This document shows positions 1 through 64,000 of a stretch of DNA of 64,000 nt, piece after piece (within the stretch, counting starts at the first letter, position 1; the number at the start of each line of letters is the position of its first letter). Position numbers and translations under genes: made by a program. This DNA is from Pseudobutyrivibrio sp. ACV-2 (GTDB lineage: Bacteria > Bacillota > Clostridia > Lachnospirales > Lachnospiraceae), in the NCBI RefSeq assembly GCF_900107545.1, contig NZ_FNQZ01000015.1:1-64000 (forward strand). The letters run 5' to 3'. The notes under the pieces were generated by a model that had not been told where the DNA came from, did not search any database, and worked only from the letters and a program-made list of their open reading frames with translations.

Positions 1-83
<83 letters not shown>

Positions 84-364
84 ATTATATAAGCAACCAA
101 AGTTGCTTGAGTTCAATTCCAGGTCAGCACAAAACTGACTTGTTTACTGTAAATGTAAGAATCAAAGATTCTTACTAGAATATGAATTCAAGAATTCATA
201 TTCGCTTAATAAAGGTTTCGTTTCTTTAAGAAACTTAAATGAATTTCAAGGATACATGTTAACTATAAATAACTTGTATTAATTCAAGGTTTGTTTCACT
301 GTTCAGTTATCAATCTTCGTTTATTTTTTGCTCTGTGTGACTTGCTGTCCCTCAGTGCTCGATT
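84..364 (-). other. rRNA leader with a series of stem-loops
   Basis: About 275 bases lie between the rRNA promoter and the 16S 5' end. They contain a run of perfect or near-perfect inverted repeats: 91-108 (7-bp arms), 123-139 (5-bp arms), 155-175 (9-bp arms, loop aaa), 178-203 (12-bp arms, loop aa) and 220-234 (7-bp arms around one central base). Such hairpins are usual in pre-rRNA leaders, where they serve processing and antitermination. No ORF is present. The processing role is inference. Confidence 0.7.
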
Positions 365-393
365 ATAATATCATCCAATCTAGCGGTTGTAAA
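365..393 (-). promoter_or_regulatory. rRNA operon promoter (sigma-A type)
   Basis: On the minus strand TTTACA (388-393) is separated by exactly 17 bases from TATTAT (365-370). The start point would be near 358, about 275 bases before the 16S gene. It is the best-matching promoter upstream of the rRNA. A second rRNA promoter further upstream is possible but I did not find a convincing one. Confidence 0.65.
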
Positions 394-669
394 GTGTTTT
401 TTCATAGTTTATTAAAGTAAATCTATTCATTTAAATGTTGGCTTTTGTGTGAATTGTGCTAATTCTTAGACCATTCGCCCAAATCGCTCTTATTGTTTAA
501 TTATACAGATATATCTGATTTTTATAAGTTGTAATACTTTTACAAAAGCATTATGTCTTACAGTTATGTTACGTTATCTCAAGTACTACCATGAAATTAG
601 TTTAATGTTTTCTTTTATTAGGAAACAATATAATATAGAAGAAAGAGAAACTATAAAGGGGTGTATTTG

Positions 670-1734
670 ATGAAGAACTTTAGTTTTGAAATTGATTTCG
701 ACGACGTGCTTGCGCCATTTTGCGGTATAGCTGTTGATATAGCGAACGAAGAAAATCCTGGGTTAAATGCTACAATTAATGACATTAAGTCATGGGGAAA
801 TGGAGAAGAGGGTTCTAAGCAATCAATCATTGCCCAGTATTATGACGATGAAAGAATACTGCGAAAACAAAAAATATCAGATGAAGCTAGAAACTTTATA
901 TATAGGTTGATGGATATTGGAGATGTATATATTAATACCGCAGTGTCTCCTAAATATGCCGGTTTACGTTATGAACAAATAGCTGATCAGCTTCCTGAAT
1001 TTCCTCTGGAAAATGTAATATTGACTTTCTCTAAGCAAACTGTAAAGGTTGATTTTCAATTAGACGATGGTGGACACAATATTTTAAAGAGTCAGGCTAA
1101 ATATCCCATACTAATGCGCCGACCATGGAATTCTCATCTTTCAGGTGTTTTGGCTGTTAATGATTATTCTGAATTCTTTTTGCTAGTTGATCAAATTATC
1201 CATGCATCAAGTAAAAAGATAAAGCCTACTGTTCCATCCGTATTGGCTTTAATTGGACCTAGTGGTTGCAATAAAAATGCAATAGCTGACAGGCTCGCCG
1301 AGGATGGATTTGCAAAGAGGATTCATTCTGTTACCACAGGTATGCCTAGCGATAATCACGACAAAGTTACAGAAAAAGAATTTTCTAGTCTAAAATTTAT
1401 ATCACATACTGTTTATGCTGGAAACAGATATGGCATTCCTAAGGATGCGATAGAAGAGGCTTTAGCATCTGGATTAAATGCTGTAATTCCTACAGATATT
1501 ACTGGAGCAATTGCCATGAAAAAAGAATATCCAGTACTTTTAATCTTCTGCAAAGCAAGTCATGAATACATGATTGATAAAATACTGGATAAAGGTCTGG
1601 ATAATGAAGCTATTAAATACCGATGGTTATCGATGGAAAAAGAACTTCTTAATAAAGAGTTATGCGACGTGATTGTAAACTCTGAACGTATCAACGATGC
1701 TGTTGAACTAATTAAGGGATTGTTTTCACAATGA
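670..1734 (+). CDS. Fusion of HAD 5'-nucleotidase-like and guanylate-kinase-like domains
   Basis: A 354-residue protein with two nucleotide-related halves. The N-terminal part begins with a HAD motif I (IDFDDVLAPF) and resembles the NT5C/deoxyribonucleotidase family. The C-terminal part starts near residue 195 with a P-loop variant (GPSGCNKNA instead of GPSGSGKST) followed by guanylate-kinase-like features (HSVTTGMPSD, YAGNRYGIPKDAIEEAL). The GMP-binding and lid residues are only partly kept, so kinase activity is doubtful. ATG at 670 is preferred because AAAGGGG lies 8-9 bases upstream; a GTG at 661 overlaps that site. Its 3' end overlaps the convergent cbiL gene by 23 bp. Role inferred as nucleotide metabolism or repair; no specific substrate can be named. 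Confidence 0.75.
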   Translation: MKNFSFEIDFDDVLAPFCGIAVDIANEENPGLNATINDIKSWGNGEEGSKQSIIAQYYDDERILRKQKISDEARNFIYRLMDIGDVYINTAVSPKYAGLRYEQIADQLPEFPLENVILTFSKQTVKVDFQLDDGGHNILKSQAKYPILMRRPWNSHLSGVLAVNDYSEFFLLVDQIIHASSKKIKPTVPSVLALIGPSGCNKNAIADRLAEDGFAKRIHSVTTGMPSDNHDKVTEKEFSSLKFISHTVYAGNRYGIPKDAIEEALASGLNAVIPTDITGAIAMKKEYPVLLIFCKASHEYMIDKILDKGLDNEAIKYRWLSMEKELLNKELCDVIVNSERINDAVELIKGLFSQ

Positions 1735-2413
1735 TTGTCATCATGTATCGACTATTATCAGGAATAGTCACTGCACTTGTAAAAATCTGTTCTGTCTCCA
1801 TACCACAATCTATAACAGCACACACGGATATTTTTCCTTGTGCTTCCATATCAATAAGTAGCTCCTTTATAGCGGCAATATTTTTGCCGCTTTTCATTAT
1901 TATTTTAGTACCTGACAGTTTTAAAATATATTCTATATTATTATTCTGTCCCGATATTATATGAATGTGCTCATCGCGCTCACTTATAAGGATTCCACAG
2001 GCAGCTGCCGTACCACAAAAAGAAGTGATACCGTTCACTATTTCCACATCAAATCCATCGGCTTTAGCCAACTTCATTATGTACCCAAAAGTTGAGTAAA
2101 TAGTCGGGTCCCCTATTGTCAAAAATCCAAGATTATATCCATCCATAATAAGTTGTTTGTAATGCTGATAGAATTCTTTATGCATTGCAAATAGTGAAGC
2201 TCCATCTCGTGTCATTTCAAAATCGAAGCTAATTATTTTTTTATATCTAAGTTCTGGCACAGAGCAAACAGCAATCTGATATGCACGGCATTTTTCTTTA
2301 TCCGCTTTAGGTAAACAGATTACGTCACATTCCTTTATGGCTTTAACCGCTTTGAGTGTAATTTGCTCTGGATCACCTGGACCTACTCCTATTCCATATA
2401 ATATACCCGTCAT
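1712..2413 (-). CDS. cbiL: Precorrin-2/cobalt-factor-II C20-methyltransferase
   Basis: A 233-residue SAM-dependent tetrapyrrole methylase of the CobI/CbiL type, which methylates C20 of precorrin-2 or its cobalt complex in cobalamin synthesis. Visible signatures: the N-terminal GIGVGPGDPEQITLKAVKAI glycine-rich loop, the GFLTIGDPTIYSTF motif, and GITSFCGTAAACGI near the middle. Length is normal for the family. AGGTGA lies a few bases upstream of the ATG. No other cobalamin gene and no obvious cobalamin riboswitch lies near it, so it is separated from the rest of its pathway. It converges on and overlaps the upstream fusion gene. Confidence 0.85.
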   Translation of the reverse strand: MTGILYGIGVGPGDPEQITLKAVKAIKECDVICLPKADKEKCRAYQIAVCSVPELRYKKIISFDFEMTRDGASLFAMHKEFYQHYKQLIMDGYNLGFLTIGDPTIYSTFGYIMKLAKADGFDVEIVNGITSFCGTAAACGILISERDEHIHIISGQNNNIEYILKLSGTKIIMKSGKNIAAIKELLIDMEAQGKISVCAVIDCGMETEQIFTSAVTIPDNSRYMMTIIVKTIP

Positions 2414-2638
2414 GATATCACCTATTGTTATTAATGTTTTTATCTCAATTAGTCTCTTTAGTGTATTTTGTTTTATCTTTCAACTATTATTTCTGCAAGT
2501 AAATATTTGACCCATATATAAGCATCTAAAAACTATTACATTTAACTTAAAGAGTGCTAAAATGTTATTAACACAATATATTGTATCATTATTTGTTTTT
2601 TGAGTATATTGCGAATGAACTTTTAAGGACCCATTATT

Positions 2639-3370
2639 ATGTTTGATACTACTAGAACAGAAGCAATAAAGGTTTCTGATAAGAAACAATACTCTGAATA
2701 TCTATTAATAGCGTTTTTAACATACATGTCGCTATACATCATTATTAACTCTGCACTTGAACAATTCTTCAAGTCAAATCCAGTCTATAAAATTGGAAAC
2801 TTTGTTGGCCTATTTCTCGCCATATGTACATTAATCCCATTGGCAAGAAAGGTTCCTACCGATTTTCTGACAGCACCACTGAAGGTAAACAAAGAAAAAA
2901 TAAAACATGCACTCGTAGTAGGCCTATCAATTTGTCTACTATTTGGCAGTTTTATGATTTTTCTAAAATATTCAATTCTACAGATTAATCCCGAATTATT
3001 AAAAAGAGCCCAACCTTTCTTTTATTTCAAGAGGTTGAAACCCGAGTTTATAACTCCTAATACAATTCTTTATCCGTTTACAGCATTCTGGCAGGAATAC
3101 TGCATCAACGTAATGGGATACGATGGTATGCGTACGCTCCTTGTAGGCAACCATCGAAAACATAAATCTGTTTCCGTGGTTGCACTATTCTTTGGAGCTA
3201 TGCACTATCTATATGGCTTTCCAATGATAGTATTTACTGCTTTATTTGTTTTATTTATGAATTTTATCTACCGCAAGACTAAAAATCTTTGGGTATGTAT
3301 GTTGGTACATTTTTTCCTGGGCCAATTGCTTTTTACTCTACAACTTCAAAAAATAGGACTTGGATTATAG
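2639..3370 (+). CDS. Membrane protein, degenerate CPBP-like
   Basis: A 243-residue integral membrane protein with about six to seven hydrophobic segments. The layout recalls CPBP (CAAX protease and bacteriocin-processing) proteins: a motif-1-like helix (FWQEYCINVMGYDGM), then FFGAMHYLYG and LVHFFLGQL as motif-2- and motif-3-like histidine helices. Motif 1, normally EExxxR, reads QE here and lacks the arginine, so protease activity is uncertain. AAGGA lies about 10 bases before the ATG. It stands alone between cbiL and a receptor pseudogene. A family assignment other than CPBP is possible. Confidence 0.6.
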   Translation: MFDTTRTEAIKVSDKKQYSEYLLIAFLTYMSLYIIINSALEQFFKSNPVYKIGNFVGLFLAICTLIPLARKVPTDFLTAPLKVNKEKIKHALVVGLSICLLFGSFMIFLKYSILQINPELLKRAQPFFYFKRLKPEFITPNTILYPFTAFWQEYCINVMGYDGMRTLLVGNHRKHKSVSVVALFFGAMHYLYGFPMIVFTALFVLFMNFIYRKTKNLWVCMLVHFFLGQLLFTLQLQKIGLGL

Positions 3371-3373
3371 TAA

Positions 3374-4110
3374 TTATTCAAAGAATGCCATCTCTTCGTT
3401 AAGCTTTTCGGCAATCTCTTTCAAATAACTGCGGAATCTGCCAAACTAGATACAGTGGCTGACAATTCTTGAACTGAAGCTCCTGTAGTCTCTGATGAGG
3501 CAGCATTCTCTTGAGAGATTGCTGATAGCGATGACATAGCGTCTGAAACAACATCGTTAGATTTTACACATGTGTTTGCGCCTCCAGCAATCATTTTAAC
3601 AACACTTACAGTCTCATAAATATCTGATAACATTCCATTAACTGAAGAAAGAGTTTGTCCCAATGCTTCCTGCTGCTCTATATTACCTTGTTTTACAAGT
3701 TCAGCTGCAGATACTGCCTGCCTAGCATCCTGCAGCAATACCAGAGATGCCCTCTACTCCTTCATTAACATCTGAAACTGCTTTCTGTGTAGCTGATATA
3801 GTTCTGGCAATATCTTCTATCTTTCCTGTCATCTCACTGCTAGATGATTGTAGATTCAACAACGAGTTGCTTGACGACTCTAACGCAATCTTCATTCTAC
3901 CTGCGATATTTTCTACTTCTTCAGTAGAATTCTGTACGCCGCCAACTGCATCTGTTATTCTTCACTGAATTTGAATTACGAACTATTTCACCGAACTCAT
4001 CTTTACGTACATCATAACCTTCGATTCTTCTAATCCTTCCATCAGCAAGAAGTGAAAGAGATTCGTTTACTGCAAGAATTGGCTTTGTGAAACCATTTGC
4101 TAACAGTCTC
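3374..4110 (-). pseudogene. Methyl-accepting chemotaxis protein remnant
   Basis: Three reading frames together encode pieces of a chemoreceptor. Starting near 4080 there is a HAMP-like stretch (FTKPILAVNESLSLLADGRI, then KDEFGEIVRNSN). After a frameshift near 3965 comes GRMKIALESSSNSL and related coiled coil. After another near 3735 comes a 105-codon piece ending in AISQENAASSETTGASVQEL. A last shift near 3430 yields the receptor terminus LKEIAEKLNEEMAFFE with a TAA at 3374. The highly conserved signalling tip (EIGALAxxS region) is missing, as are the sensor domain and membrane segments. The gene is therefore dead: several frameshifts plus a large internal deletion. The upstream limit is approximate. 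An intact receptor gene lies at 13903-15924. Confidence 0.85.
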
Positions 4111-4246
4111 TATATAGTTGAAAGATGTATCAATTAGTTGATGTAAGCAAAATCTTGCATTGTATAATTGGAGAATACTACATAAATTTATTTTTTCTGT
4201 GCATAAAATGTGAAAATAGTTTATTTATCAAAAATCAAATAAAATA

Positions 4247-4283
4247 GAGGCGCAAATTGATTTTTAGAATCAATTTGCGCCTC
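4247..4283 (-). terminator. Hairpin terminator after rep
   Basis: A perfect 16-bp inverted repeat (GAGGCGCAAATTGATT and its complement, 4-5 base loop). Read on the minus strand it is followed by a T-rich run (TATTTTATTTGATTTTT). It lies about 95 bases downstream of the rep stop codon and probably ends its transcript. Confidence 0.75.
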
Positions 4284-4376
4284 ATTACGTATAAACTTGC
4301 ATCATATTTCTCATTATGCAAGTTATAAATCATTTGAACGTATATTTTGTTATCTAATAAATATATTCTCTCTATT

Positions 4377-5807
4377 CTAACGATTAAGCATTATTTTTTC
4401 AATTTCACTTAAATCATCATCTCTTTGTGAAAAATTATTGAATGAATTTGAGCTTTTTTTCGTAACTGCAACAGTAATTTTTCCACTTGTGCCATTTTCT
4501 ATCATGGCACATAAATAGGCCAGTCTGTCTTCTACATCATTTAATTCTTGATTGTCTAATCTAGTTTTGAATGCAGAAATAATCTGCATCATAAATGCTG
4601 CATCTCTATTATTTCTTTTTGCACATTTGTATATGTTTGATATCTCAGTTGATTCAAACACAACACCTGACATATCAAGAAGCATTTTTATCTGATCTTC
4701 AAAAGGATCTACATCAATAATCTTTACTTCTTCTGGCTTTGCATCAATATAATTCTTCTTTGTTATGAGGAATCTATAACCAGCGACAGATCCATTAGCT
4801 TTTAAAGGAGAATAGTCAAAAGTAAAATCACATTCTTGAACATTATTTATACTTACTTTTGCAGGCTCTAACACTCTTCGTTCCATGTCCGTTTTGCCGT
4901 ATGATTGAGGAATGGAAAACTGATGCTTTAACTCCTCCATGGACATTTCAAAAATACCTGGTTTAGCGCCTTTATATGTTTTGAAGTCTTTTTTATTTTC
5001 TAAAAACCAATATAAAGCAATAGTATATTTGCCTCTAAGCTGAGTTGTAACTTCAAGAGCTCCGTACGCACCATGAACTATCTGGGAACATAACGCTAAA
5101 TCCTTAAAAAAATCTGAAGGAACAAACTCAATGAAGGCATTTTCGTCTTTAGTCGCATTATGATATCTAAGAACATTGAACCAAGGAACTTCAATATCAT
5201 CTTTACCGTCTGGACCAAGTTCATCAAATACTAAGTGTCTATCCTTTAGCTTCTTTGTACCACTTCTAAAAGTCCTGTAAAGAGTTTGAACATTGTCGTA
5301 CTTTGAAAACTTTACAAAATCTGTAGGTGCAATTCTGTATGATTTGTTCTCAGGAAATGATGACATTGTGCCGAGTATAGCATCAAAAACTACATTTTCT
5401 TCGGCAGAAAACTCCATTTTACAATGCATAATTAACGCATCTGTCCTATATGCAATATTTACGCCACCTTTTTTAAGTGGATGCTTGTTATCTTGCAAAG
5501 CAAGAAGCTTAAGCAGCGTTAAATGTGAGTTCTCATTGAAGGTTTCTATGAAATTATCAATGGAAATTGCTTGTTTTATAAAAGCTTTAATTTGAGCTTC
5601 ATCTTCACCAGGAATTGATAGTCCTGTTTCATCAACTTCAGCTGGTTTAATTTCGTCTATCTCAACTATTGATCCAGATGCACTTAGAGATGTTTGTCCA
5701 TTAATCTGTCCTATTGAACTAGCTAATGGTTGTTCATCTATAAAAGACTGGGTTTTCGTATCGAATAAACGATAGTTGCCATTTTCATCTAGTTTTCTGA
5801 TTGCCAT
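4377..5807 (-). CDS. Rep_3-family (RepB-like) replication initiator
   Basis: A 476-residue protein of the Rep_3 superfamily of iteron-binding plasmid initiators, which carry two winged-helix domains. The N-terminal ~75 residues are a variable acidic leader. Family features are clear in the second winged helix: RGKYTIALYWFLENKKDF, then MSMEELKHQFSIPQ, YGKTDMERRVLEPAKVSINN and GYRFLITKK. A further 110-residue C-terminal extension is unlike short plasmid Reps. ATG at 5807 is chosen because AGGGAG lies 6 bases upstream; a longer TTG start has no site. The start is preceded by an iteron copy (TTGTCTTA at 5821-5828), which suggests autoregulation. It lies next to the iteron array and upstream of the partition operon, as in plasmid or chromid origins. 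Confidence 0.88.
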   Translation of the reverse strand: MAIRKLDENGNYRLFDTKTQSFIDEQPLASSIGQINGQTSLSASGSIVEIDEIKPAEVDETGLSIPGEDEAQIKAFIKQAISIDNFIETFNENSHLTLLKLLALQDNKHPLKKGGVNIAYRTDALIMHCKMEFSAEENVVFDAILGTMSSFPENKSYRIAPTDFVKFSKYDNVQTLYRTFRSGTKKLKDRHLVFDELGPDGKDDIEVPWFNVLRYHNATKDENAFIEFVPSDFFKDLALCSQIVHGAYGALEVTTQLRGKYTIALYWFLENKKDFKTYKGAKPGIFEMSMEELKHQFSIPQSYGKTDMERRVLEPAKVSINNVQECDFTFDYSPLKANGSVAGYRFLITKKNYIDAKPEEVKIIDVDPFEDQIKMLLDMSGVVFESTEISNIYKCAKRNNRDAAFMMQIISAFKTRLDNQELNDVEDRLAYLCAMIENGTSGKITVAVTKKSSNSFNNFSQRDDDLSEIEKIMLNR

Positions 5808-5820
5808 ATTATTCTCCCTG

Positions 5821-6650
5821 TAAGACAAGACATTTTTGTGCCTTGCCTTGAATTATACCTTATTTAATGTTAATCATCAAATTAAAATATGACTTCTTTT
5901 AGACTATTTGAATAAAATGAAAGATGAAATTCATTTTTTTAATCAATATTTCCATAAGACAATATAGTTCTCCATCACCTATTTTCAAGTTCTTTTGAAT
6001 GCTTCAGAATATAGAAGAATTTAGTGTCTAATTTGTCTTAATAAGACAGTTACGTTCGTTGTCTTGCTATGTGTCTAATTTGTCTTTCAATGTGTCCATT
6101 CTGTCTTATGATGCTTTTTACAGCAAAAAAATGCTTAAAAATAAGGGTTTTTTTCAGTTGTATAAGACATGAATCTGTTTTGTCTTATAATGTGTCCATT
6201 TTGTCCTACCATATTCCTTATAAATCCAAGCTGTCTTATAATAGTGTCCGTTTTGTCTTATGCTAAATCCATTTTGTCTTGCTTACTCCCGCCAAAAAGG
6301 GCTAAAAACTGGACTTTTTACTAGTTATTGTATGTTAAATCCGTTTTGTCTTATATACGATTTACTTATAATCAATAAGACAAACATATTTGTTGTCTTA
6401 TTTTGGCTTTATAGGCTATTTATTCCTAATATTCAGGTGTCTAATCTGTCTTGTTTTAGATATAATGCCTTTAATTTTCGCTGTTTTATGTAGTGTCGAT
6501 TTTGTCTTATGAGAATTGTTATATAATCCGATTTGCCTTGTTTTGTGTCGAAACTGTCTTATTCTGTGTCAGGAATGTCGTTAATAAAATCGAAATTGTC
6601 TTGATTGAAATCAGAACTGTCTTATTTTGTTGTCATAAATGTCTTGAGTA
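5821..6650 (+). repeat. Iteron array, candidate replication origin
   Basis: About 830 bp without genes, filled with a short repeated word. TGTCTTA or TGTCTTG occurs 15 times on the plus strand (for example near 6034, 6108, 6180, 6231, 6253, 6346, 6393, 6502, 6554, 6618), plus about five inverted copies (near 5821, 5956, 6042, 6161, 6376). The fuller unit is TGTCNNTTTTGTCTTAT, in which a TGTC half precedes TTTGTCTTAT. Spacing is irregular. Two AT-rich inserts (from 6122 and from 6290) are similar to each other, so a composite block seems duplicated. Position beside a Rep_3 gene makes this the likely initiator-binding origin. Confidence 0.85.
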
Positions 6651-6653
6651 ATA

Positions 6654-6690
6654 TGAAAAAACCCCCAGAAAATCAACATTTCTAAGGGTT
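6654..6690 (-). terminator. Terminator of the parA operon
   Basis: Arms 6660-6671 and 6679-6690 form a 12-bp stem with two G-T pairs and a 7-base loop. On the minus strand it is followed by TTTTTT. It lies 60 bases past the stop of the last partition gene, between that operon and the iterons. Confidence 0.8.
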
Positions 6691-6750
6691 CTCTTATACA
6701 TACTATACATATAATAATTATACTTTTTATATACTCTTTCCAAGAAAGAA

Positions 6751-7653
6751 TTATAAATCCCATGCTGGACTAGGATCAGACAATCTTGCTTTATGTACAC
6801 ACATGGCAACAAATGCTGAACGTTTCATACCTACATTTGCAGCGGCTTGTTTGAGGTCAATAAGAAAATCTTCTTTTAAGGCAAATCTGTCATTTACCGG
6901 ATTTTTAAGTCCTGTTTTTGTGTTTTGATAGGTTTGCTCTGTATAGTCGAATTTGTCTGCTTTAACTATTTCGATTGTTTCTAGCAGTAGTTCAGCTAAA
7001 AAGTCTTGGTATGTCATACCCAAGCGATTTGCTTTTATTTTGATGTAGGATATATCATTTTTATCACAAAATGCGAAAGTAGTATTTTTTCTTGTTCCTG
7101 TGTAATCTGAAAGTTTTGCTGACGAGTTTTTATAATTACGCTCATTAGATGTTTCTATACTTTGAACTGGTTCCGATTCTGTCTCAGTTTTTATCTCAAA
7201 TTCATTTTGTGTTGGAGCTGGAATAGGAGTTTCAATTTCAGTTGAAACATCAGTCAACATTGTAGCTTCTGGTTCGGAAACAATTTCTTCTTCAGACACT
7301 TCTGTTGGTGTTTCAATTTTAACTGGAACTTCTTTAACAGAATCTTCTATAACAGGTTCTTCTTTTAATTGTTTTTCTGTAATTGATACGTTTTTAATTG
7401 GTTCTTCAGTAAGATTTTTCTTTGCTGGAAATTCAATTGGTTCAGTTTCAGGCTCTGGAGCTGGTTCTTTCGTTATTACAATTTCAGGTGATTTTTCAGC
7501 TACCTCGATTGGTGCTGGGGTCTTTGGTGGCTCGATTTCAGAGTTATTTTTGTGAAATGTATCGCGAGCTCTTGTATTTGTTTTCTTAGGTGCAGCAAAT
7601 GGGAGATTTCCACTGTTTATTGCATATGAATTTCCTTGTCTTCCTATGGCCAT
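6751..7653 (-). CDS. Partition-type DNA-binding protein with tandem ribbon-helix-helix modules
   Basis: A 300-residue protein directly behind parA, in the position of parB. It has no ParB nuclease/HTH domain. Residues about 40-175 are a disordered Glu/Pro/Val/Thr-rich linker (many EEP, PAPEPETEP-like runs). The C-terminal part has two segments with the strand-helix-helix layout of ribbon-helix-helix proteins: about 191-227 (TTFAFCDKND then NRLGMTYQDFLAELLLETI) and about 256-291 (RFALKEDFLIDLKQAAANVG then MKRSAFVAMCVHKARL). It starts one base after the parA stop, with GGGAG inside the parA end, so the two are translated together. I infer a centromere-binding partner of ParA analogous to ParG/ParR/omega; the exact family is not recognised. 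Confidence 0.7.
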   Translation of the reverse strand: MAIGRQGNSYAINSGNLPFAAPKKTNTRARDTFHKNNSEIEPPKTPAPIEVAEKSPEIVITKEPAPEPETEPIEFPAKKNLTEEPIKNVSITEKQLKEEPVIEDSVKEVPVKIETPTEVSEEEIVSEPEATMLTDVSTEIETPIPAPTQNEFEIKTETESEPVQSIETSNERNYKNSSAKLSDYTGTRKNTTFAFCDKNDISYIKIKANRLGMTYQDFLAELLLETIEIVKADKFDYTEQTYQNTKTGLKNPVNDRFALKEDFLIDLKQAAANVGMKRSAFVAMCVHKARLSDPSPAWDL

Positions 7654-7654
7654 T

Positions 7655-8473
7655 TTATGCTCCCTTCTTTGCTTCTTCAGAGGTTATAAACTCGTCTATA
7701 AGCTGTTTATAGTCTAATGATGAATTGCAGTATGGTTTATATTTTACTGCTGGCATTTGCTCTCCAATGGCGTCAGAACCGTCTTTACAGCCTCTAATGA
7801 ACTGGAAGTATAATTTAGTACCTAATTCTGCTGCGATGGCTTGAGCGTTGATATAATCGTTTTTACAGCTATTATTCATTTTAAAGTCTGTAAAAACTAA
7901 ACCATTAATGACCAAATTTTGGTTTAAAGAAGGTTCAACAACCTCACCTGCTTCATTTCTTACTGGATTTTTAACTGATTCTATAAGACTTATTGTTGCT
8001 TTTAATCCTTCTGTTGCATATTGATCACCTCTTGTAGGGATAATCACTTCATCAACTGCTGAAAGTACAGATTTGTTGATGTAATTTGTCAAATCTGGTG
8101 GACAATCACATAAGATATAGTCATAACCTTCAATTTTTTCCAAAACTCTTTCTTTGAAGGACTTTATATTTATTGTGCCTGAAAGAATGGCTGGGGTTAC
8201 ATCTGATAGAAAGCTGTCTCCTGGTATAATATCGCCCCATTCAGCTTGTTGGATACATTCCATAGGGCTTATTGGTCTACGTGGAACCCAGCAATCGTAG
8301 AGAGTTGCAATGCCTTCTGGGTTGATTCTAAAAGTATCTGTTGCGTTAGCTTGAACATCGCAGTCAATTATTAATGTTTTATAGCCTTTTTCGTTTAAAA
8401 GAGCAGCCATATTGATGGTTAATGATGTTTTCCATTGACCACCTTTTCCTATACAAATAGCAATACTTTTCAT
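7655..8473 (-). CDS. parA: ParA-family partition ATPase
   Basis: A 272-residue ParA/Soj-type ATPase that would move the replicon on the nucleoid. The deviant Walker A motif is at residues 10-17 (KGGQWKTS), with the usual KGGVGKT glycine replaced by tryptophan. Later motifs are normal: LIIDCDVQANAT (switch I region), YDYILCDCPPDLTNYINKS (Walker B) and VDEVIIPTRGDQYATEGL. There is no N-terminal HTH, as in type Ib ParA proteins, which rely on the partner for repression. First gene of a two-gene operon with the RHH protein. A palindrome 58 bases upstream may be its operator. Confidence 0.92.
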   Translation of the reverse strand: MKSIAICIGKGGQWKTSLTINMAALLNEKGYKTLIIDCDVQANATDTFRINPEGIATLYDCWVPRRPISPMECIQQAEWGDIIPGDSFLSDVTPAILSGTINIKSFKERVLEKIEGYDYILCDCPPDLTNYINKSVLSAVDEVIIPTRGDQYATEGLKATISLIESVKNPVRNEAGEVVEPSLNQNLVINGLVFTDFKMNNSCKNDYINAQAIAAELGTKLYFQFIRGCKDGSDAIGEQMPAVKYKPYCNSSLDYKQLIDEFITSEEAKKGA

Positions 8474-8530
8474 TTGATCTCCTTATCATTTTATTAATTT
8501 AAAATTTATGTTCAATTTTTAAGCATGATT

Positions 8531-8543
8531 CACATTATATGTG
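8531..8543. promoter_or_regulatory. Palindrome upstream of parA, candidate operator
   Basis: CACATTATATGTG is a perfect 13-bp palindrome 58-70 bases upstream of the parA start codon. Ribbon-helix-helix partners of type Ib ParA proteins usually repress their own operon at such sites. This is inference from position. Confidence 0.4.
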
Positions 8544-10000
8544 GTTTAAATGATATTTGCAATAAATATGCTATTTATATAAATACTGCAATATACATAT
8601 AATACATCATTAATGTTAAATATGCAAAAAATATAAATTACAATTAAAGTGTAAATTACATATCTTATTTAAATAATATTTATAACGTAAAAAATATTTA
8701 ATATAGAATATACATATATTATAGAAGAAACACATTTAGTATTAATAATGTATATAACATTTATAGTTTTAATATCATTATATATAGAAAATAGACTTAT
8801 TACACATTTAATATTATTAATCATAATATTGATAATATTATAAACAGCGTAATATACATAAATAATTTTATATACATATATTACATCAAATATACAAATA
8901 ATGCAAATAAGATATTAAATACTATTAGTATATATTACAAAAAACACATTAGAAACATTATTAATAATATAAGTACTAAATAAATTAAATACATAAGTAA
9001 TAGAAAATATATTATATATGATAATAACACAATAAAAATTAAAAGCGTTATATACATCTAATACATCAAATATGTAAAATATATTAATAGCATAATAAAT
9101 ACTAATAATGTAACAAGAGTATATAATGAATATAGTGGAAAAAATATAAAAAATACAAAGAGCGTAAAAGGAGTATATAGCAATAATAATATAAAAAACA
9201 CATAAAACGCTAAAGAGGGGAATGATGATATAAACAATAAAAACGAAAACAGTGTAATAAACGATAAATAAGAAAAAAATAATAAAGAATATAAAAACAA
9301 TAAAAATGCTAGATATATTAAAAACAACAATAAGACTAAATGTATACAAAATGTAAAAAACACAAATATGACAAAACAATTCCCATAAATGACATGTACG
9401 GCAAGAAAAGTTGTTACAGTGCTGAAATATTAGCTTATCGCAATGAATTGGTTAAATCATTTAAAGAGCAAGGCTGGTCGCCATCAAAGATGTCAGCAAA
9501 GAGAATTATAGATAATATAATAAAGTAAAAAGAGTATAATAAGTAATAAACACAAAAAGAGAAAATATGAATATAAAGACAATACATACATATACCACTA
9601 CTAAGGTTAAATTAACAACATATACTAAATATACATAAGGTAATAAACGTACTATATATACTAATGATACTATATGTACTATATGCACCAATAGAACTAA
9701 ATATGACAATGCAACTAATAAACATAAAAATGTGTGAAAGGATATTTATACTAGTTGTGATATATTAACAAAATGGGTTGAATGTACGGTATACACAATT
9801 TATATTAATAAAACATATTACACAAATTATACTAATAAGACAAATCAATCGTTAAATCCCGATAATAGATAGTAAATAGTTGTTCATATATAAAGTTATT
9901 GTCTAATCATATATTCAGCTCGAATATAAGGATTTTATAGCGACTCGCCATAATAAATATGATAATTGTTATGTTGATAATACGCAATTGCTGACTTATA
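8544..10000. other. AT-rich gene desert with direct repeats, candidate centromere
   Basis: Nearly 1.5 kb of extreme AT content, A-rich on the plus strand, built of ATA/TACATA/AATA words. Apart from one small ORF (9340-9528) no credible gene is present. A 20-base direct repeat, consensus TATACATMTAWTACATCAWA, occurs at 8592-8611, 8871-8890 and 9051-9070, with a partial copy near 8709; the second and third are preceded at some distance by AGCGTWATATACAT (near 8846 and 9044). Around 9590-9720 there is a second cluster of ACTATATGYAC / TACTAAT words. The place beside parA suggests a partition site or unwinding region. Confidence 0.6.
9340..9528 (+). CDS. Small hypothetical protein in the AT-rich region
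   Basis: A 62-residue ORF, lysine-rich at the start and ending in KSFKEQGWSPSKMSAKRIIDNIIK. The part from about 9390 to 9510 has clearly more G+C and more ordinary codons than the surrounding low-complexity DNA, which is why it is listed. A shorter start at 9394 (MYGKKSCYSAEIL) is possible. No convincing ribosome binding site is visible and I recognise no family. It may be a real small protein or the surviving end of a former gene. Confidence 0.3.
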   Translation: MYTKCKKHKYDKTIPINDMYGKKSCYSAEILAYRNELVKSFKEQGWSPSKMSAKRIIDNIIK

Positions 10001-10034
10001 CTTGGGCTTAGAGATTATTGGAGGTAAACGCTAT

Positions 10035-11708
10035 ATGAAATTTAAAGATATGCCATATGAACGACCTGATATAGAAGTTCTAGAAAGAAAGATAGATGAA
10101 CTGATCAAAAAACAGCAAGATGCAAAATCTGGTGAAGAACAATTTGAAATAAATAAAGAATATTACACACTTCGTAAAGATTTTGAGACAGCTTACAATA
10201 TTGCATATATTAGACACGATGCGGATAGTACAGATGAATTATACGAAAAAGAAAATGATTATTTTGATGAAATACTTCCTAGATGGAGTAATGCTTGCAT
10301 TAAGTATAGTCGTGCTTTATTTGACAGTCCATATCGAGCATATCTTGAAGAAAAATTAGGGCCAGTGACTTTTAAGAATATGGAGCTTGATGATAAATCA
10401 ATAAGCGAGGAAATTCTTCCACTTATGCAGGAAGAGAACGCTCTTACTTCTAGATATGACAAAATAATTGCAACAGCAAAAATTGAATTTGAAGGCGAAA
10501 CCTATAATTTGTCTTTAATGGGACCATTTGCCAGAAATAAGGATAGAAATATTAGGAAAAAGGCTAATAAGGCTATTTCAGATTGGTTTATGAGTGTGAC
10601 TGATGAAATAGACGAAATATATGATTCATTAGTAAAAAATAGAACAGCTCAGGCGAAAGCATTAGGATTTGAGTCATTTACAGATTTGGCTTACTGTAGA
10701 ATGCATAGAAATTCATATGATAAGGCTAATGTAGAGATTTTTAGAAAGCAGATAAAGGAGTATTTTGTACCTTTTGTTGCTGAATTGGCGGAAAAAAGAG
10801 CTAAGCGTTTAGGATTAGATAAGCTTGCAGATACAGAAATTGGAGTTTACTTCAAAGATGGAAATCCTGCTCCAGTTGGTTCTCCGGAAGAAATTCTTAG
10901 AAGCGGACAAGAAATGTATTCAGATTTAAGTGCCGAGACGAAAGAATACATGGATTTCATGATGGAGAATGAATTATTCGATGTTTTTGGTCGAAAAAAT
11001 AAGGCTGCAGGAGGATATCAGACTTATATTCCAAATTATGAGTCACCATTTATATTTGCTAATTTTAATGGAACAAGTGGTGATATTGATGTAATAACTC
11101 ACGAATGTGGTCACGGATTCCAGTGTTTTATAACACGAAAAGATGAGATATTAGATCATAATAACCTGGGAATGGAGACTGCTGAAATTCATTCAATGTC
11201 TATGGAATATTTTACATATGGATGGATGAAGAACTTTTTTGGTGACAGATATAAGGATTATCTGGAAATGCATTTAGAGGATGCATGTACCTTTTTGCCA
11301 TATGGAACAATGGTAGATGAATTCCAGCATATTGTATATGATAATCCAGAAATGACTCCAGTAGAGCGCAAGGAAACCTGGAAAAAACTTGAGCAGGAGT
11401 ACAGACCTTATATTGATTTTGAAGATACAGAATTCTTTGCTTTAGGAGGATTTTGGCAGAAGCAGACTCATATATTTGATGTACCATTTTATTATATTGA
11501 TTACGTTTTAGCATCGATATGTGCAATGCAGTTTAAGATAAAAATGGATGATGATTTTAAGGCGGCATGGGAAAAATATCTTGAACTTTGTAAGCTTTCT
11601 GGAAGTGATTACTACACAAACATGATAAAAAAGGTTGGACTTAATTCTCCTTTTGAAGATGGCGTTGTAGTAGAAATAGTTGAAAAATTAGCGAAAAAAG
11701 TAATTTAA
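10035..11708 (+). CDS. pepF: M3-family oligoendopeptidase F
   Basis: A 557-residue cytoplasmic zinc metallopeptidase of the M3 family (PepF type) that degrades short peptides. The HEXXH zinc motif is HECGH at residues 356-360, with the third ligand in the METAEIHSMSMEYF helix about 25 residues on. The N-terminal half is the long helical domain usual for oligoendopeptidases. ATG at 10035 is chosen because GGAGGT lies 9 bases upstream; an in-frame TTG further up has no site. It is the first ordinary gene to the right of the AT-rich region and forms a single transcription unit ended by a terminator shared with larC. Confidence 0.92.
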   Translation: MKFKDMPYERPDIEVLERKIDELIKKQQDAKSGEEQFEINKEYYTLRKDFETAYNIAYIRHDADSTDELYEKENDYFDEILPRWSNACIKYSRALFDSPYRAYLEEKLGPVTFKNMELDDKSISEEILPLMQEENALTSRYDKIIATAKIEFEGETYNLSLMGPFARNKDRNIRKKANKAISDWFMSVTDEIDEIYDSLVKNRTAQAKALGFESFTDLAYCRMHRNSYDKANVEIFRKQIKEYFVPFVAELAEKRAKRLGLDKLADTEIGVYFKDGNPAPVGSPEEILRSGQEMYSDLSAETKEYMDFMMENELFDVFGRKNKAAGGYQTYIPNYESPFIFANFNGTSGDIDVITHECGHGFQCFITRKDEILDHNNLGMETAEIHSMSMEYFTYGWMKNFFGDRYKDYLEMHLEDACTFLPYGTMVDEFQHIVYDNPEMTPVERKETWKKLEQEYRPYIDFEDTEFFALGGFWQKQTHIFDVPFYYIDYVLASICAMQFKIKMDDDFKAAWEKYLELCKLSGSDYYTNMIKKVGLNSPFEDGVVVEIVEKLAKKVI

Positions 11709-11709
11709 G

Positions 11710-11748
11710 AAAAAATGGCGTTAGGTATAAAACCTAAACGCCATTTTC
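11710..11748. terminator. Bidirectional terminator between pepF and larC
   Basis: Arms AAAATGGCGTTAGGT (11712-11726) and its near complement ending in CGCCATTTT (to 11747), with A-run on the left and T-run on the right. It ends pepF on the plus strand and larC on the minus strand; the larC stop codon (11734-11736) lies inside the hairpin. Confidence 0.85.
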
Positions 11749-13002
11749 TATTTGTGCTTTTATTTCAGATAAGGGTATCCCTTTTTCTTTAGCTAGTTTG
11801 GCTAAATCATCAAACTCCAACTTACAACGATTGACCCCATAGCCGCTAGATTTCTTAATTCGGACTTCTCCAAGAGGAGTTTCAAGAGATTCAATTTTTC
11901 GGTCTAAAACGTAACGATTACATACTTTTTCTCTAATTCCAATAGTAGTGGTATTTGCAAAAATAGCTTTAACAACTGAATTTTTATTCTTAGCTGAAAC
12001 AATCGCAGTAAGCAAAGTACCTGGTCTATTTTTTTTCATGTTCACAGGGGTATAGAAGACCTCTTTGGCGCCAGCATCGTAGATGGCATCGAGAGCAAAT
12101 CCAAGCTCTTCTCCAGTGATATCGTCAAGGTTGCAATTAAGTTCGATAACCTGATCCACTGAGTCTTCGGTCGAACAAAGAAACATTCTTATGCAGTTGG
12201 CAATAGGAAAATCCTTTTTTCCCATGCCGTAACCAATTTTTTCAATGTTCATAGGAGGCATGTCTCCAAATGATTTGCCGAAATGGCGAAGCAGTGCAGC
12301 GCCTGTAGGTGTGCATAATTCCCCTTCTATACGGCCACCGTAAATAGGCAAATTCCTTAGCAATTCAGCAGTAGCTGGGGCTGGAACGGGTAAGATGCCA
12401 TGTGCAGTATGAACAGTACCACTTCCAACATGAATAGAAGAAACAATAATATCATCTACGTCCAGCTTGTAAAGTAGGTAACAAACAGCCATAACATCAG
12501 CAACTGCATCCATGGTGCCTACTTCATGAAAATGGATGTTTGTTATAGTGGAATTGTGAACGTGCGCCTCAGCTTTTGCTAAGGCTTCGTATACCTGAAT
12601 TCCATGTTTTTTAACTGAATCTGGAGCGTTTAAAGAATTGATAAGTGCTTTTATGTCATCAAGGCTATGATGGTGGTGTTCGTGATGATTATGAACGTCA
12701 TGGTGATGATGATTGTGATGGTGCTCGTCATGATTATGTTCCTCATGATGGTGCTCATGGTGATGGTCATGATGTTCGTGATGATGGTCAGAATGCTCAT
12801 CAATGCCATTGATAAGCACTTTAACGTGTGTTCCATTAATATTACATTTTTCGCTGTTTTCTGCGGTAAAAACAACATCAGGAATACCTAAGGAATTGAG
12901 AGAATCAAGTATCTCAGTTTTATTGTCAAATAATTCTAACAGGGCAGCTGTTAACATATCTCCAGCTGCCCCCATTTTGCACTCAATATATAGTGTTGTC
13001 AT
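11734..13002 (-). CDS. larC: Nickel-pincer cofactor biosynthesis protein LarC
   Basis: A 422-residue LarC, the CTP-dependent nickel insertase that finishes the nickel-pincer nucleotide cofactor. The start MTTLYIECKMGAAGDMLTAALL and the central HFHEVGTMDAVADV segment are typical. Residues 70-112 form a histidine-rich loop, about 28 His in 43 residues, expected to bind or store nickel. It is a single continuous frame, whereas in some lactobacilli larC is split and read by frameshifting. ATG at 13002 has GAGGA 8-9 bases upstream; a TTG at 13017 does not. It follows larB by 21 bp. No larA or larE lies in the window. Confidence 0.93.
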   Translation of the reverse strand: MTTLYIECKMGAAGDMLTAALLELFDNKTEILDSLNSLGIPDVVFTAENSEKCNINGTHVKVLINGIDEHSDHHHEHHDHHHEHHHEEHNHDEHHHNHHHHDVHNHHEHHHHSLDDIKALINSLNAPDSVKKHGIQVYEALAKAEAHVHNSTITNIHFHEVGTMDAVADVMAVCYLLYKLDVDDIIVSSIHVGSGTVHTAHGILPVPAPATAELLRNLPIYGGRIEGELCTPTGAALLRHFGKSFGDMPPMNIEKIGYGMGKKDFPIANCIRMFLCSTEDSVDQVIELNCNLDDITGEELGFALDAIYDAGAKEVFYTPVNMKKNRPGTLLTAIVSAKNKNSVVKAIFANTTTIGIREKVCNRYVLDRKIESLETPLGEVRIKKSSGYGVNRCKLEFDDLAKLAKEKGIPLSEIKAQIENGV

Positions 13003-13023
13003 AAAAATAATCCTCAAAAAATA

Positions 13024-13767
13024 TTAACGATGATTAATTAGGCTGGCCTGATAAGCGGCGCCAAAACCATTGTCTATGTTTACAACGGATATACCGTTTG
13101 CACAAGAATTTAGCATGGATAAAAGAGCTGCAATGCCGCCAAATGAGGCCCCGTAGCCTACGGATGTAGGTACTGCAATCACAGGCGCCTCTGCTAGGCC
13201 CCCTAAAACGCTCGCTAAGGCCCCTTCCATGCCAGCTATGGCAATTATCACGCTTGCGTCTACAATCTCGTCTAGGTGCGCTAGCGTGCGATGTAGACCG
13301 GCCACACCAACATCATATAACCTGGTGACATTATTACCAAGAAATTCGGCTGTGAGAGCAGCTTCTTCTGCAACAGGAACATCGCTAGTGCCACCGGTGG
13401 CCACAAGGATTGTGCCTTTGCCAGAAACAGGTGGCATTCCCCCTAATATAGCGAGCTTTGCATCCTCATAATAATCAATATCGTGGTATTTCATTACCTG
13501 CTGATACTTATCGGGTGACATTCTTGTAATTAAGATGCGCTCCTGGCCTGATTCCTTTAATTTGGAAATAATACCAATAATTTGTTTAGGTGTTTTGCCG
13601 GCTCCGTAAATAACCTCACCAGCACCGTTTCTGATGGATCTGTGGGTGTCGATTTTAGCGTAGCCTATATCCATAAAAGGCTTTGTCTTAAGCTGATGTA
13701 TGGCGCTATCTACAGATATTTCGCCAGATTGAACACCTTCCAATAATTTTTTTATATCTTCATTCAT
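13024..13767 (-). CDS. larB: Pyridinium-3,5-biscarboxylic acid mononucleotide synthase LarB
   Basis: A 247-residue LarB with a PurE-like C-terminal domain. In the nickel-pincer pathway LarB carboxylates and hydrolyses nicotinic acid adenine dinucleotide to give the biscarboxylate mononucleotide. Family features: DTHRSIRNGAGEVIYGAGKT near residue 40, ILVATGGTSDVPVAEEA, YDVGVAGLHRTLAH, AIAGMEGALASVLGGL and PTSVGYGASFGG. Length is normal. It is the first gene of a larB-larC operon. The sulfur-transfer enzyme LarE and the racemase LarA that uses the cofactor must lie elsewhere. Confidence 0.94.
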   Translation of the reverse strand: MNEDIKKLLEGVQSGEISVDSAIHQLKTKPFMDIGYAKIDTHRSIRNGAGEVIYGAGKTPKQIIGIISKLKESGQERILITRMSPDKYQQVMKYHDIDYYEDAKLAILGGMPPVSGKGTILVATGGTSDVPVAEEAALTAEFLGNNVTRLYDVGVAGLHRTLAHLDEIVDASVIIAIAGMEGALASVLGGLAEAPVIAVPTSVGYGASFGGIAALLSMLNSCANGISVVNIDNGFGAAYQASLINHR

Positions 13768-13854
13768 ATCTTATACCAGTGACTATATAAATATAGTCTT
13801 TTTTTGTTTAGTATAGCATAAGCAATTTAGTTGTAAATAATTGAATTCAAAGAT

Positions 13855-13887
13855 AAATAAAAAGGGCCCTGATATTACTCAGAGCCC
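13855..13887 (-). terminator. Terminator of the chemoreceptor gene
   Basis: On the minus strand GGGCTCTGA / TCAGGGCCC forms a 9-bp stem (one G-T pair) followed by TTTTTATTTATC. It lies 16 bases after the receptor stop codon. Confidence 0.8.
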
Positions 13888-13902
13888 GTATATACGAGGA
13901 TT

Positions 13903-15924
13903 TTATACTTTGAATACCTTTATTAAATCTTCTATTCGCATGGTAGAATCTGACACAGCGGTTGCACTATTGTCAACACCACGAGAGTTTTCTGCAACCT
14001 GCTCAGCGCCTTCAGCGAGGGTTGTAGCTGTTGAAGATACTTCTTCGGTACTTGCAGATTGTTCTTCAGAAATTGCAGCCATAGATGTGGCAATTTCATC
14101 AACACTCCCGATTTTATCAATCATTTCGCCAACAGTCTCACTGGCTTGATCCAAGCTCTTGAAAATCTTTTCAAATGTTGCACCTGCGGTATTTACGGAA
14201 TCCATACTGGTGTTGATATCTTCAACGTTAGCCTTGGCTTTTTCTGAAAGCTCAGCAACTTGCGTTGTAATATCCTTTATAATTTCAGAAATCTGGCGTG
14301 TAGATTCAGCACTATTTTGTGCTAAAGCGCCAATTTCATCAGCAACAACGGCAAATCCACGACCGGCTTCTCCTGCTCTGGCAGCTTCTATAGAGGCATT
14401 AAGAGAAAGAAGATTGGTCTGACTTGAAATGGAATTAATTATGTCAACGATTGAATCAATCTGCTTAGCAGAAGCATCAACAGTGTTTACAACCTCGTTC
14501 ATTTTGTTTATTGATTCAGCTACATTTGCCATACCAGATTGAACGGCTTCCATATCACGCTGGCCTTCTCTGGCTGTTGCCACAAGGTCTTCCATAGTTT
14601 CTTTGGTATTTTCACTTTGCTGAGTAAGGTCACTTACCTGCTGTGCAAGATTTGTTGCATTTTCAGCCAAATCGCCTACAGCGCTGGACATATCATCCAT
14701 TGTTCTTTGAATTTGTTGCATTGCAGAAGCCTGATCATCAGCCTGCTGATTTAAGTCACCAGAAACGGTTTTACTGTTATTTGCTTCTATAGAGAGTTGG
14801 TCCGTCATGGCTTTGATTTCAGTAAGAGTATCACGCATTTTGATTACATAATCATGCATATTATCATTCATGATACCTATTTCGTTAGTGCCACCCTTTG
14901 GAATATCAACCGTAAAATCGCCACCTGCAATTTTGGTGATGCTATCAGTAAGACTTCTAACTGGTCGTGCAATAAGTTTAGTGATAACACCCTGTAAAAT
15001 AATAACCATTACAAATAAAATGATGGCTGCAGCGATGACTGAAATAATCTCAAACTTGCGCAGTTCTGCTAATACATCAGCTGTTTTTACGTAGGAAACT
15101 AATGTCCACCTAGTTCCATCTACAGGATAAAACGCTACGTAATAATTTTTGCCATTGTTTCCAGGTAAAATCTGTACTTCAGAAATATCGCCTGAGCTAA
15201 TGAAGGTTGAAATACCTTGAAGAAGAACATCATCAGGATGCTCTGAAACATCTGTACCAACATAAGATGTGTCAAGTGAACCAAGAATCATGGTATTATC
15301 AAGGCATAAGCTGCCACCAGTAATACCAGGTTTATATGAGCTTACAAGCTCTGATAAGCCTGCTAAAAGTATATCTATTGATAATGCTCCTGTTCTGCCA
15401 TCTTTAAGTGTGATAGACCTTGAACCGCAGGAAACCATTGAATTAGTGGTTAAATCCAGTGATGGAGGACCTAGGGTAACTGTACTGTTTGTAACACCAT
15501 TTTGGTACCATGCGCGAGTTGTAGGATCGTAGCCAGAATCAGGAGTCCAGTGTGCGCCATCAATAAAATCCATGTTTGAAAGACCGATATAGACATCTGA
15601 AACCTTACCTTCATAGCTTTTCATAGAGTTGGCAAGAATAGATTCTATTTGAGCGTCTGATTCAAAATTGGTTTGTTCTATAACATCAGCTATACCATCA
15701 TAGTAAAGCTTAATGATATCTGCGATTTGTGCTATACCGGTTGCATTAGCACGAGTTTCTTCTTTTAAACTACTTTTGGCTTCACGTTCAATTACGGATT
15801 TAGCTTGAATTGAGAGAGTAATTGCGACAATAGAAATAGCGACAATTACAAGTGGCACAAGAATTGTCAATAGTTGGGCGCTGATGTGCGCAGTTTTAGT
15901 AGGCTGCCTTTTATCTTTTCCCAT
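13903..15924 (-). CDS. Methyl-accepting chemotaxis protein with dCache-type sensor
   Basis: A 673-residue transmembrane chemoreceptor. TM1 is near residues 15-37 ([20 protein letters not shown]), followed by an external double-Cache sensor of about 250 residues ([40 protein letters not shown]), TM2 ([17 protein letters not shown]), a HAMP domain ([18 protein letters not shown]) and the long signalling coiled coil. The conserved tip [20 protein letters not shown] is intact. ATG at 15924 is used because AAGGGGG lies 5 bases upstream; a longer start would run through this site. Ligand unknown; dCache receptors of this type often sense amino acids or organic acids. No other chemotaxis gene is nearby. 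Confidence 0.93.
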
Positions 15925-16383
15925 AGGAACCCCCTTCCCCTTATTTAACAGCATTTTACCAGCTGTTGTAGAAATACACCCTTGGACAATATATATCAGA
16001 ATATAATGGGGTTTAGATGGAAAAAGTGTGAAAATTATAAGAAATGTGTGAATTGCTCACTCACATCAAACTATATTGTGCGCAACGATTTTTGTTATAT
16101 GCTGTTTAATGTTTATTTGAAAAGCGCAATTCACATTTATAATTACAAAATAACGGCACAAATCCATATTTATATTTTTTTTCTAGTTCTGAAGTTGAAA
16201 TTTCAAATACTCTACGGCACATTGGACAACGAAGTTTTACCATATCCATAAAAATTCACCTACCTGACGCATAGAATGATGTTTGTTAACTGAAATTAGC
16301 CTAATATTAGCAAATAATTGTGAAAATAGTTTTATATTTGTGTGACCTGATAAAATATCAAGTAAATTAGCTATATTTCGTAT
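15925..16383. other. Intergenic region without recognisable genes
   Basis: About 460 bp between the divergent chemoreceptor gene and a small gene. It is AT-rich with several GTGTGAA/GTGTGAC words (16026, 16046, 16340) that resemble half-sites of the element at 16384 but are not at its 11-bp spacing. Short ORFs here have no ribosome binding site and no recognisable family. No RNA gene was recognised. Confidence 0.5.
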
Positions 16384-16418
16384 GTGTGATACTAGTGTGA
16401 TTATTGAAATGCTAAGAT
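16384..16418 (+). promoter_or_regulatory. Promoter with two TGTGAT hexamers in helical phase (copy 1 of 3)
   Basis: TGTGAT at 16385-16390 and 16396-16401 are direct repeats 11 bp apart (5-bp spacer), each preceded by G. After exactly 11 bases comes TAAGAT (16413-16418) preceded by TGC, an extended -10. The repeats occupy the -35 position. The same layout stands before 18036 and 57360. Its form matches the WalR-type consensus TGTWAH-N5-TGTWAH with G at position 4, so a response regulator of the OmpR/PhoB class is the likely binder (inference). Confidence 0.6.
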
Positions 16419-16479
16419 GCAATTACAAACAAGTTAAACACACTAATTAAACTAAAAAAACAAATATTGGAGGTAAAAA

Positions 16480-16614
16480 ATGGTAGTAGGAGATATCATT
16501 AGATGTTGCACAGTTGATGAGGTAGTTAGTAAGGCATTTGAGCTGAAAGATAAGGGAATAATTACAGAGTTCATAGCTAACTACACACTAAGAGTTGTAG
16601 CTGTTTCGGAATAA
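16480..16614 (+). CDS. 44-residue small protein
   Basis: A short gene, MVVGDIIRCCTVDEVVSK... to ...LRVVAVSE, 44 residues. Support: a strong TTGGAGG 7 bases upstream of the ATG, the specific promoter at 16384-16418, ordinary codon use and a good terminator right after the stop. It has a CC pair near residue 9-10 and no signal peptide or membrane segment. It could be a small soluble regulator or metal-binding peptide; I recognise no family. Confidence 0.75.
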   Translation: MVVGDIIRCCTVDEVVSKAFELKDKGIITEFIANYTLRVVAVSE

Positions 16615-16627
16615 AAGAAGGTTTCAG

Positions 16628-16657
16628 GGTCAGGAGTTCCTGGCCTTTTTTATTTTT
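16628..16657 (+). terminator. Terminator of the 44-residue gene
   Basis: GGTCAGG-AGTT-CCTGGCC forms a 7-bp stem with one G-T pair, followed by TTTTTTATTTTT. It lies 13 bases after the stop codon. Confidence 0.85.
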
Positions 16658-16669
16658 ATAATAAAAATA

Positions 16670-16695
16670 CCCTCAGGCACTGGCATACCTGAGGG
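16670..16695 (-). terminator. Terminator of the flavodoxin operon
   Basis: CCCTCAGG and CCTGAGGG are 8-bp arms around a 10-base loop. On the minus strand they are followed by TATTTTTATTATA. It lies 70 bases past the flavodoxin stop codon. Confidence 0.7.
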
Positions 16696-16764
16696 CTGTA
16701 AAAGGAGTCTAATAACTTCCCCAAGAAACCCGGTTTGAAACTTAGGGAATAAGAAGTAAACGAT

Positions 16765-17196
16765 TTAAACTGCTGCTAAAGCTCTACCAAGATCTTTGCA
16801 AGCATCTTCTGTAGCTGAATCTGGAGCATCCTGGCAAATGATACCTTCACCACCAACAACAGTAGCACCAGCAGCTGTCATGCGATCTACCCAATCGCGC
16901 ATCCATTGACCATCACCCCAACCGTAAGAACCGAAGAGGCCGATTGTCTTTCCTGAAACAAAACCTTCTAAATCTGTTACAAATGGTTCCATTTCACCTT
17001 CTTCAAGAACTTCAGCACCCATTGCAGGGCAACCAAGTGCAAAAGCCTTTGCGGATTTTAATTCATCTATAGAGGCATCTGCGACAAATACAACGTTTGC
17101 CTCACCACCAGCAGCGGTAACACCTTCACCAATAGCATTTGCCATGTTCTCTGTATTACCTGACTGGGACCAAAAAACAATATTTATTTTACTCAT
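16765..17196 (-). CDS. Flavodoxin
   Basis: A 143-residue short-chain flavodoxin, an FMN electron carrier used in place of ferredoxin, especially when iron is scarce. The phosphate-binding loop is near residues 10-16 (SQSGNTENMA). The two FMN-flanking loops are ALGCPAMGAEVLEEGEMEPF and GSYGWGDGQWMRDW. Length is typical of clostridial flavodoxins. Second gene of an operon with the DUF3793 gene, 25 bp downstream, behind a promoter with a palindromic operator that would fit iron control. Confidence 0.94.
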   Translation of the reverse strand: MSKINIVFWSQSGNTENMANAIGEGVTAAGGEANVVFVADASIDELKSAKAFALGCPAMGAEVLEEGEMEPFVTDLEGFVSGKTIGLFGSYGWGDGQWMRDWVDRMTAAGATVVGGEGIICQDAPDSATEDACKDLGRALAAV

Positions 17197-17221
17197 AATA
17201 CATCTCTCCTTTATAAATAGT

Positions 17222-17830
17222 TTAGCCTGCTAATTTATTGCAGGATGCTTCTTTTAAAATTTCTTTTAAGGTATATCCTCTTGATATTTTACAGACCATA
17301 TCGTCTTTAACATCATCGAAAAGGCTAAATAACTGCAGGGTTTTGCATGTGTCCCCGTACACCTTCCAATATCCGGCAGCTTCAAACCCATCACCTTGAT
17401 TGTTGATAAAGCCCATAACATCACATAGTGGATACCCTAAGAAAATACCCATTTCATGAGGAAAATCTATTCTATTGGTAATAAAGGAATCATAGCGCTT
17501 CTGGAAAAATCTTAATGAAGCACCGAAATTATCTGAGTGATAACCGTATCCCAATAAGAAGGATTTAACCTCATCTCTCATTAAGTAGTCATGAAGCATC
17601 TTCCTATTGAAAACAAGAAAAATAACTCTGTTTCGGTCATAGACCAAACGATACCCCAAGAGACCTGCGTTTTTAAGCGCATATCTTGCTTTGTCTTCCA
17701 TATCTCTAGGAAGAATAAGAAGATTAGAGGTTTTAAGGCCTGCTAAAGTCGGTGCACACTGTAAAACAATCTGTAATTCAACTCTTCGCCTGTCCATGGC
17801 GCATAACATCTCAAATACTTCTTTGCTCAT
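17222..17830 (-). CDS. DUF3793 family protein
   Basis: A 202-residue cytoplasmic protein of the DUF3793 family. The family hallmarks are present: an ELQIVLQCAPTLAGLKTSNL segment near residue 18, then FPHEMGIFLGYPLCDVMGFI and GYWKVYGD near the C-terminus. The family has no assigned biochemical role but is often found next to flavodoxin genes in clostridia, as here. Five cysteines, including one pair of the CAP type, might bind metal. It is the first gene of the operon, start ATG at 17830. Confidence 0.85.
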   Translation of the reverse strand: MSKEVFEMLCAMDRRRVELQIVLQCAPTLAGLKTSNLLILPRDMEDKARYALKNAGLLGYRLVYDRNRVIFLVFNRKMLHDYLMRDEVKSFLLGYGYHSDNFGASLRFFQKRYDSFITNRIDFPHEMGIFLGYPLCDVMGFINNQGDGFEAAGYWKVYGDTCKTLQLFSLFDDVKDDMVCKISRGYTLKEILKEASCNKLAG

Positions 17831-17853
17831 AACATACTCTCACTTTATTATTG

Positions 17854-17905
17854 GTTAGCCGTTGCTAACTGTGGTTATAATATACTAATGCACTCCGCAA
17901 GTCAA
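17854..17905 (-). promoter_or_regulatory. Promoter and palindromic operator of the DUF3793-flavodoxin operon
   Basis: On the minus strand TTGACT (17900-17905) and TATTAT (17877-17882) are 17 bases apart. Just downstream, over the start point, lies GTTAGC-CGTT-GCTAAC (17854-17869), a perfect inverted repeat. Its GGTTAGC core resembles DtxR/IdeR-type iron operators (TTAGGTTAGSCTAACCTAA). A repressor bound there would block the promoter. Iron control is inference. Confidence 0.6.
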
Positions 17906-17948
17906 CACAATTTGTGAAAAATATTTGAAATTAATTTTCAATAAGAGT

Positions 17949-17983
17949 GTGTGATAGTTGTGTGATAGTTTGTCTGCTAACAT
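17949..17983 (+). promoter_or_regulatory. Promoter with two TGTGAT hexamers in helical phase (copy 2 of 3)
   Basis: TGTGAT at 17950-17955 and 17961-17966, 11 bp apart, then exactly 11 bases to TAACAT (17978-17983) preceded by TGC. The layout is the same as at 16384-16418 and 57281-57315. It drives the lipoprotein gene at 18036. Confidence 0.6.
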
Positions 17984-18035
17984 ACGTATCAGGTTAGGAC
18001 AAATAAAACAATTCAAATAAAAAAGGAGAAAAAAG

Positions 18036-18968
18036 ATGAACAGGAGATTTGTTTCTAAGGTATTATGTTTGGCTTCTGTATCAACACTTGTTATCGGTAC
18101 TATGACAGGATGCGGTAGTTCCGAAAGTAAGGCAACATCAATCGCTCAGATTAAGGATGAGCTTGTTGCAAGTACTGGTGCTATGGCAGCTGAATCGGTT
18201 TTTTCTAGGGGAGTGTATGTAAATTATGCCAAGGACGCTGAGAATCCAGACAAGACGTATTTTTATGTATTCAATGGAGATGGAACAGGTAGCATAGAAG
18301 ATGGAGCTGCTGATACATCAAATTATTTTGAATACAAAATAGGAAAAAAGGATGTAACCTTCTATATCGGAAGTATTGATCCCATTGAAGAAAAATTTAC
18401 TGTTAAATCCAGTGAAGATGGGTATGTATACGGCTCTTTTGAAGACGGATTAGAATTAGTTTTTGAGCCGGTTTCAGATGTAGAGGTTGATTCATTTAAT
18501 GCAACAAATTATGTAAATGAACAAAATGGTCATGATTTTGTATATCACGATGCAAATGGCTGGAGCGTAAAGTATGATCCAGAAGTTATTACTGTAAATG
18601 CTGGTGGCCCAATGACAACATTTGTATATACAGCAGAGTCAGCTGGTACAAACATGATTACTGCAACCTATACTGTTGATAAGAACGCTGAGGAGTCTAT
18701 TAAGGAACTCGGCAAGGCTCTTGGCGACAAGGCTTTCTATACAGAGGGTATTTTCCCAGGAACAGAGGATGTTAAGGGATATTGGGTAGTACTCAATCCA
18801 GAAGAAGGTACTTCAGGCGGATACGTAACTGCAATGGCCAGAGACTACATGGAAGGTGCTCTGATATTTGAAATGGATGGTCATTTCGGGGAAGATGAAG
18901 AGAACAACATGCTTGTTTCTGATACTTTAGCTGGAATAGTTGATTCACTGACATTTGAGACAAAATAA
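18036..18968 (+). CDS. Lipoprotein of unknown function
   Basis: A 310-residue exported lipoprotein. The signal peptide ends in a lipobox with Cys26 (VIGTMTGCGSS). The mature part is acidic and rich in beta-type sequence, with a region of short repeats around GDGTGSIEDGA that is common in Lachnospiraceae surface lipoproteins, and a C-terminal half (HDFVYHDANGWSVKYDPEVI...) that resembles domains seen in uncharacterised exported proteins. I recognise no enzyme motif. GGAG lies 7 bases upstream of the ATG. It is a single-gene unit with its own special promoter and a terminator shared with the convergent flavoprotein gene. Confidence 0.85.
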   Translation: MNRRFVSKVLCLASVSTLVIGTMTGCGSSESKATSIAQIKDELVASTGAMAAESVFSRGVYVNYAKDAENPDKTYFYVFNGDGTGSIEDGAADTSNYFEYKIGKKDVTFYIGSIDPIEEKFTVKSSEDGYVYGSFEDGLELVFEPVSDVEVDSFNATNYVNEQNGHDFVYHDANGWSVKYDPEVITVNAGGPMTTFVYTAESAGTNMITATYTVDKNAEESIKELGKALGDKAFYTEGIFPGTEDVKGYWVVLNPEEGTSGGYVTAMARDYMEGALIFEMDGHFGEDEENNMLVSDTLAGIVDSLTFETK

Positions 18969-18978
18969 TTAAAAATAT

Positions 18979-19021
18979 AGGGGATGGCTTTCAAATCTTT
19001 CGAATGGAAGCCGTCCCCTTT
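18979..19021. terminator. Bidirectional terminator
   Basis: AGGGGATGGCTT and AAGCCGTCCCCT pair as 12-bp arms with one mismatch, followed by TTTT on the plus strand. It ends the lipoprotein gene and lies just after the stop of the convergent gene at 19042. Confidence 0.8.
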
Positions 19022-19041
19022 TAATTTAAAACTTAAACAAA

Positions 19042-19434
19042 TTAAAATGTCACTGTTCTAGGTGCTGAAGAGAACGATGAAAATGTTGCAGTAGCATTCT
19101 TGAAATAGAGTACTTCTGTGTTGTCATCTTCAGGTGAATACATCTGCTGAAGGCTTGGATAAGCGTCCAATAAGCTCTTCTTTGCCTCTATACGGTCGTC
19201 TCTGACTAATTCGCCAGATAAACGTACCCATTCACCCCCTGAAAAACCGCAGATTTCAACCTTTGGATTAGCCTGAATCTGTTTAGAAACATCTTTTGAT
19301 TTGCCTGTCTGGATATATAGCTTGTCTTCGAAGATATGAATTGTACCAAAAGGTCTTACACGTGGCTGATCTCCATCAACAGTAGCCAAAAAGTATGTTT
19401 CACATTTCTTTAAAAACTCAAAAACTTCTTTCAT
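19042..19434 (-). CDS. Pyridoxamine-5'-phosphate-oxidase-like flavoprotein
   Basis: A 130-residue split-barrel protein of the PNPOx-like superfamily, which binds FMN or related cofactors. Recognisable parts are the start MKEVFEFLKKCETYFLATVD, then DQPRVRPFGTIHIFEDKLYI, GKSKDVSKQIQANPKVEICG and the terminal ATATFSSFSSAPRTVTF. Members of this subgroup are general stress or redox proteins and not true PNP oxidases. GGAGG lies 7 to 10 bases upstream of the ATG. Monocistronic. Confidence 0.85.
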   Translation of the reverse strand: MKEVFEFLKKCETYFLATVDGDQPRVRPFGTIHIFEDKLYIQTGKSKDVSKQIQANPKVEICGFSGGEWVRLSGELVRDDRIEAKKSLLDAYPSLQQMYSPEDDNTEVLYFKNATATFSSFSSAPRTVTF

Positions 19435-19583
19435 AAAAAATTAACCTCCTCTTGATTAATTGTACACAATTGAATGATACTACTAAAAATAAAATTAGTC
19501 TATAGTCAAAAGAAAAATTTGTAAAAATGGTTAATTTGCTTATTGTGTTGAGCCTAAAACACATGTGATGGTAGAATTGTAGT

Positions 19584-20072
19584 ATGACTGAAGAAAGAAG
19601 AAATAATAGAGAATTTAATAACGCTTTAGGTAATTTTATTAATGATGCCGCTGCAGGTGGTGCAGTGCGCCATTTAGCGGATTTAGGTCATTCTATAAGC
19701 GAAATAGCAGAGGAGTTGGACTATCCTATATCAAAGGAAAAAATTGCAGGGTATATGTGGGAACATTTCATAAATACAGGCAAAATTACCCTTGAGGAAC
19801 CGAAAGAAACTTATGAAAAGGCTACTTTTGTAAAGGAGCAGGACGCTTTCGGTAAGGTTAGCTTCCGAAGAGTCATAGAAAAGGTGGATAATTCCCACCG
19901 TAAATACGTTATTTGCGATTATGGGATAGCACTTTATAAAAATAGCCCTGAATTTTTAAAATGGCTAAATGGCCTTCAGGAGCAGGATAGAGAGTATATT
20001 AAGCTAATGCCATGGCCTCTAAAGCCTGTGTATCATGAGTTGGATGAAAGGATGAAGAGGATACAAAAATGA
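19584..20072 (+). CDS. Hypothetical protein with a possible helix-turn-helix region
   Basis: A 162-residue soluble protein that I do not recognise. Residues about 25-70 (HLADLGHSISEIAEELDYPI, then KIAGYMWEHFINTGKI) have the spacing of a helix-turn-helix. The rest is charged. Upstream of the ATG the ribosome binding site is weak. It is followed after 95 bp by a radical SAM gene in the same direction, so the two may be a unit. It has no membrane segment or signal peptide. Confidence 0.7.
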   Translation: MTEERRNNREFNNALGNFINDAAAGGAVRHLADLGHSISEIAEELDYPISKEKIAGYMWEHFINTGKITLEEPKETYEKATFVKEQDAFGKVSFRRVIEKVDNSHRKYVICDYGIALYKNSPEFLKWLNGLQEQDREYIKLMPWPLKPVYHELDERMKRIQK

Positions 20073-20166
20073 TTGCAAAAACAGTGTCTTGGAATTATAA
20101 TAGGTTTCGCGTAATAAATTAGCGCACAATGCAAATGCTAAATAAAGATTTAGAAGGTTATTAGAA

Positions 20167-21258
20167 ATGGGAAAAGAGTTTGATATTCAATCTTACATGA
20201 CTGCAGGTGTAGAGCGAGTGGTGAAGGATTCACTTCGTGCAACTTTAAAGAACCCTGCAGAGAGTGTATTCATGGCAAAGTTTGCCATGGCAACAAAAAA
20301 AGCGTCAGATATTAGAAAGAAACACAAGGATGAAGGGCTAAATGTTCCCCCATTTTTGATTGCATCTATCACAAGTAATTGTAATTTACACTGTGCAGGT
20401 TGCTATTCCAGAGAAAATGAAGCAACAAAGGATTGTGAGCCGGTTAATCAGCTTAGTGATGAGCAATGGCTAGACATTTTTAACGAGGCGGAGGAGCTTG
20501 GAGTAAGCTTTATCCTGCTTGCAGGTGGCGAACCTCTTCTTAGAAAGGGGGTAATTAAGGCTGCTGCTAAAAAGCCTAATATTTTATTCCCTATATTTAC
20601 AAATGGCGTATTTATAAGTGATGAGTATTTTGAACTCTTCAACAAAAATAGAAATCTTGTTCCAATCATGAGTATTGAGGGCCATAAAGAGGCTACAGAT
20701 AGTCGCCGTGGAGAGGGAATCTATGACAAGCTTATAGCCAACATGGAGGCTTTTAAGAAAAAGAGCCTGATTTTTGGAAACTCAGTAACAGTAACCACAG
20801 AAAACTTTGATGATGTATTATCAGATGATTTTGTATCAATGCTTCAGGGTTATGGTGGAAAGGCAATTATTTACGTAGAATATGTGCCGGTTTCTGAGGA
20901 AAGCAAGGATTTGGCTTTAAGCGAAGAACAGGAAGAGAAGCTTAGGGAAAGAATAGCCCAACTTCGAGAAGATTACGAGGATATGGTATTTATTTCATTC
21001 CCAGGAGATGAAAAATCCTCTGGCGGATGCGTTGCTGCAGGTCGTGGATTCTTCCATATCAATTCACATGGTGGTGCAGAGCCATGTCCATTCTCACCAT
21101 TTTCAGATACAAATGTAGTGGAAAATGGTCTAGAAGGGGCTATTTCATCACGTTTGTTTAAGATCCTTCAGGATGGAGATATCCTAAAGGATGACCATGT
21201 AGGTGGCTGTGTGTTGTTTGAAAAACGTAGCCAGGTACAGGCAATTTTAAATGCTTAA
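20167..21258 (+). CDS. Radical SAM protein
   Basis: A 363-residue radical SAM enzyme. The CxxxCxxC cluster motif is CNLHCAGC near residue 76-83, followed by the glycine-rich AGGEPLLR and the GNSVTVTTENFDD strands of the TIM barrel. The C-terminal half has further cysteines (GGCVAAGRGF, EPCPFSPF, GGCVLFE) that may hold an auxiliary cluster. Product and substrate are unknown; similar proteins are annotated only as radical SAM family in clostridia. The start ATG has GAAGG close upstream. A hairpin terminator follows. Confidence 0.9.
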   Translation: MGKEFDIQSYMTAGVERVVKDSLRATLKNPAESVFMAKFAMATKKASDIRKKHKDEGLNVPPFLIASITSNCNLHCAGCYSRENEATKDCEPVNQLSDEQWLDIFNEAEELGVSFILLAGGEPLLRKGVIKAAAKKPNILFPIFTNGVFISDEYFELFNKNRNLVPIMSIEGHKEATDSRRGEGIYDKLIANMEAFKKKSLIFGNSVTVTTENFDDVLSDDFVSMLQGYGGKAIIYVEYVPVSEESKDLALSEEQEEKLRERIAQLREDYEDMVFISFPGDEKSSGGCVAAGRGFFHINSHGGAEPCPFSPFSDTNVVENGLEGAISSRLFKILQDGDILKDDHVGGCVLFEKRSQVQAILNA

Positions 21259-21274
21259 AATACACTGTAAGTAA

Positions 21275-21298
21275 AAGGCGCCTTCTGGCGTCTTTTTG
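21275..21298 (+). terminator. Terminator of the radical SAM gene
   Basis: AAGGCGCC-TTCT-GGCGTCTT gives an 8-bp stem with one G-T pair, running into TTTTTGTTTT. It lies 16 bases after the stop codon. Confidence 0.8.
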
Positions 21299-21371
21299 TT
21301 TTATGGTTCACATAATTAATACAAAGATGTTGTACAATTTAGTTGTTGATAGGGCAATTTTGAGGTAGTTT

Positions 21372-24300
21372 ATGGTTCAGAGAACGTTTTTTATAAAAAA
21401 TACAACTGAGATTTATAGCATGACTGCAAGTATTCTTGCAATGCCTGAGTACAGACGGGCGAAATCCGTCTTGGGAGTCGTATATTCTTGCTGTATACCT
21501 ATAAATGTAACAGGTGCATACATAAGTATTATTAATCATAAACTAGATAAGGTGAAGATGGCGGGAATTTCCGTCATTGGAAGTAGAAAATCATGGAAAG
21601 ACAAGGGGCTAACTTTGTCTTTTTGTTTTTTTGAGAATTCGAATGTTCAGGTAATGTCATTTTCTCAAGATAAATATAATGATGATGAAGTAATTGAGAA
21701 AATGAATAAATTTATTCATGAAAATAATAATATAAAGGCGGTTTTTTGCTATCCTTCAGGCTTATCTGTGGATTTCACCAGAGTTCTGGAGGGAATTTCG
21801 CAAACAGATCCTAATATCATATATTTTGGTGCATTCGCCTCTACCAGGGATTTTTTTAGTCCTGAAGATTTTAAGTCAGATGATGATGTAGAAGAAGGAA
21901 ATGCAAGCCATTTTGTAGTAATTGATGAAGATAGTAAGGTGCCGGAAAGTTATTCTATATGTGACAGAACCATTACTAATGGCTATGTTTTTGCTGTAAT
22001 CACAAGTGATGTTTTGTCTGTTGTTGGAAAGCATATACTTGGCTGGAAGAAGATTGGAAAACCGCTAAATATCACTGGTGGCAGAGAGACCTTTGACAAG
22101 GGAAATGCTGTTATTACGGAAATTGATAATATGCCTGCAGTAGACGTATATAAAAAGTATCTTGATGTAGAGTCAGACGAATTTTTTATGGATAATGTGT
22201 GCGAGTTTCCTTTTGTACTTGAGCGTGAAGGGATTTCTACTGCCAGAGTTCCTACAAAGGTGGGAAGCAAAGGTGATTTATATTTTAATGGCGATATTAG
22301 AAGTACAGATGAAATCACCCTATCTTATGCGGATCCCTCGGAACTACTGAAGCTGACTCAGCTTGTTTCAAGCGAATTAAAAAAAATGAAGCCGGAGGCG
22401 ACTTTTACTGTTATATGTCTGAACCGTTATCATTTTTTAGGAAAATTGGAAGCTAAAGAGCTAGAGTACATTTCTACTATATCAGACAATATGGTTTTTG
22501 CTTTTGGTGGAAGTGAGATTTTAAAACGTGGTAATAAAGGCGGCGTATTTAATAGTGTTTTAGCAACAATTGTTTTAACAGAAGGTGAATTTGAACAAGT
22601 AGAAGAAGAACAGATAATTGACGAAGAAGCGCTTCATAAGGGGGCAAAGCCCTTCTCAGAACGATTATTTACAATTATAGATAGGACTTTAGCGGAATTA
22701 GAGGATGCCAAGGAGCAGGCTGAAGCCGCGAGCAAGTCAAAATCTGCATTTCTCTCGAATATGTCTCATGAAATCAGGACTCCAATTAATGCAATTTTAG
22801 GCATGAATGAGATGATTTTGAGGGAATCTAAAGAGAAGGAAATAAAACATTATGCTGAGGCAATAAGAAGTTCTGGCCATAATTTGCTTGGAATCATAAA
22901 TAATGTCCTTGATTTTTCAAAAATTGAAGTGGGTAAAATGGATATTATGCCGGTAGAATACGAACTGGCCTCGCTTTTGAATGATTTGGTTACCATGGTC
23001 AAATCAAGAGCGGAGGAAAAGGGCCTTTCAATTCGTGTAAATATAGACCAAAACATTCCCCATATTTTATATGGTGATGAAATTAGAATAAAACAGATAG
23101 TAACAAATATTTTGACAAATGCAGTGAAATATACAGAAAAAGGTGGCATTGTGCTGTCTGTGAAGCTCAGCAAGAACCCTGATAATGAATCAGACGATTG
23201 TTTTGTACATTCAAATGAGAGATGCTCACTGAATAAAACGGCTGTGCTTGAATTTTCTGTTGAAGATACTGGCATTGGAATTAAGAAGGAAGACCTTTCA
23301 AGATTATTTAATTCATTTGAAAGGGTAGATGAGAAAATAAACAGAACAATCGAAGGTACTGGTCTTGGTATAGCTATCACAGAAAGTTTATTACAGCTTA
23401 TGGGTAGTAAGCTTATAGTTGAAAGCGATTATGGAATAGGATCGAGATTTTATTTTTATCTGAAGCAGAAAATAGTGGATTATGCGCCTATAGGAAACTT
23501 TGAGGAGGCATTGAAACGCTCCCTAAATACAAAATCTGTTTATCACGAAAAATTTGTAGCTCCTGCCGCTTATATTTTGGTGGTGGATGATACAGAAATG
23601 AACTTAAATGTTATTACAAATCTGCTTAAACGGACAAAAATTCAGATAGATACTGTGTTGAGTGGGTTCGAATGTCTGGAAATCACTAAAGATAAAAAGT
23701 ATGACATAATATTTTTAGATCATCGTATGCCTCAGATGGATGGTATAGAGTGCCTTAAGTTGTTGAAAAGTGATAGTTCAGGAATTAATATTCATACGCC
23801 AGTAATTGCACTTACCGCAAATGCGATATCTGGAGCGCGAGAAATGTATTTGGATGCGGGATTTAATGATTATCTTACAAAGCCTATAGATTCAGAGACC
23901 TTAGAGGAGTCTATTGCAAAATATTTACCTAAGGAATTGCTGCTTTCTCCTGATTTATTTGAAGATGATGAGAAGGATACTGATATACCAGATTGGGTTG
24001 ATGAATTACCATTTGTGGATTCAATTGTAGGAATAAATAATTGTGGCTCTGTAAAATCCTATATTCAAGCTCTTACAGCCTACATGGATGCGGTAGACGA
24101 TATTCAGACTACTACAAAACAATGTCTTGAAACTGGAGATATAAAAAATTATACAATTAAGGTTCATGCATTAAAAAGCTCTTCAAGAATAATAGGTGCA
24201 GAGAGAATTGGAGCTTTAGCCGAAAAGCTTGAGACTGCCGGTGATAGTAATGACATAGATACAATCAATAAATATACGGGACAATTATTGAGTTTTCATA

Positions 24301-24566
24301 GTACATTAGGGTATGTTTTGAAGGAATACTTGAAAAATGATGAATTGGATGAAGGAAAACTTGAAATTTCTGTGAACAAAATGCAGGAAGCCTACGATAC
24401 TATACGAGAATTATGTGAAATGTTTGATTATGATACAATAGAGATGGTAATAAAATCTCTAGAGGAGTACAGTATACCTATAGAGTTGAAAGAAAAACAC
24501 AATGAGCTACTTGTAGCGTTTAGAAATTCAGACTGGGATAACATGGCAAGATTGACAGAAAGGTAA
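21372..24566 (+). CDS. FIST-domain hybrid histidine kinase
   Basis: A 1064-residue soluble sensor kinase. The first ~390 residues form FIST N and C domains (for example CYPSGLSVDFTRVLEGISQT, IYFGAFASTRDF, GYVFAVITSDVL and a terminal FAFGGSEILKRGNKGG), a sensor module linked in other bacteria to small ligands or nitric oxide. A short coiled coil leads to the HisKA domain with phospho-accepting His466 (MSHEIRTP), then an HATPase domain (LTNAVKYTEKGG, VEDTGIGI, EGTGLGIAI). A receiver follows with Asp783 (IIFLDHRMPQMDG), and the C-terminus is an HPt domain with His932 (KVHALKSSSRI). It has no membrane segments. It is followed 5 bp later by a response regulator gene, so they act together. Confidence 0.93.
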   Translation: MVQRTFFIKNTTEIYSMTASILAMPEYRRAKSVLGVVYSCCIPINVTGAYISIINHKLDKVKMAGISVIGSRKSWKDKGLTLSFCFFENSNVQVMSFSQDKYNDDEVIEKMNKFIHENNNIKAVFCYPSGLSVDFTRVLEGISQTDPNIIYFGAFASTRDFFSPEDFKSDDDVEEGNASHFVVIDEDSKVPESYSICDRTITNGYVFAVITSDVLSVVGKHILGWKKIGKPLNITGGRETFDKGNAVITEIDNMPAVDVYKKYLDVESDEFFMDNVCEFPFVLEREGISTARVPTKVGSKGDLYFNGDIRSTDEITLSYADPSELLKLTQLVSSELKKMKPEATFTVICLNRYHFLGKLEAKELEYISTISDNMVFAFGGSEILKRGNKGGVFNSVLATIVLTEGEFEQVEEEQIIDEEALHKGAKPFSERLFTIIDRTLAELEDAKEQAEAASKSKSAFLSNMSHEIRTPINAILGMNEMILRESKEKEIKHYAEAIRSSGHNLLGIINNVLDFSKIEVGKMDIMPVEYELASLLNDLVTMVKSRAEEKGLSIRVNIDQNIPHILYGDEIRIKQIVTNILTNAVKYTEKGGIVLSVKLSKNPDNESDDCFVHSNERCSLNKTAVLEFSVEDTGIGIKKEDLSRLFNSFERVDEKINRTIEGTGLGIAITESLLQLMGSKLIVESDYGIGSRFYFYLKQKIVDYAPIGNFEEALKRSLNTKSVYHEKFVAPAAYILVVDDTEMNLNVITNLLKRTKIQIDTVLSGFECLEITKDKKYDIIFLDHRMPQMDGIECLKLLKSDSSGINIHTPVIALTANAISGAREMYLDAGFNDYLTKPIDSETLEESIAKYLPKELLLSPDLFEDDEKDTDIPDWVDELPFVDSIVGINNCGSVKSYIQALTAYMDAVDDIQTTTKQCLETGDIKNYTIKVHALKSSSRIIGAERIGALAEKLETAGDSNDIDTINKYTGQLLSFHSTLGYVLKEYLKNDELDEGKLEISVNKMQEAYDTIRELCEMFDYDTIEMVIKSLEEYSIPIELKEKHNELLVAFRNSDWDNMARLTER

Positions 24567-24571
24567 AAATT

Positions 24572-25339
24572 ATGGAAAAAAATATTCTTTTCATCAGTCA
24601 AGGTTCGACATTTATGGTTGAAGCAATCTCGAAAAACCTGTTTGAAGCAGGTTTTAGAGTCATTCCCTGTAGTCCAACCACTACAGATTTGAAGAGTCAT
24701 GCTGATGATTCCGAAATTTATCTGTTCTATCTTGGAAATTATTTAGATGATATTAAAGAACCATTGGTATTTTTGAAAGATGTATGCATTGAAAAAGAAA
24801 AATGCTTGAATATAATAGGCGATGCAGGGGAATTGGATACATTTAAGCGAACTATTCCAGAACATCTCATAGATAATATTTTCAGCAGACCACTGGATGT
24901 AAAACGCCTTGTGGACATTTTAGATGATATAGCTCAGAAAAATGATGAGAATAGTCGTAAGAAGAGTATCTTACTGGTAGATGATGATCCTACATTTTTG
25001 CGCATGGTAAAAGAATGGCTTTCCGAGAGCTATCGTGTAACCATGGTTAATTCTGGAATGCAGGCTATTACCTACATTGCTAAAAATATACCAGATTTAA
25101 TACTCTTAGATTATGAAATGCCAGTGACTACAGGGCCTCAGGTTTTAGAAATGATCAGGAGTGAGGCCACCTCAGAGCAAATTCCAGTTATCTTTTTGAC
25201 AGGTAAAGGTGACAAGGAAAGCGTAACAAAGGTGTTATCTCTTAAGCCAGAGGGATATATACTAAAGACTGTCGGAAAGGATAAACTTTTATCCCAAATT
25301 GGAGATTTTTTTGAAAGCCGCAAGGCTAAAAGATATTAA
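24572..25339 (+). CDS. Response regulator with degenerate and intact receiver domains
   Basis: A 255-residue protein with two receiver-type domains and no output domain. The C-terminal one (about residues 130-250) is complete: acidic pocket VDDDP, phosphorylation site Asp180 (LILLDYEMPV), then VIFLTGKGD and the late lysine in YILKTVGKD. The N-terminal one (about residues 1-115) has the fold pattern but no clear acidic pocket and no Asp phosphosite. It lies immediately after the hybrid kinase gene and probably receives phosphate from its HPt. Such stand-alone receivers act as relays or bind a protein partner. Confidence 0.9.
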   Translation: MEKNILFISQGSTFMVEAISKNLFEAGFRVIPCSPTTTDLKSHADDSEIYLFYLGNYLDDIKEPLVFLKDVCIEKEKCLNIIGDAGELDTFKRTIPEHLIDNIFSRPLDVKRLVDILDDIAQKNDENSRKKSILLVDDDPTFLRMVKEWLSESYRVTMVNSGMQAITYIAKNIPDLILLDYEMPVTTGPQVLEMIRSEATSEQIPVIFLTGKGDKESVTKVLSLKPEGYILKTVGKDKLLSQIGDFFESRKAKRY

Positions 25340-25362
25340 ATAATATATTTTTAATAATACAG

Positions 25363-25402
25363 AACATGCTTTATTTGTAGAGAATAAAGCATGTTTTTTA
25401 TT
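25363..25402 (+). terminator. Terminator after the response regulator
   Basis: AACATGCTTTATT and AATAAAGCATGTT are perfect 13-base arms with a 7-base loop, followed by TTTTTATTATTT. It separates the signalling pair from the GntR operon. Confidence 0.93.
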
Positions 25403-25427
25403 ATTTCAATAATTTTCAGAAAATAGC

Positions 25428-25477
25428 TTGACGTAATGGGGTATTGGTGCTATGGTTAATTACACAAGTAATTAACC
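25428..25477 (+). promoter_or_regulatory. Promoter with palindromic GntR operator
   Basis: TTGACG (25428-25433), a 17-base spacer and TATGGT (25451-25456). GGTTAATTAC-ACAA-GTAATTAACC (25454-25477) is a perfect 10-bp inverted repeat that overlaps the -10 and start region. It lies 24 bases before the GntR gene, so it is very likely that regulator's own operator. Confidence 0.8.
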
Positions 25478-25500
25478 GATGAAGTATAGGAGGTGTGAAC

Positions 25501-25869
25501 TTGTTAGAGAATCTTGGGGAAGATAAATCAATATATATCCAAATCAGTGAAATGATAGAGGATGAAATTTTAAGGGACATTTTAATTGAAGAGGAGCAGG
25601 TACCTAGTACAACAGAGCTTTCCAAATTTTATAAGATTAATCCTGCCACGGCTGCTAAGGGAATAAATCTACTTGTAGATAAGGGTATCTTATATAAGAA
25701 AAGAGGTATAGGAATGTTTGTAAATGAAGGTGCAAAGGAGAGAATCCAGCAATCCAGAAAGAGTAGTTTTTATGAAAACTATGTCAAAAAGATAATCAGT
25801 GAGGCAAAACTTATTGGTATCGACAAGGCTGAATTGAAAAAGATGATTGATGAGAGCTTAGACTTATAG
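25501..25869 (+). CDS. GntR-family transcriptional regulator, YtrA subfamily
   Basis: A 122-residue short GntR regulator. The winged helix fills the first 75 residues (IYIQISEMIEDEIL, then VPSTTELSKFYKINPATAAKGINLLVDKGILYKKRGIGMFV), and only a short helical tail follows, which is the YtrA pattern. Start is taken as TTG at 25501: AGGAGG ends 7 bases before it, whereas the in-frame GTG at 25495 overlaps that site. It heads an operon with an ABC transporter, two membrane proteins and a CPBP protease, as YtrA regulators do. It should repress this operon through the palindrome just upstream. Confidence 0.9.
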   Translation: MLENLGEDKSIYIQISEMIEDEILRDILIEEEQVPSTTELSKFYKINPATAAKGINLLVDKGILYKKRGIGMFVNEGAKERIQQSRKSSFYENYVKKIISEAKLIGIDKAELKKMIDESLDL

Positions 25870-25901
25870 TAGGCAGTGTTATAAGAGAAAAGGAGAGATA
25901 T

Positions 25902-26780
25902 ATGGGAACTTTAGTTGGAAGAAATATCGTTAAAACATACGGAAAAGATACGGTGTTGAAAAATGTAGATGTAGAAATTGAGACTGGAAAAATCTATGGG
26001 CTAATCGGAAGAAACGGCGCTGGAAAAACCACTCTTTTATCAGTTCTAACTGCACAGAATCCTATAGATGAAGGAACTGTTACCTTGGATGGAGAGCCAG
26101 TATGGGAAAATGAGAAAGCACTTTCAAGAATCTGTTATTCAAGAGAAATATCCAGTGTAACTCTTTTTGGACCAAATACACTTAGGGTAAAAGATTATTT
26201 AAAACTTGGTAAGACCTTTTACAAAAATTGGGATAAAGATTACGCCGATGAATTGATAAAGCTTTTCAACCTGGATGTGAAAAAACGTGTTAGCAAGCTA
26301 TCTAAGGGTATGCTTTCAGCATTAACAATTATTATCGCAATGGCCAGCAAGGCAGAAATAACAATTTTAGATGAGCCAGTGGCAGGTCTTGATGTAGTGG
26401 CCAGAGAAGAGTTTTACAAGCTTGTAATTGATGAATACTCTGAGACAGGACGCACCTTCATTATAAGTACCCACATTATCGAAGAAGCGGCTAACCTATT
26501 TGAAAAAGTAATCATTATTGATGATGGACAGGTGATTATCGAGGAAAATACCGAGGAGCTGTTAAACAGAGCTTATAGAGTAAGTGGTGAAAATTTTGTA
26601 GTGGATAATGCGGTACAAGGATTTAAGGTATATCATCCTGAATCTATAGGAAGAAATAAGGTAGTAACTGTATTGGCAGATAGGCCAATAAATAGTTTTG
26701 GTGAGTCAGTGCAGGTAGAACCTGTTTCATTACAAAATCTGTTTTATGCTATGTGCGTGGATGGCAAGAAGGAGGCATAA
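25902..26780 (+). CDS. ABC transporter ATP-binding protein
   Basis: A 292-residue ABC ATPase of the YtrB type. Walker A is GRNGAGKTT (residues 36-44), the signature is KLSKGMLSAL, a variant of LSGGQ, and Walker B is ITILDEPVAGLD, followed by the switch His in ISTHIIEEA. A C-terminal domain of 70 residues follows the usual ATPase core. The stop codon overlaps the start of the next gene (TAATG), showing coupling with the permease. The substrate is unknown; related operons are linked to envelope stress and antimicrobial peptides. Confidence 0.92.
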   Translation: MGTLVGRNIVKTYGKDTVLKNVDVEIETGKIYGLIGRNGAGKTTLLSVLTAQNPIDEGTVTLDGEPVWENEKALSRICYSREISSVTLFGPNTLRVKDYLKLGKTFYKNWDKDYADELIKLFNLDVKKRVSKLSKGMLSALTIIIAMASKAEITILDEPVAGLDVVAREEFYKLVIDEYSETGRTFIISTHIIEEAANLFEKVIIIDDGQVIIEENTEELLNRAYRVSGENFVVDNAVQGFKVYHPESIGRNKVVTVLADRPINSFGESVQVEPVSLQNLFYAMCVDGKKEA

Positions 26781-27430
26781 TGGGTGATTTGAGAAAAAGA
26801 ACTTGCATGTATTATCTAAAGGATGCAGGGAAAATGTTGTTAATGGCTATTGGAATAGAAGCTATTATTGTTGTTGAACAAATAATATTAAGTCTGGGCG
26901 AAGAGGACAGTATAAGCAGTATGTTTACTTCAGCAATAGTGCTTTTTGGAATGTTTATTCTGCTATTAAATTCTATATATGCTATGTATGGCCCTGCATG
27001 GACAGACAGTATAGTGTTATCCATGGGAGCCAGACGAAGCGACATCTTCGTCGGAAGTATTTTAAAGGAAATAACATTTGTTGGAGCCGGGTTAATAATT
27101 TTATTGGCAGCATGCTTTCTAACAGCCAACTACGATTTAATATTTTACTCTATATATGTATGCATAGCATCCTTGGTTCTTTCAGGTATTGCCAGGATAA
27201 TAGGGCATAAAATAAAAAAATTCGGCAAGATAGCAATTATGGTGTTTGCGGTAATATGCTCAATTTTTGGTATAGTTGTAGGAATGTCGATGGCTTTAGA
27301 TGGGTTCATATTTGATTGGTTTAAGTTTTCAGTAAACACATCAGTGCTTACATGGGGAGTCTTACTTATTATATATGGAATCCTTCAGGATATAGTGTAT
27401 AGGCTAAACCGTAAGGCCAGAGTGCAGTAG
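26780..27430 (+). CDS. ABC transporter membrane protein
   Basis: A 216-residue integral membrane protein with about six hydrophobic segments (MLLMAIGIEAIIVVEQIIL to the terminal LTWGVLLIIYGILQDIV). It is most likely one permease half of the neighbouring ATPase. ATG at 26780 is chosen because AAGGAGG lies 6 bases upstream inside the ATPase end, giving a TAATG overlap; a longer frame start at 26753 lies before this site. I do not recognise a finer family. Confidence 0.82.
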   Translation: MGDLRKRTCMYYLKDAGKMLLMAIGIEAIIVVEQIILSLGEEDSISSMFTSAIVLFGMFILLLNSIYAMYGPAWTDSIVLSMGARRSDIFVGSILKEITFVGAGLIILLAACFLTANYDLIFYSIYVCIASLVLSGIARIIGHKIKKFGKIAIMVFAVICSIFGIVVGMSMALDGFIFDWFKFSVNTSVLTWGVLLIIYGILQDIVYRLNRKARVQ

Positions 27431-27446
27431 AAAGCAGGGAGGCTAT

Positions 27447-28109
27447 ATGAGAAAAAATATGAAGGCAGTATTATTGCTGCGAAGTGGAGAAATATATACA
27501 TGTGGGCTTATTATGGCAATTGCAGGAATAGTGGCATTAGTAACAGGATTACTTACTTCATCTACGAATTTGGAGCTTAAAGAGGGATTGTATCTGTTTG
27601 GAATGACATTTGCTGTATATCCATTTATAAATCTTTTTCTAAGGATACTATTTCTTGTGGATGAAACATCAAAGGGGCTGTCCTTTGGAATGACCAGAAG
27701 GGTATTTTTTATCATTAGTAGAATTTATGAATTGGTAGAAATTACTTTAATTACGTTGATTATGATTCTCATTTTTGGAAGTGATTATACCATATTAATA
27801 GTGATTGGAGCAGTCCTGTATTTTGGGCTAATGATGTGGATTGAAGGTCTAGTGGGAAATAACGTGATAAAATTCGGAAAGATTGTTTATATAATATATT
27901 ATGTTTCATTACTTGTATTGCTCATAGGTGGTCCTAAGTTGTTATTTTTTGCTGGCTTCGAGGATGATATGGAGTCGATAGGAAATAATATTTCGGCAAT
28001 AAACGGATCTCCAACAATGTTTTTAGTAGCGACTGGTCTGTTTATATTGCTTGGAGTAGGTTGTAACTGGCTTACATTTAGAAAAATACCTATTAATACA
28101 AATTTTTAA
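27447..28109 (+). CDS. ABC transporter membrane protein
   Basis: A 220-residue membrane protein with about six hydrophobic segments, including LIMAIAGIVALVTGLL and the terminal MFLVATGLFILLGVGCNWL. It shares length and topology with the preceding gene, so the two may form a heterodimeric permease for the ATPase at 25902. GGGAGG lies 4 bases upstream of the ATG, 16 bp after the previous stop. No sequence family is recognised with confidence. Confidence 0.82.
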   Translation: MRKNMKAVLLLRSGEIYTCGLIMAIAGIVALVTGLLTSSTNLELKEGLYLFGMTFAVYPFINLFLRILFLVDETSKGLSFGMTRRVFFIISRIYELVEITLITLIMILIFGSDYTILIVIGAVLYFGLMMWIEGLVGNNVIKFGKIVYIIYYVSLLVLLIGGPKLLFFAGFEDDMESIGNNISAINGSPTMFLVATGLFILLGVGCNWLTFRKIPINTNF

Positions 28110-28120
28110 AGGAGAGGATT

Positions 28121-28990
28121 ATGAAAGAGAGACTAAATAAGAAGGAACTAATAAACATTATTATCGTATATGCGATAGTGCTGGCCATTATGATTGTGGC
28201 ATCTGCTATTACAAGCACCCTTTCAGACAAAGGAGTTAATATACCTGTTGTTCTGAAGATGCTTCTAATCTATGGTTTGCTTCTCATACCACCAGTTGTG
28301 TATACAAAGAAAAAAGGTGATTCATTTGTAGAATCTTTAGGGCTTAAATCAATTAAGATTAGTACATTTTTTAAGATTATATTGCTTACCATAGTGTCTA
28401 GTCCTATGTATATTTTTGCAAATGCATTATCACAGCTGTTTGTCCCAAATACAGTGGTTCAGTCCATGGATAATTTCTTTTCGGATTCGGTTGTATTTGG
28501 ACTTTTGACAGTAGCCGTTATGGCTCCAATTGCTGAAGAGATAATTTGCAGAGGATTTTTCCAGAACCGACTAAAGGGTATACTCCCATTTGGTTTAGCA
28601 ACGACTATTTCAGGATTTATGTTTGGATTACTCCATCTTAATTTGAATCAGTTTTGCTATGCATGGGTACTTGGAATAATTTTTGCTTATGCAAATAGGG
28701 CTACAGGTAGTATTTTCTCATCAATGATTATGCATTTTTGCATAAATGGAACTAATTTTCTCTTTTTACTTTTAGTTCAGGCAGCACTTAAGACTATTGA
28801 CATGGATTTAGGTGAGGTGGCAGAAACAGCACGTAATAATAACTCCGCTATGTACTCAGCAGTACTGATATGGGGTGTGCTTGCAATAGCTTCATTTTTC
28901 CTCACAAGACTTGTTCTTAAATCTATTGCCAAGACAGAAGGAACAGAAGAGATTATATCTACTGATGAAGAATTAGAAGCTGCAATATAA
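28121..28990 (+). CDS. CPBP-family intramembrane metalloprotease
   Basis: A 289-residue membrane protein with about eight transmembrane segments. It carries all CPBP (Abi/CAAX protease) motifs: EEIICRGF in motif 1 (EExxxR), FGLLHLNLNQF in motif 2, and MIMHFCINGTNF in motif 3. In other clostridia such genes sit beside GntR-ABC operons and peptide loci and may give self-protection or process a peptide. GGAGAGG lies 5 bases upstream of the ATG, 11 bp after the last permease, so it is the last gene of this operon. Confidence 0.9.
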   Translation: MKERLNKKELINIIIVYAIVLAIMIVASAITSTLSDKGVNIPVVLKMLLIYGLLLIPPVVYTKKKGDSFVESLGLKSIKISTFFKIILLTIVSSPMYIFANALSQLFVPNTVVQSMDNFFSDSVVFGLLTVAVMAPIAEEIICRGFFQNRLKGILPFGLATTISGFMFGLLHLNLNQFCYAWVLGIIFAYANRATGSIFSSMIMHFCINGTNFLFLLLVQAALKTIDMDLGEVAETARNNNSAMYSAVLIWGVLAIASFFLTRLVLKSIAKTEGTEEIISTDEELEAAI

Positions 28991-29008
28991 TATAAGGAAG
29001 TTTTTAGA

Positions 29009-29659
29009 ATGAGCAAGGTAGTTACAGACGGTATAATTTTTGATATGGATGGCACAATTTGGGATAATACTCCAGTGTTTGCGTCAAGTTGGACACGGGC
29101 TGCAAAGGATAGGGGATATGATGTAGAATTTACAGCAGAAACCCTTCAGGGACTTTTTGGCAAGACTATGACAGACATTGCAGATGCATGTATTCCTGAT
29201 GAAGACCCTGAAAAGCGTTATGAAACATTAAGGATGTGTGAGGAATACGAAATGGCTGATTTGGCCGTTAGTGATGTGGATACCACATATCCAGGTCTTG
29301 AAGATGTGTTAAAGGAGCTCAGTAAGGATATCAATCTTTATATCGTCAGCAACTGTCAGGCTGGATATATTGAAACATTCCTTGAAAGAAGCGGTTTTTC
29401 AAGCTATTTCAAGGATTATATATGCTACGGTGACAACGGGCTTGGTAAGGCAGACAATATCAAAGGTCTTGTTGAAAAGAATAATATCAAGCGCCCTGTT
29501 TATGTAGGTGATATACAGTCAGACAAGGATGCCTGTGATAAGGCTGGTGTGGATTTCATTTGGGCAGCTTATGGATATGGAAAGAGCATTGATAGCTGTA
29601 TAGCTGATATTCACGATATCACAGAGCTTCTGTCATGCGTAGAAAAAGCTTCTTGTTAA
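29009..29659 (+). CDS. HAD-superfamily phosphatase, phosphoglycolate-phosphatase-like
   Basis: A 216-residue HAD hydrolase. Motif I is DGIIFDMDGTIWDN near residue 8 (nucleophile Asp and the +2 Asp), motif II NLYIVSNCQ near residue 114, motif III lysine GLGKADN and motif IV VYVGDIQSDKDACDKAGV. The cap is the all-helical subtype C1 insertion after motif I. Substrate unknown; phosphoglycolate or a sugar phosphate is likely. It follows the CPBP gene by 18 bp and may be cotranscribed with it. Confidence 0.9.
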   Translation: MSKVVTDGIIFDMDGTIWDNTPVFASSWTRAAKDRGYDVEFTAETLQGLFGKTMTDIADACIPDEDPEKRYETLRMCEEYEMADLAVSDVDTTYPGLEDVLKELSKDINLYIVSNCQAGYIETFLERSGFSSYFKDYICYGDNGLGKADNIKGLVEKNNIKRPVYVGDIQSDKDACDKAGVDFIWAAYGYGKSIDSCIADIHDITELLSCVEKASC

Positions 29660-29730
29660 ACGAAGTATTTTATTAAAAAACTATAAATGTTATACTAACA
29701 AAGGAACAAAATTAAGATAACTGTTCCAAT

Positions 29731-29803
29731 CGGGGTGTGGCTCAGTTGGTAGAGCACTACATTCGGGATGTAGGGGCCGCGTGTTCGAATCACGTCACTC
29801 CGA
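29731..29803 (+). tRNA. tRNA-Pro (anticodon CGG)
   Basis: A full cloverleaf of 73 bases. The acceptor stem pairs CGGGGTG with CACTCCG (one G-T), the D arm contains GGCTCAGTTGGTAGAGC, the anticodon stem is CTACA/TGTAG with loop TTCGGGA (anticodon CGG), and the T arm contains the GTTCGAATC loop. CCA is not encoded. TATACT at 29691 is a possible -10 upstream. Confidence 0.95.
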
Positions 29804-29812
29804 TTATCAGAT

Positions 29813-29837
29813 AGCCGCTGTTTTAGCGGCTTTTTTA
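29813..29837 (+). terminator. Terminator after tRNA-Pro
   Basis: AGCCGCT and AGCGGCT are 7-bp arms with a 5-base loop, followed by TTTTT. It lies 10 bases past the tRNA. Confidence 0.93.
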
Positions 29838-29977
29838 ATACACTTTATTTGTGGACCGCGGATGCAAATGTGTGTAAGTTATATTATTTATATATAACCT
29901 CTAAATAAAATCTATATTATACATATACCATAATCAATTATAAACTAATATCAAGAATTCAAACTGGGAGGTTGAAA

Positions 29978-30634
29978 ATGGACTTTATAACAGAATTTTT
30001 TAAACATGAAAAGGAAGAAAAGCTTGAGCGATTTCGCCATCTGAATCGCTATGTAAAGAAAGGACAGATTTTATTTACAGGCTCATCCCTTATGGAGCAG
30101 TTCCCTATCAATGAGATAGCTATGACAGAGGGGCTAGATGTCATTATTTATAATAGAGGCATCGGTGGATACACTATACCTGAGATGCTTGACGCAATGG
30201 ATGAGCAGATTTTTGATTTGGAGCCATCAAAGATTTTTATAAATATAGGTACAAATGATATAAGTCAGCCTGACAAGACTATAGAGAGTCTTAAGGATGA
30301 TTATCGCAAGGTTTTAGAACAGATTAAAAAGCGTTTGCCTGAAACAAAAGTTTATATGATGGCATACTATCCAGCAAGTGTGAAGGGAGCGTCTCATTCT
30401 CAGTGGCCTGATGCAGCAAAAACTGCAAAGAGGCGACTGGATATGCTAGAGGATGCTAATAAAGCAGTTGAGGAGCTGGCAGTAGAATTCGGTTATAAGT
30501 ATATTGATGTTAACGCGGGCTTAACTGATGAAGATGGCCAGACAAAAGAGGAATACTCAATAGACGGAATCCATATGTGGAGTGACGCTTATGAGATTGT
30601 TTATAATAATATGAAGGAATACATTCTTGAGTAG
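29978..30634 (+). CDS. SGNH/GDSL-family hydrolase
   Basis: A 218-residue esterase of the SGNH superfamily. Block I is FTGSSLMEQF with the likely nucleophile Ser37 (GDS is GSS here). Block II is NRGIGGYT, block III INIGTNDIS and block V DGIH with Asp196 and His199. No signal peptide, so it acts in the cytoplasm, perhaps on imported acetylated sugars. GGGAGG lies 7 bases upstream of ATG 29978. It stands just before the mannan regulator genes but belongs to a separate transcript. Confidence 0.88.
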   Translation: MDFITEFFKHEKEEKLERFRHLNRYVKKGQILFTGSSLMEQFPINEIAMTEGLDVIIYNRGIGGYTIPEMLDAMDEQIFDLEPSKIFINIGTNDISQPDKTIESLKDDYRKVLEQIKKRLPETKVYMMAYYPASVKGASHSQWPDAAKTAKRRLDMLEDANKAVEELAVEFGYKYIDVNAGLTDEDGQTKEEYSIDGIHMWSDAYEIVYNNMKEYILE

Positions 30635-30686
30635 GTAAATGGTGCCATGCTATAATGAAAATGTAAAGGTGCAAATGCAAAGCAGA

Positions 30687-30720
30687 AAGTGACAAAAACC
30701 TTGTTTTTGCCACTTGATTT
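30687..30720 (+). terminator. Probable terminator after the SGNH gene
   Basis: AAGTGACAAAAAC and GTTTTTGCCACTT pair with one mismatch around a short loop, followed by GATTTTATT. It lies 53 bases after the stop codon. Confidence 0.55.
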
Positions 30721-30722
30721 TA

Positions 30723-30751
30723 TTGTTGCAATTAAAAATCGATTGTATAAT
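30723..30751 (+). promoter_or_regulatory. Promoter of the LacI regulator gene
   Basis: TTGTTG (30723-30728), a 17-base spacer and a perfect TATAAT (30746-30751). The LacI gene starts 73 bases downstream. Confidence 0.7.
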
Positions 30752-30823
30752 TCCCTTAAGACGTCTGAAAAATCAACGAAAAGGAGATAAGAAGATAGTA
30801 CTAAAGGGTGAAAGGAATGCATA

Positions 30824-31858
30824 ATGGCAAAAAAGGCTGTTACTCAGGGCAGGATAGCAGAAGCTCTGGGCATATCTAGAAATACAGTATCGAAAGCCCT
30901 GAATAATGATGTGGGTGTTTCAGAGGAGATGCGCAAAAAAATACGAGATACTGCCATTGAAATGGGATATAAAAAAATGGTGGTTATAGATAATAAGGGT
31001 GGTATTTATAAACAGAATATAGCCCTTGTATGTATTGGCAACGCTCTTGTGGACAGCTATTGGAACACTTTTATAGTGGCTCTTGATAAAAGACTTCGCA
31101 GCCTGAATTACAATATGACATTGTGCTTTTTGGATGAAGAAGAGGAAAAGGAATTAACCATTCCTGATACTCTTTCACCAAGCTATGTAGCAGGAATTGT
31201 TTTTATAGGGGTTTGTACAAAGGATTTTGCAAAGAAATTAATGGAGCTTCAGATTCCAACTGTTTTCATAGATACTTTTTGGGATGTGGATATCAACAAC
31301 CTTTTCTCTGATACATTGATGATTGATAATTATCATGCAGTATATGATATTACAACCAGGTTGATTAAAGACGGACATAAACGTATCGGATTTTTGGGAG
31401 ATATCTATACCTGTAAAAGTTATTATGAGAGATACAAGGGATATAGAGATGCTCTGATTGATAATAAAAAGGAATATGATGAAAAATACTGTGCTATAGG
31501 CAAAAATATCGATGGTACATACACTGAGGAAGAATATTTTTTCAAAAAGTTTAAGTCCATGGATATAAAGCCTACAGCCATGGTATGTTGCAATGACAGA
31601 TATGCCATTCAATTTATGATTAATCTAAAATCTGCAGGGTATGAGGTTCCAGTTGATATGGCAGTTGCTGGTTTTGATAACCTTAAAGAATCCTCTTATT
31701 TTTATCCTACTCTTACTACAGTAGAAGGAAATCGAAGCCAGCTTGGAAACAGAGCTGCAGAGCAGATTGTAAAACGAATTAATTCACCACTAGAGCAGTA
31801 TGAATTAGTTCGTTTGCAAACCACCCCTATTTACAGGGATAGCACAAAAAGCAAATAA
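30824..31858 (+). CDS. LacI-family transcriptional regulator
   Basis: A 344-residue LacI/GalR-type regulator. The N-terminal helix-turn-helix and hinge are typical (TQGRIAEALGISRNTVSKALNN then VSEEMRKKIRDTAIEMGYKK). The rest is a periplasmic-binding-like sugar sensor (AVAGFDNLKESSYFYPTLTTV near the end). AAAGGAA lies about 8 bases upstream of the ATG. It is followed by a GH130 gene and the mannanase, and should control them in response to a mannooligosaccharide-derived sugar (inference). It differs clearly from the second LacI regulator at 40471. Confidence 0.92.
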   Translation: MAKKAVTQGRIAEALGISRNTVSKALNNDVGVSEEMRKKIRDTAIEMGYKKMVVIDNKGGIYKQNIALVCIGNALVDSYWNTFIVALDKRLRSLNYNMTLCFLDEEEEKELTIPDTLSPSYVAGIVFIGVCTKDFAKKLMELQIPTVFIDTFWDVDINNLFSDTLMIDNYHAVYDITTRLIKDGHKRIGFLGDIYTCKSYYERYKGYRDALIDNKKEYDEKYCAIGKNIDGTYTEEEYFFKKFKSMDIKPTAMVCCNDRYAIQFMINLKSAGYEVPVDMAVAGFDNLKESSYFYPTLTTVEGNRSQLGNRAAEQIVKRINSPLEQYELVRLQTTPIYRDSTKSK

Positions 31859-31894
31859 TTCACTTCTATTTAGTTCTATCTAAAAGAAATTCTA

Positions 31895-33100
31895 ATGAAA
31901 CAACCAAATATTTTTTATTCTCCTGCACCAGTCGTAGAGCCAAAAGCTGGCTGCGACTGGGCAGACACAATGGTTTTGAATCCAGCGCTTGTTTTAGATG
32001 AAGATGGTAAGACAATTCACATGCTTTTTAGAGCCACTGGACCATGGCCAGAAAAAAATCTTAAAGGATTATCAGATCCATACCCAATTTTTTTAGGATA
32101 TGCAAAAAGTGAAGATTTAGGAGAAAGCTTTAACTGCGATTTCTCAAGACCAGCTTTGGCACCACGAGTTGAATACGATAGGGATGCCATGTATGTAAAT
32201 AATTATAAGGGTGAAAAGGTGCTTGATTATGCAAATGGCTGCGTTGAGGACCCACGTATTTTCACAGTAAATGGTAAAACATATCTTACAGTAGCATCTA
32301 GACTTTTCCCACCGGGACCATATTGGGAGAAGGACGCCAGAAGGGACAATCTTCCTGACTGGGTTGCAGATGATGAAACACCAGTTGGCGTATGTGCCCG
32401 ACGCAATGACACAGTTACGGTGCTTTATGAGCTCGATGTGGATGCGCTAAAGTTTGAAAATTATGATTCTGCATTTACATATGTATGTCCTCTTACAGAT
32501 GGTGCATTAAGCGATAACAGAGATGTATTTTTTTTCCCAAAAAGATTCAAAATCGATGGAAAAATGCAGCTGTTGATGTTGCACCGTCCTGACAACCCAA
32601 GCAGATTTGAAGAGGTAAGTGATGTGACAACTCCTTCTATTATGCTGGCTGCGGCTGAGTCTTTTGAGGATTTTGCTGCTGGAAAAGCAAAAAATACATT
32701 ACTTGCTACCAGCAAATTTGATTGGGAAGAGGAGCGTGTAGGAGCAAGCTTTCCACCTATCGATTTAGGAAATGGACAGTGGCTTATCTCTTATCACGGC
32801 AAGCAGCTTCCTGACTATGGATACACACAGTCCTTTATGATTCTTCAGGAGAGGGAAAATGATTTTCCAGAAATAATTCACAGAATGTCAGACCGATTAA
32901 TCTATGCAAAGCAAAAGTGGGAGCTTCCTGATAAATTCCCATGTCCTTGCATATTTACAACGGGTGCTGTTGTGGTGGATGACACTCTGATTATGGGCTA
33001 TGGGGCAGCTGATCAGAAAATCGGAATTGCAAAGACAAACCTAACTGAATTAGTTGAGTATGTAAGACGTTTTGATTCACAAGGTAACATCATTAAATAA
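31895..33100 (+). CDS. GH130-family glycoside phosphorylase or hydrolase
   Basis: A 401-residue five-bladed beta-propeller enzyme of family GH130. It has the family VEDPRI motif (residues 117-122), with the catalytic Asp119, and an opening GCDWADTMVLNPALVLDE. It is more distant from the two GH130 genes at 47319 and 48503, has large inserts (YVNNYKGEKVLDYANG, FPPGPYWEKDARRDNLPDW), and belongs to a different subgroup. Whether phosphate-binding residues are kept cannot be decided by eye, so it could be a phosphorylase or a hydrolase. No signal peptide. The ribosome binding site is weak. It lies 36 bp after a LacI gene and 18 bp before the mannanase. Confidence 0.82.
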   Translation: MKQPNIFYSPAPVVEPKAGCDWADTMVLNPALVLDEDGKTIHMLFRATGPWPEKNLKGLSDPYPIFLGYAKSEDLGESFNCDFSRPALAPRVEYDRDAMYVNNYKGEKVLDYANGCVEDPRIFTVNGKTYLTVASRLFPPGPYWEKDARRDNLPDWVADDETPVGVCARRNDTVTVLYELDVDALKFENYDSAFTYVCPLTDGALSDNRDVFFFPKRFKIDGKMQLLMLHRPDNPSRFEEVSDVTTPSIMLAAAESFEDFAAGKAKNTLLATSKFDWEEERVGASFPPIDLGNGQWLISYHGKQLPDYGYTQSFMILQERENDFPEIIHRMSDRLIYAKQKWELPDKFPCPCIFTTGAVVVDDTLIMGYGAADQKIGIAKTNLTELVEYVRRFDSQGNIIK

Positions 33101-33118
33101 TGTAAAAAGGGTAGAAAA

Positions 33119-36100
33119 ATGAAGAAAAGATTATTAAGTTTGGCCCTTGCAGGACTACTTTTTATAGGAAGTAATCCTGTAAAGGTAAATGCCATCTCAA
33201 AGGGTGACAGTAGTTTTAAAGATTTTATAACAACTGATGGCACTAAGCTTATGGATGGGGGAGAAGAGCTAAAATTTATCTCTTTAAACTATCCGCAGGC
33301 TACCAGCGATAATTCCTGGGAGCATGCCAATGCCATGAAGACTATCAAGGCTATGGGTGGAAATGTTACAAGAACATACACTATCCCAGTAGCTAATGGA
33401 TTTAACGGCGCAAAGGCATACGTAACAGGGGTAGATGAAAACGGCAAGCTCACCTTCAATGAGGACGCTTTAAATGAGCTGGATGATGTACTTGCCCAGG
33501 CTAACAAATACGGAGTGAGAGTTATCATCCCTCTTGTAGACCACTGGCACTGGATTGGTGGTATGGATGGCTACGTATGGTTGGCTGGAGAATCTGAAGG
33601 AAATGCGCCAAGCAACAGCGGTTTCCAGAGCTGGGCATGGAATTTCTATTCAAGTGAAACCTGTAGAGATTACTTCAAACAGATGATTGAACATTTGCTT
33701 GAAAGAGAAAACACTGTAACAGGTGTAAAGTACAAGGATGATAAGGCTATTTTATGCTGGGAGACAGCAAATGAGGCTGGTGGTAATCCTACAAACCAGA
33801 AAAACTATGATGATGTATTGTCTGATTGGAATATTGATATTACAAATTTCATCAAGTCACATGATAAGAATCATTTAGTTTTAGATGGAAGAATGTCTAC
33901 TACTGAACAGTCTAGAAGTGACGCAAATCCTGCAGATATTTTAGGCGCTCACTATTATGAAGGAAATTATGCAACCCGCTGTGCAGATGAGACAAATCTT
34001 GTGCATGGGGAGGCAAATAAGCCATTCATCCTGGGTGAGTTTGGTGGCAAGGTAGAGGCAAAGCCATGTATCGATGTATTCCAGAAGGGCGTAGAAAACG
34101 ATACTAATGGAATCATGATGTGGAGCCTTAGAGCTCACAAGGATGGCTATGGATATTATTTCCATGATGAGGATGGATACTGGGCATCGTATCACTGGCC
34201 AGGTTTTGAGGCAGGTAGCTATTACGGTGAGACAGAGATATTAAGAGCCATTTATGCATATGCTCAGATTGTAAATGGTGAAGCTGATAACTATGAAGAG
34301 GCTAAGAATATTGCAATCCCAGCTCCAGAAACAGAGGAAGCACCTCTATTATATGCAGCTGATTCTGAGAATGCTCATGACAAATCATTCCTTGATGGTT
34401 CGGTAGGTGATATCAAGTGGCGAGGTGTTGTAGGCGGCGCATGGTATGAAATCGAACGAGCTGAAGGCAAAGTAACTGAGGCAAATGCAGACAAGACAAA
34501 TTGGACACTAATTGCTGACGTAGATGACTATGTATATGATTCCGGCAGAAACTGGGAAGATAAAAAGCATGATTGTATAGCAGGATACCATGATGAGACA
34601 GCTATTGATGGACAAACATATTCATACAGACTTAGAGCCTGCAATGAATCAGGAAAGGGCTTGTGGTCAAATATTGTTACAGTAGAAAATGTGAATCATG
34701 TAGTTGTTGATGATTTGGACATGATAGCTGTATCATCCAAGGATCAAAATCCTACAGAAATCAGAAATACATACAGCTTTGCACATTCTGCAAATATCAC
34801 TCAGTCAGGTGGAACCATCACAAATAGTAGTGACGAGGAGGGCTACATTGAGTACAAATCTATCATTCCTATTAAAAATGTAGATTTGCTTGCTGTAAGT
34901 GAGGTGGCAGAGGAAAATGCGCCAAAGGTTTTTGTATCTTCAAACGGACTCACTTATGACCCAGTTGAAGTGAATCATGAAAATGATACCAAGAACTATA
35001 ATGTGACTGTAGAGGAAGATAATTATTACTACACACGCATTTATTTACCTGCAAAGGGAAGATGCAAGCTTGAATCAGTGACTCTTACCTATGCTAATGA
35101 TGGAAATCACTATTTGTCAGATGATATTACATTTGACACAAATGTGATGATTCAAGACAGAGTATTTGATGATGGAAATGCTCACTATGCTCTGAAGGAC
35201 GATACATCACTTATCTACAAGACAGGTGATGATATCAATGCCATAAGAGTGAATGCTGCTTCTGACAGTGATGTAACAGTGGAATATTCATATGATGGTA
35301 TTTCATTTACAGAAATGAGTGCCAAGGAAAGCGCAGGCAAGAATGTATTTTCAAACTTTAACCTTGGCGATTCTATCAGAGTAGTAAGGATTGGCTATAG
35401 TGATTTAGCGGATGTGAAGTCTGTAGAGATTTCTTCCGGAACAAAGTCTATCCCTGCATCAGATGCGGCTCCAGCCAACATTATTGAAGATGGAGAGTAC
35501 TATTTTGGAGATGATGAGGCTTTAAATGGTACATATGACCTTGAGATATCAGGCAATAAAGTGACTATTTCAAAGGCATTAGATGCTGGGGATTACTCAG
35601 GCTACGATAGCATCTTTGGATGGTTTAAATCAGCTGATAATTTCAAGAGTGCCAAAATCTCATTTGAAGATAATGCAGGTGCCAAGTGGATTAGTGATGC
35701 TTTTAATGTAACAGCAGACGGTGAAATGTCAAAAGCTACTATTGATTCTGAGAGTATTAATCTTGGTGCTGTGGAAAAAGTGTCATTTATATTAGAGAAC
35801 AGGGATGATATTAAGGATGCAAAGCTAAAGCTTACATCAGATAAATACACTGGAAATTACGCTGTGGCTGTAGAGCTTACAACAGAAGCTGGCGCTAAGG
35901 AGATGCTTGTTTTTGACAGTGTTTATGTAAATTCTTCTACCAAGGTAGATGATTTCGAGGGCTACAGCGGTTCTAACAGCTTGCTTAATGCTGCATACAA
36001 TAGAAACACTAATGGTGGCGCATTTGAAATGTCCCTTGATTCAGAGCATGCATACGAAGGTGGCTATGCCATGAGAATTGATTACGATTATCAGGGCAAG

Positions 36101-37855
36101 GGGTACGCCGGAGCAGCTAAAACTATGGATCTTTTAAATCTGGATGGATACGATGGCTTCTATATGTATCTATACGGAGATGGTTCTGATAATGATTTGA
36201 AGATTCAGGTGGAGACAGATGTATCTACATTTGCATACACAGGATACCTTTCTTTCGAGGGTGGAAGAGAGTGCTTCCTTCCTTTCAGTGGTTTTGCTGA
36301 GTGTGATTGGGCAGGAAGTGGACATCAGCTCGATTCATCAAACAATCTGAAATCAGTGGCCATTTACACAGACCAGACTGGTAAGGTTGATAAGGGAACC
36401 TTCTATATTGATGATTTACGAGGCTCTCATGAGGTAGAAGGTGCCGATGACCTGCTTAGCAGAAAGGAAATTGAAAAGCCTGATACAGGAGAAAATCTGG
36501 ATAATGTAGTATTCTCATGGAATTTTGGTGAGGATGGTACAGATGGCTGGAAATTCGAAGGCTTTAGTCCATGGATTGAAAATGGAAATCTCTGTGCTTG
36601 GTCACAAAACGGATACCAGGCAGTATTCAGCTATACAGTAGAGGATGTGCCAAATGGAAGATATGCTCTTATGGAGGATATCAAGGTAAAGAGCAACATG
36701 AGAAACGTTCAGGTGGAGATTTCATCTGGTGACAACAAGGTTAAATCAGACTCTATTGATACAGCAGATGTGCTTTTAGATGATGAGCTTCTTGAGGGGA
36801 GACTTGAAGTAAAGAATAATACTGTAACTATTACTTATTATCTGGATTCACCTACAGATTCTAACGGAACCACATTTATGGTGGGGGACATAAAACTTAT
36901 CTGTGTGGAGGAAGCTGAAGAAGAGGTAGATGAACCAGAAAAGGATCCAGAGGAAACTCCTGAAGAAGGTGAAAATACAAAAAATCCAGAGGAATCAGGA
37001 GAGGTAGTAGAACCTGAAAATCCTGATGATAATAATGAATCAGGTGAAAGCGAGACTATGGAGCCATCAGATTCTGAAGAGTCGGGTGAAGGTGAGACAG
37101 AAGAGCCATCAGATACTGAAGAGTCAGGCGAGGGACAAACAGATGACTCACAAGAATCAGAAGAACCAGCTGAGTCAGGAAATGTAGAAACTCCTGAGGA
37201 ATCAGAGGAAGCACACGAATCTGGTGATGAAGATATTCAAACTGGTAGTGAGGATATCAATGCAGGTGCTGATTTAGGTGGAGAAGAAGGTGGTGCTGCA
37301 AGCGAAGAGACTGCACCAAGTGCGCCAACAGAAGCAAGCACACCATCAGGCGGCTATTCAGTACCAAGTCCTTCTAATAATGTAGCTGAAGCACCTACTA
37401 CAACTATTACAGCTACTGAGACTCCATTGGCAGGTCAGGCTGTTAAAGATGTAGCTGATGCAGTAGATGATGATAAAACACAGGTAGCAGCTGATACAAA
37501 TACAGCTGCCAATGACAAGAAGGTTTTAAATAACACAAAAGAAACAAATAAAACAAACAATCATAATAAAACTAAAAATACTAATGAAGCTAATGACACA
37601 AACGCTGACGAGGAAGCTACAGAAATAACTGATGAAACTGCACCTGCAGCTGGTGAAGCCTCTGATGATGCTGAAAATACAGCAGAAGAGGAGACAACTG
37701 TAGAGGCTGAGGAGGATGCTGAAGCTACAGCAGAATCAAATGAGCAGGAAACAAATGCAGGAAATGGTAGTGTAGTTGCAATCGTATTAGGACTATTAAT
37801 TGTAGTAATATCTGTGGGGGCAGGAATAATACTATGGAGAAGAAAAAATATCTAG
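33119..37855 (+). CDS. Surface-anchored GH5-type endo-beta-mannanase with binding modules
   Basis: A 1578-residue exported protein, the likely polymer-degrading enzyme of the locus. Residues 1-25 are a signal peptide. Residues ~26-395 are a clan-A GH5-type catalytic domain with acid/base Glu219 (CWETANEAGG) and nucleophile Glu307 (FILGEFGG). An Fn3-like region follows (about 405-530), then beta-rich regions, a CIA30/CBM11-like module about 940-1100 (VDDFEGYSGSNSLLN) and a jelly-roll module about 1127-1262 (SWNFGEDGTDGWKFEGF), probably mannan-binding. Residues ~1263-1547 form a Glu/Asp/Pro/Ser linker. The end is one transmembrane segment plus RRKNI, so it is held by the membrane and not by sortase. 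Mannan specificity is inferred from the locus. Confidence 0.88.
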   Translation: MKKRLLSLALAGLLFIGSNPVKVNAISKGDSSFKDFITTDGTKLMDGGEELKFISLNYPQATSDNSWEHANAMKTIKAMGGNVTRTYTIPVANGFNGAKAYVTGVDENGKLTFNEDALNELDDVLAQANKYGVRVIIPLVDHWHWIGGMDGYVWLAGESEGNAPSNSGFQSWAWNFYSSETCRDYFKQMIEHLLERENTVTGVKYKDDKAILCWETANEAGGNPTNQKNYDDVLSDWNIDITNFIKSHDKNHLVLDGRMSTTEQSRSDANPADILGAHYYEGNYATRCADETNLVHGEANKPFILGEFGGKVEAKPCIDVFQKGVENDTNGIMMWSLRAHKDGYGYYFHDEDGYWASYHWPGFEAGSYYGETEILRAIYAYAQIVNGEADNYEEAKNIAIPAPETEEAPLLYAADSENAHDKSFLDGSVGDIKWRGVVGGAWYEIERAEGKVTEANADKTNWTLIADVDDYVYDSGRNWEDKKHDCIAGYHDETAIDGQTYSYRLRACNESGKGLWSNIVTVENVNHVVVDDLDMIAVSSKDQNPTEIRNTYSFAHSANITQSGGTITNSSDEEGYIEYKSIIPIKNVDLLAVSEVAEENAPKVFVSSNGLTYDPVEVNHENDTKNYNVTVEEDNYYYTRIYLPAKGRCKLESVTLTYANDGNHYLSDDITFDTNVMIQDRVFDDGNAHYALKDDTSLIYKTGDDINAIRVNAASDSDVTVEYSYDGISFTEMSAKESAGKNVFSNFNLGDSIRVVRIGYSDLADVKSVEISSGTKSIPASDAAPANIIEDGEYYFGDDEALNGTYDLEISGNKVTISKALDAGDYSGYDSIFGWFKSADNFKSAKISFEDNAGAKWISDAFNVTADGEMSKATIDSESINLGAVEKVSFILENRDDIKDAKLKLTSDKYTGNYAVAVELTTEAGAKEMLVFDSVYVNSSTKVDDFEGYSGSNSLLNAAYNRNTNGGAFEMSLDSEHAYEGGYAMRIDYDYQGKGYAGAAKTMDLLNLDGYDGFYMYLYGDGSDNDLKIQVETDVSTFAYTGYLSFEGGRECFLPFSGFAECDWAGSGHQLDSSNNLKSVAIYTDQTGKVDKGTFYIDDLRGSHEVEGADDLLSRKEIEKPDTGENLDNVVFSWNFGEDGTDGWKFEGFSPWIENGNLCAWSQNGYQAVFSYTVEDVPNGRYALMEDIKVKSNMRNVQVEISSGDNKVKSDSIDTADVLLDDELLEGRLEVKNNTVTITYYLDSPTDSNGTTFMVGDIKLICVEEAEEEVDEPEKDPEETPEEGENTKNPEESGEVVEPENPDDNNESGESETMEPSDSEESGEGETEEPSDTEESGEGQTDDSQESEEPAESGNVETPEESEEAHESGDEDIQTGSEDINAGADLGGEEGGAASEETAPSAPTEASTPSGGYSVPSPSNNVAEAPTTTITATETPLAGQAVKDVADAVDDDKTQVAADTNTAANDKKVLNNTKETNKTNNHNKTKNTNEANDTNADEEATEITDETAPAAGEASDDAENTAEEETTVEAEEDAEATAESNEQETNAGNGSVVAIVLGLLIVVISVGAGIILWRRKNI

Positions 37856-38181
37856 TTTTAGGAATGATATGTGCAAGTGTAATGTTTGGTGGGAATAAAA
37901 CAAATGTAATGGCTGCTGGAAATGAAAATATAGCATACAACAGGCCTGTCACAGTCAGTTCTGTGGAAGGAGCTGGACTTGAGGGTTCAAAGCTTGTAGA
38001 TGCTGATGGTAATACCAGGTGGTCATCACAATATCAGGATAATCAATATGTTAATGTGGATTTGGGACAGACAAAGTCTATCTTAAGGGTGAGAATATCT
38101 TATAATACAAACCAGGAAATTCAGAACCTATACTGGGCTGACAATGTTTTAATCAGAAGTGAGTTACCTAGTTTTAAGTAA
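37834..38181 (+). CDS. Truncated exported CBM32-like (F5/8 type C) protein
   Basis: A 115-residue ORF that starts inside the mannanase end (22-bp overlap). It has a signal peptide (about 1-27, ending TNVMAAG) and then the first two thirds of a discoidin/CBM32 fold (NIAYNRPVTVSSVEG, GLEGSKLVDADGNTRWSS, YVNVDLGQTKSILRVRIS). A full module needs about 130-140 residues, but this one stops after about 88, without the second half of the barrel. It is probably the remainder of a larger carbohydrate-binding protein, either cut by deletion or frameshift. It might still be secreted but is unlikely to fold normally. Confidence 0.6.
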   Translation: MEKKKYLVLGMICASVMFGGNKTNVMAAGNENIAYNRPVTVSSVEGAGLEGSKLVDADGNTRWSSQYQDNQYVNVDLGQTKSILRVRISYNTNQEIQNLYWADNVLIRSELPSFK

Positions 38182-38233
38182 AAATTAATTAATATTAATG
38201 TAATTAAGATTTAAATTAAGTTAAAATGATGTT

Positions 38234-38270
38234 ATACTTCTCCTGTAGATATTTTAAACAGGAGAAGTAT
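38234..38270 (+). promoter_or_regulatory. Perfect hairpin covering the GH36 ribosome binding site
   Basis: ATACTTCTCCTGT (38234-38246) and ACAGGAGAAGTAT (38258-38270) are perfect 13-base arms with an 11-base loop. The AGGAGA that serves the ATG at 38274 lies in the 3' arm, so in a longer transcript the site would be hidden. If transcription starts at a closer promoter (TATACT at 38233), the 5' arm is lost, and the repeat may be a DNA operator instead. Both readings are inference. Confidence 0.6.
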
Positions 38271-38273
38271 GGC

Positions 38274-40466
38274 ATGAATATAACTTACAATAATGACAAA
38301 AGAATTTTCAAAATAGATACTGATAATTCAAGTTATATTATAGCTATAGTAGATGACGAGGGGTTTGTTGGTCATGTTTACTATGGTCCTTTTGTGCAGG
38401 ATGATGATTTGTCCTATTTGATGCGTATAAATGAAAATCCAAGAGTTCCATCTGTAAATAATAGAGATAGAAGCTCTTTTTTAGATTCTTTTCCTACTGA
38501 GTACTCGGGGAATAATGTGGGAGACTATAGGGAAAGTGCTATAGCCGTAACAGATAAAAAGGGTCATAGTGGTATTCAGCTTTTGTATAAAAATCATAGG
38601 ATTTTTCAGGGTAAACCAGTACTAAGGGGGCTGCCGGCTACATTTGCAAAAGACTCTGAAGCAATGACACTTGAAATAGAGGTAGAGGATAGAGTCCTAA
38701 ATGTGGAGGCTGTATTGCGCTACAGCATTTTTGAGGGCAGTGATGCTATTGTTAGAAGTGTAAGCTTTATAAATAGTTCCTACGAGGAAATCTATCTGGA
38801 AAAGATAATGTCCATGTGTTTAGACATGGATGATGATAATTATAAAATGCTTGTGCTCCACGGCTCCTGGGCCAGAGAGAGACACATTCAGTACAGACAG
38901 ATAGGTTATGGCAAACAAAGTGTTAGCTCAGTGCGAGGAGAGTCGTCCCATCAGGAGCATCCATTTATTGCCCTTGTTGGAGAAAAAATATCCCAGACTA
39001 CAGGTGATGTTTATGGCTTCAATTTTGTGTATTCTGGAAATTTCATCGCCCAGGTAGAGAAAAATCAGTTTGATAGTCTAAGAATCGTAATGGGAATTCA
39101 CCCAGACAATTTTAGATTTAAGCTTGGCCCAAAGGAGTCCTTTGTTTGTCCTGAGGTCGTGATGGTGTATTCAAATGAAGGATTGGGACACATGACCAGA
39201 ACCTACCATGATTTGTATAGAAAACATCTTATTAGAAGCCCATATGTGGATAAACCAAGACCAATTCTCATTAACAATTGGGAGGCGACCTATTTTGATT
39301 TCGATGATGAAAAATTAATAGATATTGCCAAAGACGCAAAGGAATGCGGCATAGAGATGCTTGTTATGGATGATGGGTGGTTTGGCAGAAGAAATGATGA
39401 CAACAGTAGCCTGGGAGATTGGAAGGTAAACGAAAATAAACTTAAAGGCGGCCTTAAAAAGCTGGTAGATCGAGTAAACGATATTGGATTGAAGTTTGGA
39501 ATATGGTTTGAACCGGAGATGATTTCACCGGATTCTGATTTATATAGAAAGCATCCTGATTGGGCTATTTGTATTCCGGGGCGAGAGGCATGCCGAAGCC
39601 GCAATCAATATGTACTTGACTTAACCAGAGAAGAGGTTCGTAAATACGTATATGAGGCGGTGGCTTCTATTTTAAGAAGTGCCAATATCCAGTATGTAAA
39701 ATGGGATATGAATCGACAGCTCACAGATATAGGAAGCGCTGCAATAGACTCTGATAGACAGGGTGAGCTTATGCACAGATATGTGTTGGCGGTTTATGAA
39801 TTGCAGGAGCGACTCATAAATGAGTTTCCAGCTTTATTGCTTGAGAATTGTTCAGGTGGCGGAGCCAGATTTGATCCAGGCATGCTTTATTATAGCCCTC
39901 AGATATGGTGCTCTGATGATACAGATGCTATAGAAAGACTGTTGATTCAAGAGGGTACAGCGCTTATATATCCATTGTCTTCTATGGGCGCCCATGTTTC
40001 TGTATGCCCAAATCATACGGTGGGGCGAGTGACTCCTTTTGAAACAAGGGGAAATGTTGCATTAGCCGGAACATTCGGCTATGAGCTGGATATTACAAAA
40101 TTGTCGGCGCCTGAAAAAACTATGGTGAACGAACAGGTCAAGATGTATCATAGATACAGTGGGCTCGTAAGAAATGGAGATTACTATCGTATTGCTTCAT
40201 ATTCCAGCGGAGGCCAGATAGATTGCTACATGGTGGTCAGCAAGGATAAATCAGAGGCAATTATTACATTTGTTCAAGTGCTAAACCAGCCAAATAGGCA
40301 TAGCATAAAAATCAAAATAGATGGCTTGGATGACAATAAAAAATATCAGATTGAAGGATACGATAAGGCTTACTATGGTTCTACATTAAAACATGCAGGA
40401 TTATTGATAGAGAGGCCTTTCGGTGATTTCGAGTCAAAGATTATTCATTTGGTAGAGGAGTATTAA
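38274..40466 (+). CDS. GH36-family alpha-galactosidase
   Basis: A 730-residue cytoplasmic alpha-galactosidase that would remove alpha-1,6-galactose side groups from galacto(gluco)mannan oligosaccharides. Family GH36 features: NNWEATYFDFDDEKLIDIAK, MDDGWFGRRNDD, the nucleophile Asp478 in VKWDMNRQ, the acid/base Asp pair at 548-549 (CSDDTDAIERL) and the SMGAHVSVCPNHTVGR segment. Length is normal for bacterial GH36. Start ATG 38274 has AGGAGA 8 bases upstream in the hairpin described separately. A LacI gene follows within 5 bp, so the two form a unit. Confidence 0.93.
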   Translation: MNITYNNDKRIFKIDTDNSSYIIAIVDDEGFVGHVYYGPFVQDDDLSYLMRINENPRVPSVNNRDRSSFLDSFPTEYSGNNVGDYRESAIAVTDKKGHSGIQLLYKNHRIFQGKPVLRGLPATFAKDSEAMTLEIEVEDRVLNVEAVLRYSIFEGSDAIVRSVSFINSSYEEIYLEKIMSMCLDMDDDNYKMLVLHGSWARERHIQYRQIGYGKQSVSSVRGESSHQEHPFIALVGEKISQTTGDVYGFNFVYSGNFIAQVEKNQFDSLRIVMGIHPDNFRFKLGPKESFVCPEVVMVYSNEGLGHMTRTYHDLYRKHLIRSPYVDKPRPILINNWEATYFDFDDEKLIDIAKDAKECGIEMLVMDDGWFGRRNDDNSSLGDWKVNENKLKGGLKKLVDRVNDIGLKFGIWFEPEMISPDSDLYRKHPDWAICIPGREACRSRNQYVLDLTREEVRKYVYEAVASILRSANIQYVKWDMNRQLTDIGSAAIDSDRQGELMHRYVLAVYELQERLINEFPALLLENCSGGGARFDPGMLYYSPQIWCSDDTDAIERLLIQEGTALIYPLSSMGAHVSVCPNHTVGRVTPFETRGNVALAGTFGYELDITKLSAPEKTMVNEQVKMYHRYSGLVRNGDYYRIASYSSGGQIDCYMVVSKDKSEAIITFVQVLNQPNRHSIKIKIDGLDDNKKYQIEGYDKAYYGSTLKHAGLLIERPFGDFESKIIHLVEEY

Positions 40467-40470
40467 TATA

Positions 40471-41499
40471 ATGGCGAAAAGTGTAAAATTATCTGACATT
40501 GCCGGGCAGCTTGGCGTCAGTGCAGTTACGGTGTCTAAGGCACTTTCAGGGCAGAAGGGCGTAAGCGACGAGATGCGAGAAAAGATTGTTAAGCTGGCTA
40601 ATGAACTGGGATATAAGCAGCCATCTGCCAACAAACAGTCCTCTGTTGCTTCAAAAAGCTACAATATTGCAGTGCTTATTCATGAAAGATATTTGGATAA
40701 ATACGATTCATTCTATCTGCGTTTGTATCAAAGCATAGCGGCTAATGCTGCTACAGTGGGCAGTTTTACACTTATGGAAGTTATTTCCTACGAAGCTGAG
40801 AAGAATTGTTCTATGCCTCTTGTGGTGCAGGAGAATAAGGCCGACGGAATTATTGTGCTTGGAAAGTATTCTAAGAATTACATCAAAGAGCTAAACGGAT
40901 ACTTTGGGCAGCTGCCATATGTATATCTGGATAATAGTGATGTTAGCATAGATGTAGATTGCGTTATTTCTGACAGCTTTTATGGAGCTTATTACCTTAC
41001 TAATTATCTGTTTGAAATGGGTCATACCCAAATCGGATTTATGGGAAATATTATGGGCACCAGTTCAATAACTGATAGATATCTGGGCTTTTTAAAGTCT
41101 ATGATGGAACACGAACAGAAGATTATAGATGAATGGATTATAGATGATAGAAAGATGGATACTGGAATCATGTATTCATGTGAGGAGCTAAAGCTGCCTA
41201 GAGTGTTGCCAACTGCATTCGTATGTAACTGCGATCTGGCGGCCAGCACTCTAATCAGGAGATTAGAGGATGACGGCTATAAAGTTCCTGAGGATTTTTC
41301 TGTAGTTGGTTATGATAATTTCCTTTATCCAGGGCTTTGTGATGTTCCTCTCACCACTTATGAGGTTGATATTCAGGAGATGGCGAGAGAAAGCATACAA
41401 ATATTGACAAAAAAGCTGTCTGGCGAAGAATATAAAAAGGGAACTCACATTATCGAAGGACGAATAGTCATTCGTGATAGTGTAAAGAAAATTAAATAA
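40471..41499 (+). CDS. LacI-family transcriptional regulator
   Basis: A 342-residue LacI-type regulator with N-terminal HTH (KLSDIAGQLGVSAVTVSKALSG, SDEMREKIVKLANELGYKQ) and a sugar-binding core ending FSVVGYDNFLYPGLCDVPLT. It is 4 bp behind the GH36 gene and translated with it. The second LacI regulator in the mannan locus; a palindrome of LacI type (AAAAGCG-AAA-CGCTTTT) lies before the transport operon and may be the target of this or the other repressor. Confidence 0.92.
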   Translation: MAKSVKLSDIAGQLGVSAVTVSKALSGQKGVSDEMREKIVKLANELGYKQPSANKQSSVASKSYNIAVLIHERYLDKYDSFYLRLYQSIAANAATVGSFTLMEVISYEAEKNCSMPLVVQENKADGIIVLGKYSKNYIKELNGYFGQLPYVYLDNSDVSIDVDCVISDSFYGAYYLTNYLFEMGHTQIGFMGNIMGTSSITDRYLGFLKSMMEHEQKIIDEWIIDDRKMDTGIMYSCEELKLPRVLPTAFVCNCDLAASTLIRRLEDDGYKVPEDFSVVGYDNFLYPGLCDVPLTTYEVDIQEMARESIQILTKKLSGEEYKKGTHIIEGRIVIRDSVKKIK

Positions 41500-41500
41500 T

Positions 41501-42460
41501 CTAAAACAAAAAGGAATCTGGAATAGAATCCCCTAATTGTATGTGGTGCTGGCGATACTTCAATGGAGTATCGCCAGTTTCTTTTTTGAACTGATTTATA
41601 AAGTGGGTCGTGTTTGGTATGCCCACAGCATTTCCTATTTCTACTATCGTATTTTCGGTATCTAAAAGCAGTTCTTTGGCTTTTGACATTCTAACGGTGT
41701 TTAGATATTTTAATGGGGCTATATTATAGGTATTGGAAAAATCTCTACATAGTCTGTATTTGTTAAGCCCCAGCTCTTCCTGAAGAGAATCAAGAGTGTG
41801 AGCCTCCTGATATCTGGTGTCCAGGATTTTTTTAAGTCTGGTTACATGGTTGCTGGCGTTATGAACACCGGTGATGGTGGTGTCTTGTACATTTAAAAGA
41901 CGTACAAATACATATTGAAATAACAGAGATTGTCTAAAAAGTCCCATCCTGGTTTCTTCTGTCAGTAGATAGTCTATCTTTGAAAGTGAATTGATAATAA
42001 ATGAATGCATATCGAAATCCTTGTGAAAAGAATGGATATTTTCAGGATTCTTCATCAGAGATTGCATATAGGAATCCACTGCCAGGCCAGAAACAAAATA
42101 GGTGTGTATGGTGGTGTCCTTACTGAAGGATTTAATATTATAAATAGAATCTTTGTAACAAATAAAAACCAGATGTGTTTCTCCGATATAGCTTTCTGCT
42201 TCGGTCTCTATCTGAATGCGACCTTCGCTAATATAACCGCACATATAATAATCCCCTGTCTGGATGTCGGCATCTATATTACGATCAAAATGGAGCACTC
42301 CGCCATAAGATATATAAGGCAACACATCATTTTCATAGGATTGTTGGTTTTCAAAGAAATTATTAATATCCAGGCAGGAAGGCAGACTATCATTTAAAGA
42401 TAGAGGCTTATTAAAATGAAAATGTTCTGAAATAAAATCTGATTTACTCAAGGTATTCAT
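41501..42460 (-). CDS. AraC-family transcriptional regulator
   Basis: A 319-residue AraC/XylS activator with an N-terminal cupin-like sensor domain and two C-terminal HTH units (HTLDSLQEELGLNKYRLCRDFSNTYN, then NTIVEIGNAVGIPNTTHFINQFKKETGDTPLKYRQ). Start ATG 42460 is set by AAGGAG 8-9 bases upstream; a longer TTG-type start is not needed. It is read divergently from the solute-binding protein gene, sharing a 273-bp control region, and is the likely activator of the transport and catabolic operon. It runs tail-to-tail with the LacI gene, one base apart. Confidence 0.9.
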   Translation of the reverse strand: MNTLSKSDFISEHFHFNKPLSLNDSLPSCLDINNFFENQQSYENDVLPYISYGGVLHFDRNIDADIQTGDYYMCGYISEGRIQIETEAESYIGETHLVFICYKDSIYNIKSFSKDTTIHTYFVSGLAVDSYMQSLMKNPENIHSFHKDFDMHSFIINSLSKIDYLLTEETRMGLFRQSLLFQYVFVRLLNVQDTTITGVHNASNHVTRLKKILDTRYQEAHTLDSLQEELGLNKYRLCRDFSNTYNIAPLKYLNTVRMSKAKELLLDTENTIVEIGNAVGIPNTTHFINQFKKETGDTPLKYRQHHIQLGDSIPDSFLF

Positions 42461-42693
42461 AGTACTCTCCTTAAAATTAATCAAACTAAAAGGTAAAAAT
42501 TAAGTAAATTAATCACTTGGAACTTAAATTAATCTCTAAAATTAGGTTTTTGTGTGGTTAATATTAACAAATAGAGCAAAATAAAACCATCAAATGTCAC
42601 AAAAAAGCCCTATAAATCAAAAATGAATGATTTATAGCAATAATAATAGATGACTAAAATATAAATGTCAATATAATTAAATTAAACCAATTG

Positions 42694-42710
42694 AAAAGCG
42701 AAACGCTTTT
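42694..42710. promoter_or_regulatory. LacI-type operator before the mannan transport operon
   Basis: AAAAGCG-AAA-CGCTTTT is a perfect inverted repeat of LacI/GalR operator form with a central CG pair on either side. It lies 24-40 bases before the TTG start of the binding-protein gene and just downstream of a TATAAT (42672-42677) that is a possible -10. A bound repressor would block transcription. Confidence 0.75.
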
Positions 42711-42733
42711 AGGGACAAGGAGGTAAGAAGAAA

Positions 42734-44128
42734 TTGAAAAGGAAAAAAGTATTGGCACTTGCTCTTGCATCAACGATGCTTGTAGCGATGATGGGGTGCG
42801 GAAACACATCTGAAAGCAGCAATTCAGGCGCTTCAGAAAACGAAGGAGCAGCAGATCTAACATCATATGAAGATATCGTCCTCGGCGAGGATTTTACAGA
42901 TCTAGAAGCTACAATCACAATGTTCAACAACAGAACAGACTTAGACTCAGACGATTACGGCGGAGTTACATGGAAGGAATACCTTGCAGCATTTAACGAG
43001 GTATATCCAAACATCACAGTAAAAATTACAACAGATACAAACTACGCAGATGATGCACTTACACATTTGCAGTCTGGTGATTACGAGACAATCATGGGCA
43101 TCCCAGCAATTGATAGCGCAGACTTTAGCACATATTTCATCTCATACGGTGATTTAGAGACTATGTCAAAGCAAATCAATTATGCAGATGAGAAGATGTA
43201 TCAGCAGGAAGTATACGGTGTACCTTTCACAGCAACTACACAGGGTATTGTTTATAACAAGAAAGTATTTGCAGATGCAGGAATCACTGAAACACCAAAG
43301 ACTCCAGATGAGTTTATCGATGCATTAAAGCAGATTAAAGAAAACACAGATGCTATTCCTCTTTATACAAACTACGCAGCAGGATGGACAATGGGTGTTT
43401 GGGATATGTACACAGGTGTTAGTGCTACAGGTGATGAGGAATATGCAAATCAGAAGCTTCTTCACACAAAGGATCCTTTCAAGGATTATGGCGACAACAC
43501 TCATCCATACTCAGTTTACAAGATTCTCTACGATGCAGTAGCTGAAGGTCTTACAGAGGACGATTATACCACTACAGATTGGGAAGGCTGCAAGGGTATG
43601 ATGAACAACGGCGAAATCGCTTGTATGGTACTTGGTTCTTGGGCAGTACCTCAGATGAAGGCAGCTGGTCCAAATGTTGATGATATCGGATACATGGCAT
43701 TTCCAATCACAATTGATGGAAAGCAGTACGCAAAGGCAGGCGCTGACTATTGCTTCGGTATCAATGTAAATGCACCAACAGATGAGCAGCAGGCAGCTTT
43801 AGTATTTGTTAAGTGGATGGCTGAGGAATCAGGATATTCATACAACGAGGATGGACTTCCAGTTGCAACAAAGAATACTGAGACAAAGCTTTCTTTCGAT
43901 GGTGTAGATTTCATCGACGATGCTCCATCAATTGATGGCGAAGAGGATTTATTAAACGAGCTTAATGCAGAATCAGAGCTTAACGTTAACAATGGTGGTG
44001 ACAGAAAGATTCAGGAGCTTATCGAGCATGCATCAATCGGTGATATGACATTTGATGAGATTATGGATTCATGGAATCAGCTTTGGACAGATGCACAGGA
44101 TGTTTGTGGTGCAGAAATTCAGTATTAA
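42734..44128 (+). CDS. Sugar ABC transporter solute-binding lipoprotein
   Basis: A 464-residue family-1 extracellular solute-binding protein. Signal peptide with lipobox Cys22 (LVAMMGCGN). The mature part has the usual features (EVYPNITVKITTDTNYADD, VPFTATTQGIVYNKKVFADAGI, GMMNNGEIACMVLGSWAVP). Start is TTG at 42734, backed by AAGGAGGT 9 bases upstream. With the next two permeases it forms a CUT1-type importer, most likely for mannooligosaccharides, by analogy with the Roseburia mannan locus. No ATPase is encoded here. High expression is expected. Confidence 0.92.
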   Translation: MKRKKVLALALASTMLVAMMGCGNTSESSNSGASENEGAADLTSYEDIVLGEDFTDLEATITMFNNRTDLDSDDYGGVTWKEYLAAFNEVYPNITVKITTDTNYADDALTHLQSGDYETIMGIPAIDSADFSTYFISYGDLETMSKQINYADEKMYQQEVYGVPFTATTQGIVYNKKVFADAGITETPKTPDEFIDALKQIKENTDAIPLYTNYAAGWTMGVWDMYTGVSATGDEEYANQKLLHTKDPFKDYGDNTHPYSVYKILYDAVAEGLTEDDYTTTDWEGCKGMMNNGEIACMVLGSWAVPQMKAAGPNVDDIGYMAFPITIDGKQYAKAGADYCFGINVNAPTDEQQAALVFVKWMAEESGYSYNEDGLPVATKNTETKLSFDGVDFIDDAPSIDGEEDLLNELNAESELNVNNGGDRKIQELIEHASIGDMTFDEIMDSWNQLWTDAQDVCGAEIQY

Positions 44129-44185
44129 TCAGTATCTATAAACAGTTTAACAGTCAAAAAACAGTATTTTAAGCAGTTTTTACTC

Positions 44186-44214
44186 GGGAGAGCTTAAGCT
44201 TCTTGGGCTCTCCC
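44186..44214 (+). terminator. Intra-operon hairpin after the binding-protein gene
   Basis: GGGAGAGC and GCTCTCCC are 8-bp arms around a 13-base loop; the T-run afterwards is weak (AAGTTTATC). It lies between the binding protein and first permease, as often in sugar importers, where partial termination or mRNA protection gives more binding protein than permease. Confidence 0.6.
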
Positions 44215-44247
44215 AAGTTTATCTAAAAGAGTTGGGAGGAATTATTT

Positions 44248-45267
44248 ATGGCGACCGCGCTGGAAAATTCGAAAAAGTGGATAAGAAGTAGGAAGGGGCA
44301 ACAGGTGTTAATTTGTGTTGGCTTTACGGTCATTCCTCTGTTATTGCTCTTCGTATTTACGTATCTGCCTTTTGGACAAATGGTAAAATTCAGTTTTTAT
44401 AAAATGAAGTATTCCACTCCAGTCGATAAAAGAGTTTTCGTTGGATGGAAGAACTATATTGATGTATTTAACAGAAAAGACTGTTTCGGAGCATTAAAGC
44501 TTAGCCTTTATTACTGCTTTGGTGCAATCATGCAGCTTGTTCTATCACTTTATTTAGCAACAGTTCTTTCATTTAAGGTAAAGGGCGGCAATATCTTTAA
44601 GGGACTTATGTTTTTCCCTTATCTGATTAGTGGTATTGCTATCGGTTTTATTTTCAAATTTTTCTACACCAGAGGTTTTGTGTTAGACACATTACTTGCT
44701 GGCCTTGGTATTAATTTAGAAAGTCTTCCATATTGGTTGAAGGATCAGAAAGTAAATAACTGGTCGTTGGTAGCAACATCAGTATGGCGTTATTTCGGAC
44801 AGAATATGGTCCTCTTTATTGGAGCTATTATGTCTGTAGATGCAGAACTGTATGAGGCCGCTCAACTAGATGGTGCAAATAGATTTCAGCAGTTTAAAAA
44901 TATTATTCTGCCAAGTATTAAAACAATTGTTACATTAAACATTATTCTTTCTATTACCGGTTCATTATCAGCATTTGAGCAGCCATATGTTATTACAAAT
45001 GGTGCAAATGGAACTGGAACATATTTCGTAGTAATGAATGAAATTGCTCACACAAGCCAGAAGGTAGGACTTGCAAGTGCAATGGCGGTAGTACTTCTGA
45101 TGATTATTTTTGGATGTACGATTCTTCAGAAGCTGTTCTTTAAGTACATATTCAGAGATGCAAACAGCGAGGACGAGTCATATGCAGCAAAGAGAGCAAA
45201 GCAGAAGGCTCAGAAGAAGGCTGACAAAGAATCAAAAAAGGCTCTTAGAGCTGTAAAGGCAGCGTAA
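44248..45267 (+). CDS. Sugar ABC transporter permease (MalF/UgpA-like)
   Basis: A 339-residue inner-membrane permease with six or seven transmembrane segments. The ATPase-docking EAA loop is present (EAAQLDGANRFQQFKNIILP). The long lysine-rich C-terminal tail is unusual but typical for Lachnospiraceae CUT1 permeases. GGGAGG lies 9 bases before the ATG. Paired with the MalG-type gene 16 bp downstream. Confidence 0.93.
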   Translation: MATALENSKKWIRSRKGQQVLICVGFTVIPLLLLFVFTYLPFGQMVKFSFYKMKYSTPVDKRVFVGWKNYIDVFNRKDCFGALKLSLYYCFGAIMQLVLSLYLATVLSFKVKGGNIFKGLMFFPYLISGIAIGFIFKFFYTRGFVLDTLLAGLGINLESLPYWLKDQKVNNWSLVATSVWRYFGQNMVLFIGAIMSVDAELYEAAQLDGANRFQQFKNIILPSIKTIVTLNIILSITGSLSAFEQPYVITNGANGTGTYFVVMNEIAHTSQKVGLASAMAVVLLMIIFGCTILQKLFFKYIFRDANSEDESYAAKRAKQKAQKKADKESKKALRAVKAA

Positions 45268-45283
45268 TAGAGGTGAATAAATA

Positions 45284-46132
45284 ATGAAAAGAAAACAAAT
45301 TAATCTATCTACATTAGTTATTAACATAATCAAATATTTTTCATTGGTATTCTTTGGTTTTGTGGCTGTTGTACCGGTAATTTCCTGTGTTATAACCGCT
45401 TTCAAAACATCAGAGGAATATCAGAATACAAATGTTATGACATTGCCAGAAAACTGGCTGAATTTTGATAACTTTATAAAAGCTTTTACGACAGCAAACA
45501 TGGGCAGAGCATTCATAAACTCCCTCATTGTAATGATTTGTGTGTTATTCGTATCAATTATCGTGGGAACACAGCTTGCTTATGTACTGAATAGATTTAA
45601 GTTCCCAGGAAATACTCTCATCAGAAATCTGTTCTTGTTTGCTTCACTTCTCCCCGGTGTAGCTATGCAGGTGACGGTTTACAACATCATGTCGTCACTT
45701 GGATTTATCAATCACCTGTATGGTTACATAATTATGATGTGTGGTACAGATGTAATATCTATCTACATTTTCATACAGTTTATGGAAAACATTCCAGTTT
45801 CCCTTGATGAGTCGGCAATCATTGATGGAGCAAACTACTGGACTATCTACTGGAAAATAATGCTTCCACTATTAAAGCCAGCTATCATCACATCCTGCAT
45901 CCTAAAGGGTGTTGGTGTTTACAACGAATATTACGCAGCTAACCTTTATCTTCAGGATAAGGATTTGCACACAATAGCAACATCCCTATACACCTTCGTA
46001 GGTCCTATGGGAAGCCAGTACAACCTTATTTGTGCCGGTGTGTTAATTTCCTTACTGCCAGCTCTTATTGTATTCATCATTTTCCAGAAGCAGATATATA
46101 GTGGTATCACAGCAGGTGCTGTAAAGGGGTAG
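45284..46132 (+). CDS. Sugar ABC transporter permease (MalG/UgpE-like)
   Basis: A 282-residue permease with six membrane segments. The EAA-type loop reads DESAIIDGANYWTIYWKIMLPLLKP. It completes the membrane part of the mannooligosaccharide importer. The stop lies 5 bp before the epimerase start, showing a continuous operon from transport to catabolism. The ATPase would be a shared MsmX-type protein encoded elsewhere. Confidence 0.93.
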   Translation: MKRKQINLSTLVINIIKYFSLVFFGFVAVVPVISCVITAFKTSEEYQNTNVMTLPENWLNFDNFIKAFTTANMGRAFINSLIVMICVLFVSIIVGTQLAYVLNRFKFPGNTLIRNLFLFASLLPGVAMQVTVYNIMSSLGFINHLYGYIIMMCGTDVISIYIFIQFMENIPVSLDESAIIDGANYWTIYWKIMLPLLKPAIITSCILKGVGVYNEYYAANLYLQDKDLHTIATSLYTFVGPMGSQYNLICAGVLISLLPALIVFIIFQKQIYSGITAGAVKG

Positions 46133-46137
46133 TAGTA

Positions 46138-47307
46138 ATGTTTGTAGAAGAAATAAAAAAGGAATTATTAGAGAATATTATTCCCTTTTGGAAAGGGATG
46201 GAAGACAAAAGCCATGGAGGCTTTTATGGATACTTAGATTATGATCTAAAGTTAGATAAGCAAGCGGAAAAAGGATGCATTTTAAATAGTAGAATTACCT
46301 GGTTTTTTGCCAATGCTTATCTAATTACAAAGGATGAAAGCCTTCTTTTATATGCGAAGCATGGATACACTTTCATGAAGGAAAAATGCTTTGATAAGGA
46401 ATATCCAGGAGTGTTTTGGTCGGTGGATTATCAGGGAAATCCTGTGGATACCACAAAACATACCTACAATCAGGCATTTGCTATTTACGCACTTTGTGCA
46501 TATTTTGAAGCTTCAAATGATGTGGAAGCATTGGAGCTTGCCTATGAATTATTCCATGTGATCGAGGATTATTGTACAGATGATTACGGATATTTAGAGG
46601 CATTCAAGAGGGATTTTTCGCCTGAATCAAATGAAAAGCTTTCTGAAAATGGTGTCATAGCAGAAAAGACTATGAACACACTGTTACATGTACTTGAGGC
46701 GTACACCCAGCTTTACAAGGTTTCAAAAGACGATAAGGTACGTCAAAAGCTGTATCGCATTTGCGATATTATCAAAAATAAGGTTTACAACCCTAGCCTG
46801 AAAAGGCAGGAAGTATTTTTTGATAAGAAGTACAACAGTATTTTAGATTTACATTCCTATGGTCATGATATAGAGACTGCATGGCTGGTGGATAGAGCAC
46901 TTGAGGTTTTGGATGATGTTGAAGTTAGCAATTCGATTAGCCCTATCACTGAGGCACTTACAGAGCAGACTTTCAAGGTGGCTTTTGATGGTCACTCGTT
47001 TGCTAACGAATGTGAAAAGGGTGTTGTCAATAATCATCGTGTGTGGTGGGTACAGGCTGAAGCAATCGTTGGATTTATCAATGGTTGGCAAAAGAATAAA
47101 TCAGATGAGAAATACCTTTTGGCAGCAAAATCCATATGGGAATTTATAAAAACATATGTGGTAGATAAACGAGAAGGTTCAGAGTGGTACTGGGAAGTGG
47201 ATGAAAATGGAAAGCCATATGAAGGCAGACCAATCGTGGAGCCATGGAAATGTCCATATCACAACGGCCGCATGTGTTTTGAAGTAATATATAGATTAAG
47301 CGAGTAG
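46138..47307 (+). CDS. AGE-family epimerase, probable mannobiose 2-epimerase
   Basis: A 389-residue (alpha/alpha)6-barrel epimerase of the N-acylglucosamine/cellobiose 2-epimerase family. Family motifs are [13 protein letters not shown], the [12 protein letters not shown] helix, the catalytic-His region [13 protein letters not shown] and [16 protein letters not shown]. In mannan loci this enzyme turns beta-1,4-mannobiose into mannosyl-glucose, the substrate of the next gene's enzyme. The specificity is inferred from the neighbours; cellobiose epimerisation is possible too. It overlaps no gene and lies 5 bp after the permease, 11 bp before GH130. Confidence 0.9.
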
Positions 47308-47318
47308 GAGATATATCA

Positions 47319-48488
47319 ATGTTACATGAGCGCTATTTTGTAGAAAAGGAAAAGCAGGACAAGCTTCTTTCAAAAAAGAATGTAAAGTCAGATTTTTATA
47401 ATGGTATTTATGATCGCTACGTATATCCGGTATTAACCAGAGAACATATTCCTCTTACCTGGAGATACGATTTGAATCCAGATACAAATCCATATTTTAT
47501 GGAGAGACTGGGCATCAATGCAGTGATGAATTCGGGAGCCATTTATTTAAACGGAAAATATTATCTGGTTGCCCGTATTGAAGGAAATGACAGAAAGTCA
47601 TTTTTCGGAGTAGCCGAAAGCGATAACGGCATAGATGGGTTCAAATTCTGGGATTACCCAATTCTTTTAGATGATGTGTGCCCTGAGGAGACTAATGTGT
47701 ACGATATGCGTCTCACTCAGCACGAGGATGGATATATTTACGGTGTGTTCTGCTCTGAGAGCAAGGATACTTCTGTTAATGATTTATCTGCAGCTGTTGC
47801 TGCGGCAGGAATTGTCCGCACTAAGGATTTGAAGAACTGGGAGCGACTTGACAATCTTACAACACTTAGAAGCCCACAGCAGAGAAATGTAGTGCTTCAC
47901 CCTGAGTTTGTAGATGGAAAGTATGCATTTTATACACGTCCAATGGACGATTTCATCGAGACAGGAAGCGGTGGCGGAGTTGGTTTTGGTTTGTGTGAGG
48001 ATATCACACATGCTGTTATCGATGAGGAAAAGATGACCAGCCTTAGAAAATATCACACTATTACAGAGGCTAAAAATGGTGCCGGAGCTACTCCTATTAA
48101 GACAGATAAGGGCTGGATTCATATTGCTCACGGTGTTAGAAACACTGCAGCTGGACTTCGCTATGTTATATATGCATTTGCCACAGATTTAAATGATCCT
48201 TCAAAGGTTATTGCTGAGCCATCTGGTTTATTAATCGGACCTAGAGGGGAAGAGCGTGTAGGAGATGTATCAAATGTAGTATTTACAAATGGTGCAATCG
48301 TCAATGAAAACAATGAAGTATTTATTTATTACGCATCCAGCGACACAAGAATGCATGTAGCTACTACTACAATTGATAAATTAAAGGATTATGTGTTTAA
48401 CACACCATCTGATCCGGGTCGTTCAGTGGAGTGTGTTGCACAAAGATGTGAATTAATCAGAAAAAATCTTGAGTTTTTAAATAGATAA
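47319..48488 (+). CDS. GH130 4-O-beta-D-mannosyl-D-glucose phosphorylase
   Basis: A 389-residue GH130 enzyme of subfamily 1 type. It phosphorolyses mannosyl-glucose to mannose-1-phosphate and glucose. Length and the long N-terminal helix ([18 protein letters not shown]) match characterised mannosylglucose phosphorylases. The likely proton-donor region is [13 protein letters not shown] with Asp129; other family parts are [15 protein letters not shown] and [19 protein letters not shown]. It takes the product of the epimerase just upstream. Confidence 0.92.
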
Positions 48489-48502
48489 CGGAGGAAACAT
48501 AA

Positions 48503-49525
48503 ATGTCAAAGTACACAATGATCAGCCCTGAGGTACCAAATGTTCCATGGCAGGACAAGCCAGCTAATTTAGTTGGTGCGCCAATCTGGAGATATGATAA
48601 AAATCCTATTATCGGACGTAATCCACTTGAGGGTGTTGCTAGAATATTCAACAGTGCAGTAATGCCATATGGCGATGAGTTTATCGGTGTGTTCAGAGGT
48701 GAGCAGACAAATGGTATTCCATACATTTATCTTGGCCATAGCAAGGATGGTATTAATTGGACTTTCGAGACTGAAAAGATTCCATTTGTGGATGAAGAAG
48801 GAAATTCTTTCATGCCAAAGTATGCTTATGACCCTCGTCTTGTAAAGGTAGAGGATGCATACTATATCATTTGGTGCCAGGATTTTTATGGAGCATCTAT
48901 TGGTATTGCAAAGACAACAGATTTCAAGACCTTTGTGAGACTTGAAAACCCATTTATCCCATTTAACAGAAATGCTGTTTTATTCCCAAGAAAGATTAAT
49001 GGCAATTATGTAATGCTTTCACGTCCATCTGACAGCGGACACACACCATTCGGTGATATTTTCCTTAGCGAAAGCCCAGACCTTGTATATTGGGGAAAGC
49101 ATAGACATGTAATGGGTAGAAATGATAAGTGGTGGCAGTCATTAAAGATTGGTGGCGGTGCAGCTCCAATCGAAACATCTGAAGGCTGGTTGCTTTTCTA
49201 TCATGGTGTTACAGGAACCTGTAATGGATATGTATATTCAATCGGTGGAGCTATTCTTGATATTGATAATCCTTCAAAGGTTAAGTATCGTTGTGAGAAT
49301 TTCCTTCTCACTCCAGAAGAGTGGTATGAAGAGCGCGGATTTGTTCCAAATGTTTGTTTCCCATGTGCAACAATACATGATTCAAAGACAGGCAAGATTG
49401 CTCTTTACTACGGAGCTGCAGATAGCTATGTAGGTCTCGCATTTACAAATCTTGATGAGATTATTGATTACATCAAGGACCACAGCGTTGTAACAGAAGA
49501 AGATACCGAAATCGGTATAAGATAG
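48503..49525 (+). CDS. GH130 beta-1,4-mannooligosaccharide phosphorylase
   Basis: A 340-residue GH130 enzyme of subfamily 2 type. It releases mannose-1-phosphate from the non-reducing end of longer mannooligosaccharides. Features are YAYDPRLVKVEDAYYIIWC with the donor Asp110, LFPRKINGNYVMLSRPSD and KIGGGAAPIETSEGWLLFYHG. A ribosome binding site GGAGG lies 7 bases upstream of the ATG, 14 bp after the GH130_1 gene. Together the two phosphorylases save ATP in mannan breakdown. Confidence 0.92.
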   Translation: MSKYTMISPEVPNVPWQDKPANLVGAPIWRYDKNPIIGRNPLEGVARIFNSAVMPYGDEFIGVFRGEQTNGIPYIYLGHSKDGINWTFETEKIPFVDEEGNSFMPKYAYDPRLVKVEDAYYIIWCQDFYGASIGIAKTTDFKTFVRLENPFIPFNRNAVLFPRKINGNYVMLSRPSDSGHTPFGDIFLSESPDLVYWGKHRHVMGRNDKWWQSLKIGGGAAPIETSEGWLLFYHGVTGTCNGYVYSIGGAILDIDNPSKVKYRCENFLLTPEEWYEERGFVPNVCFPCATIHDSKTGKIALYYGAADSYVGLAFTNLDEIIDYIKDHSVVTEEDTEIGIR

Positions 49526-49555
49526 TTGAATGATATACAAGGGAAGGTAAATGTT

Positions 49556-50611
49556 ATGTTTATTAAGTTTGATGATGAGTTCTTGGATTATAGCGGAAGG
49601 GTTGATTATGAAACTGATAAAACAATATTTATCTTCCCTTGTTCTTATGTAAGGGTGAAATTTAAAGGAAGTAGTCTGAAGGCGATAGTAGATAACAAAA
49701 ATGCCTACTGGGATAACTATCTTGGAATTATTGTCGATGGCAAACAGTCCAAGGTAAAGCTTTCGAATGATGAGGGCAAGCAGACAGTAACCCTGGTCGA
49801 GGATGAAGAGGCAAATCTCCATGAGGTGATGCTCTTTAAGAGGCAGGATAGCTGTCATCAGGTTGGATTTTATGGTTTTGAGTTGGATGATGATGGAATT
49901 CTATTGGAACCACCTGAGAAGCCTCAAGGGAAAATAGAGGTGTATGGAGATAGTGTTTCAGCAGGAGAGGTATCTGAGGCCTATGATTTTGTGGGAAAAC
50001 CTGACCCAGGTTGGCATCAGGGGGAGCTTTCAAACAGTTATTATTCCTATGCCTGGCTTACTGCCAGAAAGCTAAATGCTCAGATACATGATATTGCTCA
50101 GGGAGGAATAGCACTTATAGATGATACCGGATGGTTTAACGAACCAAATTACATAGGTATGGAGTCTGTATACGATAAAGTGCGATATAATCCCGCCATT
50201 GGAGAGTCTTCTAAATGGGATTTTAGTAAATATACACCTGATGTCGTCATAGTGGCTATAGGTCAAAACGACAGTCATCCAGATGATTATATGGCAAAGG
50301 ATTACCACTGTAGTCAGGCTAAAAACTGGAGAGAACATTATCGTAAATTCGTATTAAATTTGAAAACAATTTATCCCGATGTCCATATAGTTTTGTGCAC
50401 AACTATTTTGGAGCATCATAAAAACTGGGATATTTCTATAGATGAAGTCTGTAATGAGATTGCAGACGACAAGATACATCATTTTCTTTTTGAAAATAAC
50501 GGCTCAGGTACACCGGGACATATCAGAAAGCAGGAGGCTGAAAAAATGTCAGATCAGCTTGCGGCATATATTGAAAGCCTTGGTATACCAAGCTTAAGAA
50601 GAGGCAAATAA
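49556..50611 (+). CDS. CE2-type acetyl esterase
   Basis: A 351-residue two-domain esterase: an N-terminal beta-jelly-roll (about residues 1-115) followed by an SGNH domain with nucleophile Ser133 (YGDSVSAGE), an IGQND block (VVIVAIGQNDSHP) and a late His322 (GTPGHIRKQ). This is the CE2 layout, with a Ser-His pair. By analogy with the Roseburia mannan locus it removes acetyl groups from imported acetyl-mannooligosaccharides. It has no signal peptide. ATG at 49556 is chosen because GGAAGG lies 8 bases upstream; an in-frame TTG at 49526 has none. Confidence 0.85.
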   Translation: MFIKFDDEFLDYSGRVDYETDKTIFIFPCSYVRVKFKGSSLKAIVDNKNAYWDNYLGIIVDGKQSKVKLSNDEGKQTVTLVEDEEANLHEVMLFKRQDSCHQVGFYGFELDDDGILLEPPEKPQGKIEVYGDSVSAGEVSEAYDFVGKPDPGWHQGELSNSYYSYAWLTARKLNAQIHDIAQGGIALIDDTGWFNEPNYIGMESVYDKVRYNPAIGESSKWDFSKYTPDVVIVAIGQNDSHPDDYMAKDYHCSQAKNWREHYRKFVLNLKTIYPDVHIVLCTTILEHHKNWDISIDEVCNEIADDKIHHFLFENNGSGTPGHIRKQEAEKMSDQLAAYIESLGIPSLRRGK

Positions 50612-50613
50612 AG

Positions 50614-51729
50614 ATGAAAGAATACATTAATTACAAAGAAAGTATATGTAATAAAGGCAATCTTTTCAGATTAAAGCGTGTGATGAAGAAAGCTAACGCA
50701 AAGGAAGAGATTACTATTGGTTTTATTGGTGGTTCTATCACACAGGGCTCATTAGCTTCAGCAGATGATAAATGCTATGCATGGAAGGTTTTTGAGTGGT
50801 GGAAGGAGATTTTTAAAGATACCAGCTTCAAATATGTAAATGCAGGAATTGGAGGGACAACCTCTCATTTTGGGGCAGCAAGAGTTGAGGCCGATTTGCT
50901 TAATGCTAAGCCTGATTTAGTATTTGTGGAGTTTTCAGTAAATGATGATAGTAATGAGCATTTTCTAGAAACCTACGAAGGCCTTGTGAGACATATTTAT
51001 AGAAGCGGGAGTGCTCCGGCTGTAGTGCTTATAAGCAATGTTTTTTATGATACAGGAGCAAATGCTCAGCTTCAGCATTCAAAGGTGGCCCGTTTCTATG
51101 AACTTCCACTTATCAGTATGCAAAGTGCCATTTATCCTGCTGTCAGAGATGGGAAAATCGCAGTAAGAGATATTACTCCTGATGATTTACATCCTAATGA
51201 TATGGGCCATGAGCTTGTTGCATCGGTGGTTAGATTTTTCCTGGATAGAACATTACAGGAGGTTCTTATAGGAGAGCAGCCAGCTTTTGAGAACGATAGT
51301 CTGCCGGCTCCTATAACAGAAAATACCTACGAAAATGCAATCAGAGTGGACAATAGAACATATGAGGCCAGCTGTCAGGGCTTTATTAAAGATGAAAGTG
51401 AACAACAGGATATTACAGATTGCTTTAAAAATGGATGGCTTCTCAGCGAAGGTGAGGGAAGGATAGCATTTGAAGTGGAATGTACTGGTGCAGCTATTCA
51501 ATACCGCAAATACGTATCGAAGAATGCACCTGTAGCTGAAGTTTTTATTGATGGCAAGCCTGTTACAGAACTTGATGCAAATTTCGATGAAAGCTGGGGT
51601 GACAAGCTGGAGCTTGAGACACTGTTTGAGCATTGTGAATACAGTAATTACAAGATAGAAGTAGCTATAAAAGACGGTAATAAAGTGAAGAATCCATTTA
51701 ATTTGGTTTCGGTAATTTTGGCTAGATAG
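50614..51729 (+). CDS. CE17-type acetyl-mannan esterase
   Basis: A 371-residue SGNH esterase with a C-terminal beta-sandwich. Catalytic parts are GGSITQGS (Ser41), the VEFSVNDD block and DDLHPNDMGH (Asp190, His193). The C-terminal ~150 residues (from about 225, EVECTGAAIQYRKYV, KVKNPFNLVSVILA) form a CBM35-like module, the layout of family CE17, which works with CE2 to fully deacetylate mannooligosaccharides. Cytoplasmic. Two bases separate it from the CE2 gene, so they are translated together. Confidence 0.85.
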   Translation: MKEYINYKESICNKGNLFRLKRVMKKANAKEEITIGFIGGSITQGSLASADDKCYAWKVFEWWKEIFKDTSFKYVNAGIGGTTSHFGAARVEADLLNAKPDLVFVEFSVNDDSNEHFLETYEGLVRHIYRSGSAPAVVLISNVFYDTGANAQLQHSKVARFYELPLISMQSAIYPAVRDGKIAVRDITPDDLHPNDMGHELVASVVRFFLDRTLQEVLIGEQPAFENDSLPAPITENTYENAIRVDNRTYEASCQGFIKDESEQQDITDCFKNGWLLSEGEGRIAFEVECTGAAIQYRKYVSKNAPVAEVFIDGKPVTELDANFDESWGDKLELETLFEHCEYSNYKIEVAIKDGNKVKNPFNLVSVILAR

Positions 51730-51740
51730 GAAGTGAAAGT

Positions 51741-54104
51741 ATGTTTAAAAAGGATTTTGTGTGGGGTGTTGCCAGCAGTGCATACCAGGTAGAAGGTACA
51801 GACCCTAACGATGGCAGAGGCGAAATGATTTGGGATGATTTCCTGGCTGAGGGAAAGGGCTATGCCAACCAGACTGCAGAAATTTCATGTGATCATATGC
51901 ATAGATATAAAGATGACTATGCTCTTATGAAAAATATGGGAATAAAGGCATATCGATTTTCTCTTAACTGGTCAAGAATCTTGCCAGATGGGACTGGCCG
52001 GGTAAATCAAAAAGCCATTGATATGTATAGAGATATGATACTTACCATGAAAGAGGATGGAATTGAGCCTTATATCACACTGTTTCATTGGGAATTTCCA
52101 AAAGCTTTGTATCACAAAGGTGGCTGGCTGAATTTAGAGGTGGTTGAATGGTTTGGAGAATATGCAAAGGTTGTTGCTGAAAATTTTTCAGATATCTGTA
52201 CAAACTTCATCACCTTTAACGAACCACAGTGTGTAGTTCTTTTAGGACATATGACAGGTGAACATGCCCCTGGAATCAAAGTATCTATTAGGGATTCATT
52301 CCTTATCGCACATAATCTTCTCAAAGCACATGGTGCTGGTGTTATCAATCTTAGAAAATACGCAAAGCAGGAAATCAAAATCGGATTTGCTCCTACAGGT
52401 GGGGTGGCATATCCATATACCGACTCAAAAGAAGATATTGAGGCTGCAAAAAAAGTATACTTTGGTTTTGAAAATCCTATAGAAAGATGGGCTTGGAATG
52501 TATCCTGGTTCTCAGATCCTGTTTTCCTTGGGCACTATCCTGAGGAGGGACTTAAAAAATATGCAAAATATCTTCCTGAAATCACTGAAGAGGACATGGA
52601 GCTTATCCACCAGAAGATAGATTTTATGGGGCAGAACATCTACAACGGCTATTACATTAGATGTGGTGAGGATGGAAAGCCTGAATATGTGGAGCGTGAG
52701 GTGGGAAGCCCTGTAACCGCCGTAAATTGGCCAATTACACCAAAGGCATTCTATTACGGAATCAAGTTTTTAACTGAAAGATATAACTATCCTTTGTACA
52801 TTACTGAAAATGGAATGGCATGCCACGATAACATTTCTATCGATGGAAGAGTTCATGACTACGACAGAATTACATTTTTGGATGAATATATCAGTGAAAT
52901 GCAGCGTGCCATCGATGAAGGAGCCAATGTAAAGGGATATTTCTGTTGGACATTCTTAGATAATCTTGAATGGGATAAGGGCTATAAAGAGCGCTTTGGA
53001 CTTGTGTATGTGGATTATCACAATCAGCGTAGAATAGTAAAAGACTCTGGATATTGGTACAAGAAGCTTATAGAAACAAACGGAATGAGTCTCTCCGTAA
53101 ATACGATAAATAAGGAAATCCTGTTTTTAGAGCCAGTGTGCACTCACAATATTTGGGGCGGTACAAAGCTTCATGATGATTTTGGCTACAAGGAAGAGGG
53201 ATCCGACGTTGGAGAGTGCTGGGGAATTTCAGCTCATCCTAACGGAGACGGGTCAAACAAATATGGCGCCTTTGAAGGCAAAAAGCTCTCTGAGCTTTGG
53301 GAAAAGCATCCTGAAGTGTTTGGAAATCTTGATTTAGACAGATTCCCGCTTTTGGTAAAGCTTATTGATGCTAGAGATGACCTGAGTATTCAGGTGCACC
53401 CAGATGATAGCTATGCCAAGGTCCATGAGAATGGAAGCTTTGGAAAAACTGAATGCTGGTATGTACTTGACTGCCCAGAGGATGCAAGTCTTGTAATAGG
53501 CCACAATGCTTCTTCAAAGGAAGAATTGGTTCAGATGATAGAAGAGGGCAAGTGGAGTGATTTGATCAGAGAAATCCCTGTGAAAAAGGGTGATTTTATC
53601 CAGATTGATCCAGGCACAGTACATGCTATAAAGGGTGGACTTCTCATATTAGAAACCCAGCAGAATAGCGATATTACATATCGTGTTTACGATTATGACA
53701 GAATGTCAAATGGCAAGCCTAGAGAGCTTCACATTAAACAAAGTGAGGACGTTATTACAGTGCCTGCCAAGGATCCTGAAAAATCAGTGATTCATACAGG
53801 AAACTCTATTAAAAATGAGCTTGTTCCGCTGTATAGCTGTGATTTCTACAGTGTATTTCATCTTAATCTGGATGGGGATATCTCTTTTAGACAGAAATAC
53901 CCATTTTTGAATATGACGGTCACAGATGGCAGCGGAATTATTAACGGCCAGCCAATTAAAAAGGGCGATAATTTGATAATCCCTAATGGCTTTGGCAAAG
54001 TGGAGATTACAGGTAAATTACAGGCAGTACTTTCTACTGCAGATAAAATAAAGGAAAAGGGTGCGGAAGATGAGTTATATTTCGATTTACGAAGAGTGGT
54101 GTAA
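51741..54104 (+). CDS. Fusion of GH1 beta-glycosidase and class I mannose-6-phosphate isomerase
   Basis: A single 787-residue reading frame with two complete enzymes. Residues 1 to ~447 are a GH1 beta-glycosidase (FVWGVASSAYQVEGT, acid/base Glu161 in FITFNEPQ, nucleophile Glu356 in YITENGMA, C-terminal GYKERFGLVYVDY). After a short joint, residues ~455-787 are a class I phosphomannose isomerase: EPVCTHNIWGGTKL, zinc ligands Gln551 and His553 (IQVHPDD), Glu571 (KTECWYVL) and His628 (GTVHAIKGG). It fits the pathway: GH1 could cleave glucose-containing fragments, and the isomerase turns Man-6-P into Fru-6-P. There is no stop or shift at the joint and no good ribosome binding site for a separate isomerase. 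Its end overlaps the mutase gene. Confidence 0.9.
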   Translation: MFKKDFVWGVASSAYQVEGTDPNDGRGEMIWDDFLAEGKGYANQTAEISCDHMHRYKDDYALMKNMGIKAYRFSLNWSRILPDGTGRVNQKAIDMYRDMILTMKEDGIEPYITLFHWEFPKALYHKGGWLNLEVVEWFGEYAKVVAENFSDICTNFITFNEPQCVVLLGHMTGEHAPGIKVSIRDSFLIAHNLLKAHGAGVINLRKYAKQEIKIGFAPTGGVAYPYTDSKEDIEAAKKVYFGFENPIERWAWNVSWFSDPVFLGHYPEEGLKKYAKYLPEITEEDMELIHQKIDFMGQNIYNGYYIRCGEDGKPEYVEREVGSPVTAVNWPITPKAFYYGIKFLTERYNYPLYITENGMACHDNISIDGRVHDYDRITFLDEYISEMQRAIDEGANVKGYFCWTFLDNLEWDKGYKERFGLVYVDYHNQRRIVKDSGYWYKKLIETNGMSLSVNTINKEILFLEPVCTHNIWGGTKLHDDFGYKEEGSDVGECWGISAHPNGDGSNKYGAFEGKKLSELWEKHPEVFGNLDLDRFPLLVKLIDARDDLSIQVHPDDSYAKVHENGSFGKTECWYVLDCPEDASLVIGHNASSKEELVQMIEEGKWSDLIREIPVKKGDFIQIDPGTVHAIKGGLLILETQQNSDITYRVYDYDRMSNGKPRELHIKQSEDVITVPAKDPEKSVIHTGNSIKNELVPLYSCDFYSVFHLNLDGDISFRQKYPFLNMTVTDGSGIINGQPIKKGDNLIIPNGFGKVEITGKLQAVLSTADKIKEKGAEDELYFDLRRVV

Positions 54105-55755
54105 GAAAGCTACAGAGGATGCTGATGTAGCAGGCGAATTAAAGGCAATCGAAGGTGATGAGGCAAAAATAGAGGATGCTTTCTATAGAAATCTCGCCTT
54201 TGGTACAGGCGGTCTTAGAGGAGTAATCGGAGCCGGAACAAACAGAATGAATATTTATACTGTGGCTAAGGCTTCACAGGGACTTGCAAATTATGTATGC
54301 GGCAATTTTGCTGAAGATGCAAGAAGAATAGCAGTAAGCTACGATTCCAGAATAAAGGCTGATTTATTTGCAAAAACAGCCGCTTCAGTGTTTGCTGCAA
54401 ATGGAATCAAGGTATTCATATATCCTGAGTTGATGCCTACACCATGTCTATCTTATGCAGTTAGAGCACTTGAATGTGCTGCAGGAATTATGGTGACAGC
54501 ATCTCATAATCCCTCTAAATATAATGGATACAAAGTATACGGACCTGACGGATGCCAGATTACAACAGAGGCAGCTGCAGAAATCTTAGCCGAGATTGAA
54601 AAGGTAGATGCATTTGAGGATGTAAAAAAGGTTGATTTTGAAGCTGCACTTGAAAATGGTGCCGTTGAATATATCAAGGAAAACGTATATACGGACTTTA
54701 CTAATGAAGTGTTAGGTCAAAGCCTTGTTGGTGATGAAGAAATTGATAAGAATGTTGCTATTGTATATTCGCCTTTAAATGGTACTGGCTTAAAGCCTGT
54801 TACAAGAGCATTAAAGGAGGCTGGTTACACTAACATTACATTAGTTGAGGAGCAGAAAAATCCTGATGGCAATTTCCCAACATGCCCATATCCAAATCCT
54901 GAAATAAAAGAGGCTATGGCACTTGGAGTTGAATATGCTAAAAAGAATAATGCAGATTTACTTTTAGCTACTGACCCTGACTGCGACAGAGTAGGTATCG
55001 CAGTTAAAAATGCAGAGGGAGAGTATGTGCTTTTATCTGGAAATCAGACAGGTTGCCTGCTTCTTGATTACGTATGCTCAATGCGTGTAAAAAATGGAAC
55101 AATGCCAGCTGATGCAGAGGTGGTAAAGACTATCGTTACTACTGATTTAGGTGAGCAGATTGCCACAAACTATGGCGTTAAAACAATAAATGTACTTACT
55201 GGATTCAAATTTATAGGCGAAGAAATCGGCCGTCTTGAAAAGCAGGGTAAGGATGCTTCCTATATATTTGGCTTTGAGGAAAGCTACGGATATCTGAGCG
55301 GTTCATATGTAAGAGACAAGGATGCTGTAGATGGTGCATTCCTTATCTGTGAAATGTTTGCTTATTATAAAACCCGTGGTATAAGCCTGCTTGATAAGCT
55401 TGATGAGCTTTATGCAAAATATGGCTATTGCCTAAATACACTTCACTCATACGAGTTTGAAGGCTCTGCTGGTCTTGAGAAAATGCAAGGTATTATGGCT
55501 GCAATGAGAAATGAAATGCCAGAAATCGGTGGAATCAAGGTGGTTAAAGTAAATGACTATCTTAAGGGGATTGATGGATTGCCAAAGTCTGATGTAATCA
55601 AGTTCTACCTTGAGGGAAATGGTTCTGTAGTTGTGCGTCCATCTGGTACAGAGCCTAAGATGAAGGTGTATGTATCTATCAGTGCAGAAAATGAAGCAGC
55701 TGCAAATGCAACAGAAAAAGAAGTGGTAGCTTTTATGGAGCAGCTTCTTAACTAA
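54070..55755 (+). CDS. Phosphohexomutase (phosphoglucomutase/phosphomannomutase)
   Basis: A 561-residue alpha-D-phosphohexomutase of the PGM2 type. The active-site Ser145 lies in TASHNPSKYNGYKVYG, the metal loop is TDPDCDRVGIA, the sugar-binding loop GFEESYGYLSG, and the phosphate loop RPSGTEPKMKVY is near the end. In this operon it converts mannose-1-phosphate from GH130 to mannose-6-phosphate for the fused isomerase. ATG at 54070 lies inside the end of that gene (35-bp overlap), so the two proteins are made in coupled translation. It closes the mannan operon. Confidence 0.92.
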   Translation: MSYISIYEEWCKKATEDADVAGELKAIEGDEAKIEDAFYRNLAFGTGGLRGVIGAGTNRMNIYTVAKASQGLANYVCGNFAEDARRIAVSYDSRIKADLFAKTAASVFAANGIKVFIYPELMPTPCLSYAVRALECAAGIMVTASHNPSKYNGYKVYGPDGCQITTEAAAEILAEIEKVDAFEDVKKVDFEAALENGAVEYIKENVYTDFTNEVLGQSLVGDEEIDKNVAIVYSPLNGTGLKPVTRALKEAGYTNITLVEEQKNPDGNFPTCPYPNPEIKEAMALGVEYAKKNNADLLLATDPDCDRVGIAVKNAEGEYVLLSGNQTGCLLLDYVCSMRVKNGTMPADAEVVKTIVTTDLGEQIATNYGVKTINVLTGFKFIGEEIGRLEKQGKDASYIFGFEESYGYLSGSYVRDKDAVDGAFLICEMFAYYKTRGISLLDKLDELYAKYGYCLNTLHSYEFEGSAGLEKMQGIMAAMRNEMPEIGGIKVVKVNDYLKGIDGLPKSDVIKFYLEGNGSVVVRPSGTEPKMKVYVSISAENEAAANATEKEVVAFMEQLLN

Positions 55756-55807
55756 GATATTACAATATAGAAGAAATTTTCCTATAAAACATATCTCTAA
55801 AAGGGTT

Positions 55808-55841
55808 GAGGCAGGAATAATCATGTGATTATTCCTGCCTC
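55808..55841. terminator. Perfect hairpin after the mannan operon
   Basis: GAGGCAGGAATAATCA and its complement form a perfect 16-bp stem with a 2-base loop, 53 bases past the mutase stop. It lacks a clear T-run on either strand, so it may end the operon weakly or protect the mRNA end. Confidence 0.6.
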
Positions 55842-55866
55842 TAAAGGGGTATATGTGGGTGTATTT

Positions 55867-56073
55867 CTACATCCTATCAAGGTTAGAGTGGAGCATTGGG
55901 GCCAACATTTCTGTGAGACCATCCACCTGTGTAGGGAAGGCCCATATAGTGCCCATCATCATCTCCATGGTCATTCGACCGTTTATTACCATAGCAAGGA
56001 TATTAATCATTTCACCATGTCATGCAGCATGACCTGTTCCAATGTAGAGTACATCATAGTCAAAATTTCCCAT
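55867..56073 (-). pseudogene. Remnant of a pyridine nucleotide-disulfide oxidoreductase
   Basis: From ATG at 56073 the minus strand reads MGNFDYDVLYIGTGHAA, a typical FAD-binding N-terminus of the dihydrolipoamide dehydrogenase/mercuric reductase family. A TGA follows where the family has Trp. Then, in the same frame, comes MINILAMVINGRMTMEMMMG and TIWAFPTQVDGLTEM, the typical C-terminal dimer-interface helices, ending at 55867. About 400 residues of the middle are missing, so this is a large internal deletion that kept both ends. The remaining stretch to 56241 holds nothing I can identify. Confidence 0.75.
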
Positions 56074-56241
56074 CTGATAAACCTACCCTTTCAATGAATA
56101 CAACTAGGAATACATCTCGCAAAAGATTAATGCATGTAATTCGATTGTGTACTATCAAAATACCATTAGAGCTCGTAAAGGTCAATGGAAGAAATGCGAT
56201 AATATTATGAAAAAAATGTGTCCTAATATATATTGTGGTTT

Positions 56242-56694
56242 TTAGAATTCAGTTACACTCTCTAATGTATTTACGAATTCTTCAAGCCCTGCTTTGTCTT
56301 CGTCAGTAAATCTGGCAAGTGATGGGCTATCAATGTCTAAGACTCCAACAATCTGTCCATTTTTATGGATTGGTACCACTATTTCAGAATTTGAAGCACT
56401 GTCACAGGCAATATGTCCAGGAAATTCATGTACATTTTTAACTAATTGAGTTTTGTCCTCTGCCACAGCTGTGCCACAAACACCTTTTCCAACCTGTATT
56501 CTTATGCAGGCAACTTTTCCCTGGAATGGTCCAAGTAAAAGAGAACCATTGTCCATGAGATAAAATCCAGCCCAATTGATATCATCAAGATTGTCATTCA
56601 ACAGGGCAGAAGCATTTGATAAAACAGGGATATAGTCTGGTTCGTCCTCAGCGAGGGCTTTTAATTGATCTGAAAGTAATTTATAGTTAGTCAT
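56242..56694 (-). CDS. msrC: Free methionine-(R)-sulfoxide reductase (GAF family)
   Basis: A 150-residue single GAF-domain protein of the fRMsr type, which reduces free methionine-R-sulfoxide. The conserved cysteines are Cys63 (VACIRI), Cys73 (GVCGTA) and Cys97 (HIACDS), in a family context of WAGFYLMD, GPFQGKVACIRI, and SEIVVPI. Length is normal. It stands alone between a pseudogene and a divergent Nudix gene. Start ATG at 56694; the upstream AGGACT is a modest ribosome binding site. Confidence 0.92.
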   Translation of the reverse strand: MTNYKLLSDQLKALAEDEPDYIPVLSNASALLNDNLDDINWAGFYLMDNGSLLLGPFQGKVACIRIQVGKGVCGTAVAEDKTQLVKNVHEFPGHIACDSASNSEIVVPIHKNGQIVGVLDIDSPSLARFTDEDKAGLEEFVNTLESVTEF

Positions 56695-56793
56695 AGGTGT
56701 AGTCCTTTTCTATTTAGATTATGGCTTATGCCACATCGATTAGTATATAACAGAAAAGAATTGAGTACAATGAATTTTAACAAGGAGTGACTT

Positions 56794-57252
56794 ATGACTC
56801 TTACAACTTTAGGATATTTGATAAAGGACAATAAATATTTAATGCTTCACAGGACCAAAAAGGCGCAGGACATCAATTCTGGTAAATACATCGGGGTAGG
56901 TGGTCATGTGGAAGAAGGGGAATCTCCTGTTGATTGCATAAAGCGTGAAGTGAAAGAAGAAACCGGTTTGATTCTCAATTCTGCAAGATGCAGAGGGTAC
57001 ATCACATTTGTCATGGGAAAAGAAACAGAACATGCAGTTTTATTTACCAGTGATGACTTTGAGGGAAAGCTAGTGGAGGAGTGCCCTGAAGGGGACCTTT
57101 CTTGGGTGGACATGGATAAAGTGATGGAGCTTAACCTATGGCCTGGTGATAGAGTTTTTCTAAAAATGCTTGAAGAACGGGAGGATTTTTTCACCTTAAA
57201 GCTTATTTATGATGAGGATGATAATCTGATAGATACTATTGTAAATGGTTAG
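56794..57252 (+). CDS. Nudix hydrolase, MutT-like
   Basis: A 152-residue Nudix protein similar to bacterial 8-oxo-dGTP diphosphatases. The Nudix box is complete at residues 36-58 (GGHVEEGESPVDCIKREVKE plus ETG). The C-terminal part (EERGDLSWV-like ECPEGDLSWVDMDKVMELNLWPGD) is typical of this subgroup. The substrate is inferred as an oxidised nucleotide. AAGGAG lies 7 bases upstream of the ATG. It lies before the PAP2 gene, which has its own promoter. Confidence 0.88.
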   Translation: MTLTTLGYLIKDNKYLMLHRTKKAQDINSGKYIGVGGHVEEGESPVDCIKREVKEETGLILNSARCRGYITFVMGKETEHAVLFTSDDFEGKLVEECPEGDLSWVDMDKVMELNLWPGDRVFLKMLEEREDFFTLKLIYDEDDNLIDTIVNG

Positions 57253-57280
57253 ACTGAAATATATCGAGTAAAAATACATA

Positions 57281-57315
57281 GTGTGACATTGTTGTGACAT
57301 AACAACTGCTATTAT
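57281..57315 (+). promoter_or_regulatory. Promoter with two TGTGAC hexamers in helical phase (copy 3 of 3)
   Basis: TGTGAC at 57282-57287 and 57293-57298, 11 bp apart, then exactly 11 bases to TATTAT (57310-57315), again preceded by TGC. The layout matches copies 1 and 2 (16384, 17949). It drives the PAP2 phosphatase. Confidence 0.6.
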
Positions 57316-57359
57316 TGCAACCATAAAGAAAAAATATATAGAAGGAGAAAAGTTGAGTT

Positions 57360-58298
57360 ATGGACATTCAGTATTTACTATGGTTACAGGAAATCAGAAA
57401 TGCAACAGGTGGAACCTTTGATGAGCTTTTTAATGCCTTGTCAAAATTTGCAGTGGATATACTACCGTTTTTACCTATGGTAGTATTCTGGGGAGTTGAT
57501 AGGTATTGGGGCTATGTATTTTTCACTACACATTGGGTTGGTGAATTAGTGAATGGTCTCATAAAATTAACAGTTTGTGCTTATCGACCATGGATACGTT
57601 CAGATTTAATCGAACCGGCAGGTGACTCAAAGGTGGCAGCAACAGGATATTCTTTCCCAAGTGGTCACACAATGGTGGGCACAGCTATGTATGGAACAGT
57701 TTTTGTATGGCAAAAGGACAAGCGTAAATGGTTAGCTTGTGTCTGTGTAATATTAATTCTTTTGACAGGTTTTTCCAGAAACTTCCTGGGTGTTCATACT
57801 CCACAGGATGTGGCTGTTGGTATGACAGAGTCTATTTTGCTGGTATTCATCATAAATAAATTGGCTGGCAAGGTGGCTGGAAACGAAAAATTGCAGGACA
57901 TCCTTACCCTGGTAGGTTTAGTGGTAATTGTTGCTGCTTTAGCATATATTCAGTTAAAGCCATATCCAATGGATTATGATGCAAGTGGAGCATTACTTGT
58001 AGACCCACAGAAGATGATGAATGATAGCTTTAAGGCTTGCGGAGCATTTTCAGGATTTTTGGTTGGAAGCTACATCGAAAGACATTACATTCATTACGAA
58101 ATCCCTGTAGGCTCTAAGAATCTGCCTATGCTTGTTTGTGTAGGTGCTGCTATAGCCTTTGCATGGAAGGAGCTGTTTGCACCAGCTACAATAGTAGCTG
58201 CATTTGGAGGACATTGGGGAAATTTCATTGCAAGATGCATCATGATGTTATTTGCAGTATGTGTATGGCCTCTTGTTATTCGCAAGGAAGCTGAATAG
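57360..58298 (+). CDS. PAP2-family membrane phosphatase
   Basis: A 312-residue membrane protein of the PAP2 superfamily, related to undecaprenyl-diphosphate and phosphatidic acid phosphatases. Catalytic motifs: C1-like KLTVCAYRPW, C2 SFPSGHTMVG and C3 SRNFLGVHTPQDV. About eight hydrophobic segments. An external or inner-face lipid phosphate is the probable substrate, in cell-wall lipid recycling or lipid turnover. GGAG lies 8 bases before the ATG. It is a single-gene unit and is the one among the three special promoters whose product fits an envelope regulon. Confidence 0.9.
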   Translation: MDIQYLLWLQEIRNATGGTFDELFNALSKFAVDILPFLPMVVFWGVDRYWGYVFFTTHWVGELVNGLIKLTVCAYRPWIRSDLIEPAGDSKVAATGYSFPSGHTMVGTAMYGTVFVWQKDKRKWLACVCVILILLTGFSRNFLGVHTPQDVAVGMTESILLVFIINKLAGKVAGNEKLQDILTLVGLVVIVAALAYIQLKPYPMDYDASGALLVDPQKMMNDSFKACGAFSGFLVGSYIERHYIHYEIPVGSKNLPMLVCVGAAIAFAWKELFAPATIVAAFGGHWGNFIARCIMMLFAVCVWPLVIRKEAE

Positions 58299-58374
58299 TT
58301 TTTATATATTATAATCGACAAAAAAGGGGCTGTTAAAAAACTCCCATAAAGTGGGTAGGAGACTATTAGTAATG

Positions 58375-59625
58375 TTAATCTAAAAACTCCTGTAGCTGAT
58401 ATTTGGCACGATACTGGCTTAAGGTTACGCCTGTTTTTTCTTTGAATACTTTGCCCAAATGGCTTTGGGATGAGAATCCAAGATAATATGATATTTCACT
58501 GTAGTTATAAGCCGAATAAGTAAGCAGATTTTTAACTAAAGTTACTTTGTTGTTTAATATATAGTCTTTTAGTGAAATCCCCTCAATGTTCTTAAATAGA
58601 CCAGATAAATAATTAGCATTCAAACCCAGTGCTGATGCAATTTCAGCTACCGATATCTTACCATGAAGGTGTTTAAATATATAATTCTTAGCAGCCATGA
58701 CATGCTCGTTTTCTTGCCCGGAAAATGTATTCATGGTTGCTTGTTCTTTTTTTATTTCATTAACAATTTTCGTAAATTCATACTCAGCATGTCTGACCAT
58801 CTGCATACATAAATTTTCTGATGTAGCCTCTTCTATTTGTTTTATATATATGTCTGCCATTGAAAATGCAATTTCAGGAGACAACCCACCTTTTATAGCA
58901 GCCCTGCTAGCTATAGAAATAACTATTATAGAAACGTTTTTTACACTTCTAAATTTGTCTTTTGCCAATATACCAATTTGTCCAGTATAATCTTCTGCAA
59001 TGCTTCGCTTAAGAGCTTCCACATCACCATTTTCAATGGCCAATAGTTCTCTTACTTCCTGATCATAAGGGTTGTGATGTCCGCCTGTTTCCTGTTGTTC
59101 AAATATTTGTCTTTCTAAATCTTTTCGTAATAAATAATCGAAATTATCTGAGATACAGTTATAGCTTACAATATCATCTTCTGTAATATCTAATTTACGT
59201 TCTTTAACCATGCAAAGATTAGTCACATCTAGTAGGCAACTGCTTAAATCGTTCCACTCTATATGTATCAATATATCGTAAATGTCAGCCCATTTATCAT
59301 CATTACATGTGACCATAAGATTTTCTTTTAGAGAATATGTTGCTGAATATTTTACAGGTCCGACCACTAAAAAAGCGTCCTCAAGTTTAATAAGTCCATA
59401 AACAAATAATTTATTTATTGAAAATAGTAAAGGAATGAGATTAGTTTTTTCAAAATAATCAGATAAGGATGAAAGCTTGAGAATTTCTGAGAATAATTCC
59501 GTATCTTCCAAATCCATTCTAAGGCATATTTTTGACATAATTTCTTTGTGGTAATCTAAAAGTCTTATAGCTGTATGAAGCTTACGGCTGGTTTTTTCAA
59601 GCAAATAGTTAAGATTTAGTTTCAT
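58375..59625 (-). CDS. AraC-family transcriptional regulator
   Basis: A 416-residue AraC-type regulator with a long N-terminal region of ~290 residues that I do not recognise and two HTH units at the end (ISVAEIASALGLNANYLSGLFKNIEG, then YNYSEISYYLGFSSQSHLGKVFKEKTG). ATG 59625 is set by AAAAGGAG 8-9 bases upstream; a longer start has no site. It is divergent from the GH5-GPH-GH43 operon across 167 bp and is its likely regulator. It differs in layout from the AraC protein of the mannan locus. Confidence 0.9.
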   Translation of the reverse strand: MKLNLNYLLEKTSRKLHTAIRLLDYHKEIMSKICLRMDLEDTELFSEILKLSSLSDYFEKTNLIPLLFSINKLFVYGLIKLEDAFLVVGPVKYSATYSLKENLMVTCNDDKWADIYDILIHIEWNDLSSCLLDVTNLCMVKERKLDITEDDIVSYNCISDNFDYLLRKDLERQIFEQQETGGHHNPYDQEVRELLAIENGDVEALKRSIAEDYTGQIGILAKDKFRSVKNVSIIVISIASRAAIKGGLSPEIAFSMADIYIKQIEEATSENLCMQMVRHAEYEFTKIVNEIKKEQATMNTFSGQENEHVMAAKNYIFKHLHGKISVAEIASALGLNANYLSGLFKNIEGISLKDYILNNKVTLVKNLLTYSAYNYSEISYYLGFSSQSHLGKVFKEKTGVTLSQYRAKYQLQEFLD

Positions 59626-59792
59626 AAATCCGCTCCTTTTATCTAAGGCTAATTGATACATTATCACAAAGTGATTACTGTAGTATAACACAAAATCTGA
59701 GAAATTTAATAAAAGGCTGAGAAAATTGATATTTACTCTAAGGATATTAAAATATATTACTTACATACAAATGATTCATATCGGAGGTAATT

Positions 59793-60965
59793 ATGAATAT
59801 AAAAGGTGTCAATTTAGGAAACTGGCTCGTTTTGGAAAAATGGATGAGTCCAGCTATCTGGGAAGGAACAGATGCTGAAGATGAATACTATCTTCCAATG
59901 GGGCTTTCAAAAGAGGTGTATGAGGCACGTATAAGGATGCATAGGGCTGAATACATATCAGAAAGGGATTTTGCGCGAATAAAGAAAATGGGTATGAATT
60001 CAGTTAGAATTCCTATTCCATACTTCATTTTTGGTGATAGACCGCCTTTTATTGGTTGCATAAACGAGTTAGATAAAGCATTCACTTGGGCGGAGAAATA
60101 TGATTTAAAGATTTTAATTGATTTACATACAGCACCAATGAGCCAGAATGGATTCGACAATGGCGGGCTAAGTGGTGTATGTAAATGGGCTCAACTGCCA
60201 AATGAAGTTGAATATGTTCTAGATGTTTTGGAAAAGTTGGCAAAAAGGTATGGAAATAGAGCTGGGTTACTTGGTATAGAACCTATAAATGAGCCAATAT
60301 CAGAAGAGATGTGGGAGTCAATGGCGGTTCAAAAAAGATATCCTCCAGTTGATGAACAACTTGCTAAAGGGAGTGCACCAATAAGTTTTGATTGGTTAAC
60401 TGAATTTTATGATAAAGCTGCCGAAAGAATTCTTCCTAATGTAGCTTCTGACAAATATATTGTATTTCATGATGGGTTTAGATTACATGCATGGAAGGAA
60501 TATTTGAGTCAGGAAAAATATAAAAACAGAGTTATTTTAGATACACATCAATATCTGATGATTGCAGAAGTTTTAGGCTGTGAAAAGTCATTAGATGCTT
60601 ATATAAAATTCATTCAAGAAAATTTCGAGAAAGATATAGAAGCAGTACAGCAGTATGTTCCAGTGGTCGTTGGCGAATGGTGTATATTCAATAGTTATTG
60701 TGTCGGCCAAGATACTAAAGGTGGTCAAAGTGTTTTAAATGGAATCGATACAGCTGATGCCATATCAATATCAAAAGAAGAAAAGAAAGATGTGTATATG
60801 AAGCTATCAGAATGTCAGTTAAAAGCCTGGGAAAAGGGGAGCGGGTATTTTTACTGGACTTACAAAATGCTTTTGGATCCAACAAATGAACCATCATGGC
60901 GAGGCTGGGATTGTTGGGATTTAGCTAAATGCGTTGATGAAGGATGGTTTCCAGAAAGAGTTTAA
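59793..60965 (+). CDS. Intracellular GH5-family glycoside hydrolase
   Basis: A 390-residue GH5 enzyme of the exo-beta-glucanase-like group. Features are GVNLGNWLVLEKWMSP at the start, the acid/base Glu167 in INEP, and nucleophile Glu295 in VVVGEWC. No signal peptide, so it acts on imported oligosaccharides. Substrate cannot be set by sequence; a beta-linked glucan, glucomannan or xylo-type oligosaccharide is possible. AGGAGG-like CGGAGG lies 6 bases upstream of the ATG. First gene of an operon with a sugar symporter and a GH43 enzyme. Confidence 0.88.
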   Translation: MNIKGVNLGNWLVLEKWMSPAIWEGTDAEDEYYLPMGLSKEVYEARIRMHRAEYISERDFARIKKMGMNSVRIPIPYFIFGDRPPFIGCINELDKAFTWAEKYDLKILIDLHTAPMSQNGFDNGGLSGVCKWAQLPNEVEYVLDVLEKLAKRYGNRAGLLGIEPINEPISEEMWESMAVQKRYPPVDEQLAKGSAPISFDWLTEFYDKAAERILPNVASDKYIVFHDGFRLHAWKEYLSQEKYKNRVILDTHQYLMIAEVLGCEKSLDAYIKFIQENFEKDIEAVQQYVPVVVGEWCIFNSYCVGQDTKGGQSVLNGIDTADAISISKEEKKDVYMKLSECQLKAWEKGSGYFYWTYKMLLDPTNEPSWRGWDCWDLAKCVDEGWFPERV

Positions 60966-60982
60966 GAGAAAAGGAGAAGAAA

Positions 60983-62392
60983 ATGGACGTGACAATGAAT
61001 GTAAAAAATGTCGAAAAAATGGACTCTAATGCAAAATTAGGATGGGGAGAGCGAATTGCTTATGGTCTAGGAGATTATGCAGGAAATTTAGTATACTCGT
61101 TTATTTCAGCATTTCTTCTTGTATATTACACAGAAGTTTGTGGTATGAATGCCGCAACAGCAGCTTCGGTTATGGCAATTTCAAGAATATTTGATGGTGT
61201 ATCAGATCTCATAATGGGTAGATTGGTAGATAAGACCCATAGTAGATGGGGCAAAGCTAGACCATGGCTTATCAGAGCATCTATACCGCTTGCTATATCA
61301 ACTGTTCTAATGTTTTCTTTGCCAGCAAGTATTGGTGATGGTGCAAAAGCTGCCTATGCTTTTATCACATATAATCTTGTTTCTACTGTATTTTTTACAA
61401 TGTTAAATGTCCCTTATGCTTCTATGCAGGGAATGATGACTACAAATCAGTATGAACGAGGTGTGCTAGGAAATGTTAGAATGCTTCTTGCTACTTTTGG
61501 CACTATGACAATTAATACTGTAGTTCCATATTTAACAGGGGCATTTGGCACAGATAATGCACATAGAGGTTGGTCATATACTGCAATTATAATGATGGTA
61601 GCCTTTTTTGCTATTAACCTAATCACATTTTTTGTATGTAAGGAGCGTGCAGTTGATGCAACTGAAAACAATGAAGGAGTAGATAATCAACCATCTATTG
61701 CTGTTGCTTTGAAATCATTGATTACAAATAAATATTGGGTGTTACAGGTTGTATTCCTATTTTCACTTTATTTTATGATGTCAACATTCTTTGGTAGCAA
61801 TTACTATTATGCTCAGTATGTTTTAAATAACGAAAAGGCGTATGCGGCACTTGCTAATGCACTTTCTTTATCACAGATGGGAATTATGTTCGTTACACCT
61901 GCAATTATGAAAAAAGTTCCAAAAAGATGGCTTGCTTTTGGTGGCATGGCTCTTTCAGGAATAGGTTTTGTTATGACAGCCTTTGCTGGTACTAATGTAC
62001 AGATTGTTCTAGTATCAAATATCATAAAGGGAATTGGCTTTGGATGTGGAGCTGCTACTATGTGGGGCTTATTGCAGGATGCAATTACATATGGACAGTG
62101 GAATTCAGGTGTTCAAGCGATTGGCATGGGAAATTCAGCATCATCATTTACAACTAAGCTTGGTTCAGGATTTGGTACAGCAGCTCTTGGATGGATTCTT
62201 GCCGCAGGAAGTTTTAATTCAAATCCAACAGGTGAAGCTTCTATCGCAGCAATAAAAGTGGCTGTTATCTGGGTTCCAATTGTAGTTGTTGTAATAGGTT
62301 TAGTATGTCTTTATTTGTTTGATCTTGATACAAAGTACGACAAAATAGTAGAAGATATTGAAAATGGTAAATGGAAAGACGGAGAGTTTTAA
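60983..62392 (+). CDS. GPH-family sugar:cation symporter
   Basis: A 469-residue major-facilitator-type transporter of the glycoside-pentoside-hexuronide family (MelB/XynP relatives), with 12 membrane segments. Features are LGWGERIAYGLGDYAGNLVYS at the start and ISRIFDGVSDLIMGRLVDKTHSRWGKARPW. Next to GH5 and GH43 it most likely imports short beta-xylosides or other oligosaccharides. ATG at 60983 has AAAGGAG 6-7 bases upstream; an in-frame earlier GTG/ATG-type start inside the GH5 end is rejected. The stop overlaps closely with the next start. Confidence 0.92.
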   Translation: MDVTMNVKNVEKMDSNAKLGWGERIAYGLGDYAGNLVYSFISAFLLVYYTEVCGMNAATAASVMAISRIFDGVSDLIMGRLVDKTHSRWGKARPWLIRASIPLAISTVLMFSLPASIGDGAKAAYAFITYNLVSTVFFTMLNVPYASMQGMMTTNQYERGVLGNVRMLLATFGTMTINTVVPYLTGAFGTDNAHRGWSYTAIIMMVAFFAINLITFFVCKERAVDATENNEGVDNQPSIAVALKSLITNKYWVLQVVFLFSLYFMMSTFFGSNYYYAQYVLNNEKAYAALANALSLSQMGIMFVTPAIMKKVPKRWLAFGGMALSGIGFVMTAFAGTNVQIVLVSNIIKGIGFGCGAATMWGLLQDAITYGQWNSGVQAIGMGNSASSFTTKLGSGFGTAALGWILAAGSFNSNPTGEASIAAIKVAVIWVPIVVVVIGLVCLYLFDLDTKYDKIVEDIENGKWKDGEF

Positions 62393-64000
62393 ATGATTGT
62401 TAATCCAATACTACCTGGATTTAATCCAGATCCTTGTATTTGCAAAGTTGAAGATGATTATTATATTGCAGTTTCATCCTTTGAGTGGTTACCTGGTATA
62501 CCAATATACCATTCAAAGGACTTAAAAAACTGGGAGTTACTTACACATGTTTTAGATGACACTGTTGTAGATTTGAAAAAACTACCTAGTGCAAAAGGCA
62601 TTTGGGCACCAGATTTATCCTATTGTGAAAAAGAGAAGAAGTTTTATGTAATATATGGCGTGATGAATAATATGAATGCCAGATATTTCGATATTGATAA
62701 TTACTTGATAACATCGGATAGTATAATGGGACCTTGGAGTGAACCTATTTATATACACTCTGCTGGTTTTGATGCTTCAATTTTTCATGATGATGACGGA
62801 AAGAAATATATTCTTTCGTTAGATTGGGAAACAAGGGATAATTATGAAAAACCAGGTGTTATTAACATTGTTGAATATGATTGTAATAATCAGAAAATAA
62901 AAGGGTATCCAAAGCGTTTTTGGCGCGGTGCAACTGATAGAGGCTGTATAGAGGCTCCTAGACTCACCAAGCATGGCAAATATTATTATATAATGTGTGC
63001 TGAAGGAGGCACAGGCTATAATCATTGTGTTTCCATGGGAAGAAGTGAAAATATATGGGGACCCTATGAGGCGGATCCTATAGGTGCAATTGTCACATCA
63101 CAGCCTGTTGAATCAAATGAGCGAGCAGATTATGATCACCTAAAACCTAGGTACTATAATCCAGACTCTATCTTACAAAAGTCGGGACACGGAAGTTATG
63201 TAAATGTAGGTAATGAAACATATCTTGTACATATTACAGCACGACCATTTGTGACTGATTCTCCTGACGAGAGGAGAAGATATAGATGTACCTTAGGAAG
63301 AGAAACAGCCATTCAGAAAATGGTATGGACGAAAGATGGCTGGCTTAGAATGGCAGATGGAAGTAATCTTGCTAAGGTTGAAGTTAGCGAGCCTAATCTT
63401 CCTGCATTCAATGCCCAAAGAACACCAGATTTTGATGATTTCGATCAATCTAACTTAGGTAATTATTATTACAGTCCTCGCATTAGTTCCAATAGATTTT
63501 GTGATTTAAAGTCAAAAAAGGGCTGGCTAAAAATCCGAGGGGGAGAGGCGTTAACTTCATTAAATTCTGTCAGCTTGTTATGTCGAAAATTGACTGCTTG
63601 TAATGTAGTAATGACTACCAAAATTCACTTTGTTCCTGAAGCATTCCAACAGAGCGCAGGTATTGTTATTTACTATGATAATATGAATTATTCGTATTTA
63701 CGAATCTATTATAGTGAAACATTAAATAGTCCTGCTATTATGTTACAACAAATGGAAAATGGTACAAGGAAACAATGGCTTGATGAACGTGTACAAGTAG
63801 ATACTAATAAAGATATATTTATGCGCTTAATTATTGATGGTAGAAGCCTTCATTTTGAATGGAGCTATGACAACTGTACCTGGTATAAAAATGGACCTGA
63901 TTTGGATACATCCTTGTATTCAGATGAATACTGTCAATATGGAGAATTTACAGGTACTATGGTTGGAATAACCTGTATCGATAGATTAACCCATTTTAAG
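62393..64000 (+). CDS. GH43-family beta-xylosidase/arabinofuranosidase, cut by the window end
   Basis: The frame runs open for 536 codons to the right edge. It is a GH43 enzyme with a C-terminal beta-sandwich. Catalytic residues are visible: general base Asp13 (GFNPDPCI), pKa modulator Asp127 (FDASIFHDDDG) and acid Glu187 (GCIEAPRLTK). The C-terminal domain (from about 355, YYYSPRISSNRF to MVGITCIDRLTH) is the usual one for XynB-type xylosidases, so only a few tens of residues are missing. Start ATG 62393 follows the symporter stop directly, with GGAGAG 8 bases upstream. No signal peptide. Confidence 0.92.
   Translation, partial: MIVNPILPGFNPDPCICKVEDDYYIAVSSFEWLPGIPIYHSKDLKNWELLTHVLDDTVVDLKKLPSAKGIWAPDLSYCEKEKKFYVIYGVMNNMNARYFDIDNYLITSDSIMGPWSEPIYIHSAGFDASIFHDDDGKKYILSLDWETRDNYEKPGVINIVEYDCNNQKIKGYPKRFWRGATDRGCIEAPRLTKHGKYYYIMCAEGGTGYNHCVSMGRSENIWGPYEADPIGAIVTSQPVESNERADYDHLKPRYYNPDSILQKSGHGSYVNVGNETYLVHITARPFVTDSPDERRRYRCTLGRETAIQKMVWTKDGWLRMADGSNLAKVEVSEPNLPAFNAQRTPDFDDFDQSNLGNYYYSPRISSNRFCDLKSKKGWLKIRGGEALTSLNSVSLLCRKLTACNVVMTTKIHFVPEAFQQSAGIVIYYDNMNYSYLRIYYSETLNSPAIMLQQMENGTRKQWLDERVQVDTNKDIFMRLIIDGRSLHFEWSYDNCTWYKNGPDLDTSLYSDEYCQYGEFTGTMVGITCIDRLTHFK

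Follow-up and report, generated by a model that had tools for sequence, protein, structure and literature searches.

A GH1-mannose-6-phosphate isomerase fusion in a beta-mannan locus of Pseudobutyrivibrio sp. ACV-2 and its relatives

The fused gene and the locus around it

The window, a stretch of 64,000 nucleotides from Pseudobutyrivibrio sp. ACV-2, holds a series of forward-strand genes for the use of beta-mannan. A GH36 alpha-galactosidase, a LacI regulator, a solute-binding protein, and two ABC permeases are encoded between 38226 and 46132 (assigned with Pfam, the second permease by eye), and an AraC-type gene (41501 to 42484, Pfam) lies on the opposite strand. They are followed by a cellobiose/mannobiose 2-epimerase-like gene (Mep; 46138 to 47307), which scored over the cut-off of PF07221 and below that of NF041848 (EpiA), and by two GH130 phosphorylase genes at 47319 to 48488 and 48503 to 49525 (PF04041, 75.2 and 246.8 bits), which we take to be of the mannosylglucose and mannooligosaccharide types, respectively. 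Two acetylesterase genes come next, one of family CE2 (49526 to 50611; CE2_N, 93.7 bits) and one of the GDSL type that is presumably CE17-like (50614 to 51729; Lipase_GDSL_2, 65.6 bits). The fusion gene is flanked by this GDSL esterase gene and by a forward-strand phosphoglucomutase/phosphomannomutase gene (54070 to 55755; Pfam PGM_PMM I to IV). If the mutase starts at its ATG, it overlaps the 3′ end of the fusion by 35 bases; the open reading frame list also has an upstream GTG at 54061. An ABC importer, an epimerase, two GH130 genes, two esterases, GH36, LacI, and a phosphomutase are thus all in the window, as they are in the R. intestinalis RiGH1 mannan locus (PMC6385246), and the fusion sits in a beta-mannan utilization locus. 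Upstream of this locus are a third GH130 gene (31895 to 33100, 401 amino acids) and a gene for a 1,578-residue protein (33119 to 37855) with, by eye, a signal peptide and a C-terminal membrane anchor. That protein looks like a GH5 mannanase by eye but had no glycosidase match in Pfam or NCBIfam.

The fused open reading frame runs on the forward strand from an ATG at 51741 to a TAA at 54104 and encodes 787 amino acids without an internal stop. The original prediction of two complete enzymes in this frame was borne out by both the domain models and the catalytic and metal residues. Residues 1 to 448 (51741 to 53084) form a complete GH1 domain, a beta-glucosidase-type TIM barrel. Glyco_hydro_1 (PF00232) matched residues 2 to 448 with 465.5 bits against a cut-off of 22.6 and covered profile positions 5 to 452 of 453, and the beta-glucosidase model TIGR03356 was passed by a narrow margin (482.1 versus 478.5 bits). 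Glu161 in the motif TFNEP (52221 to 52223), located by alignment to the Ks5A7 beta-glucosidase, and Glu356 in ITENG (52806 to 52808) are, on our understanding of GH1 enzymes, the acid/base and the nucleophile. The junction alignment placed a linker of about 10 residues at 449 to 458 (53085 to 53114), in agreement with the predicted position of the joint.

The remaining residues, 459 to 787 with the stop codon (53115 to 54104), form a class I mannose-6-phosphate isomerase (PMI) domain. TIGR00218 (manA) scored 209.2 bits against a cut-off of 116.2, PMI_typeI_cat matched residues 462 to 561 (61.3 bits), and MPI_cupin_dom, the C-terminal cupin barrel of PMI, matched residues 699 to 765 (42.1 bits). 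Gln551, His553, and Glu571 (53391 to 53453) and His628 (53622 to 53624) occupy the positions of what we take to be the Gln-His-Glu-His metal ligands of class I PMIs. In an AlphaFold model (19 fused sequences; pTM, 0.77), both domains were well folded and the linker was less certain. The best 50 matches in a fold search with the fusion model were GH1 chains only, and the PMI half was assigned from its sequence, with 1qwr (presumably Bacillus subtilis ManA, a stand-alone enzyme) as its nearest solved chain (E value, 3.7e-90). The solved chain nearest to the GH1 half was Ks5A7 (9l0q), which is a stand-alone enzyme, whereas its counterpart in the window is fused to a PMI.

Occurrence and conservation of the fusion

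A sequencing error at the joint, the danger that the original prediction had raised against itself, is ruled out because the same one-frame protein recurs in other genomes. Of 29 genomes from the genus, 5 (counting that of the window) have residues 1 to 787 in a single open frame, and the other four proteins are 87 to 95% identical to the window protein. In the proposed search of other Lachnospiraceae, 397 genomes of the family were sampled and 17 had the one-frame fusion, again with the window's own counted, each match running from residue 1 or 2 to at least residue 765. A copy split across two contigs in genome G034, which would be the eighteenth family genome, was left out of this count. 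A genome scan returned 43 loci, and in 20 of these, including two partial ones, a single frame encodes both domains; among the loci are those from the isolate P. xylanivorans DSM 14809 (L035) and Pseudobutyrivibrio sp. MD2005 (L036); the genus, family, and genome-scan sets overlap. A sample of 391 genomes across the class gave 12 with matches at an E value of 1e-150 or lower: 4 belonged to the window's family and had the fusion throughout, and the remaining 8 had GH1 only. The GH1-PMI fusion is real and occurs in related bacteria as well.

For residue comparisons, we assembled 35 distinct fused proteins, including the window's and two partial ones, with identical proteins and a truncated copy of the window protein left out. 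Glu161 was conserved in all 34 proteins that could be scored there, and Glu356, Gln551, His553, Glu571, and His628 were each conserved in 35 of 35; the GH1 catalytic and subsite residues as a group were near-invariant. The spacing from GH1 Tyr440 to PMI Trp472 was exactly 31 residues in 30 of the 35, and the joints of L090, L092, and L093 were 1 to 3 residues shorter. An internal start that would yield a separate PMI was also considered and is not supported: Met449 is found in just 3 of the 35 proteins, and therefore there is no conserved internal start. Over all computable pairs, dN/dS was 0.025 to 0.063 for the GH1 half and 0.011 to 0.099 for the PMI half. Within the genus, the values were 0.025 to 0.032 and 0.011 to 0.088, respectively, and these are rough, as dS exceeded 1 in most pairs and three comparisons gave no computable dS. 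By these alignments, both halves are under purifying selection.

The surroundings of the fusion were similarly examined in loci with at least 2 kb of upstream sequence. Mep or GH130 genes were nearby in 29 of 33, and the nearest detected upstream gene was a CE17-like esterase in 24 of 33, within 300 bases in 17. Against a role tied to mannan, no other mannan genes were detected around the fusion at L040 and L162, and the mutase alone was detected at L041. Adjacency to the mutase is likewise local: among 28 fusion loci whose downstream sequence was long enough, the mutase follows directly in only 5 (L035 to L039); at L036, its frame overlaps the fusion further.

Published relatives and the proposed role

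Proteins with this architecture are already in print. R. intestinalis L1-82 RiGH1 joins an N-terminal GH1 domain to a C-terminal PMI in one chain of 768 amino acids, as in the window (PMC6385246), and R. hominis RhGH1-M6P, from a mannan-oligosaccharide locus, is likewise a predicted bifunctional GH1 and PMI protein (PMC9784577). The earlier statement that no enzyme with this pairing had been described is contradicted by the accessible text of these two reports. F. prausnitzii FpGH1, which we liken to the fusion by its description as a “GH1 isomerase,” belongs to the same type of locus and was assigned the PMI role (PMC8262883), and Butyrivibrio hungatei bhn_I1967 is tabulated as “Mannose-6-phosphate isomerase” of family GH1 (PMC6344614). 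In Lachnospiraceae, the fusion is an ordinary part of mannan metabolism that has been described before.

The R. intestinalis protein (ROSINTL182_05469/70) was predicted to be bifunctional and was divided into RiGH1_D1 (amino acids 1 to 246) and RiGH1_D2 (amino acids 247 to 768), and its locus genes were upregulated on beta-mannan (PMC6385246). RiGH1_D2 interconverted mannose 6-phosphate and fructose 6-phosphate. RiGH1_D1 was inactive on all of the substrates tried, including G4, M4, M5, mannose 6-phosphate, glucose 6-phosphate, and fructose 6-phosphate, and the authors called its significance unclear (PMC6385246). The published limit at 246/247, however, differs from that in the window protein, at about 448/459. 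Because the window's GH1 domain extends to about residue 448 with its nucleophile at Glu356, and because the fusions are nearly collinear, cutting at 246 should interrupt the barrel. In the numbering of the window protein, RiGH1_D1 would thus be about half of a GH1 domain without the nucleophile, and RiGH1_D2 would carry the second half of the barrel along with the PMI. Since D1 by homology lacks the nucleophile, its negative result probably does not test GH1 activity. The published inactivity of the glucosidase half therefore rests on a fragment that homology places as cut mid-barrel, and one construct can correct it. No assay of an intact GH1 domain was found in the accessible text of the R. 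intestinalis, R. hominis, and F. prausnitzii papers.

These considerations bear on whether the GH1 half is a noncatalytic scaffold or stabilizer and the PMI alone is active. The inactive RiGH1_D1 fragment (PMC6385246) is what this explanation would expect, and genus g307, described below, has a lineage without the GH1 nucleophile. However, besides the probable truncation of the D1 fragment, the near-invariance of the GH1 catalytic and subsite residues in the 35 fused proteins and a within-genus GH1 dN/dS of about 0.03 stand against it, and we regard a scaffold as very improbable.

We then considered what the GH1 half might hydrolyze. The 6-phospho-beta-glycosidase models were far below their cut-offs (310.3 versus 610 bits and 270.7 versus 561.2 bits), and that assignment was rejected. 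Arg72 and Asn160, which we take to be glucosidase-type residues, are conserved together in 75 of 79 GH1 rows; two of the other rows have Asp160, and two have Ser160 with His72. The Asn that precedes the acid/base Glu is Asp in fusions L088 and L089 and Ser in the g307 pair L053 and L054, possibly a shift in specificity in these proteins. A different reading takes the GH1 half for a beta-mannosidase or another exo-glycosidase whose product, mannose, would enter the PMI branch, putting both halves on one carbon route. The common locus is compatible with such a route, as would be three relatives in which GH1 is encoded next to a fusion of PMI with a ROK kinase. The best equivalog, though, is a beta-glucosidase, and this, with Arg72 and Asn160, makes a shared mannose route unlikely.

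On the PMI side, the fusion supplies the only class I PMI in the window genome; a ManC-type PMI gave a sub-cut-off match only, and a PGI/PMI-type PMI gave no match. The fusion is therefore the only PMI detected in that genome. A second class I PMI over the cut-off was absent from 18 of 22 fusion genomes, several of the 22 being incomplete, and was present in G393, G104, G085, and G127. Twelve genomes that lack the GH1-PMI fusion were examined for comparison: a PMI of another form passed the cut-off in 11 of them, and none did in G806. From its R. intestinalis homologue, the window's PMI half is predicted to isomerize mannose 6-phosphate and fructose 6-phosphate.

We consider it likely that the fusion is a cytoplasmic bifunctional enzyme of the beta-mannan locus, a relative of RiGH1 that combines a GH1 exo-beta-glucosidase with a class I PMI and secures their co-production without channelling. 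This reading rests on the domain scores, the conserved residues, dN/dS, the Mep and GH130 neighbours, the low 6-phospho model scores, the sole detected PMI here and in most fusion genomes, the activity of RiGH1_D2, the induction of its locus on mannan, and the AlphaFold model. Glucomanno-oligosaccharides, once imported and deacetylated, would be trimmed in the cytoplasm, where the GH1 half would most likely remove their terminal glucose as an exo-beta-glucosidase. Phosphorolysis by GH130 would give mannose 1-phosphate, the phosphomannomutase encoded next door would convert it to mannose 6-phosphate, and the PMI half would convert that to fructose 6-phosphate; these three steps are carried over from R. 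intestinalis, where they have been shown. The fusion would also serve as the cell's only detected PMI, and its two active sites would work independently on different molecules. As the original prediction held for this fusion in a mannan locus, the GH1 and PMI steps are not consecutive, and therefore co-production or neutral fixation is likelier than channelling. A fixed ratio of the two enzymes or their localization at one complex, both put forward in the original prediction, would be speculative. The fusion would have been born from neighbouring operon genes. Besides the inactive RiGH1_D1 fragment and the literature examined, in which no GH1 activity was found reported for this family, two observations count against this role for the GH1 half. 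The window genome has GH3 matches in 16 stretches, and therefore the GH1 half may be redundant; and at L179, in the same genus, a PMI is present and GH1 is absent across the 19 kb examined, and therefore GH1 is dispensable there.

History of the fusion and its descendants in genus g307

Trees were built for each half. The GH1 tree had 72 rows after 6 were dropped (a duplicate, fragments, long branches, and a near-copy), and it placed all 35 fused rows in one clade of 46 (support, 97/88) together with 11 unfused rows; rows outside this clade were unfused throughout. The PMI tree, of 69 rows after 4 were dropped, had stand-alone PMIs interspersed among fused ones, well-supported branches forced at least 10 changes of state, and a single clade of all fused PMI domains was rejected (AU test, P = 0.00028). 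Genome G127 carries PMIs in both forms, fused and stand-alone, which are sisters on this tree (100/100). Multiple losses, multiple fusions, or domain exchange could each explain the scattering of fused PMIs. The GH1 tree and the constant joint would be matched by a single ancient fusion that was lost repeatedly, and some fusions or exchanges, such as those at L090, L092, and L093, may be independent. Residues that resemble the GH1 tail were found upstream of 5 of 38 stand-alone PMIs at P values of 0.004 to 0.015, which are uncorrected for 38 tests and come from control shuffles that tried fewer registers; as fission scars they are suggestive only. By eye, stand-alone GH1s L052 and L055 have linker-like residues at their ends.

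So labile a state raises the question of whether the fusion arose neutrally, as an accident of adjacency in the operon, and has persisted only because separation is harmless or costly. The frequent changes on the PMI tree and the existence of comparable gene fusions (GH1-CE2, esterase-PMI, and GH130-CE2) are what such an accident would predict. On the other hand, the junction length is constant in 30 of 35 fused proteins, and a PMI-derived barrel has been retained after loss of PMI catalysis. We give this explanation nearly an even chance.

The retained barrel is seen in Lachnospiraceae genus g307, where a descendant of the fusion is present in 4 of 4 genomes (L053, L054, L165, L187, L188, and L189), metagenome-assembled ones included. 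In G334 and G808, the GH1 glutamates are kept and the PMI is cut to about 130 residues, without the metal-ligand region. In G807 and G809, NEP has become SDP, with Asp at the acid/base position; ITENG has become ITCGG or ISCKG, so that the nucleophile is gone; and the region around Glu410 is deleted with the frame still open. Between these pairs, the PMI remnant is 68 to 69% identical versus 44 to 45% for the GH1 part (Fisher's exact test, P = 5e-6 to 1e-6). Within the pairs, the full remnant differs in the same direction and not significantly (97 versus 93%, P = 0.1; 82 versus 74%, P = 0.11). When only residues 456 to 580 were taken, the G334-type pair L053 and L054 had dN/dS values of 0.0085 versus 0.046. 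The order is reversed in 33 intact fusions, where the C-terminal barrel is the least conserved part (0.50 versus 0.64 for GH1). A model of L053 (pTM, 0.79) has a run of beta-strands at residues 509 to 571 that fits a small barrel. No other mannan genes were detected in the 14 to 19 kb around each of the four g307 genes; in G809, genes for a class A penicillin-binding protein and an S1-domain protein are among those nearby.

From these comparisons, we tentatively propose, at somewhat less than even chance, that the PMI-derived barrel serves its partner in a way beyond isomerization and that the g307 protein, predicted to be inactive in both halves in two of the four genomes, is a selected pseudoenzyme that could act as a sensor, scaffold, or partner-binding module. 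A search of an open-access library turned up nothing on a GH1-PMI pseudoenzyme. If the proposal is true, a bifunctional metabolic enzyme gave rise to a selected pseudoenzyme. The relatives form a natural series from bifunctional to single-function to predicted dead in both halves yet conserved, and they offer a clear opportunity to study the passage from metabolic enzyme to pseudoenzyme. Elsewhere on the tree, near the window's genus, the protein at L050:7923-9587 retains GH1 and the C-terminal barrel without the PMI catalytic core between them, a deletion that by its position on the tree is independent of g307; its genome (G803) has another PMI.

Further fusions of these domains were noted among the sampled genomes. 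GH1 is joined to CE2 in G315 (L110/L150) and to GH5 in G197 (L117), GH130 is joined to CE2 in G292 (L159), and an esterase is joined to a PMI in G340 (L109/L149), with no other mannan genes in its 20 kb. The PMI-ROK kinase fusions directly beside a GH1 gene are at L094, L103, and L105 (G229, G395, and G164), and their PMI lineage is unlike the window's. A ManC-PMI fusion occurs in G022; at L018:205-2526, in a genome of the window's genus other than the window's own, a protein of 774 residues joins a ManC-type nucleotidyltransferase to a class I PMI.
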